A stretch of 64,000 bases of DNA from Erodium maritimum (Eukaryota; Streptophyta; Magnoliopsida; Geraniales; Geraniaceae): contig OY997592.1 in assembly GCA_963921825.1 (NCBI GenBank), forward strand, positions 57,308,336-57,372,335, in the 5' to 3' direction. The notes under the pieces were generated by a model. It was not told the origin of the DNA and did no database searches. It saw only the letters and a list, made by a program, of their open reading frames with translations. The stretch's first letter is position 1, and every line of letters begins with the position of its first letter. The position numbers and the translations under genes were made by a program. Positions 1-64,000 of the stretch are shown one piece after another.

Positions 1-1275
1 GCAATGATGCCCCAAGAAAATAAAATGGCATGCAATACACACTCATTAAAAATCGAAAGTTTCCCCAACATTAGAAGAAGGGTTCAAGTTCCAGAATATA
101 TAAACTCTTTTGCCAACTCAACCTCATAAAAATGAAACATTGAGGAATTTATGCAACTGTAACAGTAAAAGAAACAAAGTAACAGAAATGATGTTAAGGC
201 ATACCCAACAATTATATTGAACATTACAATAACTGATTCGAAGTCCCGAAATTACTAATTTTGACTGTTTAAGATGGAAAAGTTAATAATAAAGTTAACA
301 ATTGTGAAAGTTTAAATATAGATTGTATGAGATAAATACACCTAAACCCTAGCACCAAATGCTAGAACATATGACATTTATATACAAGTACCGGCATAAC
401 TACACATTAAAAGTTGCTTTCACACAAATATAAACTCTAACTTCAGCAGTGTTCCCAAAAGCTTCGAAACCAAACCCTATGAATAAAACTACAGTAGAAA
501 CTCAATAAATTAATACTCGATTATTTAATAAACTCTCTAAGATAATATTTTTGTCTGGTCTCGACTCGGTGATATGGTGCTAAATTAATAATTCTTTTAA
601 TTAATAAATTTTGATGGTCCCGTGACTATTCATTTATAGAGTTTCTACAGTATTATGAAAACTTCAAAATATCTAGAAGAGTTGCTGATCAACCAACTAT
701 ATTATTGGAGTTTAAATACACAGACATCAGTTTTTTCAATCTAACTCTTCCATATACCTAGAGGCATAAGTTGAAGTGTGGTGTAAATTTCTTAGAAGGC
801 TTGATGAACTCTAGTCATAAATTTCATCAATGTGATTAGTCTTTTACAACTCTTTGCCGCACAGTATACAGAGCACAGATATTTCTGACTATAAAAAAAA
901 AACATTAGTAGTAGCACTACTTATGTCACTGAGTCCCTAAACCCCCTGCAAATCTCAAAAACACTTCCATAAAAATTCAAGGGTCCTTCACAGTTTCCCC
1001 AAACAAAATTCGCTATTAAATCACAAACATCATAAAAACTGCAAACCACTCAAGTAAAAAAAAAACAAGAAATTTGATGAATCTAAACAAAGACAACAAT
1101 GGACCACCATCGGATTCATTTAACAAACTCCGAAAACAACTCAAAACCCATAAATTCAGCAAGTCCAAACCCATATTTCATGACACTGAGCTGCCAAGAA
1201 CCCTAGAAACTGAAAAAGGGAGCAACTTTACATTATCAAACAGGAAAATAAATAGAAATCTGTAAACGAACTCAC
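1..1275 (-). other. Probable intron 1 of the left-edge gene; no exon recognised
   Basis: AT-rich sequence with short homopolymer runs and no coding signal on either strand. The ORF at 1074-1265 has biased, low-complexity composition and no recognisable domain. A MITE lies at 491-653. If the exon at 1276-1309 is real, this whole stretch is intronic. Confidence 0.4.
491..653. mobile_element. Short MITE with terminal inverted repeats
   Basis: About 160 bp bounded by inverted copies of GTAGAAACTC (left at 495-504, right complement at 639-648), followed inward by AT-rich arms resembling AATAAATTAATA on one side and its complement on the other. A common plant non-autonomous DNA transposon design. 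No clear target-site duplication was seen beyond a possible TA. Confidence 0.6.
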
Positions 1276-1309
1276 CACTGCTATCTGACAGCTCGTAGTC
1301 CATGACCAT
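1276..1309 (-). CDS. First coding exon of a probable EMSY-LIKE (EML3/4-type) gene, partial
   Basis: On the minus strand an ATG at 1309 (second ATG at 1303) opens a short reading frame MVMDYELSDSSG that runs into a good splice donor (G|GTGAGT, exon end 1276). The peptide MDY-x-x-SDSSG resembles the start of plant EMSY-LIKE proteins (ENT plus Tudor-like chromatin readers), whose next residues would lie in exon 2. The region 1310 to about 1690 upstream looks like a 5' UTR: mixed composition, CT-rich, no conserved frame. I found no exon 2 in 1-1275, so intron 1 would exceed 1.2 kb and the rest of the gene lies left of the window. The identification rests on about 11 residues recalled from the family and is tentative; the exon/donor structure itself is well supported. 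Confidence 0.42.
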
Positions 1310-1851
1310 GAGCCTCTCCCTCAACCCACAAAACCCAACCAAACCTGGCAACCTGCAAATTTCCGAATCAAACGAACTGCCTCCGCGTCATGAACAAAGA
1401 ACGCGGTCAAGAGGCCGAATCCATCACAATTCCCCCAAATTTCGAAGTGAAACGGGTTCGTGTGAGCTCCGTGCCGGTAAACTAACGGAGGACAACGGGA
1501 TCGGTCGGCTAAGTGCAATCCAATTGACCTCAAGGAAACCAAATACGCGAATTTTCTCGGTGGAGATTGAATCGCAGAGTGAATCTTTTTGGGTTTTGTG
1601 TGAATCGAACGGATTCGAAATTGTGCTTGGAGGAGCGAGACGAGACCGAGACGCAAGTCGGGAAAGGAACGCGGACTTGAAACGCTGATTGTGGCGCCCT
1701 AATTTTTCCAGTTCATGGTTCGGTTTGAGTTCCGCGACCGCTATTTTCTAAACGTGTTTTTCTTTCAAACTTGCGATTTGTGCCCCTCCTCCAAAACAAA
1801 AAAGTTTTTTTGAAATTTAATGCAGGGATGAAACTAATAACTAATTATCAT

Positions 1852-3131
1852 ATCACAACACAACTCGTCTCTCCCCTAAACCCTAGGGGTGCGATAGCAG
1901 TTTTGCGAAGTTCCTGAACAACGTCGGTGATGGAGTATCATGATCTCTCCGATCACTTACAACAGGAAGACGAGGGCAACACCAACGCGGCAACATCAGA
2001 CCATTCAGACTCGGCCCCGTTTTACCCCCATGTCTATGAATTTTCCCAGCTTGAACCGGAAACTATGGAGGACGGGGCTCTAGAGAAGACCTCCATCACC
2101 TTCTCGGCGAGCCGTGGGGTTGGAGACTGACTGAGGCTACGGGACATGGGTGGTCGCATCCTGCAAGGTCACCTCATGGAATACCGATAAGGTCTGCTTC
2201 GCAAAACGCAGGCGACGGGACCTCGGCCTCGAGGGGATCGGAGGGAGTACTTGGGAACAAGGGCGGCGTGGTCGCCTGGAGATAAGAATCTGACGGAATC
2301 GCGACAAGCTTCACCTGATAGTGGCAAAGGAAGACCGCAGATCGGTGAAGTAGGGATGTGGAAGAGGCGGCCGCCCGCTAGGGCTTCGGTGGAGAAGATA
2401 GGTCAATTGGGCCTGATGAATGGGCCATGGAGGCTCGAGGTAGATGCAGTCTGGGACCGAGGAGTTGGGCAGTGGGCCGGCGAGGGTTCATGGGTCTGGA
2501 CATGATCGAGTCAAGGCCCCTGGTCCTGGGTCAGGTCGGTTCAGGGCTCTTGGACCGGGTCGGTTCAGGGAGATGGAGCATCTAGGGTCCACATTCGGGT
2601 CGGGTCTCAATTTTTGGGTCGGCCCCGGACGATCGACACCACGGAAGGGGCACCATTTATAGAAGTGAGGGGCTCATCGCACCCTCACCTCGCGGAATGA
2701 GTCCGAAGAGGTCCAGAGGGGGGTCGGTCTGATGTACCGCCCCATTGGACGTTAGGTGGCAACGATTCCACCAAAAGCCGACATGGTGCTTCCCTACCAG
2801 CTCGGAGGTCAGTAATCCTGTATTTAGGAGCCTTACCATTATCATTCAAGGAAGGACGATGCACACAGGCATCCCAAGGGAGTACCTAGTCCACCACAAC
2901 ATATATCTACAATTGGCCTGCTCGGCCATTGCCCCTTCGTTTGGAGCCGTTGTATCGGTGTCGTCAAACGTTGTCGCAGTACTACCCTCTAGACAACTAC
3001 TGAATCCCGTAGAGCGCTTTTACTTTTATGTTCTTGTCATTTCATTTCCTTTGTTGCACTTTCATTTTTTCATTGTTTGCTTGCCTATAAACGCTTTTAG
3101 TTTATAAAATTACCTCGTTTTGATAAAAAAA
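1852..3131 (+). mobile_element. ORF1-only LINE, family A copy 1 (internally deleted, 1.28 kb)
   Basis: The insertion is bounded by a perfect 16-bp target-site duplication, AATAACTAATTATCAT, at 1836-1851 and 3132-3147. It ends in a poly-A run (3125-3131). The 5' end matches the 5' ends of the copies at 9757-12224 and 36208-38601 (common core CTAGGG..GTGCGAT..AGTTTTGCGA). The last roughly 400 bp matches their 3' ends (CCTACCAGCTCGGAGGTCAG-like segment and downstream). Decayed ORF1 N-terminal remains occur at 1927-2130 and 2251-2505. The DUF4283 part present in the other two copies is missing here, so this is an internal deletion derivative. There is no endonuclease or reverse transcriptase. Confidence 0.82.
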
Positions 3132-3147
3132 AATAACTAATTATCAT

Positions 3148-3485
3148 CGACTTGTACTGTTTAAGAATTGACTGATGACTTATTAGTCAATCAATTTAAC
3201 ACTGTAGATTTAAGATAATTCTGCAAACTAACATTGTTCGTTAAAAATGACAGAATACGTTAGGAAAAACTCAAAAAATTAACAAGTCAATAATTAGTTT
3301 TTGAGTTCAATAGTCATATGACAGTTAGTTCTTAGAGTTTATCCTAACGTTTTCTGTCATTTCTAACAGAAAATATTAGTTTGCGTAATTACCTTTAAGT
3401 GTACAGTGTCAACTTGATTGACTAATGTCAACAGTCAGTTCTCGAAAAGTACAAGCCCATGACAGTTAGTCCGTGGAGTTTTCCT
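3148..3485. mobile_element. Foldback/MULE-type MITE, split by the LINE at 1852-3131
   Basis: The left arm 3148-3290 is an inverted copy of the right arm at about 3325-3475. Shared blocks include AGTCAATCAA, CAAACTAA and AATGACAGAA.ACGTTAGGA in opposite orientation. The extreme left end of the arm (ACTAACTAATTATCAT-like) lies at about 1825-1851, on the other side of the LINE, and pairs with the right-end complement GGACTAACTGTCAT. The LINE therefore inserted into the left terminal repeat of an older foldback element. No coding capacity. Confidence 0.68.
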
Positions 3486-3530
3486 TTAATATATTTCCTT
3501 CTCAATATGTTTTTAACAGGTCCTATATAG

Positions 3531-5750
3531 TCTAAATGACCGAAGTCTCTTAGAGTTTTAGGGTATACTCTCTTTTTCTTCCTTATTTTCCGAGTTGTCG
3601 TCCTCAATCACTTCCATGATCTCGCCTATCACTATTGCGACCCTCCCTTTTTGCCTCTTCCTTCTCTACTTTTCACCCCTTTACACAAAGGATCAGGACT
3701 GACAGCCCCTAAGAACCCCCTTTTAGTCCCTAATTCATCGGTCCTCTATTACCATGGACGACCTTTTCTTCTACGGGAATTGTTTCACCACCCATGTCTG
3801 CGGTCGGTGAGGTCCCTAGACCTTCCCTACAACGCCATGCAACCTCGTTCATGACCTGGTCTCAATCTGCCGCCCCAAGTCATTCGTCCCGACTACGACC
3901 GATTAGGTCTCGATGCCTGGAGGAAATCCACCACCTCGGAGTTACCCACCGTCTACACGAACAACCCATCGTCTAGGACCACCCCTGTTACCGGCTCCTA
4001 AGACGTTGTTAGGAGTATAGGACATTGAGGGACACTTTGGGTCCTTCTCGTTGGGAGATGAGGATGTTGTCGTGCTCGTTCTACAGGATGTTGTCTTGAT
4101 AACAACCACTCGACGTTACCCTTATGTCCTGACCGGTCGAGTCATGGCTAACGTTGCCTGCAACCCATTGTTCCTGTGTGGGTTCATGGCACAATGTTTG
4201 AAGGTTTGGGGCCTTGAGGTTGAATGCCACACGAAGGAGGTGGTTTCCTTTTACTTATCGATCGGGATAGAGAACATTCTATATTGGGGTCCATGGGGCT
4301 TCAGCGGCTACCCTTTGATAATGATCCCTTTACCGTCATGCATGCAGTCGAGTGTCATCTCCTTATGATATATGGAAATAGGGGTACATACTTTCAATGT
4401 TCCCATGGATGCCCAAACAACTTCCATTAGGTCAATTTTGACCAGAATCGTTGGCATGAGGTCACCTCGGCACCCCTTCTTGTTCCTCAGCGGTAGACGG
4501 ATTACTTGTGGTTTAGGATGCGCATGGACATTGACCGACCTCTTCGTTGAAGGGTCCGCCTATGCTTCTCGGTCCATGTGGAACCCACCGACATCGGCCT
4601 TTAGTATGAACGGTTGTCAGGCTTCTGCATCAGGTACGGACAACTCACTCATCGGATTCGAACCTGCCAAGCACGCATACCTGGAGTAGGTCACGAGGAA
4701 ATATGTTTTTATGTTTCACTCTGGGGCCCTCTTTGTATGGATACAGATCAGCTGTTGAGGAAGGATTGGGAGGAACCTAAGAAGCAAATTTTGCAACCTC
4801 ACCATACGATGTAAATATAAGAGCTTGAGGTGAGGGTTGCCAGGACTTTGGGTCCCCTTATAAGGTTCCCAAAGATGTTTCCACTATGGACTACGGACAC
4901 GGAGGAGCTCAGCTCGAAGACGTATGATTTGTCTAAGGAGCACCTTATGGGGGTGACTTTAGTATTATAGTAGGCGCATATAGGATCGGATGCTAGAAAA
5001 GTTGAGATCACAAAGATATGTGATCTGACTAACCCGCCCCGTGAAATTTGGACTACCGTGGAGGAGGAACATCACACATCCCCAAACCATAACATGTCTC
5101 GATCTTGTTCACCGACTCAATAACACCCACTAGAGGATATTGAGACCCAATATATGGTGGGAAAAAAGAAAGAGCCTCGTGATCAAACATGGGGCCTTGG
5201 ACCATGACAGGTCAAAGGGTTGAAGCCAAAGGAACGATGGAAGATGGGGTAGTTCAATGCTTGAATATGCAAGATGAAGCGGGACCTCGACCTAACAGAC
5301 ATCACCACCACCTACCAATTATAAGATGAAGAGGACAATGAGATCCTTCAGGCGAGGGCTGCCAAGCAGCCCCGCTAGGATCCATGAGTTTCCTTCCGAA
5401 AGGGGTGGAGGGAAACCGGTGGCCTACCCCCCACGACCCGGGACTAGGTCCCCTCGGTGTACACTAGAGAAGAAGGAGAGCGGTCGGGAATTTGCTGTTA
5501 TCTTATGATTAGTTTGTTTTTGTCTATTTTGGTTTATTTTATTATGTTGGACTATGTTTATCTATTTGGGTGGACGTGGTATTGTTTGTTTTTTTGTCTA
5601 AATTGAAAATTAGACTAAGTGTGCAGGTCCAAGAGCGCCGGAAAACCTATGAGGGTCTCAGACGTATTCTAGAACCCAGGGTCAATAGCCCAGGTTGCGT
5701 TTCATTTTAGCATGATTAATACAAATCCTTTGTCGCTTGTTTAAAAAAAG
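3531..5750 (+). mobile_element. LINE-derived element, family B copy 1, with DUF4283 ORF1 remains
   Basis: A probable target-site duplication flanks the element: CAGGTCCTATATAG at 3517-3530 and CAGGTCATATATG at 5751-5763. The poly-A run is at 5743-5749. The 3' region (5580-5750: TTTTTGTCTAAAT..AAATTAGACTA, then CCAAGAGC.CCGGAAAACCTATG) also occurs at 33775-33945, which defines a family. The body holds frameshifted ORF1 remains (separate entry). No ORF2 was recognised, so the element could not have moved on its own. Confidence 0.72.
4150..4800 (+). pseudogene. Decayed LINE ORF1: DUF4283 domain plus CCHC zinc knuckle
   Basis: The frame covering 4224-4430 reads LLIDRDREHSILGSMGLQR and onward. 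This is a worn version of the DUF4283 core (usually F-x-x-DRERVL..GPWxF..), a domain of plant LINE/retroelement ORF1 proteins that bind RNA. After frameshifts, the frame around 4600-4690 reads LQYERLSGFCIRYGQLTHRI and then C. This matches a zf-CCHC knuckle C-x2-C-x-x-LTH-x4-C in which the second cysteine is now tyrosine. At least two frameshifts and several stops separate the pieces. Clearly dead. Confidence 0.66.
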
Positions 5751-5959
5751 CAGGTCATATATGTTGTTTAGTTTTATTTCTGCTTGTATATACTTTATAT
5801 AAAACAAATTATCTATAAACATACATATCTATTAGTTTCTAGTATTTTCTAAACTAAGTGTCTCGTTCTTTGGTCTCTCTCGAGAGTTGTCAAGGGTTTG
5901 GAAACTTCTGTACCTGTGACGGATCAAACGATCACGTAATCGTCAGATGCCATCGACAC

Positions 5960-6330
5960 TTATAAAGGTTGTGTGGAGACTTTCCTTTCTTGACGAACCA
6001 ACTCCGGTACATCACTCTAAGAGGCTATTGCAACCATAGCCTCGAGATCGACATGTTTCTATTTTACTTAGTTGACAAACTCATATCCTCTAAATTTTAC
6101 AATAGGAACGCCTTATGCGGAGTTACGGAAGCCATGTGGCAAGTGAAAGGGTTGGTCATCAAATACATCGACGAAGGATATATGTCTCTTTCTTCCTAAA
6201 GACATATGAGAGGGATCGAATCAATGGAATAGAGCTTTGCTCTTTCCACATGGATCTGTTGGTCCTCACGAATCTAGAGACCCACATAAAACTTATTGGC
6301 CCATTTTCTATGTCCCACCTTTAAAGCGGA
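5960..6330 (+). pseudogene. DUF4283 fragment of another LINE ORF1
   Basis: The frame at 6115-6324 and the overlapping frame at 5969-6199 together read NRNALCGVTEAMWQVKGL, VIKYIDEGY, then after a one-base shift FLKTYERDRINGIELCSFHM and DLLVLTNLE. This is the typical DUF4283 order (NR..L...W......., .F.F.....R..V....PW.FDG.LLVL..LE). A frameshift near 6195 breaks it, and the usual zinc knuckle is not seen downstream. Likely part of a retroelement whose remainder is unrecognisable or was displaced by the element that follows. Confidence 0.55.
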
Positions 6331-7716
6331 TTGGCAACGAAAGCAAGGTCCCATTTGCACTCTGATTGGACCACACAATCGAACCTTGACTCGCCGGTGT
6401 CGGATTTTGTAGATTCGATTAGGTGCGGCCTTTGTGGGACGTTGCGCTTCTCTGCTAGTTGTGGCATCATTTCTGTTCGGGTTTGGGTTGGCTCGTGCTC
6501 GGTATCATTACAGGCCTTCCCCCTTAGGTTCTCGCTTGGTTTTCGCCGGTGAGAAGTAACCGTTCTTGGTTTAGGAACGCTCAGCTCGAGTTCCAGCTTT
6601 GGATTTCCGGGAGATTTGACGTGCTGCGGTTTGCTCAGAAGTCTGAGCTAGTACTCGGTAGAAATGCCGGTCCTCCTCTTTGGCCCTTTTTGGTGTTGTC
6701 CAAATGAGGTTTTGGAGGGTTGAGTACGAGCTCCAATGTCTGATCCGTCCCTCACAGACTCGGTGGTGGAACGTCTTTCGGGTCATTGGAGGTTTCTAGT
6801 TTCGTCTCTGGTCGTGGGACGCGCTTCTTCATCCTCCCAGGTGGGGATCGTTGCGGAGCTGTTCTTCCTGCTTTTGGTGGTTCGTCTGTCTGCCTGATGT
6901 TTCGCTTCAGATCCGTTCGTGGGACGCGCTTCTTCATCCTCCCGGGTGATGATCGTCGTGGGTCTAGCGGTTCATCGTGGTACTTATAGTGGTATATCCC
7001 TCTCTACAACTTAAGTTTTGTATCCCCGCATTACCCCTTTATCGATTTAGGTTTGATATGCACCTGCTTCCTTCCAATTTTGTGGTTAGGTCTCGCTGGT
7101 TTAAGGTGTTTCCTTTGAGTCTTTCAGTTGTTTTCTTACAGATTCATTTTAGGGGTTTATGTGTTCTGGTGGTATTGCTCATTGGAACTGTCTTTATCGC
7201 TTACGGTGTTGACCGTCGATGTGTTAGTGCTCGTCTTCCAATCTGTGTGAATGGTTGGTGATATTAATGAGACAGGGTGCTATACTTGCTTAGGTTGTTC
7301 GTTGGTTTTATATCAGTATCGCTTGTGCTTAATGGTTGATAAATCAGGGTTAAAGACCTTTTCCTTTTTAAGCGCTTCTTGGTTGTAAAATCCGGATGTT
7401 AGGACCTTTTTCTTTCTTTGCGCTTCATGGTTGTAAAGTTTGGTTTCTTAGACCTTCACTATCTGGTTTGCTCCCATGTTGGGATGCCGAGGTTTCTTGT
7501 ATAGGAACGCTCTTCCATGTTTCAGGTTTCACCCCTTGCAGGGTCTTTCATGAGGCTGTGCGGACATGCCAGCGCTCGCCTTGTTGTTGTTTCCCTTAAA
7601 AGTCGACTTTGATCTTCTTGGGGATTCTTTTGAAGGTCTGTAGCTAGATCTGGTTCTGTTTGTAATCCCTTTTCACCTCAAAAGAGGATATAAAATTTCA
7701 ATATGCTTTGCCGATA
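6331..7716 (+). mobile_element. LINE-like retroposon with 3' tail
   Basis: A stretch without an intact ORF that ends at 7680-7717 in a sequence typical of plant LINE 3' ends (GGATATAAAATTTCAATATG, then a short spacer and seven A residues). Many T-rich short frames fill it but none carries a domain I know. An imperfect direct repeat of about 33 bp (core GTGGGACGCGCTTCTTCATC) occurs at about 6811 and 6917, period 106 bp. The 5' boundary is uncertain; no target-site duplication was found. Confidence 0.4.
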
Positions 7717-8780
7717 AAAAAACAATACTAAGACGGTGGACAAAGAAACTGATTTGTCGATCCTCCTTCGCACAATGGGAGGGTCACCTCCTAAGTATCA
7801 TGAAGCTAAATGAGGGTCCATGAATTAGCTCGTCTGATTCTTTCACCGCAACATTTTGTCTAACCCAGAATTAAGTGGCTCGGAGAAGACCATACCAGCC
7901 ACACATGTAGGATTGCTTACGTCTCCTTTGAGGTAATCAAACATATTCACCCAATTTCATGTACCTCAACATCCTGATTAAGGATCCCCACTCCGATCAC
8001 AGATATAATAAAATGGTGTCATGCTAAGAAGGACATGAGTAATCCTCGAAAAAGGATGCAAAAGAATCAAGCGTGGACGGTCCCGAAGAGGTCCTAAATA
8101 TCCCTGAATAGCCAAGCTGTCAGACTCACATGAGGTCGGGAACTAAGACCTCACCCCAAACTCAAACGCTTCCTTAACCCCAACCGTCGCATTGAGATGA
8201 GGAAATGAACGAAAAGCCTGAGCTTATGAAAAATGGCCTACAAGACAAGGAATTTTGGGCATTGGCAGTAGAAGCGTCTGTTCGAGATCTTCTCCCAGGT
8301 TTAGAGCATACCCCTCTCAATTAGATCAAGATCCTTCTGGAAATCACCAACCAACAGACAACAGACAAGGGCTACTAAGCAATATTTCTTGGACAAATGG
8401 GCAGTTTTCTAAAAATCGGCCCATGATAACCTCCTTGAATATTTTGAACAAAATCAAAAGGAATGAGTGGCCAGATACGGAAGAACAACACCTAACACCA
8501 AAAAAACGAAAACAAGAGAAAAAAGAGATACAACTGATGACTTCAATACCATCCAAAGGAAGTCGCAAAGTCTCTAACACCGACGAAATAAGAGGAGGTT
8601 TAGGGCTTGAGATAGTTTATGGTTTGTTATGTGTGTAACTATTTTAAATAACATGAGCTAACTAGAATAGGACAAATTAACTTAGATGTGAGGAACTTCG
8701 TAACAATATTTGATCATGATAAGTAGTTTAATATCATAACAGTTTCTATTTGTAATCTTCCATTTCGCAAGGATATTAAA
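7717..8780. other. Decayed, unassigned repeat-like sequence
   Basis: Contains a 127-codon frame (8255-8638) rich in Lys, Gln, Ser and Thr with no recognised domain. Its position after the DUF4283 fragment at 5960-6330 and the intervening retroposon suggests the C-terminal tail of the same ORF1, but this is inference. 8640-8780 is AT-rich with nothing recognisable. Confidence 0.3.
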
Positions 8781-8789
8781 CTTGAGCTA

Positions 8790-9565
8790 GCTAAAAAAAA
8801 CTATCTTCTACCTCCAGGTGAGGTTCTCTCTACCCTAACTAGGGTTCGCCGCCGCCACCACCGTTGTTGCTCGCCGACCACCGCCTCCCTCCTCGCCATC
8901 ACCATCGCTGTCACGCAGCCGACCTCGAGCCCCGCCTCGTTCTTGTTCCCCTGCTGCTTTACGCTGCATCTGCACGTTCTCCGTCGCCCCCCTCTCCCTC
9001 GCCTCGCGCTACCGATCATGCATCGCCGGACCGGTCCCACCCTCGAGCCAATAGCCACCGTGGCCTCCCTGCCGTTCTCCGGAATACGGGCTCCACACGC
9101 CGTCTTCCATCTGCAGCGGCCTCCCGCCCTAGGGTCACCCCTCACCATCATGGATCCGCTCCCTCGATGGATCTGGGTTCCGGGAGGAGGGACGGTAGGC
9201 TGGGGCCTATTTCACTGGCACTCGCATTCGGGACTCTCAACCCCGAACAAGATTTTGCAGCAGGGAAGTCTTGGGGATCTGCACTAAAGGCTAATTCTCT
9301 AGTAGGTTTTCACTGTTTTAGGTCGAATAATCTTTTGGCTCAATAAGTTTAGGACTTTGGTTTATTATTATTTTTGTAACGTTGGATCGAGGATCTCTTG
9401 AGTTCGGGTCTACGAACAAAGCAGACTATATGTATGGAACCATGTGCGCCCGACGGGCTACGACCGGTTGGGACAAAAGCTGGTATCCGGGACTGTTATG
9501 TCCCTCCTTGTAAGCATGATATGAAATCGTGATACAAGTACTTCGTTCCCGTTTCAAAAAAAAAA
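8790..9565 (+). mobile_element. Retroposon-like segment ending in poly-A
   Basis: Starts with a GC-rich block (CTAACTAGGGTTCGCCGCCG and onward) of 5' UTR character, continues through overlapping Pro/Arg/Ser-rich frames on both strands (8864-9346 plus, 8801-9151 minus) that look compositional rather than coding, and ends in a ten-A run at 9556-9565. This is the shape of a processed transcript or LINE 5'/3' chimera. No target-site duplication found. Confidence 0.35.
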
Positions 9566-9756
9566 TCTTTATCTAAATGCAGTTCATTGAGACTTTTATA
9601 CTCACTTGTTATCTAATATACTATTACTTTGTCAAAATTTTTAAATCCCATAAATTAAAATCAACACAGGGTTATATACAATCAGTCTAAAAAGTTCATA
9701 TTTACTATTAAAATCACTACCGATTATGGTCATATCATATATAAACCCACCATCAA

Positions 9757-12224
9757 TAGTTTTTTTGTGATAAACGATTGGATATATTAACAATAATAAA
9801 AAATGTTTACTGGGCCGGAAATCACTAAAACACTACACGTAGTGGAATAGAAATAACCAAAATAAAACGAGTTCCCATGATAGATGATACTCAGACAGAA
9901 AATAAAGAGCTCAAATTTTCCGACTATTTCTTGAAGGCGCCTGGAGGTTGGTAATGTGGTAGCGTTTGGCGACACCGATACAACGAGTCTAGACTGGCGG
10001 AAGCTAGGATCGAGCTGACCCCTTACCGGATATAGGTACTCGTGGACTAAATAATCCCCCAGGATGTCAGCGTGTGTCATCCTCCCTTTACTGATACTGG
10101 TAGGGCTCCAAAATGAGGGATTGTTGACCTCCGAGCTGGTAGGGAAGTACATTGTTGGTTCTTGGTGGTACCACTATCACCTTACGTCCAGAGGGACAGT
10201 GTAACCGACCGACCCCCCTCTGGACCACCACATACTCATTCTATTAGGCGAGGGTGCTTGTTGCCCTCCGTCGCTGCATATGATGCTTCATCCGAACGGG
10301 TAGAGTCTTTTTCCTCGTCATCCCTCACCAATCTCTTACCCCCTTCCGAGAATGATGTGGGTTCTCTCTGCTGACCTGCCTGACCTCCTGGTTGCCCTTG
10401 ATGGTTTTGAAAGGAACGAACCACCTATGGTCGTGCGTCCCCTACCCCTAGACCTCATTCCTTGGTCGCTTTTGTCCCATTTCCTGGAGCCACTGGGGCA
10501 AAAAGCCGAGATGGCACACCAGACGCTCTCCCCATATATGCCCAGTTCATCCCCGGGATCGCCTTTCCATGTTTGTCCTTCATTAAGGTCGTACGCGGAT
10601 CCGTCGGGGATCTCAAAAAGGGTCCCTTTGTCTCACCACTCATCGGGCAAGCCGGAAAAAGGTGACCCGCACAGCTACACCCAAAGTAGTGATCTAGCAG
10701 ATGTTCATATGAGATATGTAGCAGAGTACGTACCTGAGATTCTGTTAATTGGAACCACAATTCTCTATGGAGAGGTACTCGAATGTCCACCCGAATTCGA
10801 ATTCTCATAAAGTCACCCCAGCACATCCCCTCTGCATCTGTGTCCACTACCTGGAAAGCTCCCAGGACGTTTCCCAGCCGGAACACTACCTCCATATTCC
10901 ATGCTCAAACTGAAAGATTGGACAGTCTCGCCCAAACCGAGAAATGGGTAAAAGCCATGTCCCCCGGTTGCATATGAGCCCGGAGATCAGTAAAAATGAC
11001 CAACGAGTCCCAAAATACCCACGGTTCGCCCGCCAGTACTCTTGTTCGTTCTTTGGCCGTCTTGAAAAATAAAGCCACGACCCCGTCCTCGAAAGATCTT
11101 GCCTCCACGTTCCTCAAACTCCACAGATCCTCCATTCGGTTTGCCATGGTCCGCCAATAAAATGTCTGAGTGGTGAGGACCTTAGCTGCCACAGCGAACG
11201 CAAAATTAGGCCCTCGTACGCCAACTTCCGATGGAGAAACGACTTCTCTCCAAGATTCCCCAAATACCGATTTATACGAAATGGGTCCGGATTACCCCTG
11301 GGTTGTCCCCGCTTCCGAAATCTGGCCCGACCAACCGTATCGACCCGCCCCCAGCTCGATCGAATTTTGACGAAGCCCGTCCGCTAATTGGACCCAACCC
11401 AACGGATCAACCGGCCCGCCTGCGTCTTGGGCCCAGTCTAACTCTCGGATGGAGGCCCAGACCCATGTCAATCTCAGACCGAGATAACAAACCCATTGGA
11501 CTAGCCCTCTGACCCGTTTGTCTCGCACCCGCCATCAGGGCTCGGCCCACACCAGGATGGGCCTCGTTCATCCCCAGCTCAGACATCAGGCACATGCGAT
11601 CCGCCTTCTCCACCGAATCCCTAGCAGGCTCCTTACCCGATCGCCTCTTCAGAGTCCCCGTCTCGCCGAACTCTGACCTTCCTCTGTCCATTAACGGAGA
11701 ATTTTTTTGCGGTTCCACCAGCTTCGACGGGGTCTGTCCCTCGTCCACGTCCAAATCCTCTGAGATCAGCCTTCCCTTACTGATAAACAGGTGAGCATGG
11801 CGGCGATCTCGACGACCTTGTTTCCAACCTATCACCCATCCCCACTCGGGGTTGAGGCCCCACCGTCGGAGTCATGCGCAAGAGTCCTTGCCGGTACTCC
11901 ATAAGGTGTCCCTGTGAGTGACGACCTCACAGGCCCCATGATTGCAACCGATCAACATCACCCCGGCACGCCGAGAATATGACTGGATTCTCCGCCGCAG
12001 ACCCATCTACCATGATTGATGGTACCGATAGTGGAGACTCAAAAACCGAGGGGGGAAACGAGGTCGAACGGTTTGACTCCGCCGACACCACGCTGGTATC
12101 CCCGTCACTTGCATGTTGTTCGGATAAAGACTAAGAGTTCATCACCGTCTTTGGTTCGATATCGCAAAACTCCAATCGCACCCTAAGTTCAGAGAGAGAC
12201 GAGTTACACAGTTTTTGTCAAACT
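9757..12224 (-). mobile_element. ORF1-only LINE, family A copy 2 (2.47 kb)
   Basis: Minus-strand copy of the family at 1852-3131 and 36208-38601. A 12-bp target-site duplication ACCCACCATCAA lies at 9745-9756 and 12225-12236. The poly-A (T run on the plus strand, 9760-9766) is at the left. The 5' end at the right carries the same AACTCGTCTCTC and GTGCGATTGGAGTTTTGCGA segments as copy 1. It encodes a two-frame DUF4283 ORF1 (separate entry) followed directly by the family 3' end, with no room for ORF2. Confidence 0.83.
10455..11192 (-). pseudogene. LINE family A ORF1: DUF4283 plus zinc knuckle, one frameshift
   Basis: Frame 1 (11192-10905) reads VLTTQTFYWRTMANRMEDLW, then ALFFKTAKERTRVLAGEPWV and FWDSLVIFTDLRAHMQ, a standard DUF4283 domain. 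It stops at 10905. The sequence resumes in another frame (10895-10455) with CWGDFMRIRIRVDIRVPL, HISYEHLLDHYFGCSCAGHL and FPAC. The last part is a CCHC knuckle whose first Cys has become Tyr. The protein is collinear with the copy at 37142-37800. The product would be a nucleic-acid-binding LINE ORF1p; this copy is inactive. Confidence 0.75.
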
Positions 12225-12422
12225 ACCCACCATCAACATGAATTACCAATTATCGTATCCCATTACCTTAATTTTTTTTTCTTATCCCTTAAAAAAGTAT
12301 AGTGTTGTGAAGATGATTAATGGTTAACTTTCGCTAATTATATGTCAAGTGTATTAATTATGTTAGATAATAGAACTAAAAAAAACTCTTATAATTATTA
12401 GAAGCCAATAAGCTACGAAGTA

Positions 12423-13560
12423 AATTTTTTAGCATACATATGAAACTTTTATTGATAAAGAAATAAAAATGTCACAAAAACTGTACAATATTGTAAATAA
12501 ACTAACAAGACGAGATAAAGTTTCGGTGACGACCGAAACATTGATCTTATAACTAAATGTCTGATGATATACAAGAAGAGGTTATGGGTGGATCCCAATT
12601 CGAGTTGTGTTTGGCGACGTGAATCCATGAAAGTTTCCATGTCTCGACTTGAGCGATTATGTTATGTCGTAACAGCCGCTCAATAAGTATGCTAGGGAAA
12701 GGAGGAGGATAGGGAACGAAAGGTATATGTTCAGCAAAGGTCGGGGCGTCGCTCCTCGTAGACACCCCGAGGTTCCCTACTTGTCTCATGGAAAACCCCG
12801 AGGCAGCTTACCGTGCCTCGCTACTGTACCATCGAAACCAACTTCCTCGATATTGTCCGTATAATCCGATATGTCTTGAGTGGGGGTGTTGGATCCATCC
12901 GACCCCAGAGATGAGAAATACCAGCGGGGTTCCTCCATCAATCGGTAAGGATGGGGCTATGACGAGGCTAGATGAAGTGCTCTGATGGATCCCCGAGCCC
13001 TATCTCAAACAGTTGCAGCGTGCGGAAGCCATTGGAGGATGGAGGCTTCCTCTTCCTCCGCGTAGCCTCTCTTGATTGGTAGCAGTAGAGGATGCGAAGG
13101 AGGAAACTGATGAGGCGACAAACGATTCACCATAGAAGGCGATAGAGGCGGAGGTAGCAGTAGAGGCGACAAACGAGGTTGAGGCGGATATGACGAACGG
13201 GGCGGAGACGACAATGAAAGTGGTGGCGGTAGCGGAGGCGGGGGCGCTCTTAGCGGTGAAGACAGATACGATGATGGGGAGATAACCTTAGGGGCCACAT
13301 GAGGTTTTCTCCCCCGCATAGATTTGATGAACTTTGTGGTAGAGCGGGGAGGCGGTACAAACGATGAGACGGGGAGACGAGACACCATAGGATTGGTGGT
13401 TGACAGCAATAACAAAGGATCGGGAAGGAAACCTATAGGGGCCATGACATACACAAGAGGAGGAGGATAAAAGGGACGGTGATACAATGAGAAGATGGAG
13501 AAAAATCCTAAAGGCCGAGAAGAATGTTCACCATCTAATTCTAATTTCATATTAGTTTTT
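12423..13560 (-). mobile_element. Short retroelement insertion, minus strand
   Basis: The minus strand ends at 12423-12470 with a LINE-type tail (TTTCTTTATCAATAAAAG and a short A run). A probable target-site duplication flanks it: AGCTACGAAGTA (12411-12422) and AGTTGCGAAGTA (13561-13572), 10 of 12 identical. The 181-codon minus frame 13005-13550 begins almost at the 5' boundary and is Pro/Ser-rich (PPPPLPPPLSLSSPPRSSYP) without a known domain. It is probably the middle of an ORF1 in a 5'-truncated element. Confidence 0.55.
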
Positions 13561-13572
13561 AGTTGCGAAGTA

Positions 13573-14640
13573 TGTTAACTTTGTAAATTGTCTAGAACTA
13601 CGTATATTTTTAATAAATTAAATACATGATATTATATCTATTGATTTAATTAATTATGTATTTATGTGAAAAAAAATGTAAACAAATCAAGATAGACAAG
13701 AACGATTATTTAAATAATACGCTAAAAATAAATCTAGAGTACATTAAAAAGGACCAATTTTGGAAAATATTGGTCATCCCAAATATATAATTATTAAGAC
13801 ACATAAATACAGTCATCACCAGCATACAAATAAAATCATCGAAGAACAACAAAACAAAAGCATAGAAAACAACCAAACTATTCATCCATGAAGGCTCGTA
13901 TGAGGTTGTCAAGTTTGATCGTTCCATGTTACTTGACGTCATTCAGACATGTCCATTTGTCCAACTCTTCGAGTCTCTACATGACGCTTCGACATTCAGC
14001 TCTCTTTTGGTCCTCATCATAAAAAAGAGGCACATCCAAATCAACCATGTATTTCTCCGTGGTTGTCTTGATTCTCTTCAATTTCACCTTGTGTTTGTCC
14101 ATCTCCACTGATTCACCCCAATTGGCATCAAATTTAGCCTTCACTTCCCTTTCATTGGTTTTTTGACCCATCATACGTACTTAGGAAGGCAGGGGTGGTG
14201 GTGTGTGATGCCCTGAAACTAACTTACTAAAGGGCACGACAAACGCACCGACCGTTAAGTAGTATTTTCGGTTTTTAATCCCGAGTTATTGTACCCAAGA
14301 GGGCATTTAAAAAATCACTCAATTCTTAATCTATTACTCACGCTGTTCCTAAATTAATATGATTTTGTTTTGGAAAATGATCATCGAATCTAAACACTAT
14401 GTAAAGTAAAGTCCAATGAAAATCAAAGACACAATTATATTAGGGTTGGCAGATTTGAGGAGAAAAGTGTATTGGATCAACATCAAAGTTAAGGATTCAA
14501 CTACAAATCGGTATTTGTATCACTCTTGCTTATTTATCTATGTCAATTCTATAAGACTTTGACCAATTACCATCAGTAGGACTCTCGTTGCTCTCACCCC
14601 CCAAAACAAGAGATAAGTCATTTAAGGTTTCAAATGGGAA
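13573..14640. other. AT-rich spacer with a small unrecognised minus-strand frame
   Basis: The minus frame 14174-13977 (MMGQKTNEREVKAKFDANWG and onward, 65 aa) continues weakly in another frame into 13942-13706. I do not recognise it and it may be a gene fragment. Near 14209 a TGATGCCCTGAAACTAACTT segment resembles the start of a Ty3/gypsy-type LTR, but no partner end was found. Confidence 0.3.
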
Positions 14641-15493
14641 TCATGGTTGTCGTCGTCGATGCAGCCACCTATCCTCCTATCTCACTTTATTGTCCTCAGA
14701 CTCTTCTGCAATCGCCACCATCCATCTTGGGCCTCTCCCATGAATGCCCCCGATAATGGTAAAAGGCGATTTGGCTACCATCTAGGTTCAGATGGGGGAA
14801 GTATCTCTTGATGAAGATGAATATGATGAGTTTCTGGTCGTCCCGGATGGAGCAGTCCCATTGATGGACAACACCCGGTACTAGTACGCGATGGAGTGTC
14901 GTCTCCTCTCTAGGACCTCCTTTAACTTGGCGGGAGCAGTCCTTGAAATGAAAGACACTGGGTATCGCTACGCCCATGTGGGCTGTTTACGCTCCTAAAA
15001 GCTCTATGAGGCGGGATCTACGAAACAACCTAACCAAAAGCCATGAGATGCTAGACGAGATGTGGGTCAATATGATGGAGTACTTCCCCACGTCATCCTG
15101 AGCCGACCAGTCTCGGCCTCTCCCCATCGGCTGGAATACCCTTACTACCCTTACTTGTTTCAGAGTACACGACCATCCAACGAACACTCTAGACGAAATT
15201 TGCACAACCTTCCACATGACATATCAATAGGTCTAGGATATACCCCTAGCAACCTAGAGCTGGTGGCAACCAATGTCTTTTGTTTTATGTTTTTTTATCT
15301 TGTTTAGTTTTCCACAATGTGTTTACAATTTAAATTGGACCAGCTCTATGCGTCCAAAGCGTCGGTACACCTACTTCACGGTGGGGTCCCGATCTCTTAT
15401 CTAGAACTCAAAGTTTATGATCTTCTATTTATGTATGGTTTGTTTTGGCACTATTTGAGTGTTACTAAAATTTTGTCACGTTTCAACAAAAAA
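14640..15493 (+). mobile_element. LINE 3' fragment
   Basis: The right end (15360-15493) has the look of a plant LINE 3' end: a GTACACCTACTTCACGGTGG segment, a T-rich stretch, ACTAAAATTTTGTCACG and a seven-A run. Internal frames on both strands are short and overlapping. No domain was recognised and the 5' limit is a guess. Confidence 0.4.
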
Positions 15494-16290
15494 ACTATAA
15501 ACCTTTATAACTTCAAAAGTATATTTAAAAACCTACTAGTTTAATATTTTATTAAAAAATGAAAATTTCATTAAACTCAAAACCATAACCCTTAAGTAAA
15601 TATCTCTAACCATCACACTTTAATCTTAAAAATACATATTTAAACCCCTTAAATGATCTCTAACGTGCACCTTAAATTAGCCATCGCTTTACCACCAATT
15701 CGCGTCGTCGAACACCTAAATCAGCGACATAGACTTATCCCTAACCTCTATCGTGAAACCAAGGTTGGATGTGATGGATTTGAGGCCAAACTAGTGTAGA
15801 TCATCGACAAAAGGAGTTGAGGTGTTTGAGAGTCATGCTAAAAAACTCCTACACTTCTACAATTGAAGCGCTACCGGAATTCCCAAATTTGAAAGGGATG
15901 CGGATGCGTTGACTCATGCCAATTTGATGAGGGATGGGTAAAGTTGTGTGAGAGGTTTGAGATTGAATTGAAGACCAATGGATCTCTAGCGTGAACTCGC
16001 GAGATCCAATATTGATTCAATCACGACGGCAATCGAAGTCTGGACTCGCATTGAGAAAGAAGAGAAAATGGTTATTAATTAAGTAGTCTGAGTATGTTTT
16101 TAAAAAAATATATCATTTTTAAAAATCATAATTGTGGGAATATTATTAATAGAAATATAAATGAGGACTAAACATGGTTATGGACAAGCACGGAACGCTG
16201 ATCATATGGACAAAACACTAGATAATCCAATTAATAAAGTAGGGATGGGTCCTTATTTGTAGTACAAAGCTGTAGAACTGCGTAGATTAC
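15494..16290. other. AT-rich sequence, nothing recognised
   Basis: No frame longer than 75 codons, no tail, no terminal repeat and no RNA gene seen. Confidence 0.5.
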
Positions 16291-16960
16291 TCTAGCTTTC
16301 CCTGGCTCGACTCAGGTAGAGTTGTGGTACCTCAAATGCTCGTGGGCCATGCTAAGGAGGCCCCATCGAATTAAGAGCGACACATACCTGAGGAGGCAAC
16401 TAGAGGAAGTAAGAGGCTGGGAACCAAGTAATCTCAGGCCCCTCCAGACGGGGGTACGAATCCTCTCTAATACCCTAGAAGTCTTGGGACTCATTGGATC
16501 TAGCGAGGGTGCGTAACAGACCTCGCCTGGTTGAAGCTTCGTTGCTCTTCGTACATTAAGGACAACATGAGGGACATAAACAACAGTATCGGTTGGGACA
16601 GAGTTGGTAGTGGCGGACCTGGCGGTGGATGCCATGAGGGTTGGTACAGTAAAGGGGGGCCTAATGGTAATTGTTGTAGAGGAAACGGTAGCGGCGGTGG
16701 CTTTAAGGGAGACCAACTCATTGTTGCAGACGTGGACAACGTGGAGCATATGAGGTCGGTGGGAGGGAAGCGGTTGTGATGACAAGGGCGATGAAGTGCG
16801 CATCTGTTTTCGGGGGGGGGGGGGGATTTTGGTGGTATTTTATTGGTGTTCGAGCGACCAGAGGGAGAAATAACCGGGCAGACTCACCGAAGATGGAGGG
16901 CGCCAATAGTGGCGAGATTGGCTTTTAGGGCCAATTGTATGGAGAGCGAGAGCCATCATA
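16290..16960. repeat. Decayed repeat with overlapping frames on both strands; 14-base G run
   Basis: GC-richer than its surroundings. It has a 163-codon minus frame (16803-16312, Thr/Ser/Pro-rich) opposite Gly-rich plus frames, the usual look of worn retroelement coding sequence. A run of about 14 G residues lies at 16811-16824. No domain was identified. Confidence 0.3.
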
Positions 16961-17169
16961 TTAAAATAAAATATTTACTCAATATAAAATGTTATTTTAT
17001 TTATTTACTCAATGCTTCTTTTAATTCAAATTTGTAATATATAAAAATACCATTTTTTTAGTTTTGGAGGTTTAGGATTACGATTTCAGTTTTAGGAATA
17101 ATGAGGTCCAGTTGGATTTGAGAACAATCTTATCATCCTGGAAAAAAAAACCAGTGAATTGACATATTT

Positions 17170-18960
17170 TATAACTTCGTGATTTTTTTATACATCAATG
17201 TCTCTTCAACAAACTTTAAAAATATGTGTAACAACTCTAAAGTTCTCTATCTTTTCTGTCTTATGTGCCCTAGTGACGCCACCATCTCCACTTCCCTGTT
17301 CCCTAACTACCCCTTATTTTTGTTTGCCACCAATATCATGGTTATGCACTCTACATCATCTCCATAGATGTTGCCCTCGTACCCGATCAGCAGTTTGTGA
17401 AGCCTATATGAGGAATTAAGGCTATTAAAAGGCCTTCTAAGGCTCCTTCTCCACCATCGTCTTTGGTTCCTATGTCATCCTCATTAATCGCAGATACTCT
17501 GGTGCCCCCGTCTCTCCTTTCCCCCGAAGTCGTCCGATCAAAACGAGCGTCTTGGACGATGAAACCGTTAAGAACCCTACCATCCCTGCCTCCGTCAACC
17601 CCACCGCTGTCACTATCGAGGGCATCACTCCTACTAGCATGCCAATCGTCGTCCCCTGTGTCTCTCCTCCCACAGTCGGCACCTTTTCTATCCTTAGGGC
17701 TCTAGTTGGGGACACTCTACCGATCTTTCATGTAGGGCTATTGTCTGCTTCTTCGAACCATTTCACTAGTTGTTGTAGGCGACCACGAAAGTCGGCTATT
17801 AAGTGAGGACCTCATGTATCATCATATATCTTGGAAGGAATACAATGGCCTCATGTATCAAGGGGCCTAACAACACCTTCTTCCTCCTCGAAGAATATCA
17901 CGAGCAATGTCATCTTTAGTTACAACCTCCCCACCACTGTTCCTTGATGACATTCAAGAGACCTTTGATGCATGATTTTTGTTCATAGACGAGGACGTCG
18001 TTATCGAGGTCTCCCACACACTGTTGAACCAGACCTCTCTAGTTTGCCTCCAATATGGGATGGCGGGGAAGTTGTTGTCTCAACGACCGTGCAATGATGA
18101 CATCATGCTTCGGGTCGTAAAAAAATGATACCCTCCCTCGGTAGAAGGCCTGATGACCAAATACCTGGCTCCAAGGTTGTATGAGTTCTACTTCTCATCG
18201 TAGAAAGCGAAGGATCGGGTGCGGCGAGACGAACCTTGGTATTTTCGTTGTTCACCTATCATCTTCGTTGGTCTGCCAAGTGATTGGCTGCCCTACCTCG
18301 TCTGAATCGGATTCAGACATAGGGTCTTCCGCCGAAGGTGATGACGGTTGTAGTTTGCACCACGATTGACGATATGTTGGGGGCTGCGTTAAGGTTCTAT
18401 CTTACAAATGAGGACTTTGTTAGGGAGGTAAAATATGAGTCCGGTTTTGGTAGGACATGCCAACCCCCTTGCGCCACTCCATGGTTCTTTGTTTTAAGGA
18501 ACTTCCTTAGCCAATCGTGACACCCTTAAGTATGAAAGACTACCGTTGTTTTGTTTCAACTATGGCTGTTTGAGCCATGCGGTTCATTAATGTGACACAC
18601 CCCTGCCATGTGTACTAAGGTTCGATCTCTCCCTCCTTGTAGATGAGATTGCTAATATGAGGTAACCAATTAACAAAGACTAGAAAATTATACCGCCCAT
18701 GCCCTCGCTGAAAGTTCCCACATGTTTCTCACCTCTACCTGCTCGGGGACCATATATGGCACCCAACGTCTTGCCTAAGTCACCAGCACACCTTGGGCTC
18801 CTTAAGCCCGTATGGCCCACCTGCTCATCGGGAGAAATCGATGAGGGTATGGCTCGGGATACGATGCTGGTTGTGACGACCAACGTCCTACTTAACCCTC
18901 AAGTAGGCAGGGCAAGTACAACATGAAGGATTACATGTTTCTTAAACACGGCATAAAACA
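17170..18960 (+). repeat. Probable decayed retroelement ORF, unassigned
   Basis: A string of Ser/Pro/Thr-rich frames in different phases (17198-17419, 17463-17705, 17552-17806, 18338-18520, 18699-18926). The mean composition matches the LINE ORF1 linker regions seen elsewhere in the window. It ends near 18950 in an A-rich run after CATAAAACAAAAAAATT. No motif can be named with confidence. Confidence 0.3.
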
Positions 18961-19228
18961 AAAAAATTGTCGGTCATCCAATTCAAACATAGAATGATAG
19001 GCATCACGAGAACTAATCTAGACATGTATTTAAAGTGATTACCTCTATGAAGAGCCACATATGATACTTAAGCTTGTTGGTTAGCGATTGAGACCTTTGG
19101 ATAGATGAGTCAAGGCACCCACGCGTTTTCCCTCTAACGGTATCCACACAAGTAAGATGAATCCACAACTAAAGGTTGCTAGTAGCCTCAAACGTTTTCA
19201 CTCTTGCTCTCTTTAGGTAGGGCCGAAC

Positions 19229-19724
19229 TGTTGGAACATTTAGTTTGTGTAAATGTGGTAGGTGCCACATTGATAAAATATGGATCAAACTTAAGTGTTT
19301 ATATAGCAATATATCCATACTCTAATTAAATTGAGTATGTGACCAAGTGATCAAATTATTGGTAAATTTGTCATGGTTATTATTAAGTTATATTAATCAA
19401 GACTTGGCACTTGGGGCACGTGGGCATGTGTGTCTGATTCTTCATTTTTGATTAATATTTTTTATCCATTAACAGTTATGTAACTGCTTAACTGCTACCA
19501 ATTGAAGAATTGTGACTCTTATGAACAGCCACGTCATATGCTATATATATCAATCCTTTTGTTCAGAACTTTAATCTCTCACTTTTGTACATAGAAAGGT
19601 TTATAGTATAATATAGCAGTATTGTATCCCGAAGGATATGCCCAATATAGTGGGAGCATAAATTCCTTACGGAAAGTCAATAGAAACGCCTTACTGCAAC
19701 TCCATCCTTGTTCGTGTTCTAACA
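19229..19724. mobile_element. Solo LTR of a probable Copia-type retrotransposon
   Basis: A 496-bp unit beginning TGTTGGAACA and ending TGTTCTAACA, so its termini form an imperfect inverted repeat (TGTT.GAACA) with the canonical TG..CA ends. The flanking bases CGAAC (19224-19228) and TGAAC (19725-19729) share four of five positions, as expected for a 5-bp target-site duplication that has mutated. The interior contains a TATATATAT box region and a 3' CT-rich part. No internal domain or second LTR is present. Confidence 0.68.
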
Positions 19725-19729
19725 TGAAC

Positions 19730-20690
19730 TTTGCAGCTCAATAGCTTGTTATTTTTATCCCCCTAGTCCTTTATTGATAGGGTTTAATTTACCATTAGCC
19801 AACTCCAATTATAATAAAGAAACTTAGCAAAAAAAAGTGCATTGTTTCCTTAATTATGGTTAAACTACAATTCCCTTTTGTGTATAGACATTATAGAATA
19901 TTGTATTTCCTTTTTTATAATTTAGTAAATAAAAAACTATTAATAATATATAAATATAAGGTTGTCCAAATACCCTTATTGCCCAATAATAATGTTCAGT
20001 CAAGCCAATTATAATTATATATTTTGAGCCTTTATTTGTTCTATTTAATTATTATGAAAGACAATAATTAAATAAAATTATGACTTTATCCTATGCACTA
20101 TTAATTAAATAAATAAGATTCGTTATATCAAACACAAATTTACCAATTTATTTAAGTTGAACCTCTAAGGTTCATTTCGTCGTGGTCTTTAATATATTGC
20201 GTGTGATCCTTTAGGATTCATACGACGTTGTTAGTGAGAATGAAATTATCATTTCATCTACAAGTTATGGGTAACTCCTAACAAGGCCCATAACTACCCA
20301 AGTCATACGAAGTCTTGACTTTGACTTTGTCTTTGTTAGACCCTGTTACTATAAGTGATCTCATCATCTTTTTGTTTGGTGATTGTCATGACCGAAAAAA
20401 TGACATGGAAGCATCATCCTTTTCCCAATTCAGTCCACAAGTTCTCTTGATCTCGAGTTTAAATTGTAGGTGAGAAATCACACGCATGATCATGCTTCTT
20501 TTACAATCCTCAACTCACCAAGAGGGGCTCTACTGACATCTGACTTGTATGTATACAAGCAACAAGTCCCTAAGACTATCACTCATATACCTCATATGCG
20601 TGTACCCACATATAAGCATAACTCTAATAAATATCTTGTCAGAACTAGCTTTTGGTTATGTCAATACATGGATCAACACATATAGATAAT
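19730..20690. other. AT-rich spacer, nothing recognised
   Basis: Short AT repeats and one 71-codon frame (20470-20685) without a domain. Some segments (for example near 20150-20260) look transposon-like but I could not define ends. Confidence 0.4.
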
Positions 20691-21610
20691 ATGTCGATAT
20701 CATGGGTGCTACCAGGGCTAGGGATTGGTTCCTGCTAGGAACCCTGGGAGGGGGTACAACTGTGGACGTGACGGAGTGCACGACATTCACTAAGGTCACG
20801 AGGATCAGGACTCATCGTCAATATTTGATTCGTGACCGGTATGGGGAACAAAAGATCATGGTTGGGACCTCTTTCATGGCGGCTCGTCGACGTTGGACTT
20901 GGCAGCGAACAAGGGTATGGGTTCCCCTATATGGGGTTAATCCCGCCCCTACCTATAGGAGAGATGGTTTCCGGGTCTAGGGGATGCGACCGCGACCCCA
21001 AGGGGCACATGGTGGCGAGAGGGCTGCCCTAGATGGGGAACGGGAGGATCCGGACCGGCCCCGCCGACAATGGACCCGTTACCTATTGCCGGATCACTTC
21101 GGGGGATGGTATCTGGCGTAACAACGGACCCGGTACCTAACCAGGCTCCCCGTGCTCCGCCGGAGAAGCCAGGCCTCCGGGGGTGGTCCAGCCCCCACAC
21201 CCCGACTTTTGTACACACGAAGATCCTCTGGCCGGCTGGTGGGCACAAGCTCTTTGCCGAGTCCACCACTGATCCCTCACCCCTAAGAAGCGGTGGGATG
21301 GGCGGCGGAGGAGCTCTAGAGGTACAAGCATCCCAGGCTGGGGGAAGAGCAGCTGTTGGAGGCCGGAGGAAGGAGCCGTCTGCATCTGGATGGGGAGTTC
21401 ATCCACACACGAGGAATAAGCCCTGCCGGGATGGATGAGGCCATGCCTAGGCATCGGGGACTGGCCCTGGGAGAGGTCTCTAGTCGATGCTTTGCCTCCC
21501 ACCATCACTATTACCGTCGAGGTCTCTAATCTCCGGTACCCCGTTCCCCCCCACCCGTATTCTATCCTTGCCAATAGGGCGCCAATTCAAAACCACAGTT
21601 CTACTGTGAA
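20690..21610 (+). repeat. LINE-like repeat, family D copy 1 (fragment)
   Basis: GC-rich block that shares sequence with the minus-strand repeat at 45.7-50.1 kb. Shared segments include ACAATGGACCCG, CGGTACCTAACC, GCATCGGGGACTGGCCCTGG and CTCCCACCATCACTATTAC. Frames on both strands are short and shifted (20702-20980, 21070-21438, minus 21574-21137). The encoded peptides are conserved between the copies (WTWQRTRVWVPLYG; IGDWPWE-S and PPTITITVEV) but belong to no family I recognise. Probably a retroelement ORF. Confidence 0.5.
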
Positions 21611-21619
21611 AAGAATAAC

Positions 21620-22110
21620 AAACACTTAAGTGTTCTTGTCTTGTTCTTCGTGGTCAGAGAGCCTCTGATGCACCTCATTATCATTACATATTTTAATTAA
21701 TGAAATATGCACCTTTCGCTCAATATATATATTTTTTCTCTCTTTCATGATCAGCCATTTACAAAATGTATGATTCATTCCTAATAATAGATCACACAAT
21801 AGTACGGTCAATGTTCTTTTAGTGTCCTTCATCCTTACATACATCAAATATATTACGTCATCACTAGTTGACACTCAATTGAACTCTTTTTTTTTTTGAA
21901 AATTACACACAATTGAACTTTCCAAAATGAAGGACATGACACATACTTTAGTATTTATTTTGAAAAATGACATTTATTCAGGGGTGTAACACACATAAAA
22001 TATGACAAAAATTACGTGTGCTTTCTATGTACCATAAAAATAGAAGAAAATATATTTTATAAAAACATATGAATATTATTACACAGGAGAGGCAAAATAA
22101 GGTTAGGTTT
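21620..22110. other. AT-rich intergenic upstream of SELO
   Basis: No coding signal. The short interval 22110-22170 is the likely SELO core promoter/5' UTR; a clear TATA box is not evident. Confidence 0.45.
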
Positions 22111-22170
22111 CGTGTAAAGAGGTGAGCAGGGGGACGGTTGTTTACAAATAGCTGACCATTCTCAACAAAA

Positions 22171-25100
22171 ATGCTTTCATATCTCTCAACAACAGCAATC
22201 AGAGCATCGCCGAGACCATCCTCTTCTTCACTATCTCCCCTCGCATCTCTCTGCCTCCGCCCCGTCCTCTTCCTCTCCTCCGCCACTTCCCCAACCTTCC
22301 ACCACCGCCCTCCTCGCTCCCTCGCATGCCACGCCGGCTCTAGCGGCAGCGTTTCCATGGACTCTTCCTCGCCCGACCTCGCCGCCGTCACCCGTGATTT
22401 GGAGAACCAGACCCTCTCCACCGACGCTGCGGATGAGACCAGCAAGAGGGTTAGGTTGAGCCTCGACGATCTGAAATGGGACCACTCTTTTGTCCGGGAG
22501 CTCCCCGGCGATCCTAGGACCGATACTATGCCACGCCAGGTTAGCTCCTTTTTGTTTCGTTTTCGAGTTACATAAGCTTGATTGATTGATTGATTGTAGG
22601 GTCTATTATAAGTCGGAATCACGATATTGTTTTTGATGAGAAATTAAGTTGTTTTATCAGTAGCCAAGGCTTTCAATTTGTCATCGCATCATGACCTTTC
22701 TTTCTTTAATAAACTGAACTGATGAGCGCAATAGATAATTTTGTTGTACTGAAATGTTGATATGGGCTGAGGGTGGGTGCGTTTTGCTAGTTGTTGATGC
22801 AGCTGAAAGATGTGTCAGAAATGCAAAATAAGTAAACTTAATCTGCAAAGAGCTGCCAGTACTAGTCTCTTTTTTTGAAGCATCAAGAATAATCTACCAG
22901 TATCTCCCTTCGCCCTTGCATTTATCGACTATATGAACCTAATTTCCTTATATGATGGGAAAAGGAACACTTAACTAGGGACAATGAAAACTAGTTTCAT
23001 CGATGCTTATTTTGGGATGGATTAAGTTTTGAAGTATTTAAGATGGGTACATTTGGAAATGAAGCCATATATTGGTTAGGTGTAAAACTTCCTAAAAAGT
23101 TGATTGTCATATACGGATTAATGGTAGATGGATGATACATTAGATAAAGGTGTAATATTTCAAATGTACAGATTGGTCATTCCATGACATGATTTGAATA
23201 TCTATTTGCCTTGGCTTGGGCTGCTTCACTTAAAGCTCTTCTGCTACCTCTTGATCTTCTATTAAACACTGCACACATATGTAGGTGTATCATGCTTGCT
23301 ATACAAAAGTAACCCCTTCAGCTGAAGTAGAAGATCCTCAGCTTGTTGCATGGTCAGAATCTGTTGCTGAATTGCTTGAATTGGACCCCAAAGAGTGAGT
23401 TTCATCTTAATTGTTGCTAAAATGGCTGGTCAGCTATTCCTATATTTCTGAATGTATTGAATGGACAAAGTGAGATGACTCAAGCGTGTCATTAGAGATA
23501 CTTATCATAGATTATTGTGCTTCTGAAGACCATATATTGTAAGTAGACTTTAGAGTCCTATTTTAGGTGCTAAGGTCAAAGACCACAAGTGTTAATTAAA
23601 TTTCTCTCACTGTGTTGTTCTCTCTTCCTTGATCTTCATGCTACCCCCACAGGAAAAAAAGTACTCGGTGCTCCCCTTCCTTTTACATCTGTAGCTTAAT
23701 GACATCCTGAAACTTGGGATGGTATTTTGATGTATGTGCCTACTTAGAATATTCATGTAAGTAAATTAGTAGTTATCCTTGATAATACTTATCAAACTAC
23801 TAGGAGTGATATTTATTTAATCTGGTTCTCACATGATTTTGGTTTACCAAAACACGACTATTGGTTAGGTGCATATGTATTACGGTTTTATAAATCATTA
23901 GCAGAATATTCTGATGTTGCTATGGTTGGTTAACAAAGAATGTAAAAACAAATTGGAAAAGGAAAAAAAAATACTGCCATGGCTAGTCATTAGAACTCGT
24001 TTCCATTTTACTTGGGTTGTGGATCTGGATTTTGTCTGCCCCATATCTGCTGAAAAATTACATTGTTGTTAAGAGTATACGAAATTGTGCTTCTTGATCC
24101 CTTGTGAAGTTTACATGCATAATTCTCACGTTTCACCAGGTTGTTGATAGTACTTTTTTGTATCTAAAATGCGATATCCTGTCATCCTTAGGACTTACAA
24201 AAATCGCTTTTCCATGTTTCAGATTTGAAAGACCGGATTTCCCCCTTCTATTTTCTGGGGGCTCATTGTTAGCGGGAGCGTAAGTGTTGTTGCTCAAATT
24301 TGTGTCAAGAAAACTCATAATTAGGCCCTTATATATATTATATGCCTTTTCAACTTGCTTGATATGCTTCCTTACAGGATTCCTTATGCTCAGTGCTATG
24401 GAGGGCATCAATTTGGCATGTGGGCCGGTCAATTGGGTGATGGGCGTGCAATAACTCTTGGGGAGATTCTGAATTCAAAGTCTGAAAGGTGGGAACTGCA
24501 GCTTAAAGGCGCTGGGAAGACTCCATACAGCCGTTTTGCGGATGGTCTTGCAGTGCTGCGCAGTAGTATCAGGGAATTCCTCTGTAGTGAAGCAATGCAC
24601 AGTCTCGGCATTCCAACTACTCGAGCTCTTTCAATTGTGACCACAGGAAAATTAGTTACTCGCGACATGTTTTATGAGTATGTTCTGCAAATATCATTTA
24701 CCACCATCTTATTGTTAGCATTAGTAATTTGCTTGCTATTTAACCTGAATTTTAATGTGTCATCTTGTTAGATTATCGGAAATGGAATGTAATTCCCTAT
24801 AGTCAATGAGAATTAAAAAATCGGACGTTCATGGCATTTTTTCAATGCGTCCACTTGTTATTGAATATAGACTATAGAGTGGACCAAGGCTTCAAGAAGA
24901 TAAATAGTTTAGTGAAAATATTTAATTTATTTTCTGTTTTTAGCTCACTATTAGTTTCTTTGTAGTATTTTGCTCATGTTATTAAATATGAAATCTGGGG
25001 ATTTATTTAAATTTATTTAAACTTAACCAGCTATGAAGTATGTATGTGAACAGAAACTATAATCTTTTGCGATGTTGAGTTTTCTGTTTATAGAAGTAAA

Positions 25101-26773
25101 TCAAATCATCAATGAGTTTAGATTATAGTTCTGCAAGTCTGCTATTCTATACTTCACTTCAGTAATGTTTAGTTGTTGCATGCAGTGGTAATGCAAAGGA
25201 AGAACAAGGGGCTATTGTTTGCCGAGTTGCACAGTCTTTTTTACGTTTTGGTTCATACCAGCTACATTCTTCTAGAGGAGGGGAAGACCTTGACATTGTT
25301 CGTACTTTGGCTGATTATGCTATCAGACATCACTTCCCTCACATTGAGAACATGAGTAGAACCGAGACATTATCTTTCAGTACTGGTGATGAAGATCATT
25401 CAGTTGTGGATTTAACTTCAAACAAATATGCAGGTACATTTCAAAATTGGTAGGAATTTAGTGTTTGTGGGGCAGATGAAATCTCTGGTTTATATTCAGG
25501 TTTGCATGGTAAACAAAGATTCTATTTGGACTGATGAATTTTTTGGTCCAAAATTGCAAGCTCCATTAAATGTAGCTTTAAATCTGATTAAGCACTCATG
25601 AACATTTTCTTTTTCTCGAGTACTATCACTGCTGCTTACTTCCGTTGGTATATGTGGATGCTATAATTGACATTTACCAGATGGAAACTCTCATTCATGG
25701 AGTATTACTTATTTTCTTTCTGACTGTTCTTCTGATGCATCATATCAGCTTGGGCAGTGGAGGTTGCGGAGCGTACTGCTTCACTGATTGCAGGTTGGCA
25801 AGGGGTTGGTTTTACCCATGGTGTGCTGAACACTGACAACATGAGCATATTAGGCCTTACAATCGACTATGGTCCTTTCGGATTTCTTGATGCTTTTGAT
25901 CCAAGTTTCACCCCCAACACCACTGATCTTCCAGGGAGAAGGTACTGCTTTGCGAATCAGCCTGACATTGGCTTATGGAATATTATGCAGTTCACATCAA
26001 GTCTAGTGGCTGCCCAGTTAATCAACGATAAAGAGGCTGACTACGCCATGGAAAGGTAGTTTTGGTTTTCTAACTTTCTCTTAACAACAAAGTATTTGCT
26101 GTTTGAAATCAATCATAATCAGGGTGTTTTGCAGATATGGAACAAAATTTATGGATGATTATCAAGCTATCATGACTAAGAAACTAGGCCTTCCAAAGTA
26201 CAACAAACAGCTGATTGGCAAACTCCTGAATAACATGGCTGTTGATAAAGTTGATTATACAAATTTCTTTCGGTTGCTTTCCAATTTGAAAGCTGATTCC
26301 AACATACCAGAAGATGAATTGTTGATTCCACTGAAAGCTGCTCTTTTAGATATTGGTCAGGAACGCAAGGTGGCATGGATCAGCTGGGTGAAATCTTACC
26401 TTGAGGAGGTATTCTAATTAAAAAACTTGTTTTATTTGTGTAACTTGGCACTTCTCACTCAAGATGCATTGAAACTCTTCTCTGACTCTGTATATGCTTT
26501 GTTATGCTCCTGGTGCAGTTGGGTACTAGTGACATATCAGACGAGGAGAGAAAAGGGTCAATGAATTCCGTGAACCCAAAATATATTCTGAGGAACTATC
26601 TATGCCAGACTGCCATTGATGCGGCTGAGCTGGGAGACTTTGGAGAGGTTCGAAGGCTGCTTAAGCTAATGGAACGCCCGTATGACGAGCAACCGGGGAT
26701 GGAGAAATATGCTCGTTTACCACCAGCCTGGGCTTATAGGCCTGGTGTGTGCATGCTTTCTTGCTCTTCATGA
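22171..26773 (+). CDS. SELO: SELO (selenoprotein O / YdiU, UPF0061) family protein AMPylase, complete
   Basis: Eight exons with GT-AG introns: 22171-22539, 23285-23394, 24223-24279, 24378-24677, 25186-25433, 25749-26055, 26135-26408, 26519-26773. The joined CDS is 1920 nt (639 aa), all phases consistent. SELO proteins have a kinase fold that transfers AMP from ATP to Ser/Thr/Tyr of targets and act in redox defence in mitochondria or plastids. Residues 1 to about 65 are Ser/Pro/Arg-rich with few acidic residues, a transit peptide; the Met at 22357 may mark the mature start. Diagnostic motifs: YGGHQFG (186-192), [28 protein letters not shown] (385-392) and DYGP (401-404). The C-terminus MLSCSS has Cys at the third-last position, where animal SELO carries selenocysteine. 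Length is normal and no lesion was seen. The gene is flanked by AT-rich DNA and a LINE remnant at 27 kb. Function is inferred from the family. Confidence 0.93.
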
Positions 26774-27029
26774 GTAAAATTGATGAATGGTGGTTGTCTA
26801 TAGTTATTGAACCAGTATTTTACTTCTCTACTACAATAATGTGTAGAGTCCTGTATACTCTTGTTTCATTATGCGTTAAGATAGAGAGCGAGAAGCGAAA
26901 ATAGGACATAGTTTGTAAACGACTAAATTCTTTGTTCTTGGAAAGACTTGTCGCATAGTGCATCCATATGCTATTATATGCATTAAAATATTCTTCATCA
27001 TCCCTGTAAAAGTACATTCATGCCCTTTT

Positions 27030-29230
27030 TTTTAGAATAAAAAGTATTTCATTAAATAGGAAATAGAGTCGTTACAATGGTCGTTACCTTTGAAGAGGTA
27101 GTGATCTAAAAACCTTCAGAATCGAACCGATGTAATAAGAAACGGTTATAGCAAGCATAACTAATACAAGAAATGTAACTAAAACAGGAATTGAAACCAA
27201 AACTTGAACAAAAATAAAATCCGAGCACTGTCAACTATTAAGAACCGCTCAAAGTAGAGCCTAAACGCTGCTTGGTCCTTGTTTTTCAAGGACTCGTTTT
27301 GTCAAATAAGCTACCGAATTTCTTTTTTTGATCAACATTTTTTTGATTTAAAACCCAACAGTTTAAAAGTGAAACCGAAGGACAAGAGCGGACCCTCATT
27401 ACTGACATTTACAAACAGGAGCACTGATCATGTGGACACAACATCAAACCAAAGGATTCCCAACAAGGGGGAAAACACAAACAGAAATAGGTCTCAAAAC
27501 TAGATACATACAATCAGCAAACATAAACCCAACAAGGGGTAAACCTAAACAATCACGAACAACCAAAAACTAACAGGTCTAATACCTAAATTTAACAAAC
27601 ATGAAGTTCCAAGTGAAGCACCTCAAACGATCTTCCTCTCCCGACAATAGCACCTCAAGAACCGTCTTATAACCAAAGCCCAAGCCAAATTGTAAGGAAC
27701 TTGGTGAGTTAAATGACCACCGACATGCCGACAACCAACACCAAATCCGACAAAGATAGGTCAGTAATTAAAAACTACTGAAAACTCTAAATCCTTATAA
27801 CCGAGCCCGACAGTCTTCAAACACAGGCCCAAAGACCAAATGAACTCGCCGGAGGCCAACACCTAAATACCGACGAGCCCCTACTCACATAGTAGGGTAA
27901 CTGACAAGACTGAGCAGAAAACAATTGCAAGGACAAGTCCGTGACTCACGAATTATAGTAGTTTATGGGCATACTCAAATACAACACGTCAAACCAGAAA
28001 AGCCAAAAGGGGTTACCGCGAGAGCTCGAATCAGCACCAAACCCAACCACAAAACCGTGTAGAGCTCCGGCGACACGAGCATGAACATGTCGGAGAAAGG
28101 TGGCTAGCAGGAGACCGACCAGAAACGTCCGGTCACCGCGAAACGACCTCCTTCCACAAGGCTGTCGGGGGACGAACTTGAACCTGACAGCCTGATTAGA
28201 GTGGTGGCTAGGGATGGCAAAATGCCCCATTCCCCACGGGGATCCCCGTCCCCGCCCCGCGCGGGACGGATTTGGGACAGAGATTTTTTAAACGGGACGG
28301 GATACGGGGAATTAAATGGGGATTTTGACGGGGACGGGGCGGGGACGGGGTAAGCAGTCTCCATCCCGCGGGGAACCCCGCCCCGCACTATTAGTTTTAA
28401 AATAAAATTTTAATAATATACACACAACACATTTGTTTTTGTTTTTTTGTTAAAGATTTGACTTCTATGCATGTAAAAAACTTTGATGGACACACAATTC
28501 TTGTTTTTACATTTGATATTTTCTTATTTATATTTTATATCTAAAATATAGAAAAATTAGTTGGAATATGTCAAATAGTGATTGTTGCTTATTTCACCAA
28601 TTTGAATATGTTATTTGTTTACAGATTTCACAGAATCCCATGATGAATGAAGTTGCTTCAAGTTCAACGTGCTGATTCTATTTATATCATTATGAAGTCA
28701 AGTTGGGAACTTTAAATTATGTTATAAGATATTTTGTTAAGACACTTTTTTATTATGGGTAACCTATTATGAGACATGGATGTCATCATCATGATGTTTA
28801 TTTTATATGTATGTTGTTTTAAATTATGGGTTGACTACGCTTTTTATTTAAAATTATGGATTGAGAGTTGTCATTTAAAATGTGCATTTTTCAGGTAATG
28901 AGGATGGGGTAGGAACGAAGTAGGGAATAAAATCCTCCGCGGGACGAGAAATAAGACGGGGAATAAAATCCCCGTTCCCCGCCCCATCCCCACGGGGTCC
29001 CAGCGGGACGGGGTCAACGCGGGTAGCGGGAACGCGGGACGGGGATGGGGACTGGGGTCCCCGCCCCATCCCCGCCCCATTGCCATCCCTAGTGGTGGCT
29101 CATCCCAAAGGCTCCTCCTGGAGTAGGTCCCTGGAACCGAACATGACCTCATCAGTAACAACGGGAGACATACCAGATTAAGAGATTTCTCTCGATAAAT
29201 GTTTCTGAATCGTTGAGTAAAATCCCTGAA
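27030..29230 (-). mobile_element. Decayed LINE fragment on the minus strand, split by a hAT element
   Basis: The minus strand ends at 27030-27060 with a LINE tail (ATTTAATGAAATACTTTTTA and a nine-A run). The coding-like minus frame 28200-27946 (FVPRQPCGRRSFRGDRTFLV and onward) is interrupted exactly at the hAT insertion 28209-29091; 29100-29230 probably continues it upstream. No family domain was recognised. 27060-27940 holds only short frames. Confidence 0.45.
28209..29091. mobile_element. Non-autonomous hAT element
   Basis: An 883-bp unit with terminal inverted repeats TAGGGATGGCAA and TTGCCATCCCTA and a perfect 8-bp target-site duplication GTGGTGGC at 28201-28208 and 29092-29099, the signature of the hAT superfamily. 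Both subterminal zones (28225-28385 and 28915-29080) are dominated by runs of CCCCGCCCC/GGGACGGGG-like sequence, and the middle (28390-28900) is AT-rich and noncoding. No transposase is present, so it depends on a related element in trans. It inserted into an older LINE fragment. Confidence 0.93.
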
Positions 29231-29449
29231 TCGCCACTCTTTATACATAACCTTGCAAATAAAAACAAACAAAATAAATTAAGCCAAAACAAAATAAATA
29301 ACTAAGTTTAAAGTTCCTACCACCGTTGACTCATCCTTCTATGTTTCCCCTAATTAATAAAAATGAATTCGTCGTTCGTTATGCTAATTGTTTTGTTGTT
29401 GATATTTTCCTCAAGTTGTTATCTTCTCCCTCTCACCACGCCCATTCAT

Positions 29450-31526
29450 CTCTATTGAAAACCTCTGTTCTGCAACCATATCTCTCTATCTACAATTTCA
29501 TCTTCAGGCATTTGACTCTCTCTACACTGAAATTGCCAATTTCTCGCCATCAGATCCGTTTCGCAGTCTCAGTGAAGGTGAGTTCTTACAAAAAAAAAGT
29601 GATGTATAAATAGGACTTTTTGCACTTCTCCCTTCATTATTTTGAGTATTTTTTTGATGTTGTTTACATTTACAGTATTTATTATTGGATTTAGTTTAGG
29701 CATATAATTTGATTTTTGTTGTTTGTTATGCTTGAAACTCATTCTGCAACTGCTTCCATGACATCAACTTCATTTTTGTTCCCCAAACTGAAAAAAAAAA
29801 CTCATATGAATCATATGAGATAATCCCTTTTTCTTTGCTTTTTTTTTGCGCGAAACACAAATCCCTTTCCCCCTTTTTTTCTTCTTCTGCGCGATTAACT
29901 TCGAAGGCAGGCAGCCACCACTCTCTTCGCCGGCATCAAGTCTTCTTCATCAGGATTCACTACAACTCAATTACTCAAGTTAAGTTCCTAATTCTCATTG
30001 CTTGTTGATTTTTCTTGAATTGGAATTCAGACCTGAAATTTACAAACCTAAATTAGGTTGATGGTAACAAGAGAAGGTTAAGTGTTTGTCATGAGTAGCT
30101 GGTTCCTGTTTCTTTTTCCCTTGGCATCTGTTTAGGAGGACGAGTGATGTAGTTTTTGGGGCTGTTTTTTTTGGTGTTTTAGTGTTGAGTTGTTATTTTG
30201 TTGTGTTTGTTGCTGATTGAATTTGTAGTCATTGTGTGTGGATGCTGAATTTTTAGGGCTCATGATTTGTAAGAGTTTACACTGCCTTGGAAGAATGAAT
30301 AGGAATTCCAGATAGTATTCAACATGTACCCAATCCATGTACCCAATCCTTTCCCTATTTTATGTTTTGGACCAATTTGATATCTATTGGTTAAGGTCCC
30401 CAAAAAACTAACATAAACAATTTTCAATTTCCACTAATCCATTAAAGTCATGAACATTCATATTAATGTGTTCTAATATGAATTTTTAAGCGGTTTCAAG
30501 AAATGAGTAAGAGGAGAATGAAATTATCTTTCGATTAGATTTTGATATTTAAATTTCAATGTAATTCCAAATGTAGTAGCGGGGTGCAGGCTTTTGGAAG
30601 AAGTAAAGTGGTTTTTATTCTTGGTGTTTGTTTGTTCTTATTTTTGTTGGTTTGAGAAGGTTGACGTAGTTGATCCTTTTTTTTTGTTGTATCGCTTTTC
30701 ACCCCTTTTTTCCATCTTGGAAGAGGGGTATCATCAATAAATTCATCGCCTCTAAAAAAATAGTCATAGTTTTTTTATATTAATTATCGATGGCTACCCC
30801 TAAAAAAAATTCCTGGTTCCGCCCCTGCATATGATAGTAACTGGATTGGTCAGTTTCTTGGGATCACTGTGCTTTTGTTCCACAGAATCTGTCACTGGCT
30901 CATTTGTTGTAGTTTTATTTTCAATTGAATCCAATAGCATGATTTATGTCTACTTTTCTTAATGTAGTACTTGAATCTTCTTTATATCTATCATCTCTGT
31001 TGTTGAAGCTGCTATATGAGTACTAGAGCAATACACTTTAGCAAGCTTACTTTTTATTTTTTATGATATGTCCCCTCAACCTGTGTTTTTCCTGATGATT
31101 GTTGCTGTGCTCGGACTTTTGAGTTTGTGAAGCTTTTAATGGTAAACCAAAGCCAGTATCGTATTTCAAGATCCTCCCATCTTCAACGTGAGCTTCAATT
31201 GTTATTCTTATAACATTGCCTCTGTTTAGTATACCCCTAGAAATCCAGCCTTAACCGCCCACAAGCGGAGTCCCTACCACTGTCGTCCGGCCACACAACA
31301 TAAACGTGGTTCTGGTTTGTTGTTTTGTGCCTACACTAGCTCAATTGCCCAATTTGTTCACTTGTGCATCAAAGCATTAGGCTTAACTTCTCCTGTTCAG
31401 AATGTAGGTGTTAGAAATTTGCACAAAGAGCATTTTTGATTCATGTAGTTGATTTTATGCATAACATAATGATCCCAAAAACCATGTGACAGACCAAATT
31501 TAACTGTGTCCTACTCGTATCTGCAG
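29450..31526 (+). other. Probable 5' UTR exon(s) and leader intron of the LIP2 gene
   Basis: A CT-rich stretch at about 29430-29577 ends at a good donor (GTGAAG|GTGAGT). A second donor-like site lies near 29988. The acceptor is TATCTGCAG at 31518-31526, three bases before the LIP2 ATG. The sequence between is T-rich and noncoding. Parts of this leader are repeated at 34.5-35.06 kb (separate entry). Exon limits are predictions. Confidence 0.5.
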
Positions 31527-31529
31527 GAA

Positions 31530-32210
31530 ATGAGAGCTAATCGAGTTCTTGAAGTTTTGAAACTGGGTACTGTGAACTACTTGGACGCGCTTAAGCTACA
31601 GGAGAAGCTGCTTGCTGCTAGAAAAGCTCGTGAGATTCCCGACACTCTATTGTCCCTGCAGCACCCTCCGACATATACACTTGGCAAGCGACGCACTGAT
31701 CATAACCTACTAATCCCCGAGCCCGATCTGAAAAAGATCGGGGCTGAACTACACTACACACAAAGAGGAGGGGACATCACATTCCATGGCCCGCGTCAAG
31801 CCATCCTGTATCCCATCATTTCTCTCCGGGATATTGGAATAGGTGCTCGGAGTTATGTGGAGAAACTTGAGCTAACTATGATCGAATTAGCATCTCTGTA
31901 TGGTGTGGAGGCCCGTGCAGGAGGAAAGTGTGAGACCGGGGTTTGGGTTGGAGAAAGAAAGATCGGTGCTATCGGGGTAAGGATTTCGAGTGGAGTAACC
32001 TCTCATGGGTTGGCGTTTAATGTGGATCCAGATCTGAAATATTTCGAGCATATCGTGCCGTGTGGGATAGCTGACAAGGATGTCACATCACTGAGGAGGG
32101 AGGCGAATGTGGAGCTTCCTGCGGAAGAAGTAGTCCATGGACAGTTGATTTCCTGCTTCGGGAGACAGCTTGGTTACACTACCCTTGTTTGGAAGGATGA
32201 TATCAGATAA
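31530..32210 (+). CDS. LIP2: Lipoyl(octanoyl) transferase LIP2, mitochondrial type
   Basis: Single coding exon, 226 aa. The ATG at 31530 follows a splice acceptor at 31526; the frame continues upstream only through intron sequence, so 31530 is the best start. The enzyme moves octanoyl from acyl carrier protein to a lysine of lipoyl-domain proteins such as glycine cleavage H protein; lipoyl synthase (LIP1) then adds sulfur. The LplB/LipB fold is intact. RGGDITFHGPRQ (79-90) is the substrate loop, Lys144 sits in ERKIGAIGVRIS, and Cys178 in VPCGIADKDVTSL is the expected acyl-enzyme cysteine. Bacterial enzymes have HGPGQ; this protein has Arg at position 89. Length fits plant LIP2 (about 235 aa). 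The short N-terminus (MRANRVLEVLKLG) is typical of plant mitochondrial LIP2. The 3' UTR probably reaches about 32390. Confidence 0.93.
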   Translation: MRANRVLEVLKLGTVNYLDALKLQEKLLAARKAREIPDTLLSLQHPPTYTLGKRRTDHNLLIPEPDLKKIGAELHYTQRGGDITFHGPRQAILYPIISLRDIGIGARSYVEKLELTMIELASLYGVEARAGGKCETGVWVGERKIGAIGVRISSGVTSHGLAFNVDPDLKYFEHIVPCGIADKDVTSLRREANVELPAEEVVHGQLISCFGRQLGYTTLVWKDDIR

Positions 32211-33330
32211 TGGAGAGCTGAATGACCTATAACAAATAGATGAATTTGGCTTTGTGACATTGTTTTATGGTCTATTCTTTGAAATACATTTGATGGACTT
32301 GTGTATATTTCTGAGATATTTGATGTACTAAGATTTGGAGAAATCAAATCCATATTTTCCTGCCGTTTTCCAGTCATACACAAATGTTGTTGTTTTTAAC
32401 TTGCTATATGATGGCATAATCTTGAGACTGATCACTCTTTGCAAGTTTGGTTAGTACAGTGATAGCTAATTTGAACAAACGATCGAGCGCTTGGATTTCT
32501 TACTGTTAAGATTTTGATTTGTAGTTGGACAAATTGAGGTCTAGCTTACTGTTTCACATACTGCAAGCTTAAAACATAGCTATGATATGATCAATTAAAC
32601 GAAGAATTGATCAATCTGGAAATGCATCTGGTTTATTTCATCATATTGTGTAGGTGAATATTGGATAAATGACAGATATCATCTTCAAAAATATATTTAT
32701 CTATTAACAAATCTGACTAGTACTACATTATGGTGAGATCCTAAACTTTACATTTCTTCTCTGCTGGCTCGAAGAACCATTGAACTCCACATTCAGTATT
32801 GTTTGAAAAGTAAGAGATGATAGTCACAACTCACAGCCTATCCTTACTTTTCAATTAAGCTGATGAAGAGGATAGTTACTTTTCAAATGAAATAACTGTC
32901 AGCTTTCCTGTATACTTCCTAATTCATTTGGTTGACTCATCTTTCTATCACTATCAATGTATGTTGATCAGCTTCTGTTCAAGAGTTCAAAATCACTACT
33001 TTTTTCTCAAACAATCAAGCACATCAAAGGTTAGTTGAATACAAACTAATAATAAGATCAGAATAATTTAGAATAGAGTTGAAATTATCTCTAGATTTAA
33101 TAAAAAACAAAACATTAAAATCAATCAACTATCGTATCTTTTAACCATTTTAACTAATCTTAATACTCTCCTGCCAATTTTAATATCCTTATCTAAGATC
33201 TAAACATAATGTCTGATTTTTATTAGTCCCTATGATGCACTTAGTTTATATCAATTACATAAAGACTAATTAAGGATATGACTGAGAAAGAACTTACCAT
33301 GTTAAAATTTGTAAGAAAAAACTATATATA
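32211..33330. other. LIP2 3' UTR and AT-rich intergenic DNA
   Basis: The first roughly 180 bp is likely 3' UTR. The rest has no coding frame, no terminal repeat and no RNA gene that I can see. Confidence 0.5.
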
Positions 33331-33334
33331 AGCA

Positions 33335-33950
33335 ATCCACACTACGAGTCTAAGAGCTTTGTTCTTTAGGGTTTCTCCCTTTTTCATAGCCGACACCTCT
33401 TTCATCTCTCGTCACTGTGGTTATACCAATCACCACCACTATTATCGGATCCCTCTCTGTCACCGGCTCCCATTTTCCGTCACACCTTAGCAGCCGACCC
33501 TTGTCTCAGCAACCGACCATGGCTCGCAAGGTGTTGGTGGCTCCTCAGGTGTCTACCCGACCAAAAATAAGGCTTTTGTGCCTGTCCCTTTCTCGAGCAA
33601 TCTCTTGACCGGGGCAGAGATGGGTTCGGTAGTAGAGGTGGTGGTCGGTATGACCATGGTGACGAGAGAAGTAAGGAAGCACCGTTCTTTTTTATCCCGC
33701 ATTAGTTTGATGCATTTCACTTCAGTTTTTCGGTATTGATTTCTTGTTCAATAAAGGATAGGACGAATGGATTTTTATTTTTGTCTAAGATAAAAATTAG
33801 ACTATTTCAATAGGCCCAAGACCCCCGGATAACCTATGGGAGTCCGGAGTCCTTGTATTTCTTTGATTCATAGGGCCATTAACCTTTTTATATGTTTTAA
33901 TTTATATTATTAATACAATTGTTGGTCGCCTATTTAAAAAAAAATAGATA
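33335..33950 (+). mobile_element. LINE-derived element, family B copy 2 (short)
   Basis: The 3' part 33770-33945 repeats the 3' end of the element at 3531-5750 (TTTTTGTCTAAGAT..AAATTAGACTA, then CCAAGACCCCCGGATAACC) and ends in a nine-A run. The 5' part (TTTAGGGTTTCTCCCTTTTT and onward) resembles the 5' end of copy 1, so the centre is deleted. Only a 63-codon frame remains (33417-33608). A possible target-site duplication GATATGACT near 33275 and 33947 does not fit the 5' end well and is left open. Confidence 0.58.
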
Positions 33951-34280
33951 TGACTAAAGAACGAAATGTCACAAATTCCTGCCTTACTTTCGGATTACAA
34001 ATGGGAGTCAATTATTGCACAAGAAAAAAACAAAAATCAAATTTGAGGATTCAGACAAACTAAAATGATAACCCAGGAACTGTCGCCAAATCATAATCAG
34101 TGGGGATATTATATTTAGATTATTGATTAATTATTCAAACACTGTTAGCCACGCTTGTAATAAAAGCCCAATTTATTTTGAAAATCTGCTGGGAAAGGCC
34201 CAATCCGTACATCCTGGTGTAGTGTAATAGAAGCCCAGTTTATTTCGAAAATCTGATGGACCGCTTTCGGTCTGGTTTTA

Positions 34281-34324
34281 GTCCCACATAGCTCAAGCTC
34301 TGCTATGTTCCTTAGTTAATATAT
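34281..34324 (+). promoter_or_regulatory. U6 snRNA promoter: USE and TATA box
   Basis: The Upstream Sequence Element GTCCCACATAG at 34281-34291 matches the plant consensus RTCCCACATCG at 10 of 11 positions. A TATA box TAATATAT lies at 34317-34324, 23 bp before the transcript start. The 25-bp USE-to-TATA spacing is the short spacing that specifies RNA polymerase III in plants. Confidence 0.9.
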
Positions 34325-34346
34325 GCTGAGCTGAAAACATAAGTTC

Positions 34347-34366
34347 GTCCCTTCGGGGACATCCGA

Positions 34367-34398
<32 letters not shown>

Positions 34399-34448
34399 GG
34401 CCCCTGCGCAAGGATGACACGCACAAATCGAGAAATGGTCCAAATTTT
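34347..34448 (+). ncRNA. U6: U6 spliceosomal snRNA
   Basis: A 102-nt sequence nearly identical to plant U6. It has the 5' stem-loop GTCCCTTCGGGGAC, the invariant ACAGAGA box (pairs with the 5' splice site) and AGATTAGCATGGCCCCTGCG (pairs with U4 and U2), then GGATGACACGCACAAATCGA. Position GCA[C]AAATC is C here, where Arabidopsis copies have T; both occur in plant U6 genes as far as I recall. Start was chosen at the G of GTCCC, end in the T run that stops Pol III. An intact promoter and terminator suggest a functional gene. Confidence 0.95.
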
Positions 34449-34451
34449 TTT
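34445..34451 (+). terminator. Pol III terminator of U6
   Basis: Seven T residues directly after the GGTCCAAA end of U6, the standard Pol III stop. Confidence 0.88.
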
Positions 34452-34499
34452 CCCAACCTTTTTCCATCTGCGACCTAGGGTTTCAGCTCCAAATTCTCT

Positions 34500-35490
34500 T
34501 TGGTTTCTTCATGAACTGGAACTGTTCTGCTTCCAGATTTTGTTCCGTATATTTTTTGTTGTTGGTGCAGTTTAGATTTACAGTGTTTTTTGGATTTAAA
34601 CCACTCAATTTTATCCGTGTTGTTTGTTAAGATTGAAACTCGTTTTGTGTAGCTGCTTTTGATGACATCAACTTCATTTTTTTCCCAAAATGGAAAAATC
34701 TAATATGATGGTCACTGCGTTGGTGAGTTTCATGGGATCTCTGTATTTTAAAATTTCTTCCAGTTTTTCCGTTTGTTACCATCATGATTTTCTTAGACAA
34801 ATTGGGGCTCATCTCTTGCATTTTTATTTGTTTTCAATTGAAATCATTAACATCCAGGCAGATATCATGTTCTGAAGGTTTTATTGAAATCCAAATATTT
34901 TCTGTGATTAGTGATTCACAAGCATCAAAAAAGCAAAGTGATGTGCAAACTTGCTACTGTTGTTTTGTTTAACATATGACTATATGATATGATATTCTCT
35001 TACAGGGAAAAAAAAGCTGCAATATGAGTATTTGAGCAATGCACTTTAGCAAGTTTGCTTCTTGGAGTCGGACATTGTGCATTTGGAGGTGGAGATGTGT
35101 GGATATGGAGAGGCTGTTCCGTGCATCCGGGAAGATCTGTCTCTGAGGCCAACTATGAAGAAGGTTATGCTGCTGCTTGAAGGTATGATTCCAACTTTCT
35201 GTTCCCATATAGTTTCTCTTATTGAAATCAGCTTGTTTTGTTTGCTTCAAATGTCCAAATTAGAAGATTATATTTATTTTTCCCAACGATATTAATGTAT
35301 AGTGAAGTTTCAAGTTTCTTAACTTGCAATTTGTATCAAGTTAGGGATTTATCTCTTTCTTACCCGAATAAGAGATCCATTTCCACTCATGGAATATAAT
35401 TTTGGTTAGCAGTTCTAGTGACTACTTAAACAGTTCAATTTAAAGATGTGTTGTTTATTAAGGAGACAATGCTTTTGCCCTTCACATACT
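34500..35490 (+). repeat. Duplicated block: LIP2-leader-like sequence joined to a kinase stub
   Basis: 34560-34680 resembles the LIP2 leader at 29660-29800 (GATGACATCAACTTCATTTT-type segments), and 35015-35055 resembles 31005-31055 (GAGTA-TTGAGCAAT.CACTTTAGCAAG). From about 34930 to 35490 the block is also repeated at 39690-40200 with high similarity, including TTGAAATCAGCTTGTTTTGT and TTATCTCTTTCTTACCCGAA. It therefore joins a LIP2-like leader to a receptor-kinase fragment. The order of events is not resolved. Confidence 0.62.
35068..35185 (+). pseudogene. Receptor-kinase C-terminal fragment
   Basis: The plus frame reads EMCGYGEAVPCIREDLSLRP and TMKKVMLLLEGM. It is a remnant of the last kinase helix region seen intact in the lectin receptor kinase at 40947-45195 (IQEDPSIRPTMKKVMLMLEG), but on the opposite strand. 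About 40 codons, with no kinase core. Confidence 0.72.
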
Positions 35491-36183
35491 TTGACCTTTT
35501 ACCACATGTTCTTGCGTAAACTTTTCCAAAATTTACATAAATAGCAAAATCTGTCTGCGTTCTTATCCTATTTGGAATTCCTTATGTAACATGAATTAAC
35601 AATAATGGGAATATTTGATTTTCTAATGGTTTATTTCCATTGGTTTTTATTTGGGAGAGATGTTATATGGATTTTCTTATCATTATTGCAGAATATTTTG
35701 AGCTCCAATTATTTCCGCAGTTACTTAAATTCTCCACTTACACTTTTAGTTTGTTTAGTATACACATCAATAGTCAATACTAAGTAGACATTAATTTTCA
35801 TCAATGAGGTAAAGCATAGGGACAAGAATCCATAGCCGAATGTAGATTGATTCTTAAACCTGATCTGTATCTGTTTGGAATGGGAGAGTCATGTGTGTGT
35901 TGATTCAAGGTCTGAGGTGAAATGGAGATGTGTTGATTCAAGGTCTCAAAAATAAAATGGAGATGTGAGGATGCTTCAATAAAAAAGGCAGAGAAAAAAT
36001 TCTGGTGGTTTCAATGATGTTATGGTTTCAGTGGTTTTGTGCTTTAGATTTTGTGAGGAGAATGATCTATCTTCATTAATGAATTTTATTATTAATAAAA
36101 AAACTCAATGTTATTAATCAGGAAGGAAAAATGACAGAAAAAATAATTAATGAAAAATAAAAAATTAAAGATTAAGAAATAAT
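35490..36183. other. AT-rich sequence, nothing recognised
   Basis: No coding frame above 60 codons and no clear element ends. A short direct repeat (GTGTTGATTCAAGGTCT) occurs near 35898 and 35932. Confidence 0.5.
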
Positions 36184-36207
36184 GTAAAATAATAAAAAAT
36201 TAAGAAT

Positions 36208-38601
36208 ATTTATCACGGATAAACATTCAAGAAGGAAAAGACGCAGCCTCTCTTTTTTCTGTGCTCTGCTAGGGTTTGGAGGAGCTTTGCGAGAATCACC
36301 GTGTTTTCATGGAGTTTTCGAGCGCGATGGAAGGCGGGTACAACGGCTGCGACGGCGGGGTGCACTGGGGGCCTCGCCTGTCGGAGCATGAAGATCGGGA
36401 CGGGGCTCTCGATGACCGGGATGAGTCTCGTGTACCTGTTGAGGGGAAGCCAGTGGAGGAAGCGGTGGATGAGACGACGGCCACGGAGGCTTCGTGGCCG
36501 GAGGAAGAGCCGGAGGAGGAGGACGACCTGGCGAACTCGGAGGGGTTGATGACGGACCTGACTGTGGGATCGCTGGTGATGCGTTTCTCGGCTCGCCCCG
36601 TGGAGATGGATGGCTGGGTGGTGGGAGGCCGGGTCCGATCGGTACCGGCTGGCCTTCGTCGTACGCCGGCGAGAGGACCAAGACCCAGGTGTCCGGGTAG
36701 TGGGACAGGACGGCGGGAGGCGGTTCGGGATGAAGACGTCGGACTCGGAGATCACGTCGGAGGAGATTCCGGAGGCGGTTGCTTGGCGACGAAGAAAGGG
36801 GAAGGAGCCGGCGGCGCCATATACGACTAGGGTTTCGGGGAGTCGGGCCGGGGACAGAGCGGGCCTGGGCCGAGGCTTTATGGGGGATGCTCGTTGGACT
36901 GGGAACACACCTCGGGCTGGACTGGATCATTATCCGGGCTGGACCCGGGGAGGAGATGGGGACATAGCCCGACATCTCGGTACGGGTCGGGTCGAGGGCA
37001 GGCAGACGGGTCGGGTGGAGCACGGGTTGGTGCGGTGCCCGGGTCGATTCAGGGGGTCGGGTACACTCCGACAGCGCCGGTTCAAGGGGCCTACTCGGGT
37101 CAGGTGGATCCGGGCCATGGGGACAATCCACCAACTGGAGTTTGGGGTTCTCAGGGGGGCAGGTCGGAGCATTGGACTCCCAAATGGGTGCGATGAGGAT
37201 TAAGGAGGTAGTTGTGCCGGTTCATGAAGTCACTAACCGCGGGAACTCGTACAGATTCGCCTTGGCAACCAAGGTCCTGACTTCCAGAAATTTTTTCTGG
37301 AAGTCAGTGGTGGCACGAATGGAGGATGTTTGGGGAATGAAGGTCGAGCCTAAACCCCTGGAAGGTGGTCTGGTCGCTTTTTTCTTCCGTTCAGCTAATG
37401 AGAGGGAAAGGGTTTTGCTGGGTGAACCATGGTCCTTTTGGGACTCCCTGATCCTAGTTACAGATCTGAGGGCCCACATGCAGGTTCAGGACCTGCAATT
37501 CCACCATTTCTCGGTCTGGGCGAGGGTGTCCAATCTACCAGTAGGAGTTTGGACGAGGGATGTGGGGTTCAGGGTCGACAACACGCTGGGAGTCTGTCAA
37601 GGCGTGGATGTGGACAAGGATGGACTCTGCTGGGGGGATTTTATGAAGGTCAGAATCAGGGCGGATATCCGAGTCCCGCTGCAGAGTCAGCTCTGGTTCC
37701 GCCTGTCTGTCTCTCAGGTACGAACGCGTCTCAATATTTCGTATGAGTATTTACCTGAGCACTGCTTTGGGTGCTGCTGTGCATGACACCTGTTCCCGGT
37801 CTGTCCGGTGATTGGGGGCGTTCGGGGGTCCTCTCTGAAGGCACCAGGGGATCCGAGGTCGGCAATGGAGAAAGCCACACATGGGAAGGCCGTCCCGGGG
37901 ACGAACTGGACTTACCTAGGGGGTTCGGAGAAAGGAGGCCACTCTAAAGGGGTACCAAGGACACCGCCAAGACAGGAAGGAAAAGAGTGGTGGGGCCAGC
38001 AGGAAGCAGGGGAGGAAGAGGTGTCGGTGGGTTGGTTACCACGGGATCCGACACCATCTCTATCTGGAAATGAGAGGATCCTGAGGAGGACGAGGAATCT
38101 GCGGCGTCGAATGAGGCGTCATCTGCAGGGGCGGGGGGCTTCAAGCACCCTCGCCTCCAGGAATGAGTGCGGAAAGAGCCAGGGAAGGTTTGATCGGCTG
38201 TACCTGTTCCCTGGTCTATAGGTGGCATTGGTACCACCAACAGTTGATGAGTTACTTCTCTACCACTTCGGAGTCAGCAATCCCGCGTTCAGGAGCCCTA
38301 CCATTATCAGTCAAGGGAGGACGACGCACTCTGACTTACCGGGGGAGTAACAGGGCCACCACTGCATGTTTATCCTCTGATCTGCTCGATCAGTTTCTTA
38401 TGGTTGGAGTATACTGTATCGGTGTCCATGGATGCTACCGCAGTCCCGCCCTCCCGACCGCCATTATGTCTATGAGCAAAATTTATTTTTCTGCACTTGT
38501 TTTTCCAATTCTGTTAGATTGGTATATGTATGGTGATTCCTACGTTTGTAGGCACCAGATTACTTTAAATTAATAATATCATCATTTCCTCTAAAAAAAA
38601 A
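36208..38601 (+). mobile_element. ORF1-only LINE, family A copy 3 (2.39 kb)
   Basis: A target-site duplication of 23-24 bp (begins GTAAAATAA, ends AAATTAAGAAT, one-base indel) lies at 36184-36207 and 38602-38624. The 3' end is a poly-A run at 38593-38601. The 5' end has CTGCTAGGGTTTGGAGGAGC and CTTTGCGA, as in copies 1 and 2. The body is GC-rich, with an acidic/Gly-rich N-terminal frame (36276-36830) and the DUF4283 frame (37142-37786). The roughly 400-bp 3' region matches the other copies. No ORF2 is present, so mobility must have come from a partner LINE. Confidence 0.85.
37142..37890 (+). pseudogene. LINE family A ORF1: DUF4283 plus zinc knuckle with one stop
   Basis: The best preserved ORF1 of the family. 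The frame from 37142 reads FALATKVLTSRNFFWKSVVA, FFFRSANERERVLLGEPWSF, TDLRAHMQVQDLQFHHFSVW and CWGDFMKVRIRADIRVPLQS (DUF4283), then YEYLPEHCFGCCCA-stop-HLFPVC. The stop (TGA at 37784-37786) replaces the Gly codon of the knuckle C-x2-C-x4-H-x4-C, and the frame then continues with GKAVPGTNWTYLG, as in the copy at 10455-10895. A single nonsense change separates it from an intact domain. Upstream frames are shifted. Confidence 0.78.
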
Positions 38602-38624
38602 GTAAAATAAAAAAAATTAAGAAT

Positions 38625-39680
38625 TAACACAAATTAAGGATAAATAGTTCATGAAGAAAACAATTAGTAATGGGTTATTATAATAAATAATGAAAGAAAC
38701 TTGAAGAAAAATAATAATATATCCCTTGCAAAACGAAAGCGAAAAGTCAACGACCTTTAGGACGTGCAAGTTCTCTTATGCCTTCACGAGGGCATTTTAG
38801 ACTTTTTGCAGCTCAAACTAATGGATCCGTGAAGTCAGACAAATTTTGTTTTTTTTGTTTGTTTGTAAATTTTGGAAAAGTTTACGTTAGGACATGCATC
38901 GTAGTTAGAACACACAAATGAGATAGAGGTCACTGTTGGAAAAGACGTCATCCCTGTTTATTATGCACCAAGTCTGGTATACACCATTTTGTGTAGCTTT
39001 ATTGAAAACTATAAACAGACAGCACCTTGTAGATGAACAAATATTACACAGAAATTTGAAAATCATGCTATACCGGTACTAATTAATCTAATAAATTTTG
39101 GAACCACATTGGTCTCCATGATTGACCAGATTGTGATGTAACCACTTTAATCATACAATGTTAGATTAAAAGAATTGACTTGCTCCATACACGGTTGTTC
39201 TCTGTTGGACACCAACAAAGTCTTGTCCATTTCCAGTGAACTCACTTTGTAGTCATCCAATTTCAAGATATCGTGCTGTTTATTCTGGAGATGCCTGAGT
39301 ACATGTTAAACTTCCATCCTTTTCTTCTTTCGTATTTTTTAGAATAACCCACTTGTGAATTGTACTTTCCTTAATGATCTGCAGGTTGCTTATTTGATCA
39401 AACCTTGCCTTCTTGTGAATGTGATTTTTCTCCCCTTTCTCTTCTTCCCGCCTGTTTTCACTCCCATGGGTACTCAAGAATGTTCTTGGGATGGTTGACT
39501 TCAAAACTGTAAGTTTTGTTAGTTTTTTTCTTGTTTGGGGCAAAATAGGTCCTTCAGTCAACACTTGTCTATGTTCCGTTGTCTCACTTTGAAAACTGTG
39601 TTCTTTTTTCTTGATATAGTACTTGAATATTTTTTAGTTCAATCATCTTTAATTATTCAAATGCATTGGTTTGAATATGC
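38625..39680. other. AT-rich intergenic, nothing recognised
   Basis: Only short frames (for example minus 39564-39280, Lys/Glu-rich) without a domain. It separates the LINE from the second copy of the duplicated block. Confidence 0.5.
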
Positions 39681-39689
39681 CCTTGAAAA

Positions 39690-40200
39690 GTGATGGACAA
39701 ACTTGGTACTGTTGTTTTGTTTAACATACATGGTAGCCTCTTATATGGGAAAGCTGCTATTTGAGTATTTGAGCAATGGCATTTAGCTAGTTTACCTCTT
39801 CGAGTCAGACATTGTGCATTTGGAGGTGGAGATGTGTGGATATGGAGAGGCTGTTCGGTGCATCCAGGAAGATCTATGAAGAAGGTTACGCTGATGCTTG
39901 AAGGTATGATCCCAAGTTTTTGTTCCCATATAGCTTTTCCTATTGAAATCAGCTTGTTTTGTTTGCTTCAAGTGTCCAAATTAGAAGATTATATATATAT
40001 ATATTTTCCCAATCATATTCATGTATAGTGAAGTTTTCTTACTTGCTATTTGTATCAAGTTAGGAAGTTATCTCTTTCTTACCCGAATAAGATATCCCTT
40101 TCCACTCATGGAATATATTTTTGGTTAGAAGTTCTAATAACTACTTAAGAAGTTCAATTTAAATATATCGTGTTGTTAATTAAGGAGATAATGCTTTTGT
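39690..40200 (+). repeat. Second copy of the duplicated block
   Basis: Closely similar to 34930-35490 over about 500 bp (for example TACTGTTGTTTTGTTTAACA, TCATGGAATATA, TTAGAAGATTATAT). The differences are small indels, including a longer TA run at 39992-40004. The copies lie 4.7 kb apart in direct orientation, with the family A LINE between them. Confidence 0.75.
39805..39905 (+). pseudogene. Receptor-kinase C-terminal fragment, second copy
   Basis: Plus frame: EMCGYGEAVRCIQEDL, then a stop where the first copy reads SLRPTMKK. A deletion of about 14 bp removed the SLRPT codons and shifted the frame. Otherwise equivalent to 35068-35185. Confidence 0.68.
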
Positions 40201-40204
40201 AAGT

Positions 40205-40946
40205 TGACTGCCTTATCTGAATAATTCTGATATTGCATTCAGTATACTTAAGAATACTAACTCTGAATTGATTTATCGGTGTACTGTTATTTAACAGAAT
40301 AGCATGCCAGCAGGATGTTTTTAGCGAGTCAATATCCCTGTCTCCGTATGTTGCTTAGATGGAGACATATAATCTATAAACAACAAAGCGTAACCTTCAA
40401 AGTATAGGCACAAAAGCTGAGCTTCATGTTCATCTCTATTTCGACTTTGAAGATTATGCAGCTGAAATATTCAATGGAACTGAAGCTGGCAAATGCTAGA
40501 AACTGTATTAAGAGTCGAGTTTCACATTATGTAGCTTAGCTCACTAATGCTATATAGCACAAAACAAGTCAACGTGACTGAAAATGAGATATACATGCAC
40601 CCCAGACCTCATATAATAAGTAGAATTCAAAGTTCAAATGCCTAATTATAGTCAAAAAGCTCCAACACAAACAAGGACGACTCTTTTCTATCGCAACTTG
40701 ACATGTATTACTAGGCCTAATTGTCTTCCAAGATCATAGTTATACTAACAATATATCTGTTTTAGGATGTTGATGTCACTATAAATAGTTAACAACTATA
40801 AATGTGTTTCCCATAATTCTAACATATCTTGTCATTATTATATTAGTAGTATAATTAGCAACATTCCATATCCTTAGTTTCTATCTATGATGCATTATTA
40901 GCAGGCATGTTGGATGATATTGAAATTAAACAACTTGAAGATATTT
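40205..40946. other. AT-rich DNA downstream of the lectin receptor kinase
   Basis: No frame or element recognised. The kinase 3' UTR would lie here, within the first few hundred bases left of 40946 on the minus strand. Confidence 0.45.
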
Positions 40947-43900
40947 TCAGTTGTACATGCTATTATATGGGCAAGGGCAAGGAGGAACTGTAACTTGAAC
41001 TATACCTTCAAGCATCAGCATAACCTTCTTCATGGTTGGCCTTATAGATGGGTCCTCTTGGATACACCAAATAGCAACCATCACAAACCTCTCCAGTTTC
41101 TTCATGTCACTCAAGACCTCCGCATCATCTTCAACCAGAACGTCTAAAGTTCCTCTTCGGCAGCAGTCATAAGCCCAATCGCTAAGAATCGCTTTCTCCT
41201 CCCCTTCGTTCTCTATGTCCACACTTTTCCTGCAACAAATGATCTCGAGTAGCAGCACACCGAAGCTGTACACGTCCACTTTCACAGTAATGGCCATGTG
41301 CCTGAACCACTCGGGTGCTACGTACCCTTTTGTTCCTCGAATAGCAGTGTGTGTACGACTTTGGTTCAACATCAAGAGCTTGGCCAACCCGAAATCAGCA
41401 ATTCGGACGTTGTAATACTCGTCAAGAAGTATGTTCTGAGGCTTTATATCGCAATGGATCACTTGAGTCTTGCATTCATCATGGAGATACACAAGTCCTC
41501 TCCCTATCCCTAAGGCGATCTGATTTCTTTGTTCCCAAGTCGGCTTTAAGTCCCCGTAAAGCAAGCTTGCCAAAGTGCCGTTGCTCAAGAACTCGTACAC
41601 CAGAAGGCGATTCTGTCCCTCGTTGCAGAAGCCAAGGAGCCTAACTAGATTCTTGTGATAAGTTTGGCCTATCACATTCACTTCAGCTTTGAATTCCTTT
41701 TCGGAGTCTTCCGCAACTCTGTTAAGCTTCTTGACAGCTATCAGGATCTTGGAACCCGTAGGATCTAACTCCCCTTTATAGACAATCCCAAAGGAGCCTC
41801 TTCCCAATTCTTCCTTGTAACCATCAGTGGCTTCAGCAAGCTCCTTGTAAGTGAAGCACTGCAAGTTCCCCTCCATGATGCTCTCACTCGCGCGAGGATG
41901 CATGCTCGAAGAAAACCTTTTGTTGTACCATATGAACGTCCCCATACACATAAAAAAGATAAACACCAAGTTGAAAAGAGCCGAGCTTCCCAAGAGAGCC
42001 GAAATGACAATAACCAAACCAATATGATCCTTTTTCTCTTGGACCGGCGCCATTCTTCCAGGTTTTTATAAAAGCCCTTCCGATTCCCAACTGCTCTCCC
42101 TCATATGACAGAGGCATCCTCTTCTTGTTACAAGCATCAACATTTAACACAGCCGCGGCGCACAGGCAATCATGCAGGCAAGAGGTCTTGCACGCTTCCT
42201 CAGTACTCGGTTGTATGCGCTCGTAATCAGATGCTATCCAATTCGTATTATCAATTGGAACAAGATCAAAAGCTTCTTCTGGGTTTCCCATGACAACGGC
42301 ATCACAAGAAAGGAAGTAGTCTGGCTTGCATCCCCCGTAGGGATCGCTTGCATTAAGCAAGGAGAAGTGTAAGGGACAATTACAAGCCACCCTGTGATAG
42401 TTGAGCCTGCACACACTGTTGTATCCGCAAGGGCCTGTGTACAAGCCTTGTAGCCCTCCGCCTAGTTTGGTGCATATGTTCTCAGGAATCAACCACAGGC
42501 GTGTCCAGCTGCCCTTCTTACTAGCTCAGACTTCCCCGGAGATAAGCCACCTTGGTTGACGGCGCCGTAAGGGTTCCATCAGTTGCAGGGGCTATGTAGT
42601 TCCGCGTGTTATTTGTCAGCGATAGATACATACTACCAGATTCGTTCAACACCATCACAGTCCCTGTGTTAACAGTGGCAGTATAGTAATAAGCATCGTA
42701 CTGATATCCACTCGCCAGGTTTATGGCGTTCATCAGCAAGTTCCCATCCATCTGTAGCCGAAACTGATACCTGTTGGAAATATTATTAAGGTTTGTGAGC
42801 TTTAATTTAAATTATGTATATCATATTTGACGAGGATTTAACTAACTTATCGTGTCAAATAACACACTATAATTAATTATATGCCAATTTATTATTTGAT
42901 TTTTGATGATAAAAAATTCGGTGAAAGATTATAACAGGAAAGAGTTCCTAGAAATGTTATTTAAAACATAAGACAGGCAATCCTTATTCCAATACCATCT
43001 TCTTTGTCTCCCACATCAAGCTTTGCCAACTTATAAGTTATGGGTAAACTTTATCTCACTGCCCTAAAAATACTTGCGTTTCGTCTTACTACCTTAACCA
43101 AACTTTGTTGCACCTCATTATCCTAACGAAACTTTTAGTTGCACTTTCATACCCGCCGTCAACTTGACATCCATTTTTAGATGGGAAATGGTAAAAAGTC
43201 CAAAATACCCTTCACTAGCACTCAAATTTTCAAAAGCATGTCATTGGTTTTCAAAAATTCTTTTTATTTATTTATTTTATATCAATCAGTTTTTTATTTT
43301 TAAAAAATCACTTTATTCTTAAAAAAATCAGAATTTATTTTTTAAAATTATTTTTTATTTTAAAAAGTAATATTTTATTTAAAAAAATCATATTTTATTT
43401 TTGAAAATCAGATTTTATTTTTGAAAATAATTTTTTTTAAAAAATTAGCTTTTGTTTTTAAAAACTATTTTTTATTTTTAAAATCAGATATTATTTTATT
43501 TTTAAAATCAGATTTAATTTTCAAAAAATCATTTAAAGAAAACAGTTTTCAAATATGTCCCTTCTTTAGAAAAAGCTGTTTAAAAAATGATTTTTAAACA
43601 AAATTAAAATCTGTTTTTTAAAAATAAAATCTTATTTTTTTGTAAAAAAATTGATTTTTAAAAATAAAACCTGATTTTAAAAAATAAAAAACTAAAATTT
43701 AAAAAAAATATATTTTTTAAAAATAAAATATTAATTTTTAAAATAAACACTAATTAAAAAAAATAAAATATTATTTTTTAAGAATAAAGTGATTTAAAAA
43801 AAATAAAAAACTGATTTATATAAAATAAATAAATAAAAAGAATTTTTGAAAACCAATGACATGCTTTTGAAAATTTGAGTGTTAGTGAAGGGTATTTTGG

Positions 43901-45195
43901 ACTTTTTACCATTTCCCATCTAAAAATGGATGTCAAGTTGACGGCGAGTATAAAAGTGCAACTAAAAGTTTCGTTAGGATAATGAGGTGCAACAAAGTTT
44001 GGTTAGGATAGTAAGACGAAACGCAAGTATTTTTAGGGTACCCTTTGCTAATCTAATAACCCATGTGATTGATTTAAGCCATTATATCATAAAAAGGCCG
44101 AAAAGTATAAGAATTATTCATTGCTCTAAAAATTCTAATTAGGTTTCGCTTAGACGCCTGTCTAGGCTCCATTTTTTTGTTGGCCGACCCGACTAATTGA
44201 GTTAATCCCCGATTAATTCCCGTTTAATCCCTGATTAATCATCAAAAGGTTTTAACCGTCCGACTAGTGCATAACGACTTTTAGAACCTTGAAATTATTA
44301 TTTATGAGTGTACCACATTGAAAGAGTCAAACTCGAGCTGATGTACCAATTTGCCTTATTACGCGTCTGTACTAAATTATTTTTATTAATCTCTGTTATT
44401 GAGTTCTACTATGCTTCCATTTTTACTAATTCTGTTCATCTTTATTATCATCATGAGTTTTCTGTTATACATCTATTGTCTGATAAACAAAATAAGTATT
44501 TGTTTTAGTTTGATTACATAACTTGCAAAATCATGTTGAATATAAAATTAGATCAAATATCTAAAAATACATCCTCAAATTAGAGTTGCTGATAGATTGA
44601 ATTTATAAAAATATATTTGTGGTTCATAAGAAATCATGTCTTCCAGAATGTATGTCATATACCTTCCCAAGGAGAAGTCTGCCTGTGAGCTCCGGGAAGA
44701 GAGGAAAGTCGATCCTTTTCTGAGCACCTGTCCTGGAAGAATGGTGTCGGCAGGATTGTCGAAGCTCTGCCACAAGATGTCAGAGGTGGTGCCCGTAACC
44801 ACCAAGTTCCCTGTATCGTTCAGGAAACCTGCGGCGGCTACGCCGAGGTTCACACCCGACCGCCACAGCTCCTTACCAGATTGAGGGTCGTTAAGGACAA
44901 AGCCACGGTCGGCGGTGAGCTCTACCTTGGATCCCTTAGGCGCAGGATCCGTGCCTTTAGGATACCAGACAATGTCGTCTAGTTGGTCGCGAGTGTTGAA
45001 CCATATGGCAAGGACAAAGCGATCTCCTTTCTGGTCGATTCGTCTTAACCCCAAGGCGAAAACTCTGTTGGGAGAGAGCCAGGGAGAGGCATTGGCATCC
45101 CCTGCAGTGAGCGAGCTCCCCACATCGATTTTAGCTTGTGCCGGGACACAAAATGGAAGCAAGACCATCAAGAGCAAGACACTTGGATAAGCCAT
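40947..45195 (-). pseudogene. G-type lectin S-receptor-like Ser/Thr kinase (LECRK class), frameshifted
   Basis: Two-exon model: exon 1 45195-44663 and exon 2 42770-40947, with intron GTATAT..CCAACAG joining LGR|YQFRLQ in phase. Family members sit in the plasma membrane and sense extracellular cues. Order: signal peptide (MAYPSVLLLMVLLPFCVPAQ); B-lectin domain (SPNRVFALGLRR, WFNTRDQLDDIVWYP, DTGNLVV); PAN-like Cys cluster (EACKTSCLHDCLCAAAVLN); transmembrane helix near 41980; kinase with GRGSFGIVYKG, AVKKLN, HCDIKPQNILLDE (non-RD), DFGLAK and GYVAPEW; normal C-terminus. Two lesions break it. Near 42520 a deletion of about 20-25 codons after VAYLRGSLS shifts the frame into TAG; near 42050 a second shift falls between IKTWKN and APVQEKKDH. 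The kinase half is uninterrupted (368 codons from 42053). A sequencing error could explain one lesion, hardly both. Confidence 0.85.
43042..44043. mobile_element. Large foldback (MULE-MITE type) element in the LECRK intron
   Basis: A 1-kb near-perfect palindrome. The left arm (43042-43285) begins GGGTAAACTTT..CCCTAAAAATACTTGCG. The right arm (43845-44043) is its inverted copy, ending CGCAAGTATTTTTAGGGTACCC; long matching blocks include TCAACTTGACATCCATTTTT and AATACCCTTCACTA.CACTCA. The roughly 560-bp centre is itself AT-only and imperfectly palindromic (ATTTTTAAAAAT units). No 9-bp target-site duplication was found by eye (flanks ATAAGTTAT and TTTGCTAAT). It lies wholly inside the predicted intron 42771-44662. 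Confidence 0.82.
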
Positions 45196-45620
45196 TGCTA
45201 GATTAAGCTTGTGAAAACTGAAGTGGGTGGTGGGTGTATTTTTACTGTCCAAGAGCTTCAAGGAAACGTCTAAGAGTGGAAATGTGGCGGATCCCATGAA
45301 CCCACCGTGTTCTTTGGGGGAGAAGACTAAGTCTCCCTTGGAGTATCAAAGCCTGGTTTTGAGTTTTAAAATTGAATCACTGTGTTTTGCCTTGAGGGAT
45401 GGTTTACAACAAATTGTGGTGGAACTGGAATGCGTGATTAAGAATGTCTGATTCAATAATGCGTTGTTGAATCTCCCAAGTAGGAACGTTGGATTTGGAT
45501 TACCAAATGGACTCAACTCCAGAATGTCCAACACGGTAGAAACTTCCAACATCGTATGTGCCTTTATTTCTTCAAGTGTCAAAGATGAGTCATGGTGTGA
45601 CCGTTTGTCTATATGCCCTA
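45196..45620 (-). promoter_or_regulatory. Upstream region of the lectin receptor kinase
   Basis: A frame extending upstream of the chosen Met (to 45297) lacks signal-peptide character, so the Met at 45195 is preferred. No unambiguous TATA box. This short region lies between the gene and a retroelement tail at 45628. Confidence 0.3.
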
Positions 45621-45627
45621 CTTGGTA

Positions 45628-46500
45628 TTTTTTTAGAACGACAAATTGAAATATTATAATTTTTAAAAACGATTACATCGAAATGCCTCGAGGAACATGT
45701 ATCTCGACCATAAAAGGCCAATATAAGCGAACACGAGTTCACTGGACCTTGGAATACCAGAACCATCATAGACGGTATTTTGACGCCCCATGGGCAAAGG
45801 CAGAAGGCGGGGAGGAGGAACGGGATGCCGAAGATCCTGATGAACCTCTACAGTAATAGTGATGGTGGGAGGCGAAACATCGTCTAGGGACCCCTCCCAG
45901 GGCCAGTCCCCGATGCTTATGTGGTGTATCATTCCTCTAACGGGGCATCTCCCCCGCCTGTGATTTGACTTGCCAGCCAGATGTGGGCGCTACCCTTGCC
46001 CGTACTGCAGCAGCCGCACTCCTACAAACCAAAGGCGTCGGAGCTTTCACAACTCACACTCCTGGATGGGCGCGCCCACCACCTCCAATTCCACCATGCT
46101 CCGTGACATCATGGTAGCAAACGAATCAGCAGAGAGCTGATCTCCACCAACTCCTCTCCGGATGTTCCCGTATACAAAAGCCGGGGCTTTCGTCAATGAC
46201 CACCAAGGGGGGGCCTATCGCGGGCACCTGGCTGACATCCCAGGTGGGGGCTCGGGGATCAGGGTTAGGTACCGGGTCCATTGTTACCTCGGTCCCCCTT
46301 CCTTGAGATAACCGACCCTTAGGTATCGGTCCATTGTCACCAAGGTTGGAGCCTCAATCTCACGCTCCCAACCCAACGCAGCACCGGCTCCACCAAAATC
46401 CCTATAGGACTGTGGCGCCACCCCCGCCAGCCAAGAGTGATGAGCAACCGACCGTCTGACGTAGAGGCGCTGTCCTCTCACCACATTGGACCACATCAGT
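45628..46500 (-). mobile_element. LINE-like repeat, family D copy 2, 3' part (minus strand)
   Basis: The minus strand ends at 45628-45665 in a LINE-type tail (TAATATTTCAATTTGTCG, short spacer, seven A). It shares GCATCGGGGACTGGCCCTGG and CTCCCACCATCACTATTAC with the copy at 20690-21610. The frames (minus 45932-45663 IGDWPWE-SLDD..PPTITITVEV; minus 46496-46284) are decayed. The other half continues at 49227-50090, on the far side of an LTR insertion. Confidence 0.55.
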
Positions 46501-47394
46501 TGTAAGAACCGCCCCAGTCGTTCCCGGTCGAACCAGAAGTTTTCAGGGAAAGTTGACTCTCTACCGGAAAAGTCAACCGATGACTCCGGGAGTCATTCAG
46601 GACCTTTCCGGGGTCCAAAAATCTTAGCCGTCATCACGGTTAGCTTAGTTGGGCCGTTTCCTTTCCGTGGACTGTAATATTGAGAAAAGTCAATCCAGAA
46701 CTTTTATCGGTCAAACGTGGTCTATTTCCGAACTAAATCCGATGAAATAATTGAGCTGAAATTAATTAATGTTTGGAGTGGTCCCCACATGGACAAGTGT
46801 CCAATGTGGCTTGGATGAGAGGAAACAAGCTAAGATTGACCATTTGGCCCCCAAACTTAAAGCTTAAGGACGCTTGGACAAAGGATGGCATTTGGGTAAC
46901 TTCAAGTTGGGCTTTTAAGGGTTTTGGAGCAACCAATTCAGCACAAATCTCTAGGTGGCCGAAATTGGGAGAGAGAGGAAGAAGAAAGTTGAGTTTGGAG
47001 ACTTGAAGAAGAAGAAAATAGTAAAAATGGAAGCTTGAGGCCATTTTCTACCCAAAACCACTCATAACCTCTTGATTCTTCATCTATTCCTCACCCTCAA
47101 GGTAAATCTCTCATCTGTTTTTATTTCTAGCCCTTTTGGTTAATGGGTTTTGGAGGAGAATGGAAGAACTTGGCTGGGTTTTGGAGTTTTGGTTTTGATG
47201 ATGAAGTTTTGGAGGTTTTTGATGTTAGATGATGGATTTAATTCGTTTTTGTGGAGTTTTGATGGTTACCCATGGTGGGTTTTGAATTAGAGACGTTTTA
47301 GGGTCTGTTTTGGAGCTTGTGGTGGTCTTCAATGGACGTTTTAGGGGTTAAAATCGTGAAAACCGAAGCTGGAGGAAGAAGAAGGGGGACTGTT

Positions 47395-47545
47395 CCAGAC
47401 TCGTCACGGTTCCGTGAGGGAGACCATGACGGCGTTGGTCACGACTCCATGAGGAGATCCGTGACGGACTGGGCCACGGATCCGTGATCAGATCCGTGAC
47501 GGAGCCCATCAAGGATCCGTGACCCGAACCGTGACAGACCCAGTG
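47395..47545. repeat. Clustered GATCCGTGACGG-like motif in the solo LTR
   Basis: Within 150 bp the words CGTGACGG, TCCGTGA, CCATGACGG and CCGTGACAG recur about eight times in mixed orientation (TCACGG/CCGTGA). This looks like a regulatory repeat cluster in the U3 or leader part of the LTR. Confidence 0.6.
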
Positions 47546-48279
47546 TTGGGCCTTTTAGCCTATGTTTGGACCTCGAGCTTATTTTGGTGTTTTCTCGTTG
47601 TTTCAACTCGAGTTTAGTTCTGATTCAGGTTTTGTTTGTGTGACCCAAGACTTCGGACCCGAGATCGAAGGAGGAGGAGACCCGAGGACGCCAGGAAGTG
47701 GAGGAGGAAGCGAGCCAGGACATCAGCAGCTAGGAGACGTAGCTGTTTGTTCTTCTTGAGGTAGGGATCGTAGCGGATACCGGTTCGATTGTGGAAAGTT
47801 ACTAGTATGCATGCTTGTTAATAATAATAATCGGAAAGGTCCTAGTTGGTGTAGATGATGTGATTCACTAGTATAAGCGTTTCCAATTATTAAATAACCG
47901 GACGAGTCTTAGTAACATGTAGGATGTGATTCACTAGAATACTTGCTTTCAATACTTGGGAAATTGCCGTGCTGGTAGAATGGCCATGTCGAGCCTTAGG
48001 ATTGCGTGCTGTGTGAGAGTCTAAATAAGATTATACTCGGTGTTGCATGATTGTCACTGTGTGTGGGAAACTGTGCCGTGTTTGTTGTAATGTGAATCCT
48101 TGATTGTGATATGACCGGGTGAGTGATAGACCGGTTTGTGTATTATGGTGAGTTTGGTCTGGTTGGTATACCGGGGTCGTACTATGTCTTTGTGATGTGT
48201 GTTATACTCTTGATGTGTGTTACCAGAGTGATACTTACACCGAGGGATAGTTCCGGTGTAGTGTATCGAGGCCAAAAAT

Positions 48280-48465
48280 GGCGTGATTGATACCCCGAGT
48301 CTCTGTGATGGGAGGACTTACGACCGAGGTATGTGCCGGTCCGTTGTACGTGAGGCCTTGAGTCTACGTGACAGGAAGACATCCGACTGAGGGATTTCTG
48401 GTCTGGGATGTTACCCCGAGTCTACGTGATGGGAAGATGTCGGGACTGAGGCTTCGTGATCCGGT
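48280..48465. repeat. Three imperfect tandem units of about 60 bp in the solo LTR
   Basis: Each unit contains CCCCGAGTCT(A/C)(C/T)GTGATGGGA(A/G)GA or a close variant (starts about 48293, 48356, 48414), followed by a CGACTGAGG-like segment. Units differ by 15-25 percent. A second short repeat GATGTGATTCACTAG lies at about 47858 and 47918. Confidence 0.6.
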
Positions 48466-49226
48466 ACGACATAAATGGAACATGTTGTGATAGCCGGAGA
48501 TGTTGGAATAGTTGTGCTACGTTTGTGTGGGTCTGCATTGTGTGCTGTGTGTGATGTGCGTGTTGTTTGGCTTTGTGCGTTGTTCTAAGGGTGATTATGG
48601 TCTTGTGAGAGTGTTTGGTGACTCGAGATACTGTTATACCTGATTTATGTGTTGTCGTGCGAGTTCGCATGTGTGTTCAGTTGTGAGAAAACCGTGGGCG
48701 TTGTCCATTGAGAATTGCTAGGTGATGAGTGTCAAGCGCTAAGTTGAGAAGAGTGTTTGTGTTCGATTCATTGTGAGTTTGATCTACAGGTTGTGCCTGA
48801 GTGAAGGTCAAGCGTTGTCTCGGTGTAATTGTTAAATTTGACTTTTAATTGCTATGCTTACTAGTATGCCCTAATTGGACGGTTACCCGTGATAGTGAAC
48901 TGATGTTCATAATCTTAACTACTTTTCCTACTGAGCGAAAGCTCACCCCCTTACTTTGTTGTGTTTCAGGTCTCGAGCGGGGTTTGTACTAGCTGGATGC
49001 TCGACGCTTGGGAGCTAACGAGGGTCCTAGGCTAGCTTGTCTAGAGACGTACCGTGTTTTTGAATTTAAACCTTGACTTTGGATTTGTGAGCTGTTGAAT
49101 CTTTTATCGGATTGTGGTGACAATTTATGATTACTTTAAACCCTATTTCATTTAAAAGTTGTTTTAATTATTATCGTTTTAAGTTCACATCTCGAGTCCG
49201 GTCAAAACCGAATTTGGGGCATGACA

Positions 49227-50090
49227 GCAGTCTTCTCTGATACACCGGTAGGTGAGTCTGAGGGTACCGTGTTGAGGTCGATGTCCGGACTCTCTCCCGG
49301 ACAGTGGTCTCCGTGTGGTCCGACGCCTCCATTCTCGAGTCCCGAGGCTGAGGGCCACCAGGCTCGAAAGTAAGAGTAGGAACGACCCTGCTACATGGTA
49401 TCCAAACCCTATTCCGCCTCCGGACCTAGCCCCGACGAACAAACGTGGAGGTGTCTTCCACCGTATTCCACCGCGCCCCATAGAGGTCGCGGACCAAGTG
49501 CTGGAATCGGGTCCTTACGATCGTGATCGATGAGAAGGCCACTCATTCCGTCACGTCCCGGACCATCCCCTCCTGTATGTAGCGAGAGGGAGCCGACTTC
49601 AGATGCGCTCTCCCGACTGCGTGCCTTCCACCCCAGCCACCAGAGCAAGGTCGTGGTGAGCCTAAGGAGACATACTAGGATTTGGCCGGAGAAGGGCCGC
49701 GGTGTGGCGTGGGTCGTAAGGCACCCCAGTTCCCTGTATTGATTCATCGAGTTGCAGAGATTGAGGCATACCTCGCAGATCAAAAGGCCCAGCCGACATC
49801 GGAAGATAAGAGACTCAGGGTCCCATGGCACTCGGGCTCGGAGCCGACGAGAGCACAAAAGGAACGACAAGGGATAGGGAAGGCGAAGAGTGTGGTATGG
49901 GGATTCAGTCCCACCGGTATATATCCCCCACACCAAGCGTGGTCTGCGAGGATTGCGACCGGATGAGACTGATGAACACAAGGACTGCGATTTTAATAGT
50001 AACTGCAGGCGGCACAGGAGCGCCGATAGCAGAGGAGAGCTACATAGAAGGTAGAGCTAGGGCTAGGGTTATTTTCTCAAGGACGAGAGA
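49227..50090 (-). mobile_element. LINE-like repeat, family D copy 2, 5' part (minus strand)
   Basis: On the minus strand it starts near 50090 with ACCCTAGCCCTAGCTCTACC, a typical 5' leader, and runs into frames such as 49981-49409 (190 codons, Arg/Ser/Leu-rich, no domain recognised). Together with 45628-46500 it forms one element of about 1.7 kb before the LTR insertion. Confidence 0.5.
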
Positions 50091-50395
50091 GCGTTTTTAA
50101 ACCTTCGTACAACAACATTATGCCCACTTCGTATTGGTAGGAGACCTCTTTACTAGTCTATTATTATTACATTTACGACTGCACTCCCAATGTTATGATT
50201 TGAATCAGTCAAAACTGTACTTGAGACTAGTAGTGTATATAAGCGGTTCGATTCAATAAGTCAGATTTCTTTTTATTACTTTATTTCCGTTAGCATTTTA
50301 TTTCCACTATTTTTGTTTTGGTGTTTGGTGGTGTCTTTCATCATTTCCAGTTTATAATATCAAATCGTTTATTTGTCAAAAAAAAAAACTAACTA
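50091..50395 (+). mobile_element. LINE 3' end fragment
   Basis: T-rich 3' end (ATTTCCAGTTTATAATATCA, then CGTTTATTTGTC and an eleven-A run ending at 50389). Only the terminal roughly 300 bp of an element is visible. Confidence 0.5.
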
Positions 50396-50539
50396 CGAGC
50401 ATATTATCCTCCAAATATAATATATTTTTTTTGAGAAAATAACATTTATATTTAGAACCAAATTAAACATAACTAATAAATAAGATAACATTTACCTAAT
50501 ATAAATTAAGAGTATCTGACTTTGGTATCAGGAGTCATC

Positions 50540-52935
50540 TAGGACTAGGTTTGAGCGCAACCGATCTGGTGAATATCGATGAAGATTCCTCATCCGATCT
50601 TGGTATTCGGATGTATCACTACGCCACGTACGATTTTCCTTATCCCCTCTTGTGGTCGTTCTACTTTGGGGTTTCCCTACTTTGTTCTTCTATTGTCGAC
50701 TGAGTGCATTTTCGATAATGAAGTTCATGACATGGAACTGTCGTGGGCTGGGGGCAGATAAGATTTTCCAAAAACTGAAGGATCTGATCGGAAAATACAG
50801 GCTTGGCGTGGTCTTCCTACCGAAATCTATCAATCAGCTTCATAGTTGGCACTCCTCCGCTGGAATCTCGGCTTTCATAGGGGAACGGGACAACCGCCAG
50901 TGAAAAAAAGTGTTGGGGTTTTATGACCTAGGACACACCTTGTACATCATCATTAGAGTTAATAATAGCTGACAAATTTTTTATTACTAGTAAGTTGTAA
51001 TGTTAATGAAACCATGAATGGGTTACTTGTAGGGATAATTTGCGATTTGGCCTTATCCGTCCAATGGTTTTATTCCATGGCCTCGCTTTTTGCGTAATTT
51101 CTTTTTCATTTAATCCACTTGACCCGCGAAATGACTTGTATACCTTCGTAAAACAAAATATAAGTTACCTTTGTATTTTCTTTTGTTTTCCCTAAAAATT
51201 AAGAAGTCAAATGACTATTATAGCGTTACTGAAACTTAACCCAAAACTTCTTTGTTGGAATTCGAATTTCCCGTATTGTGTTCAAACCCTATTCGAAATC
51301 GTAATCCGCTCGATTCTTATTCCAGTTCCGGTATATGTAATGTCCGTCTTCCGGGTACCTAACATGTTAGTAGATAGTATTCACATTGCCTTGGCGAGAT
51401 TTTGGTGGGGAGGTAAATCGACCCGACCAATTATATGGCAGGACTGAGATAAGATGTGTATGCCTAAAGAGGCAGGTGGGATGGCCTTCCTACATCTGAG
51501 GGATGTTAATACCACTCTCCTAGGGAAACAGGCATAGAGCCTGATCCATAGGCCCCAATCTTTGATGGCCCGTGTTTTAAAGGAAAGGTATTTCCCTATG
51601 ATTGATTTCCTGACTGCCAAGATTGGAGATAATCCCAATTTTACGTGGGCTAGTATACTTTCTTCTCTGAATCTGATCAAGCAGGGCCTTCGTATTGCTA
51701 TCGGGAATGGGCATGATACCATGATCAAAGGGACACCGTGGCTGTTGGGTCCTGAAACGGAGGTAACCTCTAGTTGTTCCACTCTGGTGGGGGGGCCATG
51801 TAGCAAGTCTCATAGTTCCAGGAACTCGGACGTAGGATGCGACCTTAATTGCACATCTGTTTGATGTGGATGAGACAAATTGTATCATTCAGATTCCGCT
51901 TTCAGCCATACGTCCCAAGGATACGTGGTACTGGGCGTCTGAGAGGATGGGCTTCTATACGAAAAAGGCAGGATATTCGATCTTAACAGCGGAGCGACAT
52001 ATGGCCCGCCAAAACACGGCTATGTTCACTTGGACCTCTATATGGGACATTCCTGTACCGGGTCAGCTCCGGATCTTTCTATGAAGGTGCCTTACGTATA
52101 CACTGTAGGTTTTAGTTAATTTGAAAAAGTAGTTCGTCCCTGTTGCTTCAACATGTGGTATCTGTGGGATGACGCCGGAAACGGTGGATCACCTGTTCTT
52201 GGAATGTGGGTTTGCAAAAGTGTGCTAGGCATAGTTTGGGGGCCCTCCTCTCCCTGCTTCTTCCTCAGATTTTTTGAATTGGGGAGGGGGGGTTGATACC
52301 GCTAGCTCGCGTATAAAGGTGGCAAATACCCTCTCATTCCTGTGGGAAATTTGGAAGGCGAGGAATGAACTGAAATGCACGGGTACAATATCGACGGCTT
52401 TAAAGGTCATTCTGGCGCCAAAGATCACCTTATGGCGTGGCGTGAAGCATGTGCCTATATACCAAAGCCTCACCAACCACACAAGCATTGACCAGCTAAA
52501 TGGACTTGTCCACCCTAGGGCTCTATAATCATAAACGTGGACGAGACTATATTTCAGGATATTAATCAGTCGGCTTGGGCTCTAATAACTCGGGATGCGG
52601 ATGGTAGAGTATGCCTCGCAGCGAATGGCTTATTGCCATGGGTTTGGTCACCTCTCATGGTGGAAGCATGCGCTTTGGCAACAACCATAGTTATGTAGTC
52701 TGATGCTCAGGTCCTCATCAACATGATCCGGCATGGGGATCCACCCACATCCCCGGTTGGGACACTAACCCGAGACATTCGTTTGATACTTTCTCACAAT
52801 GAGGGGATTTTCCTTCAATTTGTAAAAAAAGACTGCGAAGTTTAGTAAGGGAGGCTCGTTCCACATCTGTTCTTCACTGGTCAGGGTCTCTACCTGATGC
52901 ACTTCAATGTATTGTCACTTTTGAAATCTAATAAA
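50540..52935 (+). pseudogene. Dead L1-type LINE ORF2: endonuclease start, RT end, zf-RVT, RNase H
   Basis: ORF2 of plant L1-type LINEs encodes endonuclease, reverse transcriptase and RNase H for target-primed insertion. At 50719 MKFMTWNCRGLGADKIFQKL is the classic start of the endonuclease; only about 60 codons remain. After an unrelated insert (50910-51230) the frame resumes with VPVYVMSVFRVPNMLVDSIH and ARFWWG, then MARVLKERYFPMIDFLTAKI (the RT-to-zf-RVT linker), GICGMTPETVDHLFLECGF (zf-RVT, near 52155) and, from 52533, an RNase H start VDETIFQDINQSAWALITRD. Many stops and shifts; the RT catalytic YxDD block is absent. The 3' end is at about 52935 (CTAATAAAAAAACT). A related live element could have mobilised the ORF1-only copies, but this copy cannot. 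Confidence 0.85.
50910..51230. other. Insert or scar inside the dead LINE
   Basis: AT-rich, noncoding and unrelated to LINE coding sequence. It begins TGTTGGGGTTTTATGACCTA, which resembles a Copia LTR start. No matching end was defined. Confidence 0.35.
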
Positions 52936-53330
52936 AAAACTACAACTTATAGTCAAAAATGCAAAACGAAAATAATTAATTCAGTGAATGTAATAAAAAA
53001 AAATCATCATCCAAAATACTCACATGTGACCACTCAACAATTCGGATTAATTATTAGCACCGAAAACAAACCTATATATAATCAACGGTTACGTTTGTAT
53101 TGAGTACGATGGATCACATAATCAAATTTTAGTAAAACCAACTTGTGTGGGTGATTTCTTGTATCCATGTAAAAAAAATAGCGGGGATTTCGTTGATGAG
53201 AGTATGGGCACACACACTCTTGTGTGTAAACAGCCAAAAACATACGAGGTTTTGCACTTTAGCTACTTCAACAACTACGTTGGTTGTTTTTCACTTTTTA
53301 CCATAATGACCTCGTAACTTTTACAGAGCC
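52936..53330 (+). promoter_or_regulatory. Upstream region of the AT-hook gene
   Basis: AT-rich, with a short GTGTG/CACAC palindromic zone at about 53209-53229 (CACACACACTCTTGTGTGT). No definite TATA box. The transcript probably begins near 53330-53400, where CT-rich sequence starts. Confidence 0.3.
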
Positions 53331-54821
53331 TCTCCACAGACTGCAGAGCCAATCAACAAATATCTCTTCTCTGCTCTCTCTCGTTCATCTTCAAATATCT
53401 TCAAATCTTCATCTCTCCTGATCTGGGTGTGCGATATTTTGTCGTCAGATCATAGCTTTTGCCTCACCTATTCACTGTGTAAATCTACTAACAGTGGAAA
53501 ACCCCATCTGGGTCTTGCTCTTCTCTACCTATTTTTGAGTGTTCCAATCGATTCTGAGTAATGGGTTTCATCTCAAAAATGCACCCGAGCTTTGTTTATT
53601 GTGAGGTTAGTTTTGTTTCAAAATCTGTTTTGGTGATTAGAAAGATTGTGCCTTTCTTATGGACATCAGGACATGTATTGGTGGTTTTGGATAAGTTTAA
53701 GCTACTGATTGGAATTGTCTTTGATACTGATTGACAGTTCAGTTTCTATTAACTTCATGTATTGAGCAAATCAATTCATGCTTTGTTCTGGATCTCGTTT
53801 CTTTGATTTTTATTTTGGAGTCTGTGTTCTGTTTTGATAGATTGTGCCTATTGGATTTGTGGTTGTTAGGTTTATTTGTCAGTCTCTGATGATTTTTGTT
53901 TGTTTGTAAAAAACATGCATTTTGTTTCATGAACCCTCTTTATTTTGGGTATTAGGCTTCTTCAATGTTTTATCAGGTAAAAGAGAAACCAAAGATGCAA
54001 ACTTAGGTTTTGTTTCTTTGTTTACAGCTTCCACTTAATTGTGCCTTAGGATTTCCAGTTTAGGCATAGATGCTGTGTGGTCAGATCACATGCTTTGATG
54101 TTATATTTGTTACCGTTGTTGTGCTCGTGATTTGCCATTTATGTACTGGACAAGCCTGATCCGTGTCATGTGAGAGCAAGTAGTGAATGGAACATCAAAC
54201 TTAATTGATAACTAAACCCTTATCGTTGTCAAATTTGTTTTCACAAACTGATATTTGATCGAAACTCCGTGGAAAAAGATGGCTTGTGCCCTGAAAATGG
54301 ATTAGTAGGTGTCTTAGTCTACAAAGCGACAGCTTGTTTTTGTCTCTAAGAGAAATGGCCTGTTTAATAAGCTGAGCTCTATTGTGAGTATGACTGGTAA
54401 CTTCTTTAGACTTTTTGCTTCAAAACTGGATCGTCTTGTTTTGCTAGCAGGTCAAGTGAAGCAAGGAGAAACCCACTTAGGTTGGCCTTATGGTCAGAGA
54501 GCTCTCACACCCTCTTGAGGTCAAAGGTTCAACCTAGTGGGTACATCTGTTTGGGAGGAGGTGTTGGTGGAGGTTAGGTTAAGTGTTAGACTAGGCTAGA
54601 GTAGGATTTCCTTGCTTTCTTGCTGATAACAAAAGGAGAATCTAGGAAAACTATATTTTTCTTAGATAACCAAGTTGTTATCACTTATAAAGCTATAAGT
54701 TCATTTTCTGTGTGTTCGATTAGTTATTAGTAAGTTTGTTCTTGGAAAATGTTACTTAACTTGAACCTTTTCATTTTTGGACAGAAATCTTTATTTGTTT
54801 GAAATTTTCATATTTGAGAAT

Positions 54822-55235
54822 ATGGGGCGCGGTAGAGGAAAGGGGAAGAAGTTGAATCATTCTCATAATGATGACCCCGGAAGTGGAGAGGAAGAAAAAA
54901 TTCCAGCTCAGAAGAGAAGAGGAAGGCCACAAAAACCAATGAAGGATGATGTGGAGGACGAGGAATTTGACAAAATAGAAGAAGAAGATGGTCAGAATGC
55001 AAGAAATGGTATCTCACACAAAGAGACTAACGGTGCAGAGAATGGGAAGAAGAGAAAGCAAAACTTGCATGTAAAAGAGAAGCCCGATTCTGCTAAGGAG
55101 GAAAATGGTAATGGAACGAGATCAAGCGCTGACGAGTCAACCAAGTCTAATGGGTTTAGGCATAACGGAAGCAGGAGGAAAAACAAGCCTCGCCGGGCTG
55201 CAGAAGCTGTGGTCGAGTGCTTGGTACTGCAATGA
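54822..55235 (+). CDS. Small basic AT-hook protein, plant-specific family
   Basis: 137 aa. The ATG at 54822 lies in an exon whose acceptor is TTTGGACAG at 54783. A CT-rich 5' UTR exon likely spans about 53340-53606 (donor GTGAG|GTTAG), giving a leader intron of about 1.2 kb. The upstream in-frame codons to 54777 are intron/UTR, so MGRGRGKGKK is taken as the start. Features: Gly/Arg/Lys-rich N-terminus; AT-hook QKRRGRPQKP at about residues 31-40, a minor-groove DNA binder; acidic stretch DDVEDEEFDKIEEEDG; Lys/Arg-rich patches (KKRKQN, RRKNKPRRAA). Predicted nuclear and largely disordered. Homologous uncharacterised proteins occur in other dicots as I recall. The last residues (VECLVLQ) may read into an intron at TTG|GTACTG, so the annotated end could be an isoform. 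Confidence 0.72.
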   Translation: MGRGRGKGKKLNHSHNDDPGSGEEEKIPAQKRRGRPQKPMKDDVEDEEFDKIEEEDGQNARNGISHKETNGAENGKKRKQNLHVKEKPDSAKEENGNGTRSSADESTKSNGFRHNGSRRKNKPRRAAEAVVECLVLQ

Positions 55236-56430
55236 GTTCCATTTTGGAGTCTGTTAACTGATCTTCTTGCTTTAGTTGTTAATTTCTTTTGATTTAATTG
55301 CAAGTTGTGCAACTGATGGTAGTAGTGGCTGTAATTTCTACACAATGACATTATTATTTTTACAGCTCCACTCATTTCTTATATTTATAGACAGCTTTTG
55401 TTTCATCGCATGCTTGAGTTTTCACTCTTTCCATCTAGCTTCAATTGATTTAGGTATTGCTGATTGAAGTAAGCTGTGCGTTGTGTGGATTATCCATTTC
55501 AACTGATATGAAAACTTATACGTTATATGTCGTTCAATATATCTTTGTCCCTTTCACGTACTTTCAATTTTGTTTCTTTGTTTTCGTACCACCGGATGCA
55601 TCCCTGGCCCTGGAAACATCAGAGGTATACAGAATAGTTCTGGTTTTGAGTAAATCTATAATATATAGATTCTAAAATGCACATATCTTATTTGAAGCCA
55701 ATCCTTTTCTTAAAGCATGTACGTCGTTTGGAATTCGTGTAGTCAAGAATTGATGTTTAAAACAAGTTGGTGACCATCGTGTTGATTTTTATTCGGATTT
55801 TTGTGGTGACTGGATATTTATCGTTTTATTTGTAAAATTAGTTATAGACTTATAAAAACTGTAATTCAATGACTACAACGTTCAGTAATAATAAAACAAT
55901 ACATTAATTAAAATTAAACGTTACATAAAACCATTAAAACATTACATAGATTGTTTTAAAAAGAAGAAGGGAAAACTGCAAATGATTACTCTTAAATTGG
56001 CACGTTTAACTGATGCTTACTTTAAAGTTCAAAAATTACTGATACATACCTTAAAGTTATAACTCGTAACCAAAAACTCCTTCTGTCAATCAGTCCATCC
56101 ATTTTCTGTTAACATTTTCTAAAATACCCTCACTATAACCCTAATACCTCCCTGACTCTCAAAGAATTACAAAAATACCAAAAACCTAACCATATTGTTT
56201 TTCTTAATTATATATATTATTAATATTTTTAATAAAAAATACAAAACCTAATTTATCCTTTATCTCTACACCATCTGTACATATCAGGACCAATTTCTAA
56301 AAAGGCCTTATGCCAATATGTATTTTGAAAAAAACACTCACCCAATATATATTTTGAAAAAAGGCCTTCAAGACCTTGAAGTCAACAAAAGTTGGTCAAT
56401 GCCTATACTACCCTTTTGTATTTGGTCAAA
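55236..56430. other. 3' UTR of the AT-hook gene, then AT-rich DNA
   Basis: The 3' UTR may reach about 55670. From about 55970 (GGGAAAACTGCAAATGATTA) the sequence has the look of a MULE or MITE terminal region (phrases on Thr/Asn-poor AT DNA, AAATACCCTCACTATA), and 56300-56390 has two copies of ATATGTATTTTGAAAAAA/ATATATATTTTGAAAAAA. One of these could be the left end of the MULE at 56.4-64 kb; no terminal repeat can be proven because the right end is outside the window. Confidence 0.35.
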
Positions 56431-57108
56431 ATCCCTAAAATGAGGGTGAGCCCCCAATTTCCCCAGCCCTCGTCCCCGCCATTTTCAGACCAAAGCACCA
56501 CCTCTGAAAACCGCAACACCGTACCGAGCGCCGTCTACCGCCGTCCACCGAACCGACCGTGTTGTCAACCTCTTCGGGTCTGCCATTGAAGCAAGGTCCA
56601 AGTAAGTTCAATTCATCCTCATCCTCTTCCAATTTCGTACGTTTCAGTTGCTATAGGTTTGAATTGAACTTCGAATTGAGGATGGGGGGAAACGATTTTG
56701 AGTGGTATAAAATAAGTGAATGGATTGGAATGGAATGGGGGAGCAAAAACTGTAAATTGGGGATGGTCAGACAAGCTGAACCAGTAGGAGCCGCACGGCC
56801 AGATGAGGTTGAAGACACACCCCGCACGGTCGTATGTCACCGTGCGACCAGGTTAGGTAGAAGACAGAAACCGCACGGCTACACGCAAATGACATACCCG
56901 TGCGGTGGCATATGACATACACGGGTAGTGACCGCACGACCGTATACAGCCGTGCGACAGCGCTTGTCACTGCCCGTGCGGGTGGTTAGCCATCGTGCGG
57001 CCAGTTGCATATCCTGTAATTTGTAATATACTTTGTGAAATTGTAATTGTTGTTATTGTGTACAGGAATGTGTGAGGTTTTGTAATTGTTGTTTTTATTG
57101 TTACAGGA
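56430..57108 (+). promoter_or_regulatory. Probable 5' UTR exon and leader intron of the MULE transposase
   Basis: 56440-56601 is GC-rich, leader-like sequence ending at a donor (GTCCAA|GTAAGT). The acceptor TTGTTACAG at 57099-57106 is two bases before the transposase ATG at 57109. The presumed intron contains the first cluster of CCGCACGG-type motifs (56791-57000, nine sites counting variants). Splicing is a prediction. Confidence 0.5.
56791..57000. repeat. CCGCACGG motif cluster A (transposase leader intron)
   Basis: Exact CCGCACGG at 56791, 56822, 56871; exact CCGTGCGG at 56898 and 56974; one-base variants near 56840, 56932, 56950 and 56993. Both orientations, spacing 18-50 bp, no fixed period. 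Confidence 0.9.
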
Positions 57109-59544
57109 ATGGGTAGAGTTGCAATACGTGTTACTTACGGTGAGGAATATAAGGTAGAGGGTGGCAAGTATAACTGGAAATCAGAAAACGAGGTAGTTTT
57201 TAGTCTTCATGTTGATGATAGTACAACACTGAACACATTGAAGCAGCGCATTTATTCTAGGATCGGGGTGAAGGAAAGTGAGACAAAATTAAAACTTAGT
57301 TACGTAGCTAAGGGCTTTGAAGGAGGATTGCCGCCAGAGGAGATCATTGAAAATGTTAGTCTTCAATGTTTTGTAATGGAGAACAGTAATTTAGAATCCA
57401 GGGTCGCCTTACGTGTAGAACTGATCAAGAAAGATATCATTGGCGCCGTAGCTGAAACGGTGGAAGTTGAACAGGGGGTGCATTGTGTTGCAGTTGAGAA
57501 TGCTGAACATGGAAATGGTGGGCGGGATACTTTTTTTGACGTTGATATTTGGAGTGGTGCGGGTGTTAATGAAAACCTAGTTATTCGGCGGCGTCAACCT
57601 AGAGAATGTGATTCGGATTGTGGAGTATATTCAGAAGCATCATCTTCTACGCCACCACCGGTAAGCTTGGATGAAGACAACGGTCAAATTGTGGAGTATG
57701 TTGCTCGGAACCAGCAGTTTCCGTTAGATACGGTCGATCCAGAACAAACCAGGATCAGATTTAGGGATGGGTCAGATTTAGTAGTTGGCAAAGAGTTTCG
57801 GGACAAGCAAGCAGTGATGATGTATCTGACAGAGCTTCAGCAGAAGAAGAATTTTTGGATATGCCGTGATAGATCAAACAAGGAATTATACGTTGCAAAT
57901 TGTGTTAGTGATAATTGTGGATGGAGAGTGCGTGCAGCAAAAGATTGGGGATCGAATACTTTCTCCATCAGAATTTATGAGTCTTTGCATACTTGTCAGA
58001 CTAGTGATCGGAACTCCCTAAAAGGCTGTGTGACAATGGAACAAATTGCTTGTATGTTGGCTATAGAATATGCTGGTCAGAAAAAGATTCCCAGACCTTT
58101 GCTTATTGAAGACAATTTGAAGGGACAGAGTTTAGGCTTGTACAAATACTGGAAATGTTGGAAGGCAAGAACACTGGCGTTGATTAAACTTGTAGGGGAT
58201 CCTGAATTAAGTTATGGATTACCGCCTCTTTATGGAACAGGTTCGAAAGCATAACAAAGGCGCAGTAACTCATTTGGAGGTGGATGAACACAATAGATTT
58301 AAATATGTGTTCGTAGCATATCGGCCATGCATTACTGGATTTAACACTGCTTTAAGGAAGGTGCTCGCAGTAGATGCGACGTGGTTGAAAACAAAGTATA
58401 AAGGGATTATGGTAATTGCTACATGTCAAGATGCTAATCATCACCAATATCCAATTGCATGGGCGATAATTCATGACTCGGAGAACAACGAGTCATGGGG
58501 ATAGTTCTTTGAAAAGTTGAGGTCGTTGATCCCGGACGAGGAGGACTTGGTTATAATTTCTAATAGGCATAAAAGTATCATCCATGCAGTGGCGACCCTC
58601 TACCCAACTGCTAAACATGGCCATTGTAGGTGGCATCTGACCCAAAATGTCAGAGATTATCATGAGGGTCAGCCGAAAGACAAATTGTCAAGTTTATTCG
58701 AAAAAATTGCTGATGCTTACATAGTGGAGAGGTTCCTTGCCAAGTTCAAAAAGTTGAAAGCAGTGTACCCCAAGGCAGCGTAATATCTGGAGACAACGAA
58801 CATAGAACGTCCTCAGTGGGCGAGAGCTTACTTCGAAGCCGCTCGGTACAATCTCATGACCACGAACGGTGATGAGTATATCAACAATGCAATACTAGAA
58901 GAGAGACAGTGGCATATTGTAGAGCTGTTAAACGCCAGGCAAAGACTGGTTAGTCATTGGTTCATGATTCGTTTAGATGTGTTGGACAAAATACCTCCTT
59001 CCCAAGCTGTTACTCCTAAGGTAGAGAGTATCATGTCAAGTAGGAATGATCTAGTGAAAGACATCCGAATAATACCAATGAACCTACACGGCCAGTATCG
59101 AGTTAATAGTGAAAATAGTGACGTCTATGTTGATTTGGGGATGAAGCGGTGTAGTTGCCGGGTGTTTAATCTCGATAGAATTCCTTGTGAACATGACTTA
59201 GCGTGTTGTGAGCATGCTCGGGTAGAGATATATTCCTTTGCTCAAAATATTACACGGTAGAAGCATGGGCTCCAGCATATACTGGAACCATTTACTCAGT
59301 GTTGTGAGAATCAGAGTGGAATCTTGATGAGGTTTCGCCTGAAGGTCGTATAGAGGTTCTCCCTCCTGATTATGAAGTGAGACGCGGTAGACTAACTGAA
59401 AGAAGAATCCCTTCAGCAGGTGAGGTGCCAAGAGCGGCTCAAGCGGCTCCGAAGCGTCCCCGAAAATGTGGAAATTGTTCTAATGTTGGTCACAACAAAC
59501 GCACATGCCCTGCGCTTGCTTCTGCTAGAGCATCTACTGTGTAA
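57109..59544 (+). pseudogene. MuDR-type (MULE) transposase, decayed
   Basis: The first frame (57109-58254, 381 codons) starts MGRVAIRVTYGEEYKVEGGK, a PB1-like N-terminal region. FRDKQAVMMYLTELQQKKNF, CRDRSNKELYVANC and CGWRVRAAKDWGS match the MuDR DBD. After a frameshift near 58235 the MULE catalytic domain follows: AVDATWLKTKYKG (first Asp), ISNRHKSI (usual second Asp now Asn), CRWHLTQN, and the Glu region near YLETTNIERPQWAR. Next come a SWIM zinc finger (CSCRVFNLDRIPCEH, near 59155) and a C-terminal knuckle CGNCSNVGHNKRTC. Stops: TAG 58502 (a Trp codon in relatives), TAA 58781, TGA 59305; a second frameshift lies near 59235. The product would cut and paste the element; this copy is dead. 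It lies upstream of four small ORFs. Confidence 0.92.
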
Positions 59545-59584
59545 GGTTTTTAATTTCATTCTGCTATTATTTGGTGACTGAAGG

Positions 59585-59587
<3 letters not shown>

Positions 59588-59633
<46 letters not shown>
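59588..59633. repeat. (TA)n microsatellite
   Basis: About 22 TA dinucleotides, directly downstream of the transposase stop. Confidence 0.95.
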
Positions 59634-59635
<2 letters not shown>

Positions 59636-59752
59636 ATTATGCTACTATTTGGTGACTGATGATACTAGATGTATTTCATTATGATACTATTTAGGTTTGA
59701 TGTGAATCGTTTGGTGTTAGTGGTTGCATTGTTCAGGGTGTAATGCATTTTT

Positions 59753-59943
59753 CCATGCGGTCATCATTGGTCACCGTGCGGTCGAACAGAGAGCAATACT
59801 CCCGCACAAGGTTTGTCCGCACGGTTGGTTATCATGTTGTGCGGCTGATCGGTGCGGCTTTATACCCACCCGTGCGCAATAAAATATGTGCTGAAATGGT
59901 CTCTGATCAACCGTGCGGTACTATAAACACCCGTGCGGCCAGA
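59753..59943. repeat. CCGCACGG motif cluster B
   Basis: Exact sites: CCGTGCGG at 59774, 59911, 59931; CCGCACGG at 59817; variants CCATGCGG (59753), CCCGCACAAG (59801), TTGTGCGGC, GGTGCGGC and CCGTGCGC (59870). It lies between the transposase 3' end and the 3' end of the minus-strand ORF at 60148. Confidence 0.88.
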
Positions 59944-60147
59944 TGACCACACAGTGTTTATACGATACTGTTTAACCATAAACATGACAACATTCAATCA
60001 ATAACTAGCCATGTAAAGACAACTTAAACATGTTCCACGTTAAGTACCAACCATACTTATTACAACAAATACTCACACGTACTGCAAAATTTGTGGTCTT
60101 TGTTTCCGAGACAAAGTCGGGCACATATTACCTAAACCCTAAACGGA

Positions 60148-60390
60148 TTACCAACGCGCTGGACCGTAGTCCTCACCCGTGAATGACAAGATGTAGAACT
60201 CAAGATTGTCAAGCTCTTCCACGACTTTGTTAGCTTTCTGCATGTCTTCCTCTGACCATTCTGTTGTATCGCCCCCCCGGACCTCCTCCCGAACCTTCTC
60301 ACGAAGTTGGACCGCCTTCGGAAGGATCCGTAGGAGAGCTGTCTTGATTTTCTCGAACCTCAACATCATCTCACCATTGTGTGTAGTCAT
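60148..60390 (-). CDS. Passenger ORF 1 of the MULE, unknown, 80 aa
   Basis: An intact frame MTTHNGEMMLRFEKIKTALL to FTGEDYGPARW. The sequence predicts an all-alpha protein: LRFEKIKTALLRILPKAVQL and MQKANKVVEELDNLEFYIL are amphipathic, with a charged loop (REEVRGGDTTEWSEEDM) between. I recognise no family. A TATA box CCTATAAAAG lies at 60454-60462 on the minus strand, about 64 bp before the ATG, with motif clusters on both sides. The intact frame, the promoter and the conserved architecture with neighbouring ORFs support a real gene. Function unknown; a partner of the transposase or a motif-binding factor would be guesses. Confidence 0.58.
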   Translation of the reverse strand: MTTHNGEMMLRFEKIKTALLRILPKAVQLREKVREEVRGGDTTEWSEEDMQKANKVVEELDNLEFYILSFTGEDYGPARW

Positions 60391-60453
60391 TGCTGAATTT
60401 CTGATTATCTGATCAATAGATGAAGTGAGAAAAGTGAGTGAACACTCACACTC

Positions 60454-60462
60454 TTTTATAGG
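60454..60462 (-). promoter_or_regulatory. TATA box of passenger ORF 1
   Basis: The minus strand reads CGCCTATAAAAGAG. The same GCCTATAAA element precedes the ORF at 62685-63080. Confidence 0.65.
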
Positions 60463-60565
60463 CGAGGTTGTTAGTGTAGTTAGTGGGTTCCATTAAATGT
60501 GGGGTGGTGGTCAGAGGGTTCCATTAAATGTGGGGTGGTTAAGGTTCAGAATTTATGTCATATGA

Positions 60566-60900
60566 CCGCACATGTGGATGTCAGACCCGCACGACTCTTG
60601 GTTAAGGCCGCACGGTTGATTAAGATGACCGCATGGAAGTGTTGGTGAAGTGAGATACGTGATGCTGCACGGCGTGTTCAACGTCGCACGGTTGTAAAAT
60701 CATGTAGCCCGTGCGGGTATATTTATAGACCGCATGGAAGTGTTGGTCACTTAAATTGATGAAGTGAGATACGTGATGCCGCACGGCGTACTCAACGCCG
60801 CGCGGTTGTAAACTCATGTAGCCCGTGCGGGTATATTTATAGACCACATGGGTGAGAATGATAACCGCATGGTCATGTTATTGACCGCATGGTTGTACAG
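60566..60900. repeat. CCGCACGG motif cluster C with a direct duplication
   Basis: Exact sites: CCGCACGG at 60608 and 60779; CCGTGCGG at 60709 and 60823; variants CCGCATGG at 60629, 60730, 60874 and 60893, plus others. A unit of about 100-115 bp starting GACCGCATGGAAGTGTTGGT occurs twice in tandem (about 60627-60727 and 60728-60841); the second copy has a 13-bp insert. Confidence 0.88.
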
Positions 60901-60963
60901 AGACATATGCAAAAATTACTTTCAAAGTTGAAATCCATTATTATTGAAGTCGATGACATTACA

Positions 60964-61314
60964 TTACATGGAAGACAGTTGGTTAATAATACTCTCATCA
61001 TTGTCTTTCACCTGAGCCATCCACTGAAGCCAACGCTGGAACCAAGTAGGCTCCACGACCGAATCTAAGTCATCCTCAATCCCCCAACCAGACCTTTCAA
61101 ACGGGGGTCCAGGATATGGTGCGTCTTTCTCACGCATGATTCGGTCAATGACTTCCCACCGCTCAATGACGTCTTGGAGTCCTCGGTCGAACTCAATCAC
61201 CCACGCGGGTTCAGGTCGTAGGCCCCTACGTGGTTCGCGTACTCCTAGTATGTTTCTGGCAGCTTCGCTTCGCCTCCATCGTCGCTCAAGACGTGCATCG
61301 TGGTTTGGGTCCAT
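60964..61314 (-). CDS. Passenger ORF 2 of the MULE, unknown, 116 aa
   Basis: An intact frame beginning MDPNHDARLERRWRRSEAAR. It has a basic N-terminus, then RPEPAWVIEFDRGLQDVIER (helical), RIMREKDAPYPGPPFERSGW and an aromatic C-terminal part VEPTWFQRWLQWMAQ. It is paralogous to the ORF at 62685-63080: shared blocks M-(D/E)-PNHD, PEPAW-(V/S)-IE, (R/L)-MREK, (V/F)-EP-(T/S)-WFQ and a final short helix. I recognise no known family. A TATA box ATTTATAGG (minus CCTATAAAT, 61488-61496) lies about 175 bp upstream, the same distance as in the paralogue. Conservation between two copies that now differ at most positions suggests selection on the protein. Confidence 0.66.
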   Translation of the reverse strand: MDPNHDARLERRWRRSEAARNILGVREPRRGLRPEPAWVIEFDRGLQDVIERWEVIDRIMREKDAPYPGPPFERSGWGIEDDLDSVVEPTWFQRWLQWMAQVKDNDESIINQLSSM

Positions 61315-61487
61315 GCTGTCACAAACATAATATGGTTACACCACTTAAACAAACACACACATATGCAGAAAACGATAATTCATGAACACAAGTCGAATAC
61401 CCAAGAAGAAGAGCTTGATGTCGTACAGATGGAACGAAGTTAGTGAAGAGGTATGCTTTGAAGATGATAATGAGGCTAATCAACCTC

Positions 61488-61496
61488 ATTTATAGG
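61488..61496 (-). promoter_or_regulatory. TATA box of passenger ORF 2
   Basis: The minus strand reads TTTCCTATAAATGAGG. Its distance to the ATG is about 175 bp. The segment between them is homologous to 63080-63260 (AGTCGAATACCC.AGAAGAAG is shared). Confidence 0.62.
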
Positions 61497-61525
61497 AAAT
61501 TAGTAAGGGTTTAGGCATTAATGTC

Positions 61526-61903
61526 GCATGGGGAGTTGTTTCTAACACATTAATGGGTTCGACCTTCAATGGTTGACTCATTACTGTTCAGTCCATCTGG
61601 TAGGTGAAAGCCCGTGCGGTAGATACGTACACCCGCACGAGTGCCGCATGAGTGAAAGTAATCCGTCAGCAATGTCTGACCGCACGGGTGAGAAACCCTA
61701 ATATCTATCCCATGCGGCACCCGTGCGGGTGTACGTATCTGCCGCATGGTTCAGTCACAGACCCAAAATGTTCCCTATTCCCTATGTGCTTGTTTTGATG
61801 ACGACATTAATTTTGTTAGTACCTAATACCCACCAACCCAACCAAATGATATGGATTAGGGTTAGGGTGTGCTTGAAGAGGGTTGTAAGTATATGCCGCA
61901 CGG
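61526..61903. repeat. CCGCACGG motif cluster D with an inverted repeat
   Basis: Exact sites: CCGTGCGG at 61612 and 61721; CCGCACGG at 61680 and 61896; plus CCGCACGA, CCGCATGA, CCATGCGG and CCGCATGG variants. Arms at 61611-61649 and 61709-61747 are inverted copies (about 38 bp, about 85 percent identical), each holding three motif sites around a GATACGTACACC core, with a 60-bp spacer. Confidence 0.88.
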
Positions 61904-62071
61904 TTCAGTCACATACCCTAATTAATGAAACCCACCACCAACCACTTATTACTGAAACCTACCACCCACTCAACATTTATGGAAGTCACCACGCCTTTAA
62001 AACCCAGTCTCCACTCTCCACTCTGCACTCCACTCTTCACTCATCACTCTCCACTCTTAATTTCATCAACT

Positions 62072-62281
62072 ATGTCTGCACAAAGTGCTAAACTTAGTGA
62101 TAACCTTGAACTCAAGGAGGTATTGGACGAGCTCAAGAAGTTAAAGACAACTCTGCTGAAAGTGAAATAGCAGGAAGATGCACTGCTTCAGGAGTTGAAG
62201 GAGGGCTTGAAGCAGCTCGCTGAAATTAAACAATCAATACTGTCCTTGACTAACCAATCTGCTAGCACTTCCCGTTGGTAA
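62072..62281 (+). pseudogene. Passenger ORF 3 of the MULE, coiled-coil protein, one in-frame TAG
   Basis: The plus frame MSAQSAKLSDNLELKEVLDE, LKKLKTTLLKVK, then TAG (62168-62170), then QEDALLQELKEGLKQLAEIK and QSILSLTNQSASTSRW, ending TAA at 62281; 69 codons in all. Leu/Ile/Val residues recur at heptad-like spacing on both sides of the stop, so the whole is one predicted coiled coil broken by a single nonsense codon (probably formerly AAG, GAG or CAG). A TATA-like CTTTAAAA lies at 61995-62002, about 70 bp upstream, and the CT-rich leader fits a transcript start. This is the only accessory ORF on the same strand as the transposase. No family recognised. Confidence 0.55.
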
Positions 62282-62435
62282 TATGGTAATATGCGTTTGT
62301 AATAAGTATGGTTGTAATGTAAATCATGTTTCTCATTGAAGTTGAATCAACTTTAATGTGAATCGTGATATTTGATTGACGTTTAGGGTTTGTACCTTCC
62401 TTTTAGCCCTCTTTCATAGGAACAGAACCAACCCG

Positions 62436-62615
62436 CACGACTCTTCTATCGACCCGCACGAGTATTTAATAGAACCGCACGGGCATCGCATGGGACCGAT
62501 AATAGGGTTTCTCAGCCGCACGGGTATGTAAGTAGACCGCACGACTTAATAATAGGGTTTGGGTCCTATGCATTTCTTGTACTCGCACGGGTGTGTTTAG
62601 GACCGTACGGGCAGA
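62436..62615. repeat. CCGCACGG motif cluster E
   Basis: Exact CCGCACGG at 62475 and 62516; variants CCCGCACGA (62432, 62454), CCGCACGA (62537), CTCGCACGG (62583) and CCGTACGG (62603). It lies between the convergent 3' ends of ORF 3 and ORF 4. Here nearly all sites share one orientation. Confidence 0.86.
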
Positions 62616-62684
62616 GATCATTCGGAAAACAACTATCAAGAAGTAAAATAAAATTTATATTTATTAATCCGAAAACCAAATACA

Positions 62685-63080
62685 CTAAGTAGCCCGGAGA
62701 GTGTTAATAAGACTCATCTCGATTTCTTTGTTCCGATCCATCCACTCTACGTAACCCTGGAACCAAGAAGGCTCCTCGAAAGAATCAAGCAGGTCATCCT
62801 CCCTTATCGAAGGGTGTGCTCGAAGAGGGTTTGCACCGTAAGGGGGTGGGGGACATGGTAGATGCTTCTCGCGCATGAGTTGCTCAATTTGTTCCAAGCG
62901 CTCATTTTCTTCTTCGAGTATGCGGTAGTACTCGATCGACCATGCTGGTTCTGGGGCTTGATACAACCGTTCGGGAACGCGAACTATCCGGCCGTCCCTG
63001 ATTCCAACTATGGTTCTGGCATTCTGCTGTCACCTCGAGGGGATGAAGCCAGGAAGAAGAAGATCGTGGTTTGGTTCCAT
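62685..63080 (-). pseudogene. Passenger ORF 4 of the MULE, paralogue of ORF 2, one in-frame TGA
   Basis: The ATG at 63080 gives MEPNHDLLLPGFIPSR, then TGA (63030-63032, probably a CGA Arg codon originally), then QQNARTIVGIRDGRIVRVPE and PEPAWSIEYYRILEEENERL, EQLMREKHLPCPPPPYG, EEPSWFQGYVEWMDR, stop at 62685. Alignable along its whole length with the ORF at 60964-61314. A downstream Met (62966) gives 93 aa, but the paralogue shows the true start is at 63080. TATA box CCTATAAATGGG at 63255-63264, about 175 bp upstream. Function unknown. Confidence 0.62.
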
Positions 63081-63254
63081 CCTGTCCCAAACATATACAC
63101 GCCTACACAACAAAAACAACTAACAAATGATAATGCAAGAACAGAAGTCGAATACCCGAGAAGAAGAAGAGGTTGATGCCGTATGGATGAGATTAAGTTA
63201 GTGTAGAGGGAAGCTTTGACGAGGGCAGTGAAGATAATGGGTCTGCTGAAGCCC

Positions 63255-63264
63255 ATTTATAGGC
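63255..63264 (-). promoter_or_regulatory. TATA box of passenger ORF 4
   Basis: The minus strand reads GCCTATAAATGGGC. Spacing to the ATG matches passenger ORF 2. Confidence 0.62.
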
Positions 63265-63442
63265 GTAATGAAATTAATAGGCATGCCAAGTTATTGTTGA
63301 GACATTAATAGGCATTCAGAGGTGTTGTTGGGATATTAAATGCATTCAAGGTGTGGTTGGGACATTCATTGTGCCAACAATACTAATATATTTGAATTCA
63401 AAATTCAAATATTGGACTGTCTGTGGACAAAATGAACGACAA

Positions 63443-63790
63443 CGTCGGGTTGACAGCAACCCGTGCGGGTGACGTATAAAACAACGTCGGGGTTGACAGG
63501 AACCCGTGCGGGTGACGTATGGCACTCACGGGTGCACACAAACGACGTCGGGGTTGACAACAAACCGTACGGCCATAAGCATATCCCCGCACGGTTGCCA
63601 GAACCTAAGTCAGGGTTGACAGCACCCCGTACGGCCAGATACGGGACCGCACGGTTCATCAGAGAGTCTGTCACTGAACATAATTCTGGCCGCCCGGGTG
63701 TGCTTATTGCCGCACGGGTGACCAGTTGCATTTCTGCACTAACGTACCCATCACCTTCACCATGCGACAAGTATACTAGCCGCACGGCGA
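63443..63790. repeat. CCGCACGG motif cluster F with tandem units
   Basis: Four degenerate units of 40-60 bp, each with GTCGGGGTTGACAG (or a close variant) followed by AACCCGTGCGGGTGACGTAT-like sequence (starts about 63443, 63485, 63546, 63608). Exact motif sites: CCGTGCGG at 63461 and 63504; CCGCACGG at 63587, 63647, 63710 and 63780. It lies upstream of the ORF 4 promoter. Confidence 0.88.
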
Positions 63791-63977
63791 AGTGCATTTC
63801 AACATTTTTGGACATGGAACTCTTGCCATTCAACACAAGACATAAGTACCAAAATAGAAACACAATTACATTCAAATCCTTCATGTCCAAAACCCAAGTA
63901 CCAAATAGTCCAAAACCTAAGAAGAACATAGTAAGACAATTACAAACAAATACTTGATGTCCAAAACCTACAAAAGA

Positions 63978-64000
63978 AGTTGCCAGTTCGACATGGCCTC
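63978..64000 (-). CDS. C-terminal end of a further minus-strand ORF leaving the window
   Basis: From the right edge the minus strand reads EAMSNWQLLL followed by TAG. It then passes into AT-rich sequence resembling the 3' flank of passenger ORF 1 (both contain short ACATG/ATTACAA-type segments). Only about seven to ten codons are visible, so this is a weak call. If real, the MULE carries a fifth accessory ORF. Confidence 0.25.

Follow-up and report, generated by a model that had tools for sequence, protein, structure and literature searches.

The noncoding gaps of a MULE in Erodium maritimum (Geraniaceae) are packed with one CpG-rich 8-mer, CCGCACGG, whose copies are phased in most clusters and lie in random flanking sequence. 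We give about an even chance (roughly 0.5) to the reading that these sites form an array bound by a protein encoded by the MULE family, like VANC, TnpA or MURA. The motif was observed directly, whereas we infer that an element-encoded protein binds it; the effect would be anti-silencing or coordinated activation. The window was a stretch of 64,000 nt (GCA_963921825.1, contig OY997592.1, 57,308,336–57,372,335, forward strand). The motif region lies at 56791–63787, and the element was analysed over 56291–64000 (7710 bp), where it is cut by the window end. The element carries four small open reading frames (ORFs) beside a transposase gene that is broken.

Density and location of the motif

The counts in the preliminary description were exact: CCGCACGG occurs 14 times and CCGTGCGG 11 times, with the first site starting at 56791 and the last ending at 63787. 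Order-1 and order-2 Markov models predicted 0.10 and 0.17 exact 8-mers for the region against 25 observed. The motif was the most frequent 8-mer of the region; in the rest of the window, the maximum for any 8-mer per 7 kb (step 500) was 6 after low-complexity words were filtered out. The 8-mer could also have been generally dense in host DNA, an objection raised at the outset, but the other 57 kb of the window contained 0 exact sites. One-base variants had been reported as well, and 28 one-mismatch sites were found in the region; 1–56700 contained 17 against 12.3 ± 4.2 expected.

Noncoding gaps held 51 of the 53 sites with at most one mismatch in the element (binomial P 2e-14). The statement that no site lies in an ORF stood for exact sites (0/25 coding) but not when one mismatch was allowed (2/53), as one such site is located in the transposase (58839) and another in small ORF b2 (62967). 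The coding density of 0.56 per kb was near the background of 0.30 per kb in 1–56700.

The six clusters described before were all recovered, together with one stray site. Cluster A (56791–57000; 9 sites, 5 exact) lies 5′ of the transposase, and cluster B (59753–59938; 7 sites, 4 exact) lies in the tail-to-tail gap between the transposase and ORF a. Cluster C (60587–60892; 12 sites, 4 exact), which contains a 114-bp tandem duplication, lies 5′ of ORF a and 3′ of b1. Between b1 and c, which are arranged head to head, is cluster D (61612–61903), with 6 sites at 61612–61749 (3 exact) and the stray exact site, listed with it, at 61896. Cluster E (62433–62610; 7 sites, 2 exact) separates c from b2, a tail-to-tail pair, and cluster F (63461–63787; 9 sites, 6 exact) lies 5′ of b2. 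Orientation is plus throughout cluster E and mixed in the others. Arrays are present in all six gaps, including two tail-to-tail gaps where no promoter is expected. Because promoter-side and tail-to-tail gaps are filled alike, the arrays would mark the whole element rather than its ends alone.

CGTGYG is a brassinosteroid response element, and CCGTGCGG holds one form of it, CGTGCG. The element might have collected sites for a host transcription factor (BZR-type or similar) as enhancers, an explanation that we judge unlikely. The 7710-bp element has 38 matches to CGTGYG against 14 in the remaining 56290 bp of the window, an excess largely due to the 25 exact sites that contain it. Clusters A, C, D and F are on the 5′ sides of genes, and the TATA-like word CCTATAAA, found three times in all in 56291–64000, is located on the minus strand upstream of ORF a (60455–60462), ORF b1 (61489–61496) and ORF b2 (63256–63263), in keeping with this explanation. 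However, clusters B and E each sit where two genes end tail to tail, the frequent variant CCGCATGG (7 of the 28 one-mismatch sites) abolishes CGTGYG, and the outer bases past this core are retained in 46/51 and 44/51 sites.

Phasing and sequence of the sites

Spacing had been described as irregular. This is incorrect for four of the clusters (B, C, E and F); neighbour gaps concentrate near 21, 42 and 62 bp. The gaps are 21, 21, 41, 21, 46 and 20 bp in cluster E, and 43, 61, 22, 40, 20, 43, 20 and 70 bp in cluster F. Gaps of 19–22 bp made up 19 of the 44 neighbour gaps, and 27/44 measured 19–22, 40–43 or 60–64 bp against a null mean of 7–15. Under any of three minimum gaps, 0/4000 random placements reached 27/44, the gap classes having been picked after the spacing had been seen. 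Without the tandem duplicate, 25/40 gaps were phased. These classes are multiples of two helical turns. Phasing was absent in cluster A and weak in D, and the pooled periodogram was modest, with 8/500 random sets equally high. Hidden decayed sites midway in double gaps were also considered and set aside; the mid-points of the 7 such gaps were slightly motif-like (mean 3.7 vs 4.5 mismatches), which is weak support. Orientation, likewise called irregular, was mixed overall (32/50 plus, stray site excluded), yet sites of one cluster tended to share it (permutation P 0.004).

Information was restricted to the 8-mer, as each flank position within 11 bases carried at most about 0.35 bit. Among the 51 sites, mean pairwise flank identity was 0.277, and 43 distinct 12-mers were found. 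All arrays that TRF detected were short and local (10 rows, some unconnected with the motif), with no repeat unit beyond the motif. A satellite was rejected on flank identity and TRF, in agreement with the preliminary description. Phased sites with nearly random flanks look like a selected protein-site array rather than a satellite. The protein would read roughly YCGYAYGR, with CCGCACGG as its best site. Since many sites are about 21 bp apart, or two helical turns, neighbouring sites may be occupied on one face of the DNA.

It seems quite unlikely that the motif survived by chance in an old 21-bp tandem repeat or GC-rich filler. Such an origin would fit the single orientation and 21-bp steps of cluster E, the local tandem duplications in clusters C and F, and the decay of this copy, in which transitions account for 23 of the 28 one-mismatch variants. 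Against it stand the flank identity, the many distinct 12-mers and the mixed orientation in A, B, C, D and F; in addition, decay should extend across the whole repeat unit and not spare exactly eight bases. The mismatch classes of 25, 26 and 10 sites, the last with 4.2 expected by chance, point the same way but are insufficient alone to decide.

CpG transitions were found in 8 of the 28 one-mismatch sites, and 7 of these 8 affected a single position out of four equivalent ones. On this basis the variants were judged not to come from CpG decay alone, several of the sites sharing flanks and so being partly dependent on each other. Clusters did not differ significantly in motif type in the concerted manner of VANDAL21 (permutation P 0.099 for the 46 sites of variants seen at least 3 times). 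Outside the sites, the noncoding DNA of the element had a CpG observed/expected ratio of 0.53–0.68 and a TG+CA ratio of 1.27–1.38, compared with 0.74 and 1.06 in 1–56000, and the sites retained most of their CpGs amid this CpG-poor DNA. The CpG-poor, TG/CA-rich composition suggests that the noncoding DNA may have been methylated in the past.

Coding capacity of the element

The transposase gene (57109–59544, plus strand) is broken in the window copy. Its frame shifts near 58214, two in-frame stops follow at 58502–58504 and 58781–58783, and a stop and a further frame shift lie near 59258–59307; this breakage was absent from the preliminary description. Plant_all_beta, DBD_Tnp_Mut, MULE (two pieces) and SWIM matched above the Pfam cut-off, and the MULE identity proposed earlier was confirmed by PF03108, PF10551 (two pieces) and PF04434. 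A zinc knuckle remained below the cut-off (E 0.011). The N-terminal 381 aa had no relative at E ≤ 0.001 among 1892 candidates from a protein collection seemingly poor in plants. Many plant proteins ought to resemble a MULE transposase, so the collection presumably hardly covers plants, and missing homologues say little. Viral contigs gave no match.

Small ORF a (60148–60390, minus strand; 80 aa) is acidic (pI 5.0) and has a 3′ stretch in common with ORF c (62072–62281, plus strand; about 69 residues), which contains one in-frame stop (62168–62170). ORF b1 (60964–61314, minus strand; 116 aa) has a basic first third (pI 11.8 over 33 residues) and an acidic remainder, and its paralogue b2 (62685–63080, minus strand) contains one in-frame stop (63030–63032). 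The b1/b2 dN/dS was 0.42 (bootstrap 0.19–0.85), which is no proof of strong protein constraint, because dS was high (0.93) and the pair is more similar in its upstream noncoding DNA (79% over 174 columns) than in its coding sequence (about 65% over 252 columns). The b1 search found no homologue at E ≤ 1 among 14 candidates from a collection seemingly poor in plants, and its similarity to VbhA in the PDB was not significant (E 0.88–0.90). Its predicted structure was mostly helical, at low confidence (pLDDT 68, pTM 0.55, two-row alignment).

Several results count against binding of the array by a protein of the element. None of the small ORFs has a DNA-binding domain known to Pfam, with a and b1 giving no match; the pI values of a, b1 and the b2 piece are acidic (4.5–5.0); and the single copy known here is dead. 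A search of the window for a second copy found none (top match 19 bases, E 0.37). When the element was compared with itself (56291–64000) for the terminal repeats typical of a MULE, which go with target-site duplications of about 9 bp, minus-strand matches arose only within or between clusters, and the right end seemingly lies past the window. Rfam at the gathering threshold gave no structured RNA match in 56000–64000. The binder of the array might be a small ORF product, the DNA-binding domain of the transposase, or the product of a gene past the window end.

Comparison with known recognition systems

In the account of PMC10398659, element-encoded anti-silencing is known in detail just for Arabidopsis VANDAL elements, while TnpA and MURA are partial examples. 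VANC21 is a precedent for element-encoded binding and demethylation (PMC5735166), and TnpA and MURA are further ones (PMC10398659). A whole-word literature search (CCGCACGG, CCGTGCGG and two longer forms), with subscription literature mostly outside it, found nothing on transposons by title.

VANDAL21 with VANC21 and VANDAL6 with VANC6 are also MULEs with several genes per element, and their motifs are dense in element noncoding DNA, poor in coding sequence and rare elsewhere (PMC5735166, PMC10398659). The likeness in design that had been pointed out was upheld for VANC21 targets, short motifs packed in the noncoding parts of one family (PMC5735166). The VANDAL motifs, YAGTATTAY and AGTTGTCC/AC, are unrelated to the CpG-rich motif found here and form tandem repeats of one orientation, whereas the present sites have unrelated flanks, mixed orientation and a phase of about 21 bp (PMC5735166, PMC10398659). 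VANC proteins bind and demethylate; here, both activities are putative.

A true VANDAL-family element with a diverged VANC and motif is very unlikely, even though the overall plan is alike and the transposase has in common with the VANDAL group (PMC6446971) the SWIM domain and possibly a zinc knuckle. The VANC21 and VANC6 motifs (YAGTATTAY, AGTTGTMC) occurred 0 times in 7710 bp, DUF1985 and DUF287 were found in none of the 14 ORF stretches of the element as cut by the window end, and the small ORFs have just 69–131 residues. The earlier view that motif and proteins look unrelated to VANDAL agrees with the missing VANC motifs and, for the proteins, with the lack of these domains in the ORF stretches scanned. 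VANDAL membership is unsupported.

CACTA subterminal motifs, including those of En/Spm TnpA, likewise form repeats in both orientations, and TnpA is an element-encoded binder with a link to methylation, which is only proposed here (PMC2613891, PMC10398659). CACTA motifs are subterminal only, 159 and 732 bp from the ends in Tgmt* (PMC2613891, PMC10398659). This type of confinement was rejected for the present element, a MULE whose clusters extend over 7 kb and occupy each of the six gaps.

Transposase-recognition sites for transposition, similar to those of Ac (AAACGG) or Spm TnpA and spread inward, are an unlikely explanation of the array. The short motif, its many copies and both orientations agree with it, as does the MuDR-type DNA-binding domain in the transposase. 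The AAACGG hexamers of Ac/Ds are also many short CpG-holding copies, which the Ac protein binds cooperatively (PMC3260210). However, Ac/Ds is a hAT element whose sites lie at most about 200 bp from the ends and serve transposition (PMC3260210), whereas the sites here fill internal gaps over 7 kb. MURA of MuDR is a MULE transposase that induces hypomethylation of its own terminal repeats (PMC10398659); it acts at terminal inverted repeats, whereas the arrays here lie between genes.

If bound by a protein of its own family, the array would tag the whole element as self, not merely its ends for cutting, and this tagging would open the chromatin of the element or prevent its silencing. We tentatively suggest that a non-VANDAL MULE lineage may have independently evolved an anti-silencing self-recognition system, in which methylation of a CpG-containing 8-mer with a two-turn phase would switch cooperative binding. 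Whether such binding is cooperative and methylation-sensitive can be tested directly, since every site holds CpGs and the phasing is 21 bp. If true, this would be a second motif system, unrelated to the first and in a different MULE, and would mean that self-address arrays in noncoding DNA arise repeatedly.

Placement of the 8-mer in the MULE

The element (56291–64000, 7710 bp) runs from approximately 56.3 kb to the window end, and its right end was not found within the window. Its earlier assignment to the MULEs was supported by Pfam, as the transposase (57109–59544) gave Plant_all_beta, DBD_Tnp_Mut, MULE, and SWIM matches over the cut-off and a zinc knuckle match below it. The transposase of this copy is disrupted by frame shifts and stops. 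The window DNA is plant-like, containing this MULE with plant-type Pfam domains, a receptor-kinase-like host ORF with a kinase domain (40947–42053), and a lipoyl-ligase-type host ORF (31506–32210).

The exact CpG-rich 8-mer occurred 25 times in 56791–63787 (expected, 0.10–0.17) and 0 times in the other 57 kb of the window, in agreement with the excess noted in the preliminary description. With up to one mismatch, 53 sites were detected in this region. The 8-mer had been described as lying in the gaps between ORFs, and 51 of the 53 sites are located in noncoding gaps. All kinds of gene arrangement bear sites: cluster A (56791–57000) lies upstream of the transposase, B (59753–59938) and E (62433–62610) in tail-to-tail gaps, C (60587–60892) between the 5′ side of one gene and the 3′ end of the next, D (61612–61903) in a head-to-head gap, and F (63461–63787) upstream of the small ORF b2. 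GC-rich words (CCCGTCCC/CCCCGTCC) at 28232–28988 and in the 22.5–33 kb windows, at most 6 per 7 kb, belong to a repeat unrelated to the 8-mer.

Phasing of the sites

Gaps between neighboring sites were 19–22 bp in 19 of 44 cases, and 27/44 fell into three classes (19–22, 40–43, or 60–64 bp). Random placement inside clusters (4000 sets; minimum gaps of 8, 11, and 18 bp) gave means of 4.7–12.5 and 7.4–14.8, respectively, varying with the minimum gap. No random set (0/4000) matched the three-class count, and P for the 19–22 bp class alone was 0, 0, and 0.0085 at the three minimum gaps; these P values are optimistic because the classes were picked after the distances were seen. Cluster C holds a 114-bp tandem duplication; with the duplicate unit left out, the counts were 18/40 and 25/40.

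A free-period periodogram gave a best period of 21.3 bp, equaled by 8 of 500 random sets, and 20.9 bp when cluster A and the duplicate unit were removed. The best periods of clusters A to F were 15.5, 19.6, 19.7, 21.8 (weak), 21.3, and 20.9 bp, so the sites are truly phased in most clusters, with A as the exception. The irregular spacing described previously was thus not borne out in most clusters.

Sequence of the sites and CpG retention

Flanks outside the 8-mer carried little information (mean pairwise identity of 0.277 over 26 flank bases; identity >0.6 in 7/1275 pairs). Columns 20–21 bp from the site showed a mild signal (≤0.48 bit), as expected from phased neighbors. The in-cluster mismatch classes comprised 25, 26, and 10 sites; the chance expectation for the last is 4.2, leaving a modest tail of decayed sites. 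Variants were concentrated at position 6 (seven C-to-T changes), position 8 (seven G-to-A), position 1 (four C-to-T), and position 4 (three C-to-T), giving the rough consensus YCGYAYGR. Variant type was not significantly tied to cluster (P 0.099), and site orientation was (P 0.004).

The remaining noncoding DNA of the element is CpG-poor with excess TG/CA, a composition that suggests past methylation. In contrast, the CpGs of the sites are conspicuously retained, although arrays of younger age could account for this as well.

Small ORFs and candidate binders

Four small ORFs lie 3′ of the transposase: a (60148–60390, minus), b1 (60964–61314, minus), c (62072–62281, plus), and b2 (62685–63080, minus). 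In this copy, c and b2 contain one in-frame stop each. ORFs b1 and b2 are paralogous, with 47% identity across the aligned piece and a local score of 178 (shuffles ≤59, n = 500). Together with the DNA upstream of each, they make up a segmental duplication (60982–61500 and 62703–63270, ~1.75 kb apart). Their dN/dS of 0.42 (0.19–0.85; 998/1000 usable bootstraps) favors constraint. Coding identity (65% over 252 columns) is below that of the upstream DNA (79% over 174 columns; 74% over 187 in a second comparison), which argues against strong protein constraint or for promoter constraint. CCTATAAA (minus strand; TTTATAGG as written forward) precedes each minus-strand small ORF, a, b1, and b2, and occurs exactly three times in the element, at 60455, 61489, and 63256. 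ORFs a and c share TTGTAATAAGTATGGTTG 3′ of their stops (near 60060–60090 and 62300–62330) and otherwise show no visible likeness.

No small ORF matched a known DNA-binding family in Pfam. The first third of b1 is basic, but b1 as a whole is acidic, as are a and the b2 piece. The predicted b1 structure is helical at low confidence. The DNA-binding domain of the transposase and genes past the window end are equally possible candidate binders.

PMC5735166 describes YAGTATTAY as the target of VANC21, a VANDAL MULE protein of Arabidopsis that strips methylation; this motif is dense in the noncoding parts of VANDAL21, and the VANC6 target is AGTTGTCC/AC. Both motifs were absent from our element, consistent with the earlier view that the 8-mer is unlike VANDAL motifs. 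According to PMC10398659, RdDM hits the same noncoding regions that VANC targets, and TnpA and MURA are other element proteins tied to methylation loss. The MULE array resembles the VANC21/VANC6, TnpA, and MURA systems in anatomy alone. We consider it an even chance that the sites form a putative array for a binder encoded by the MULE family, which would mark the element as self, and would open chromatin or avert silencing.
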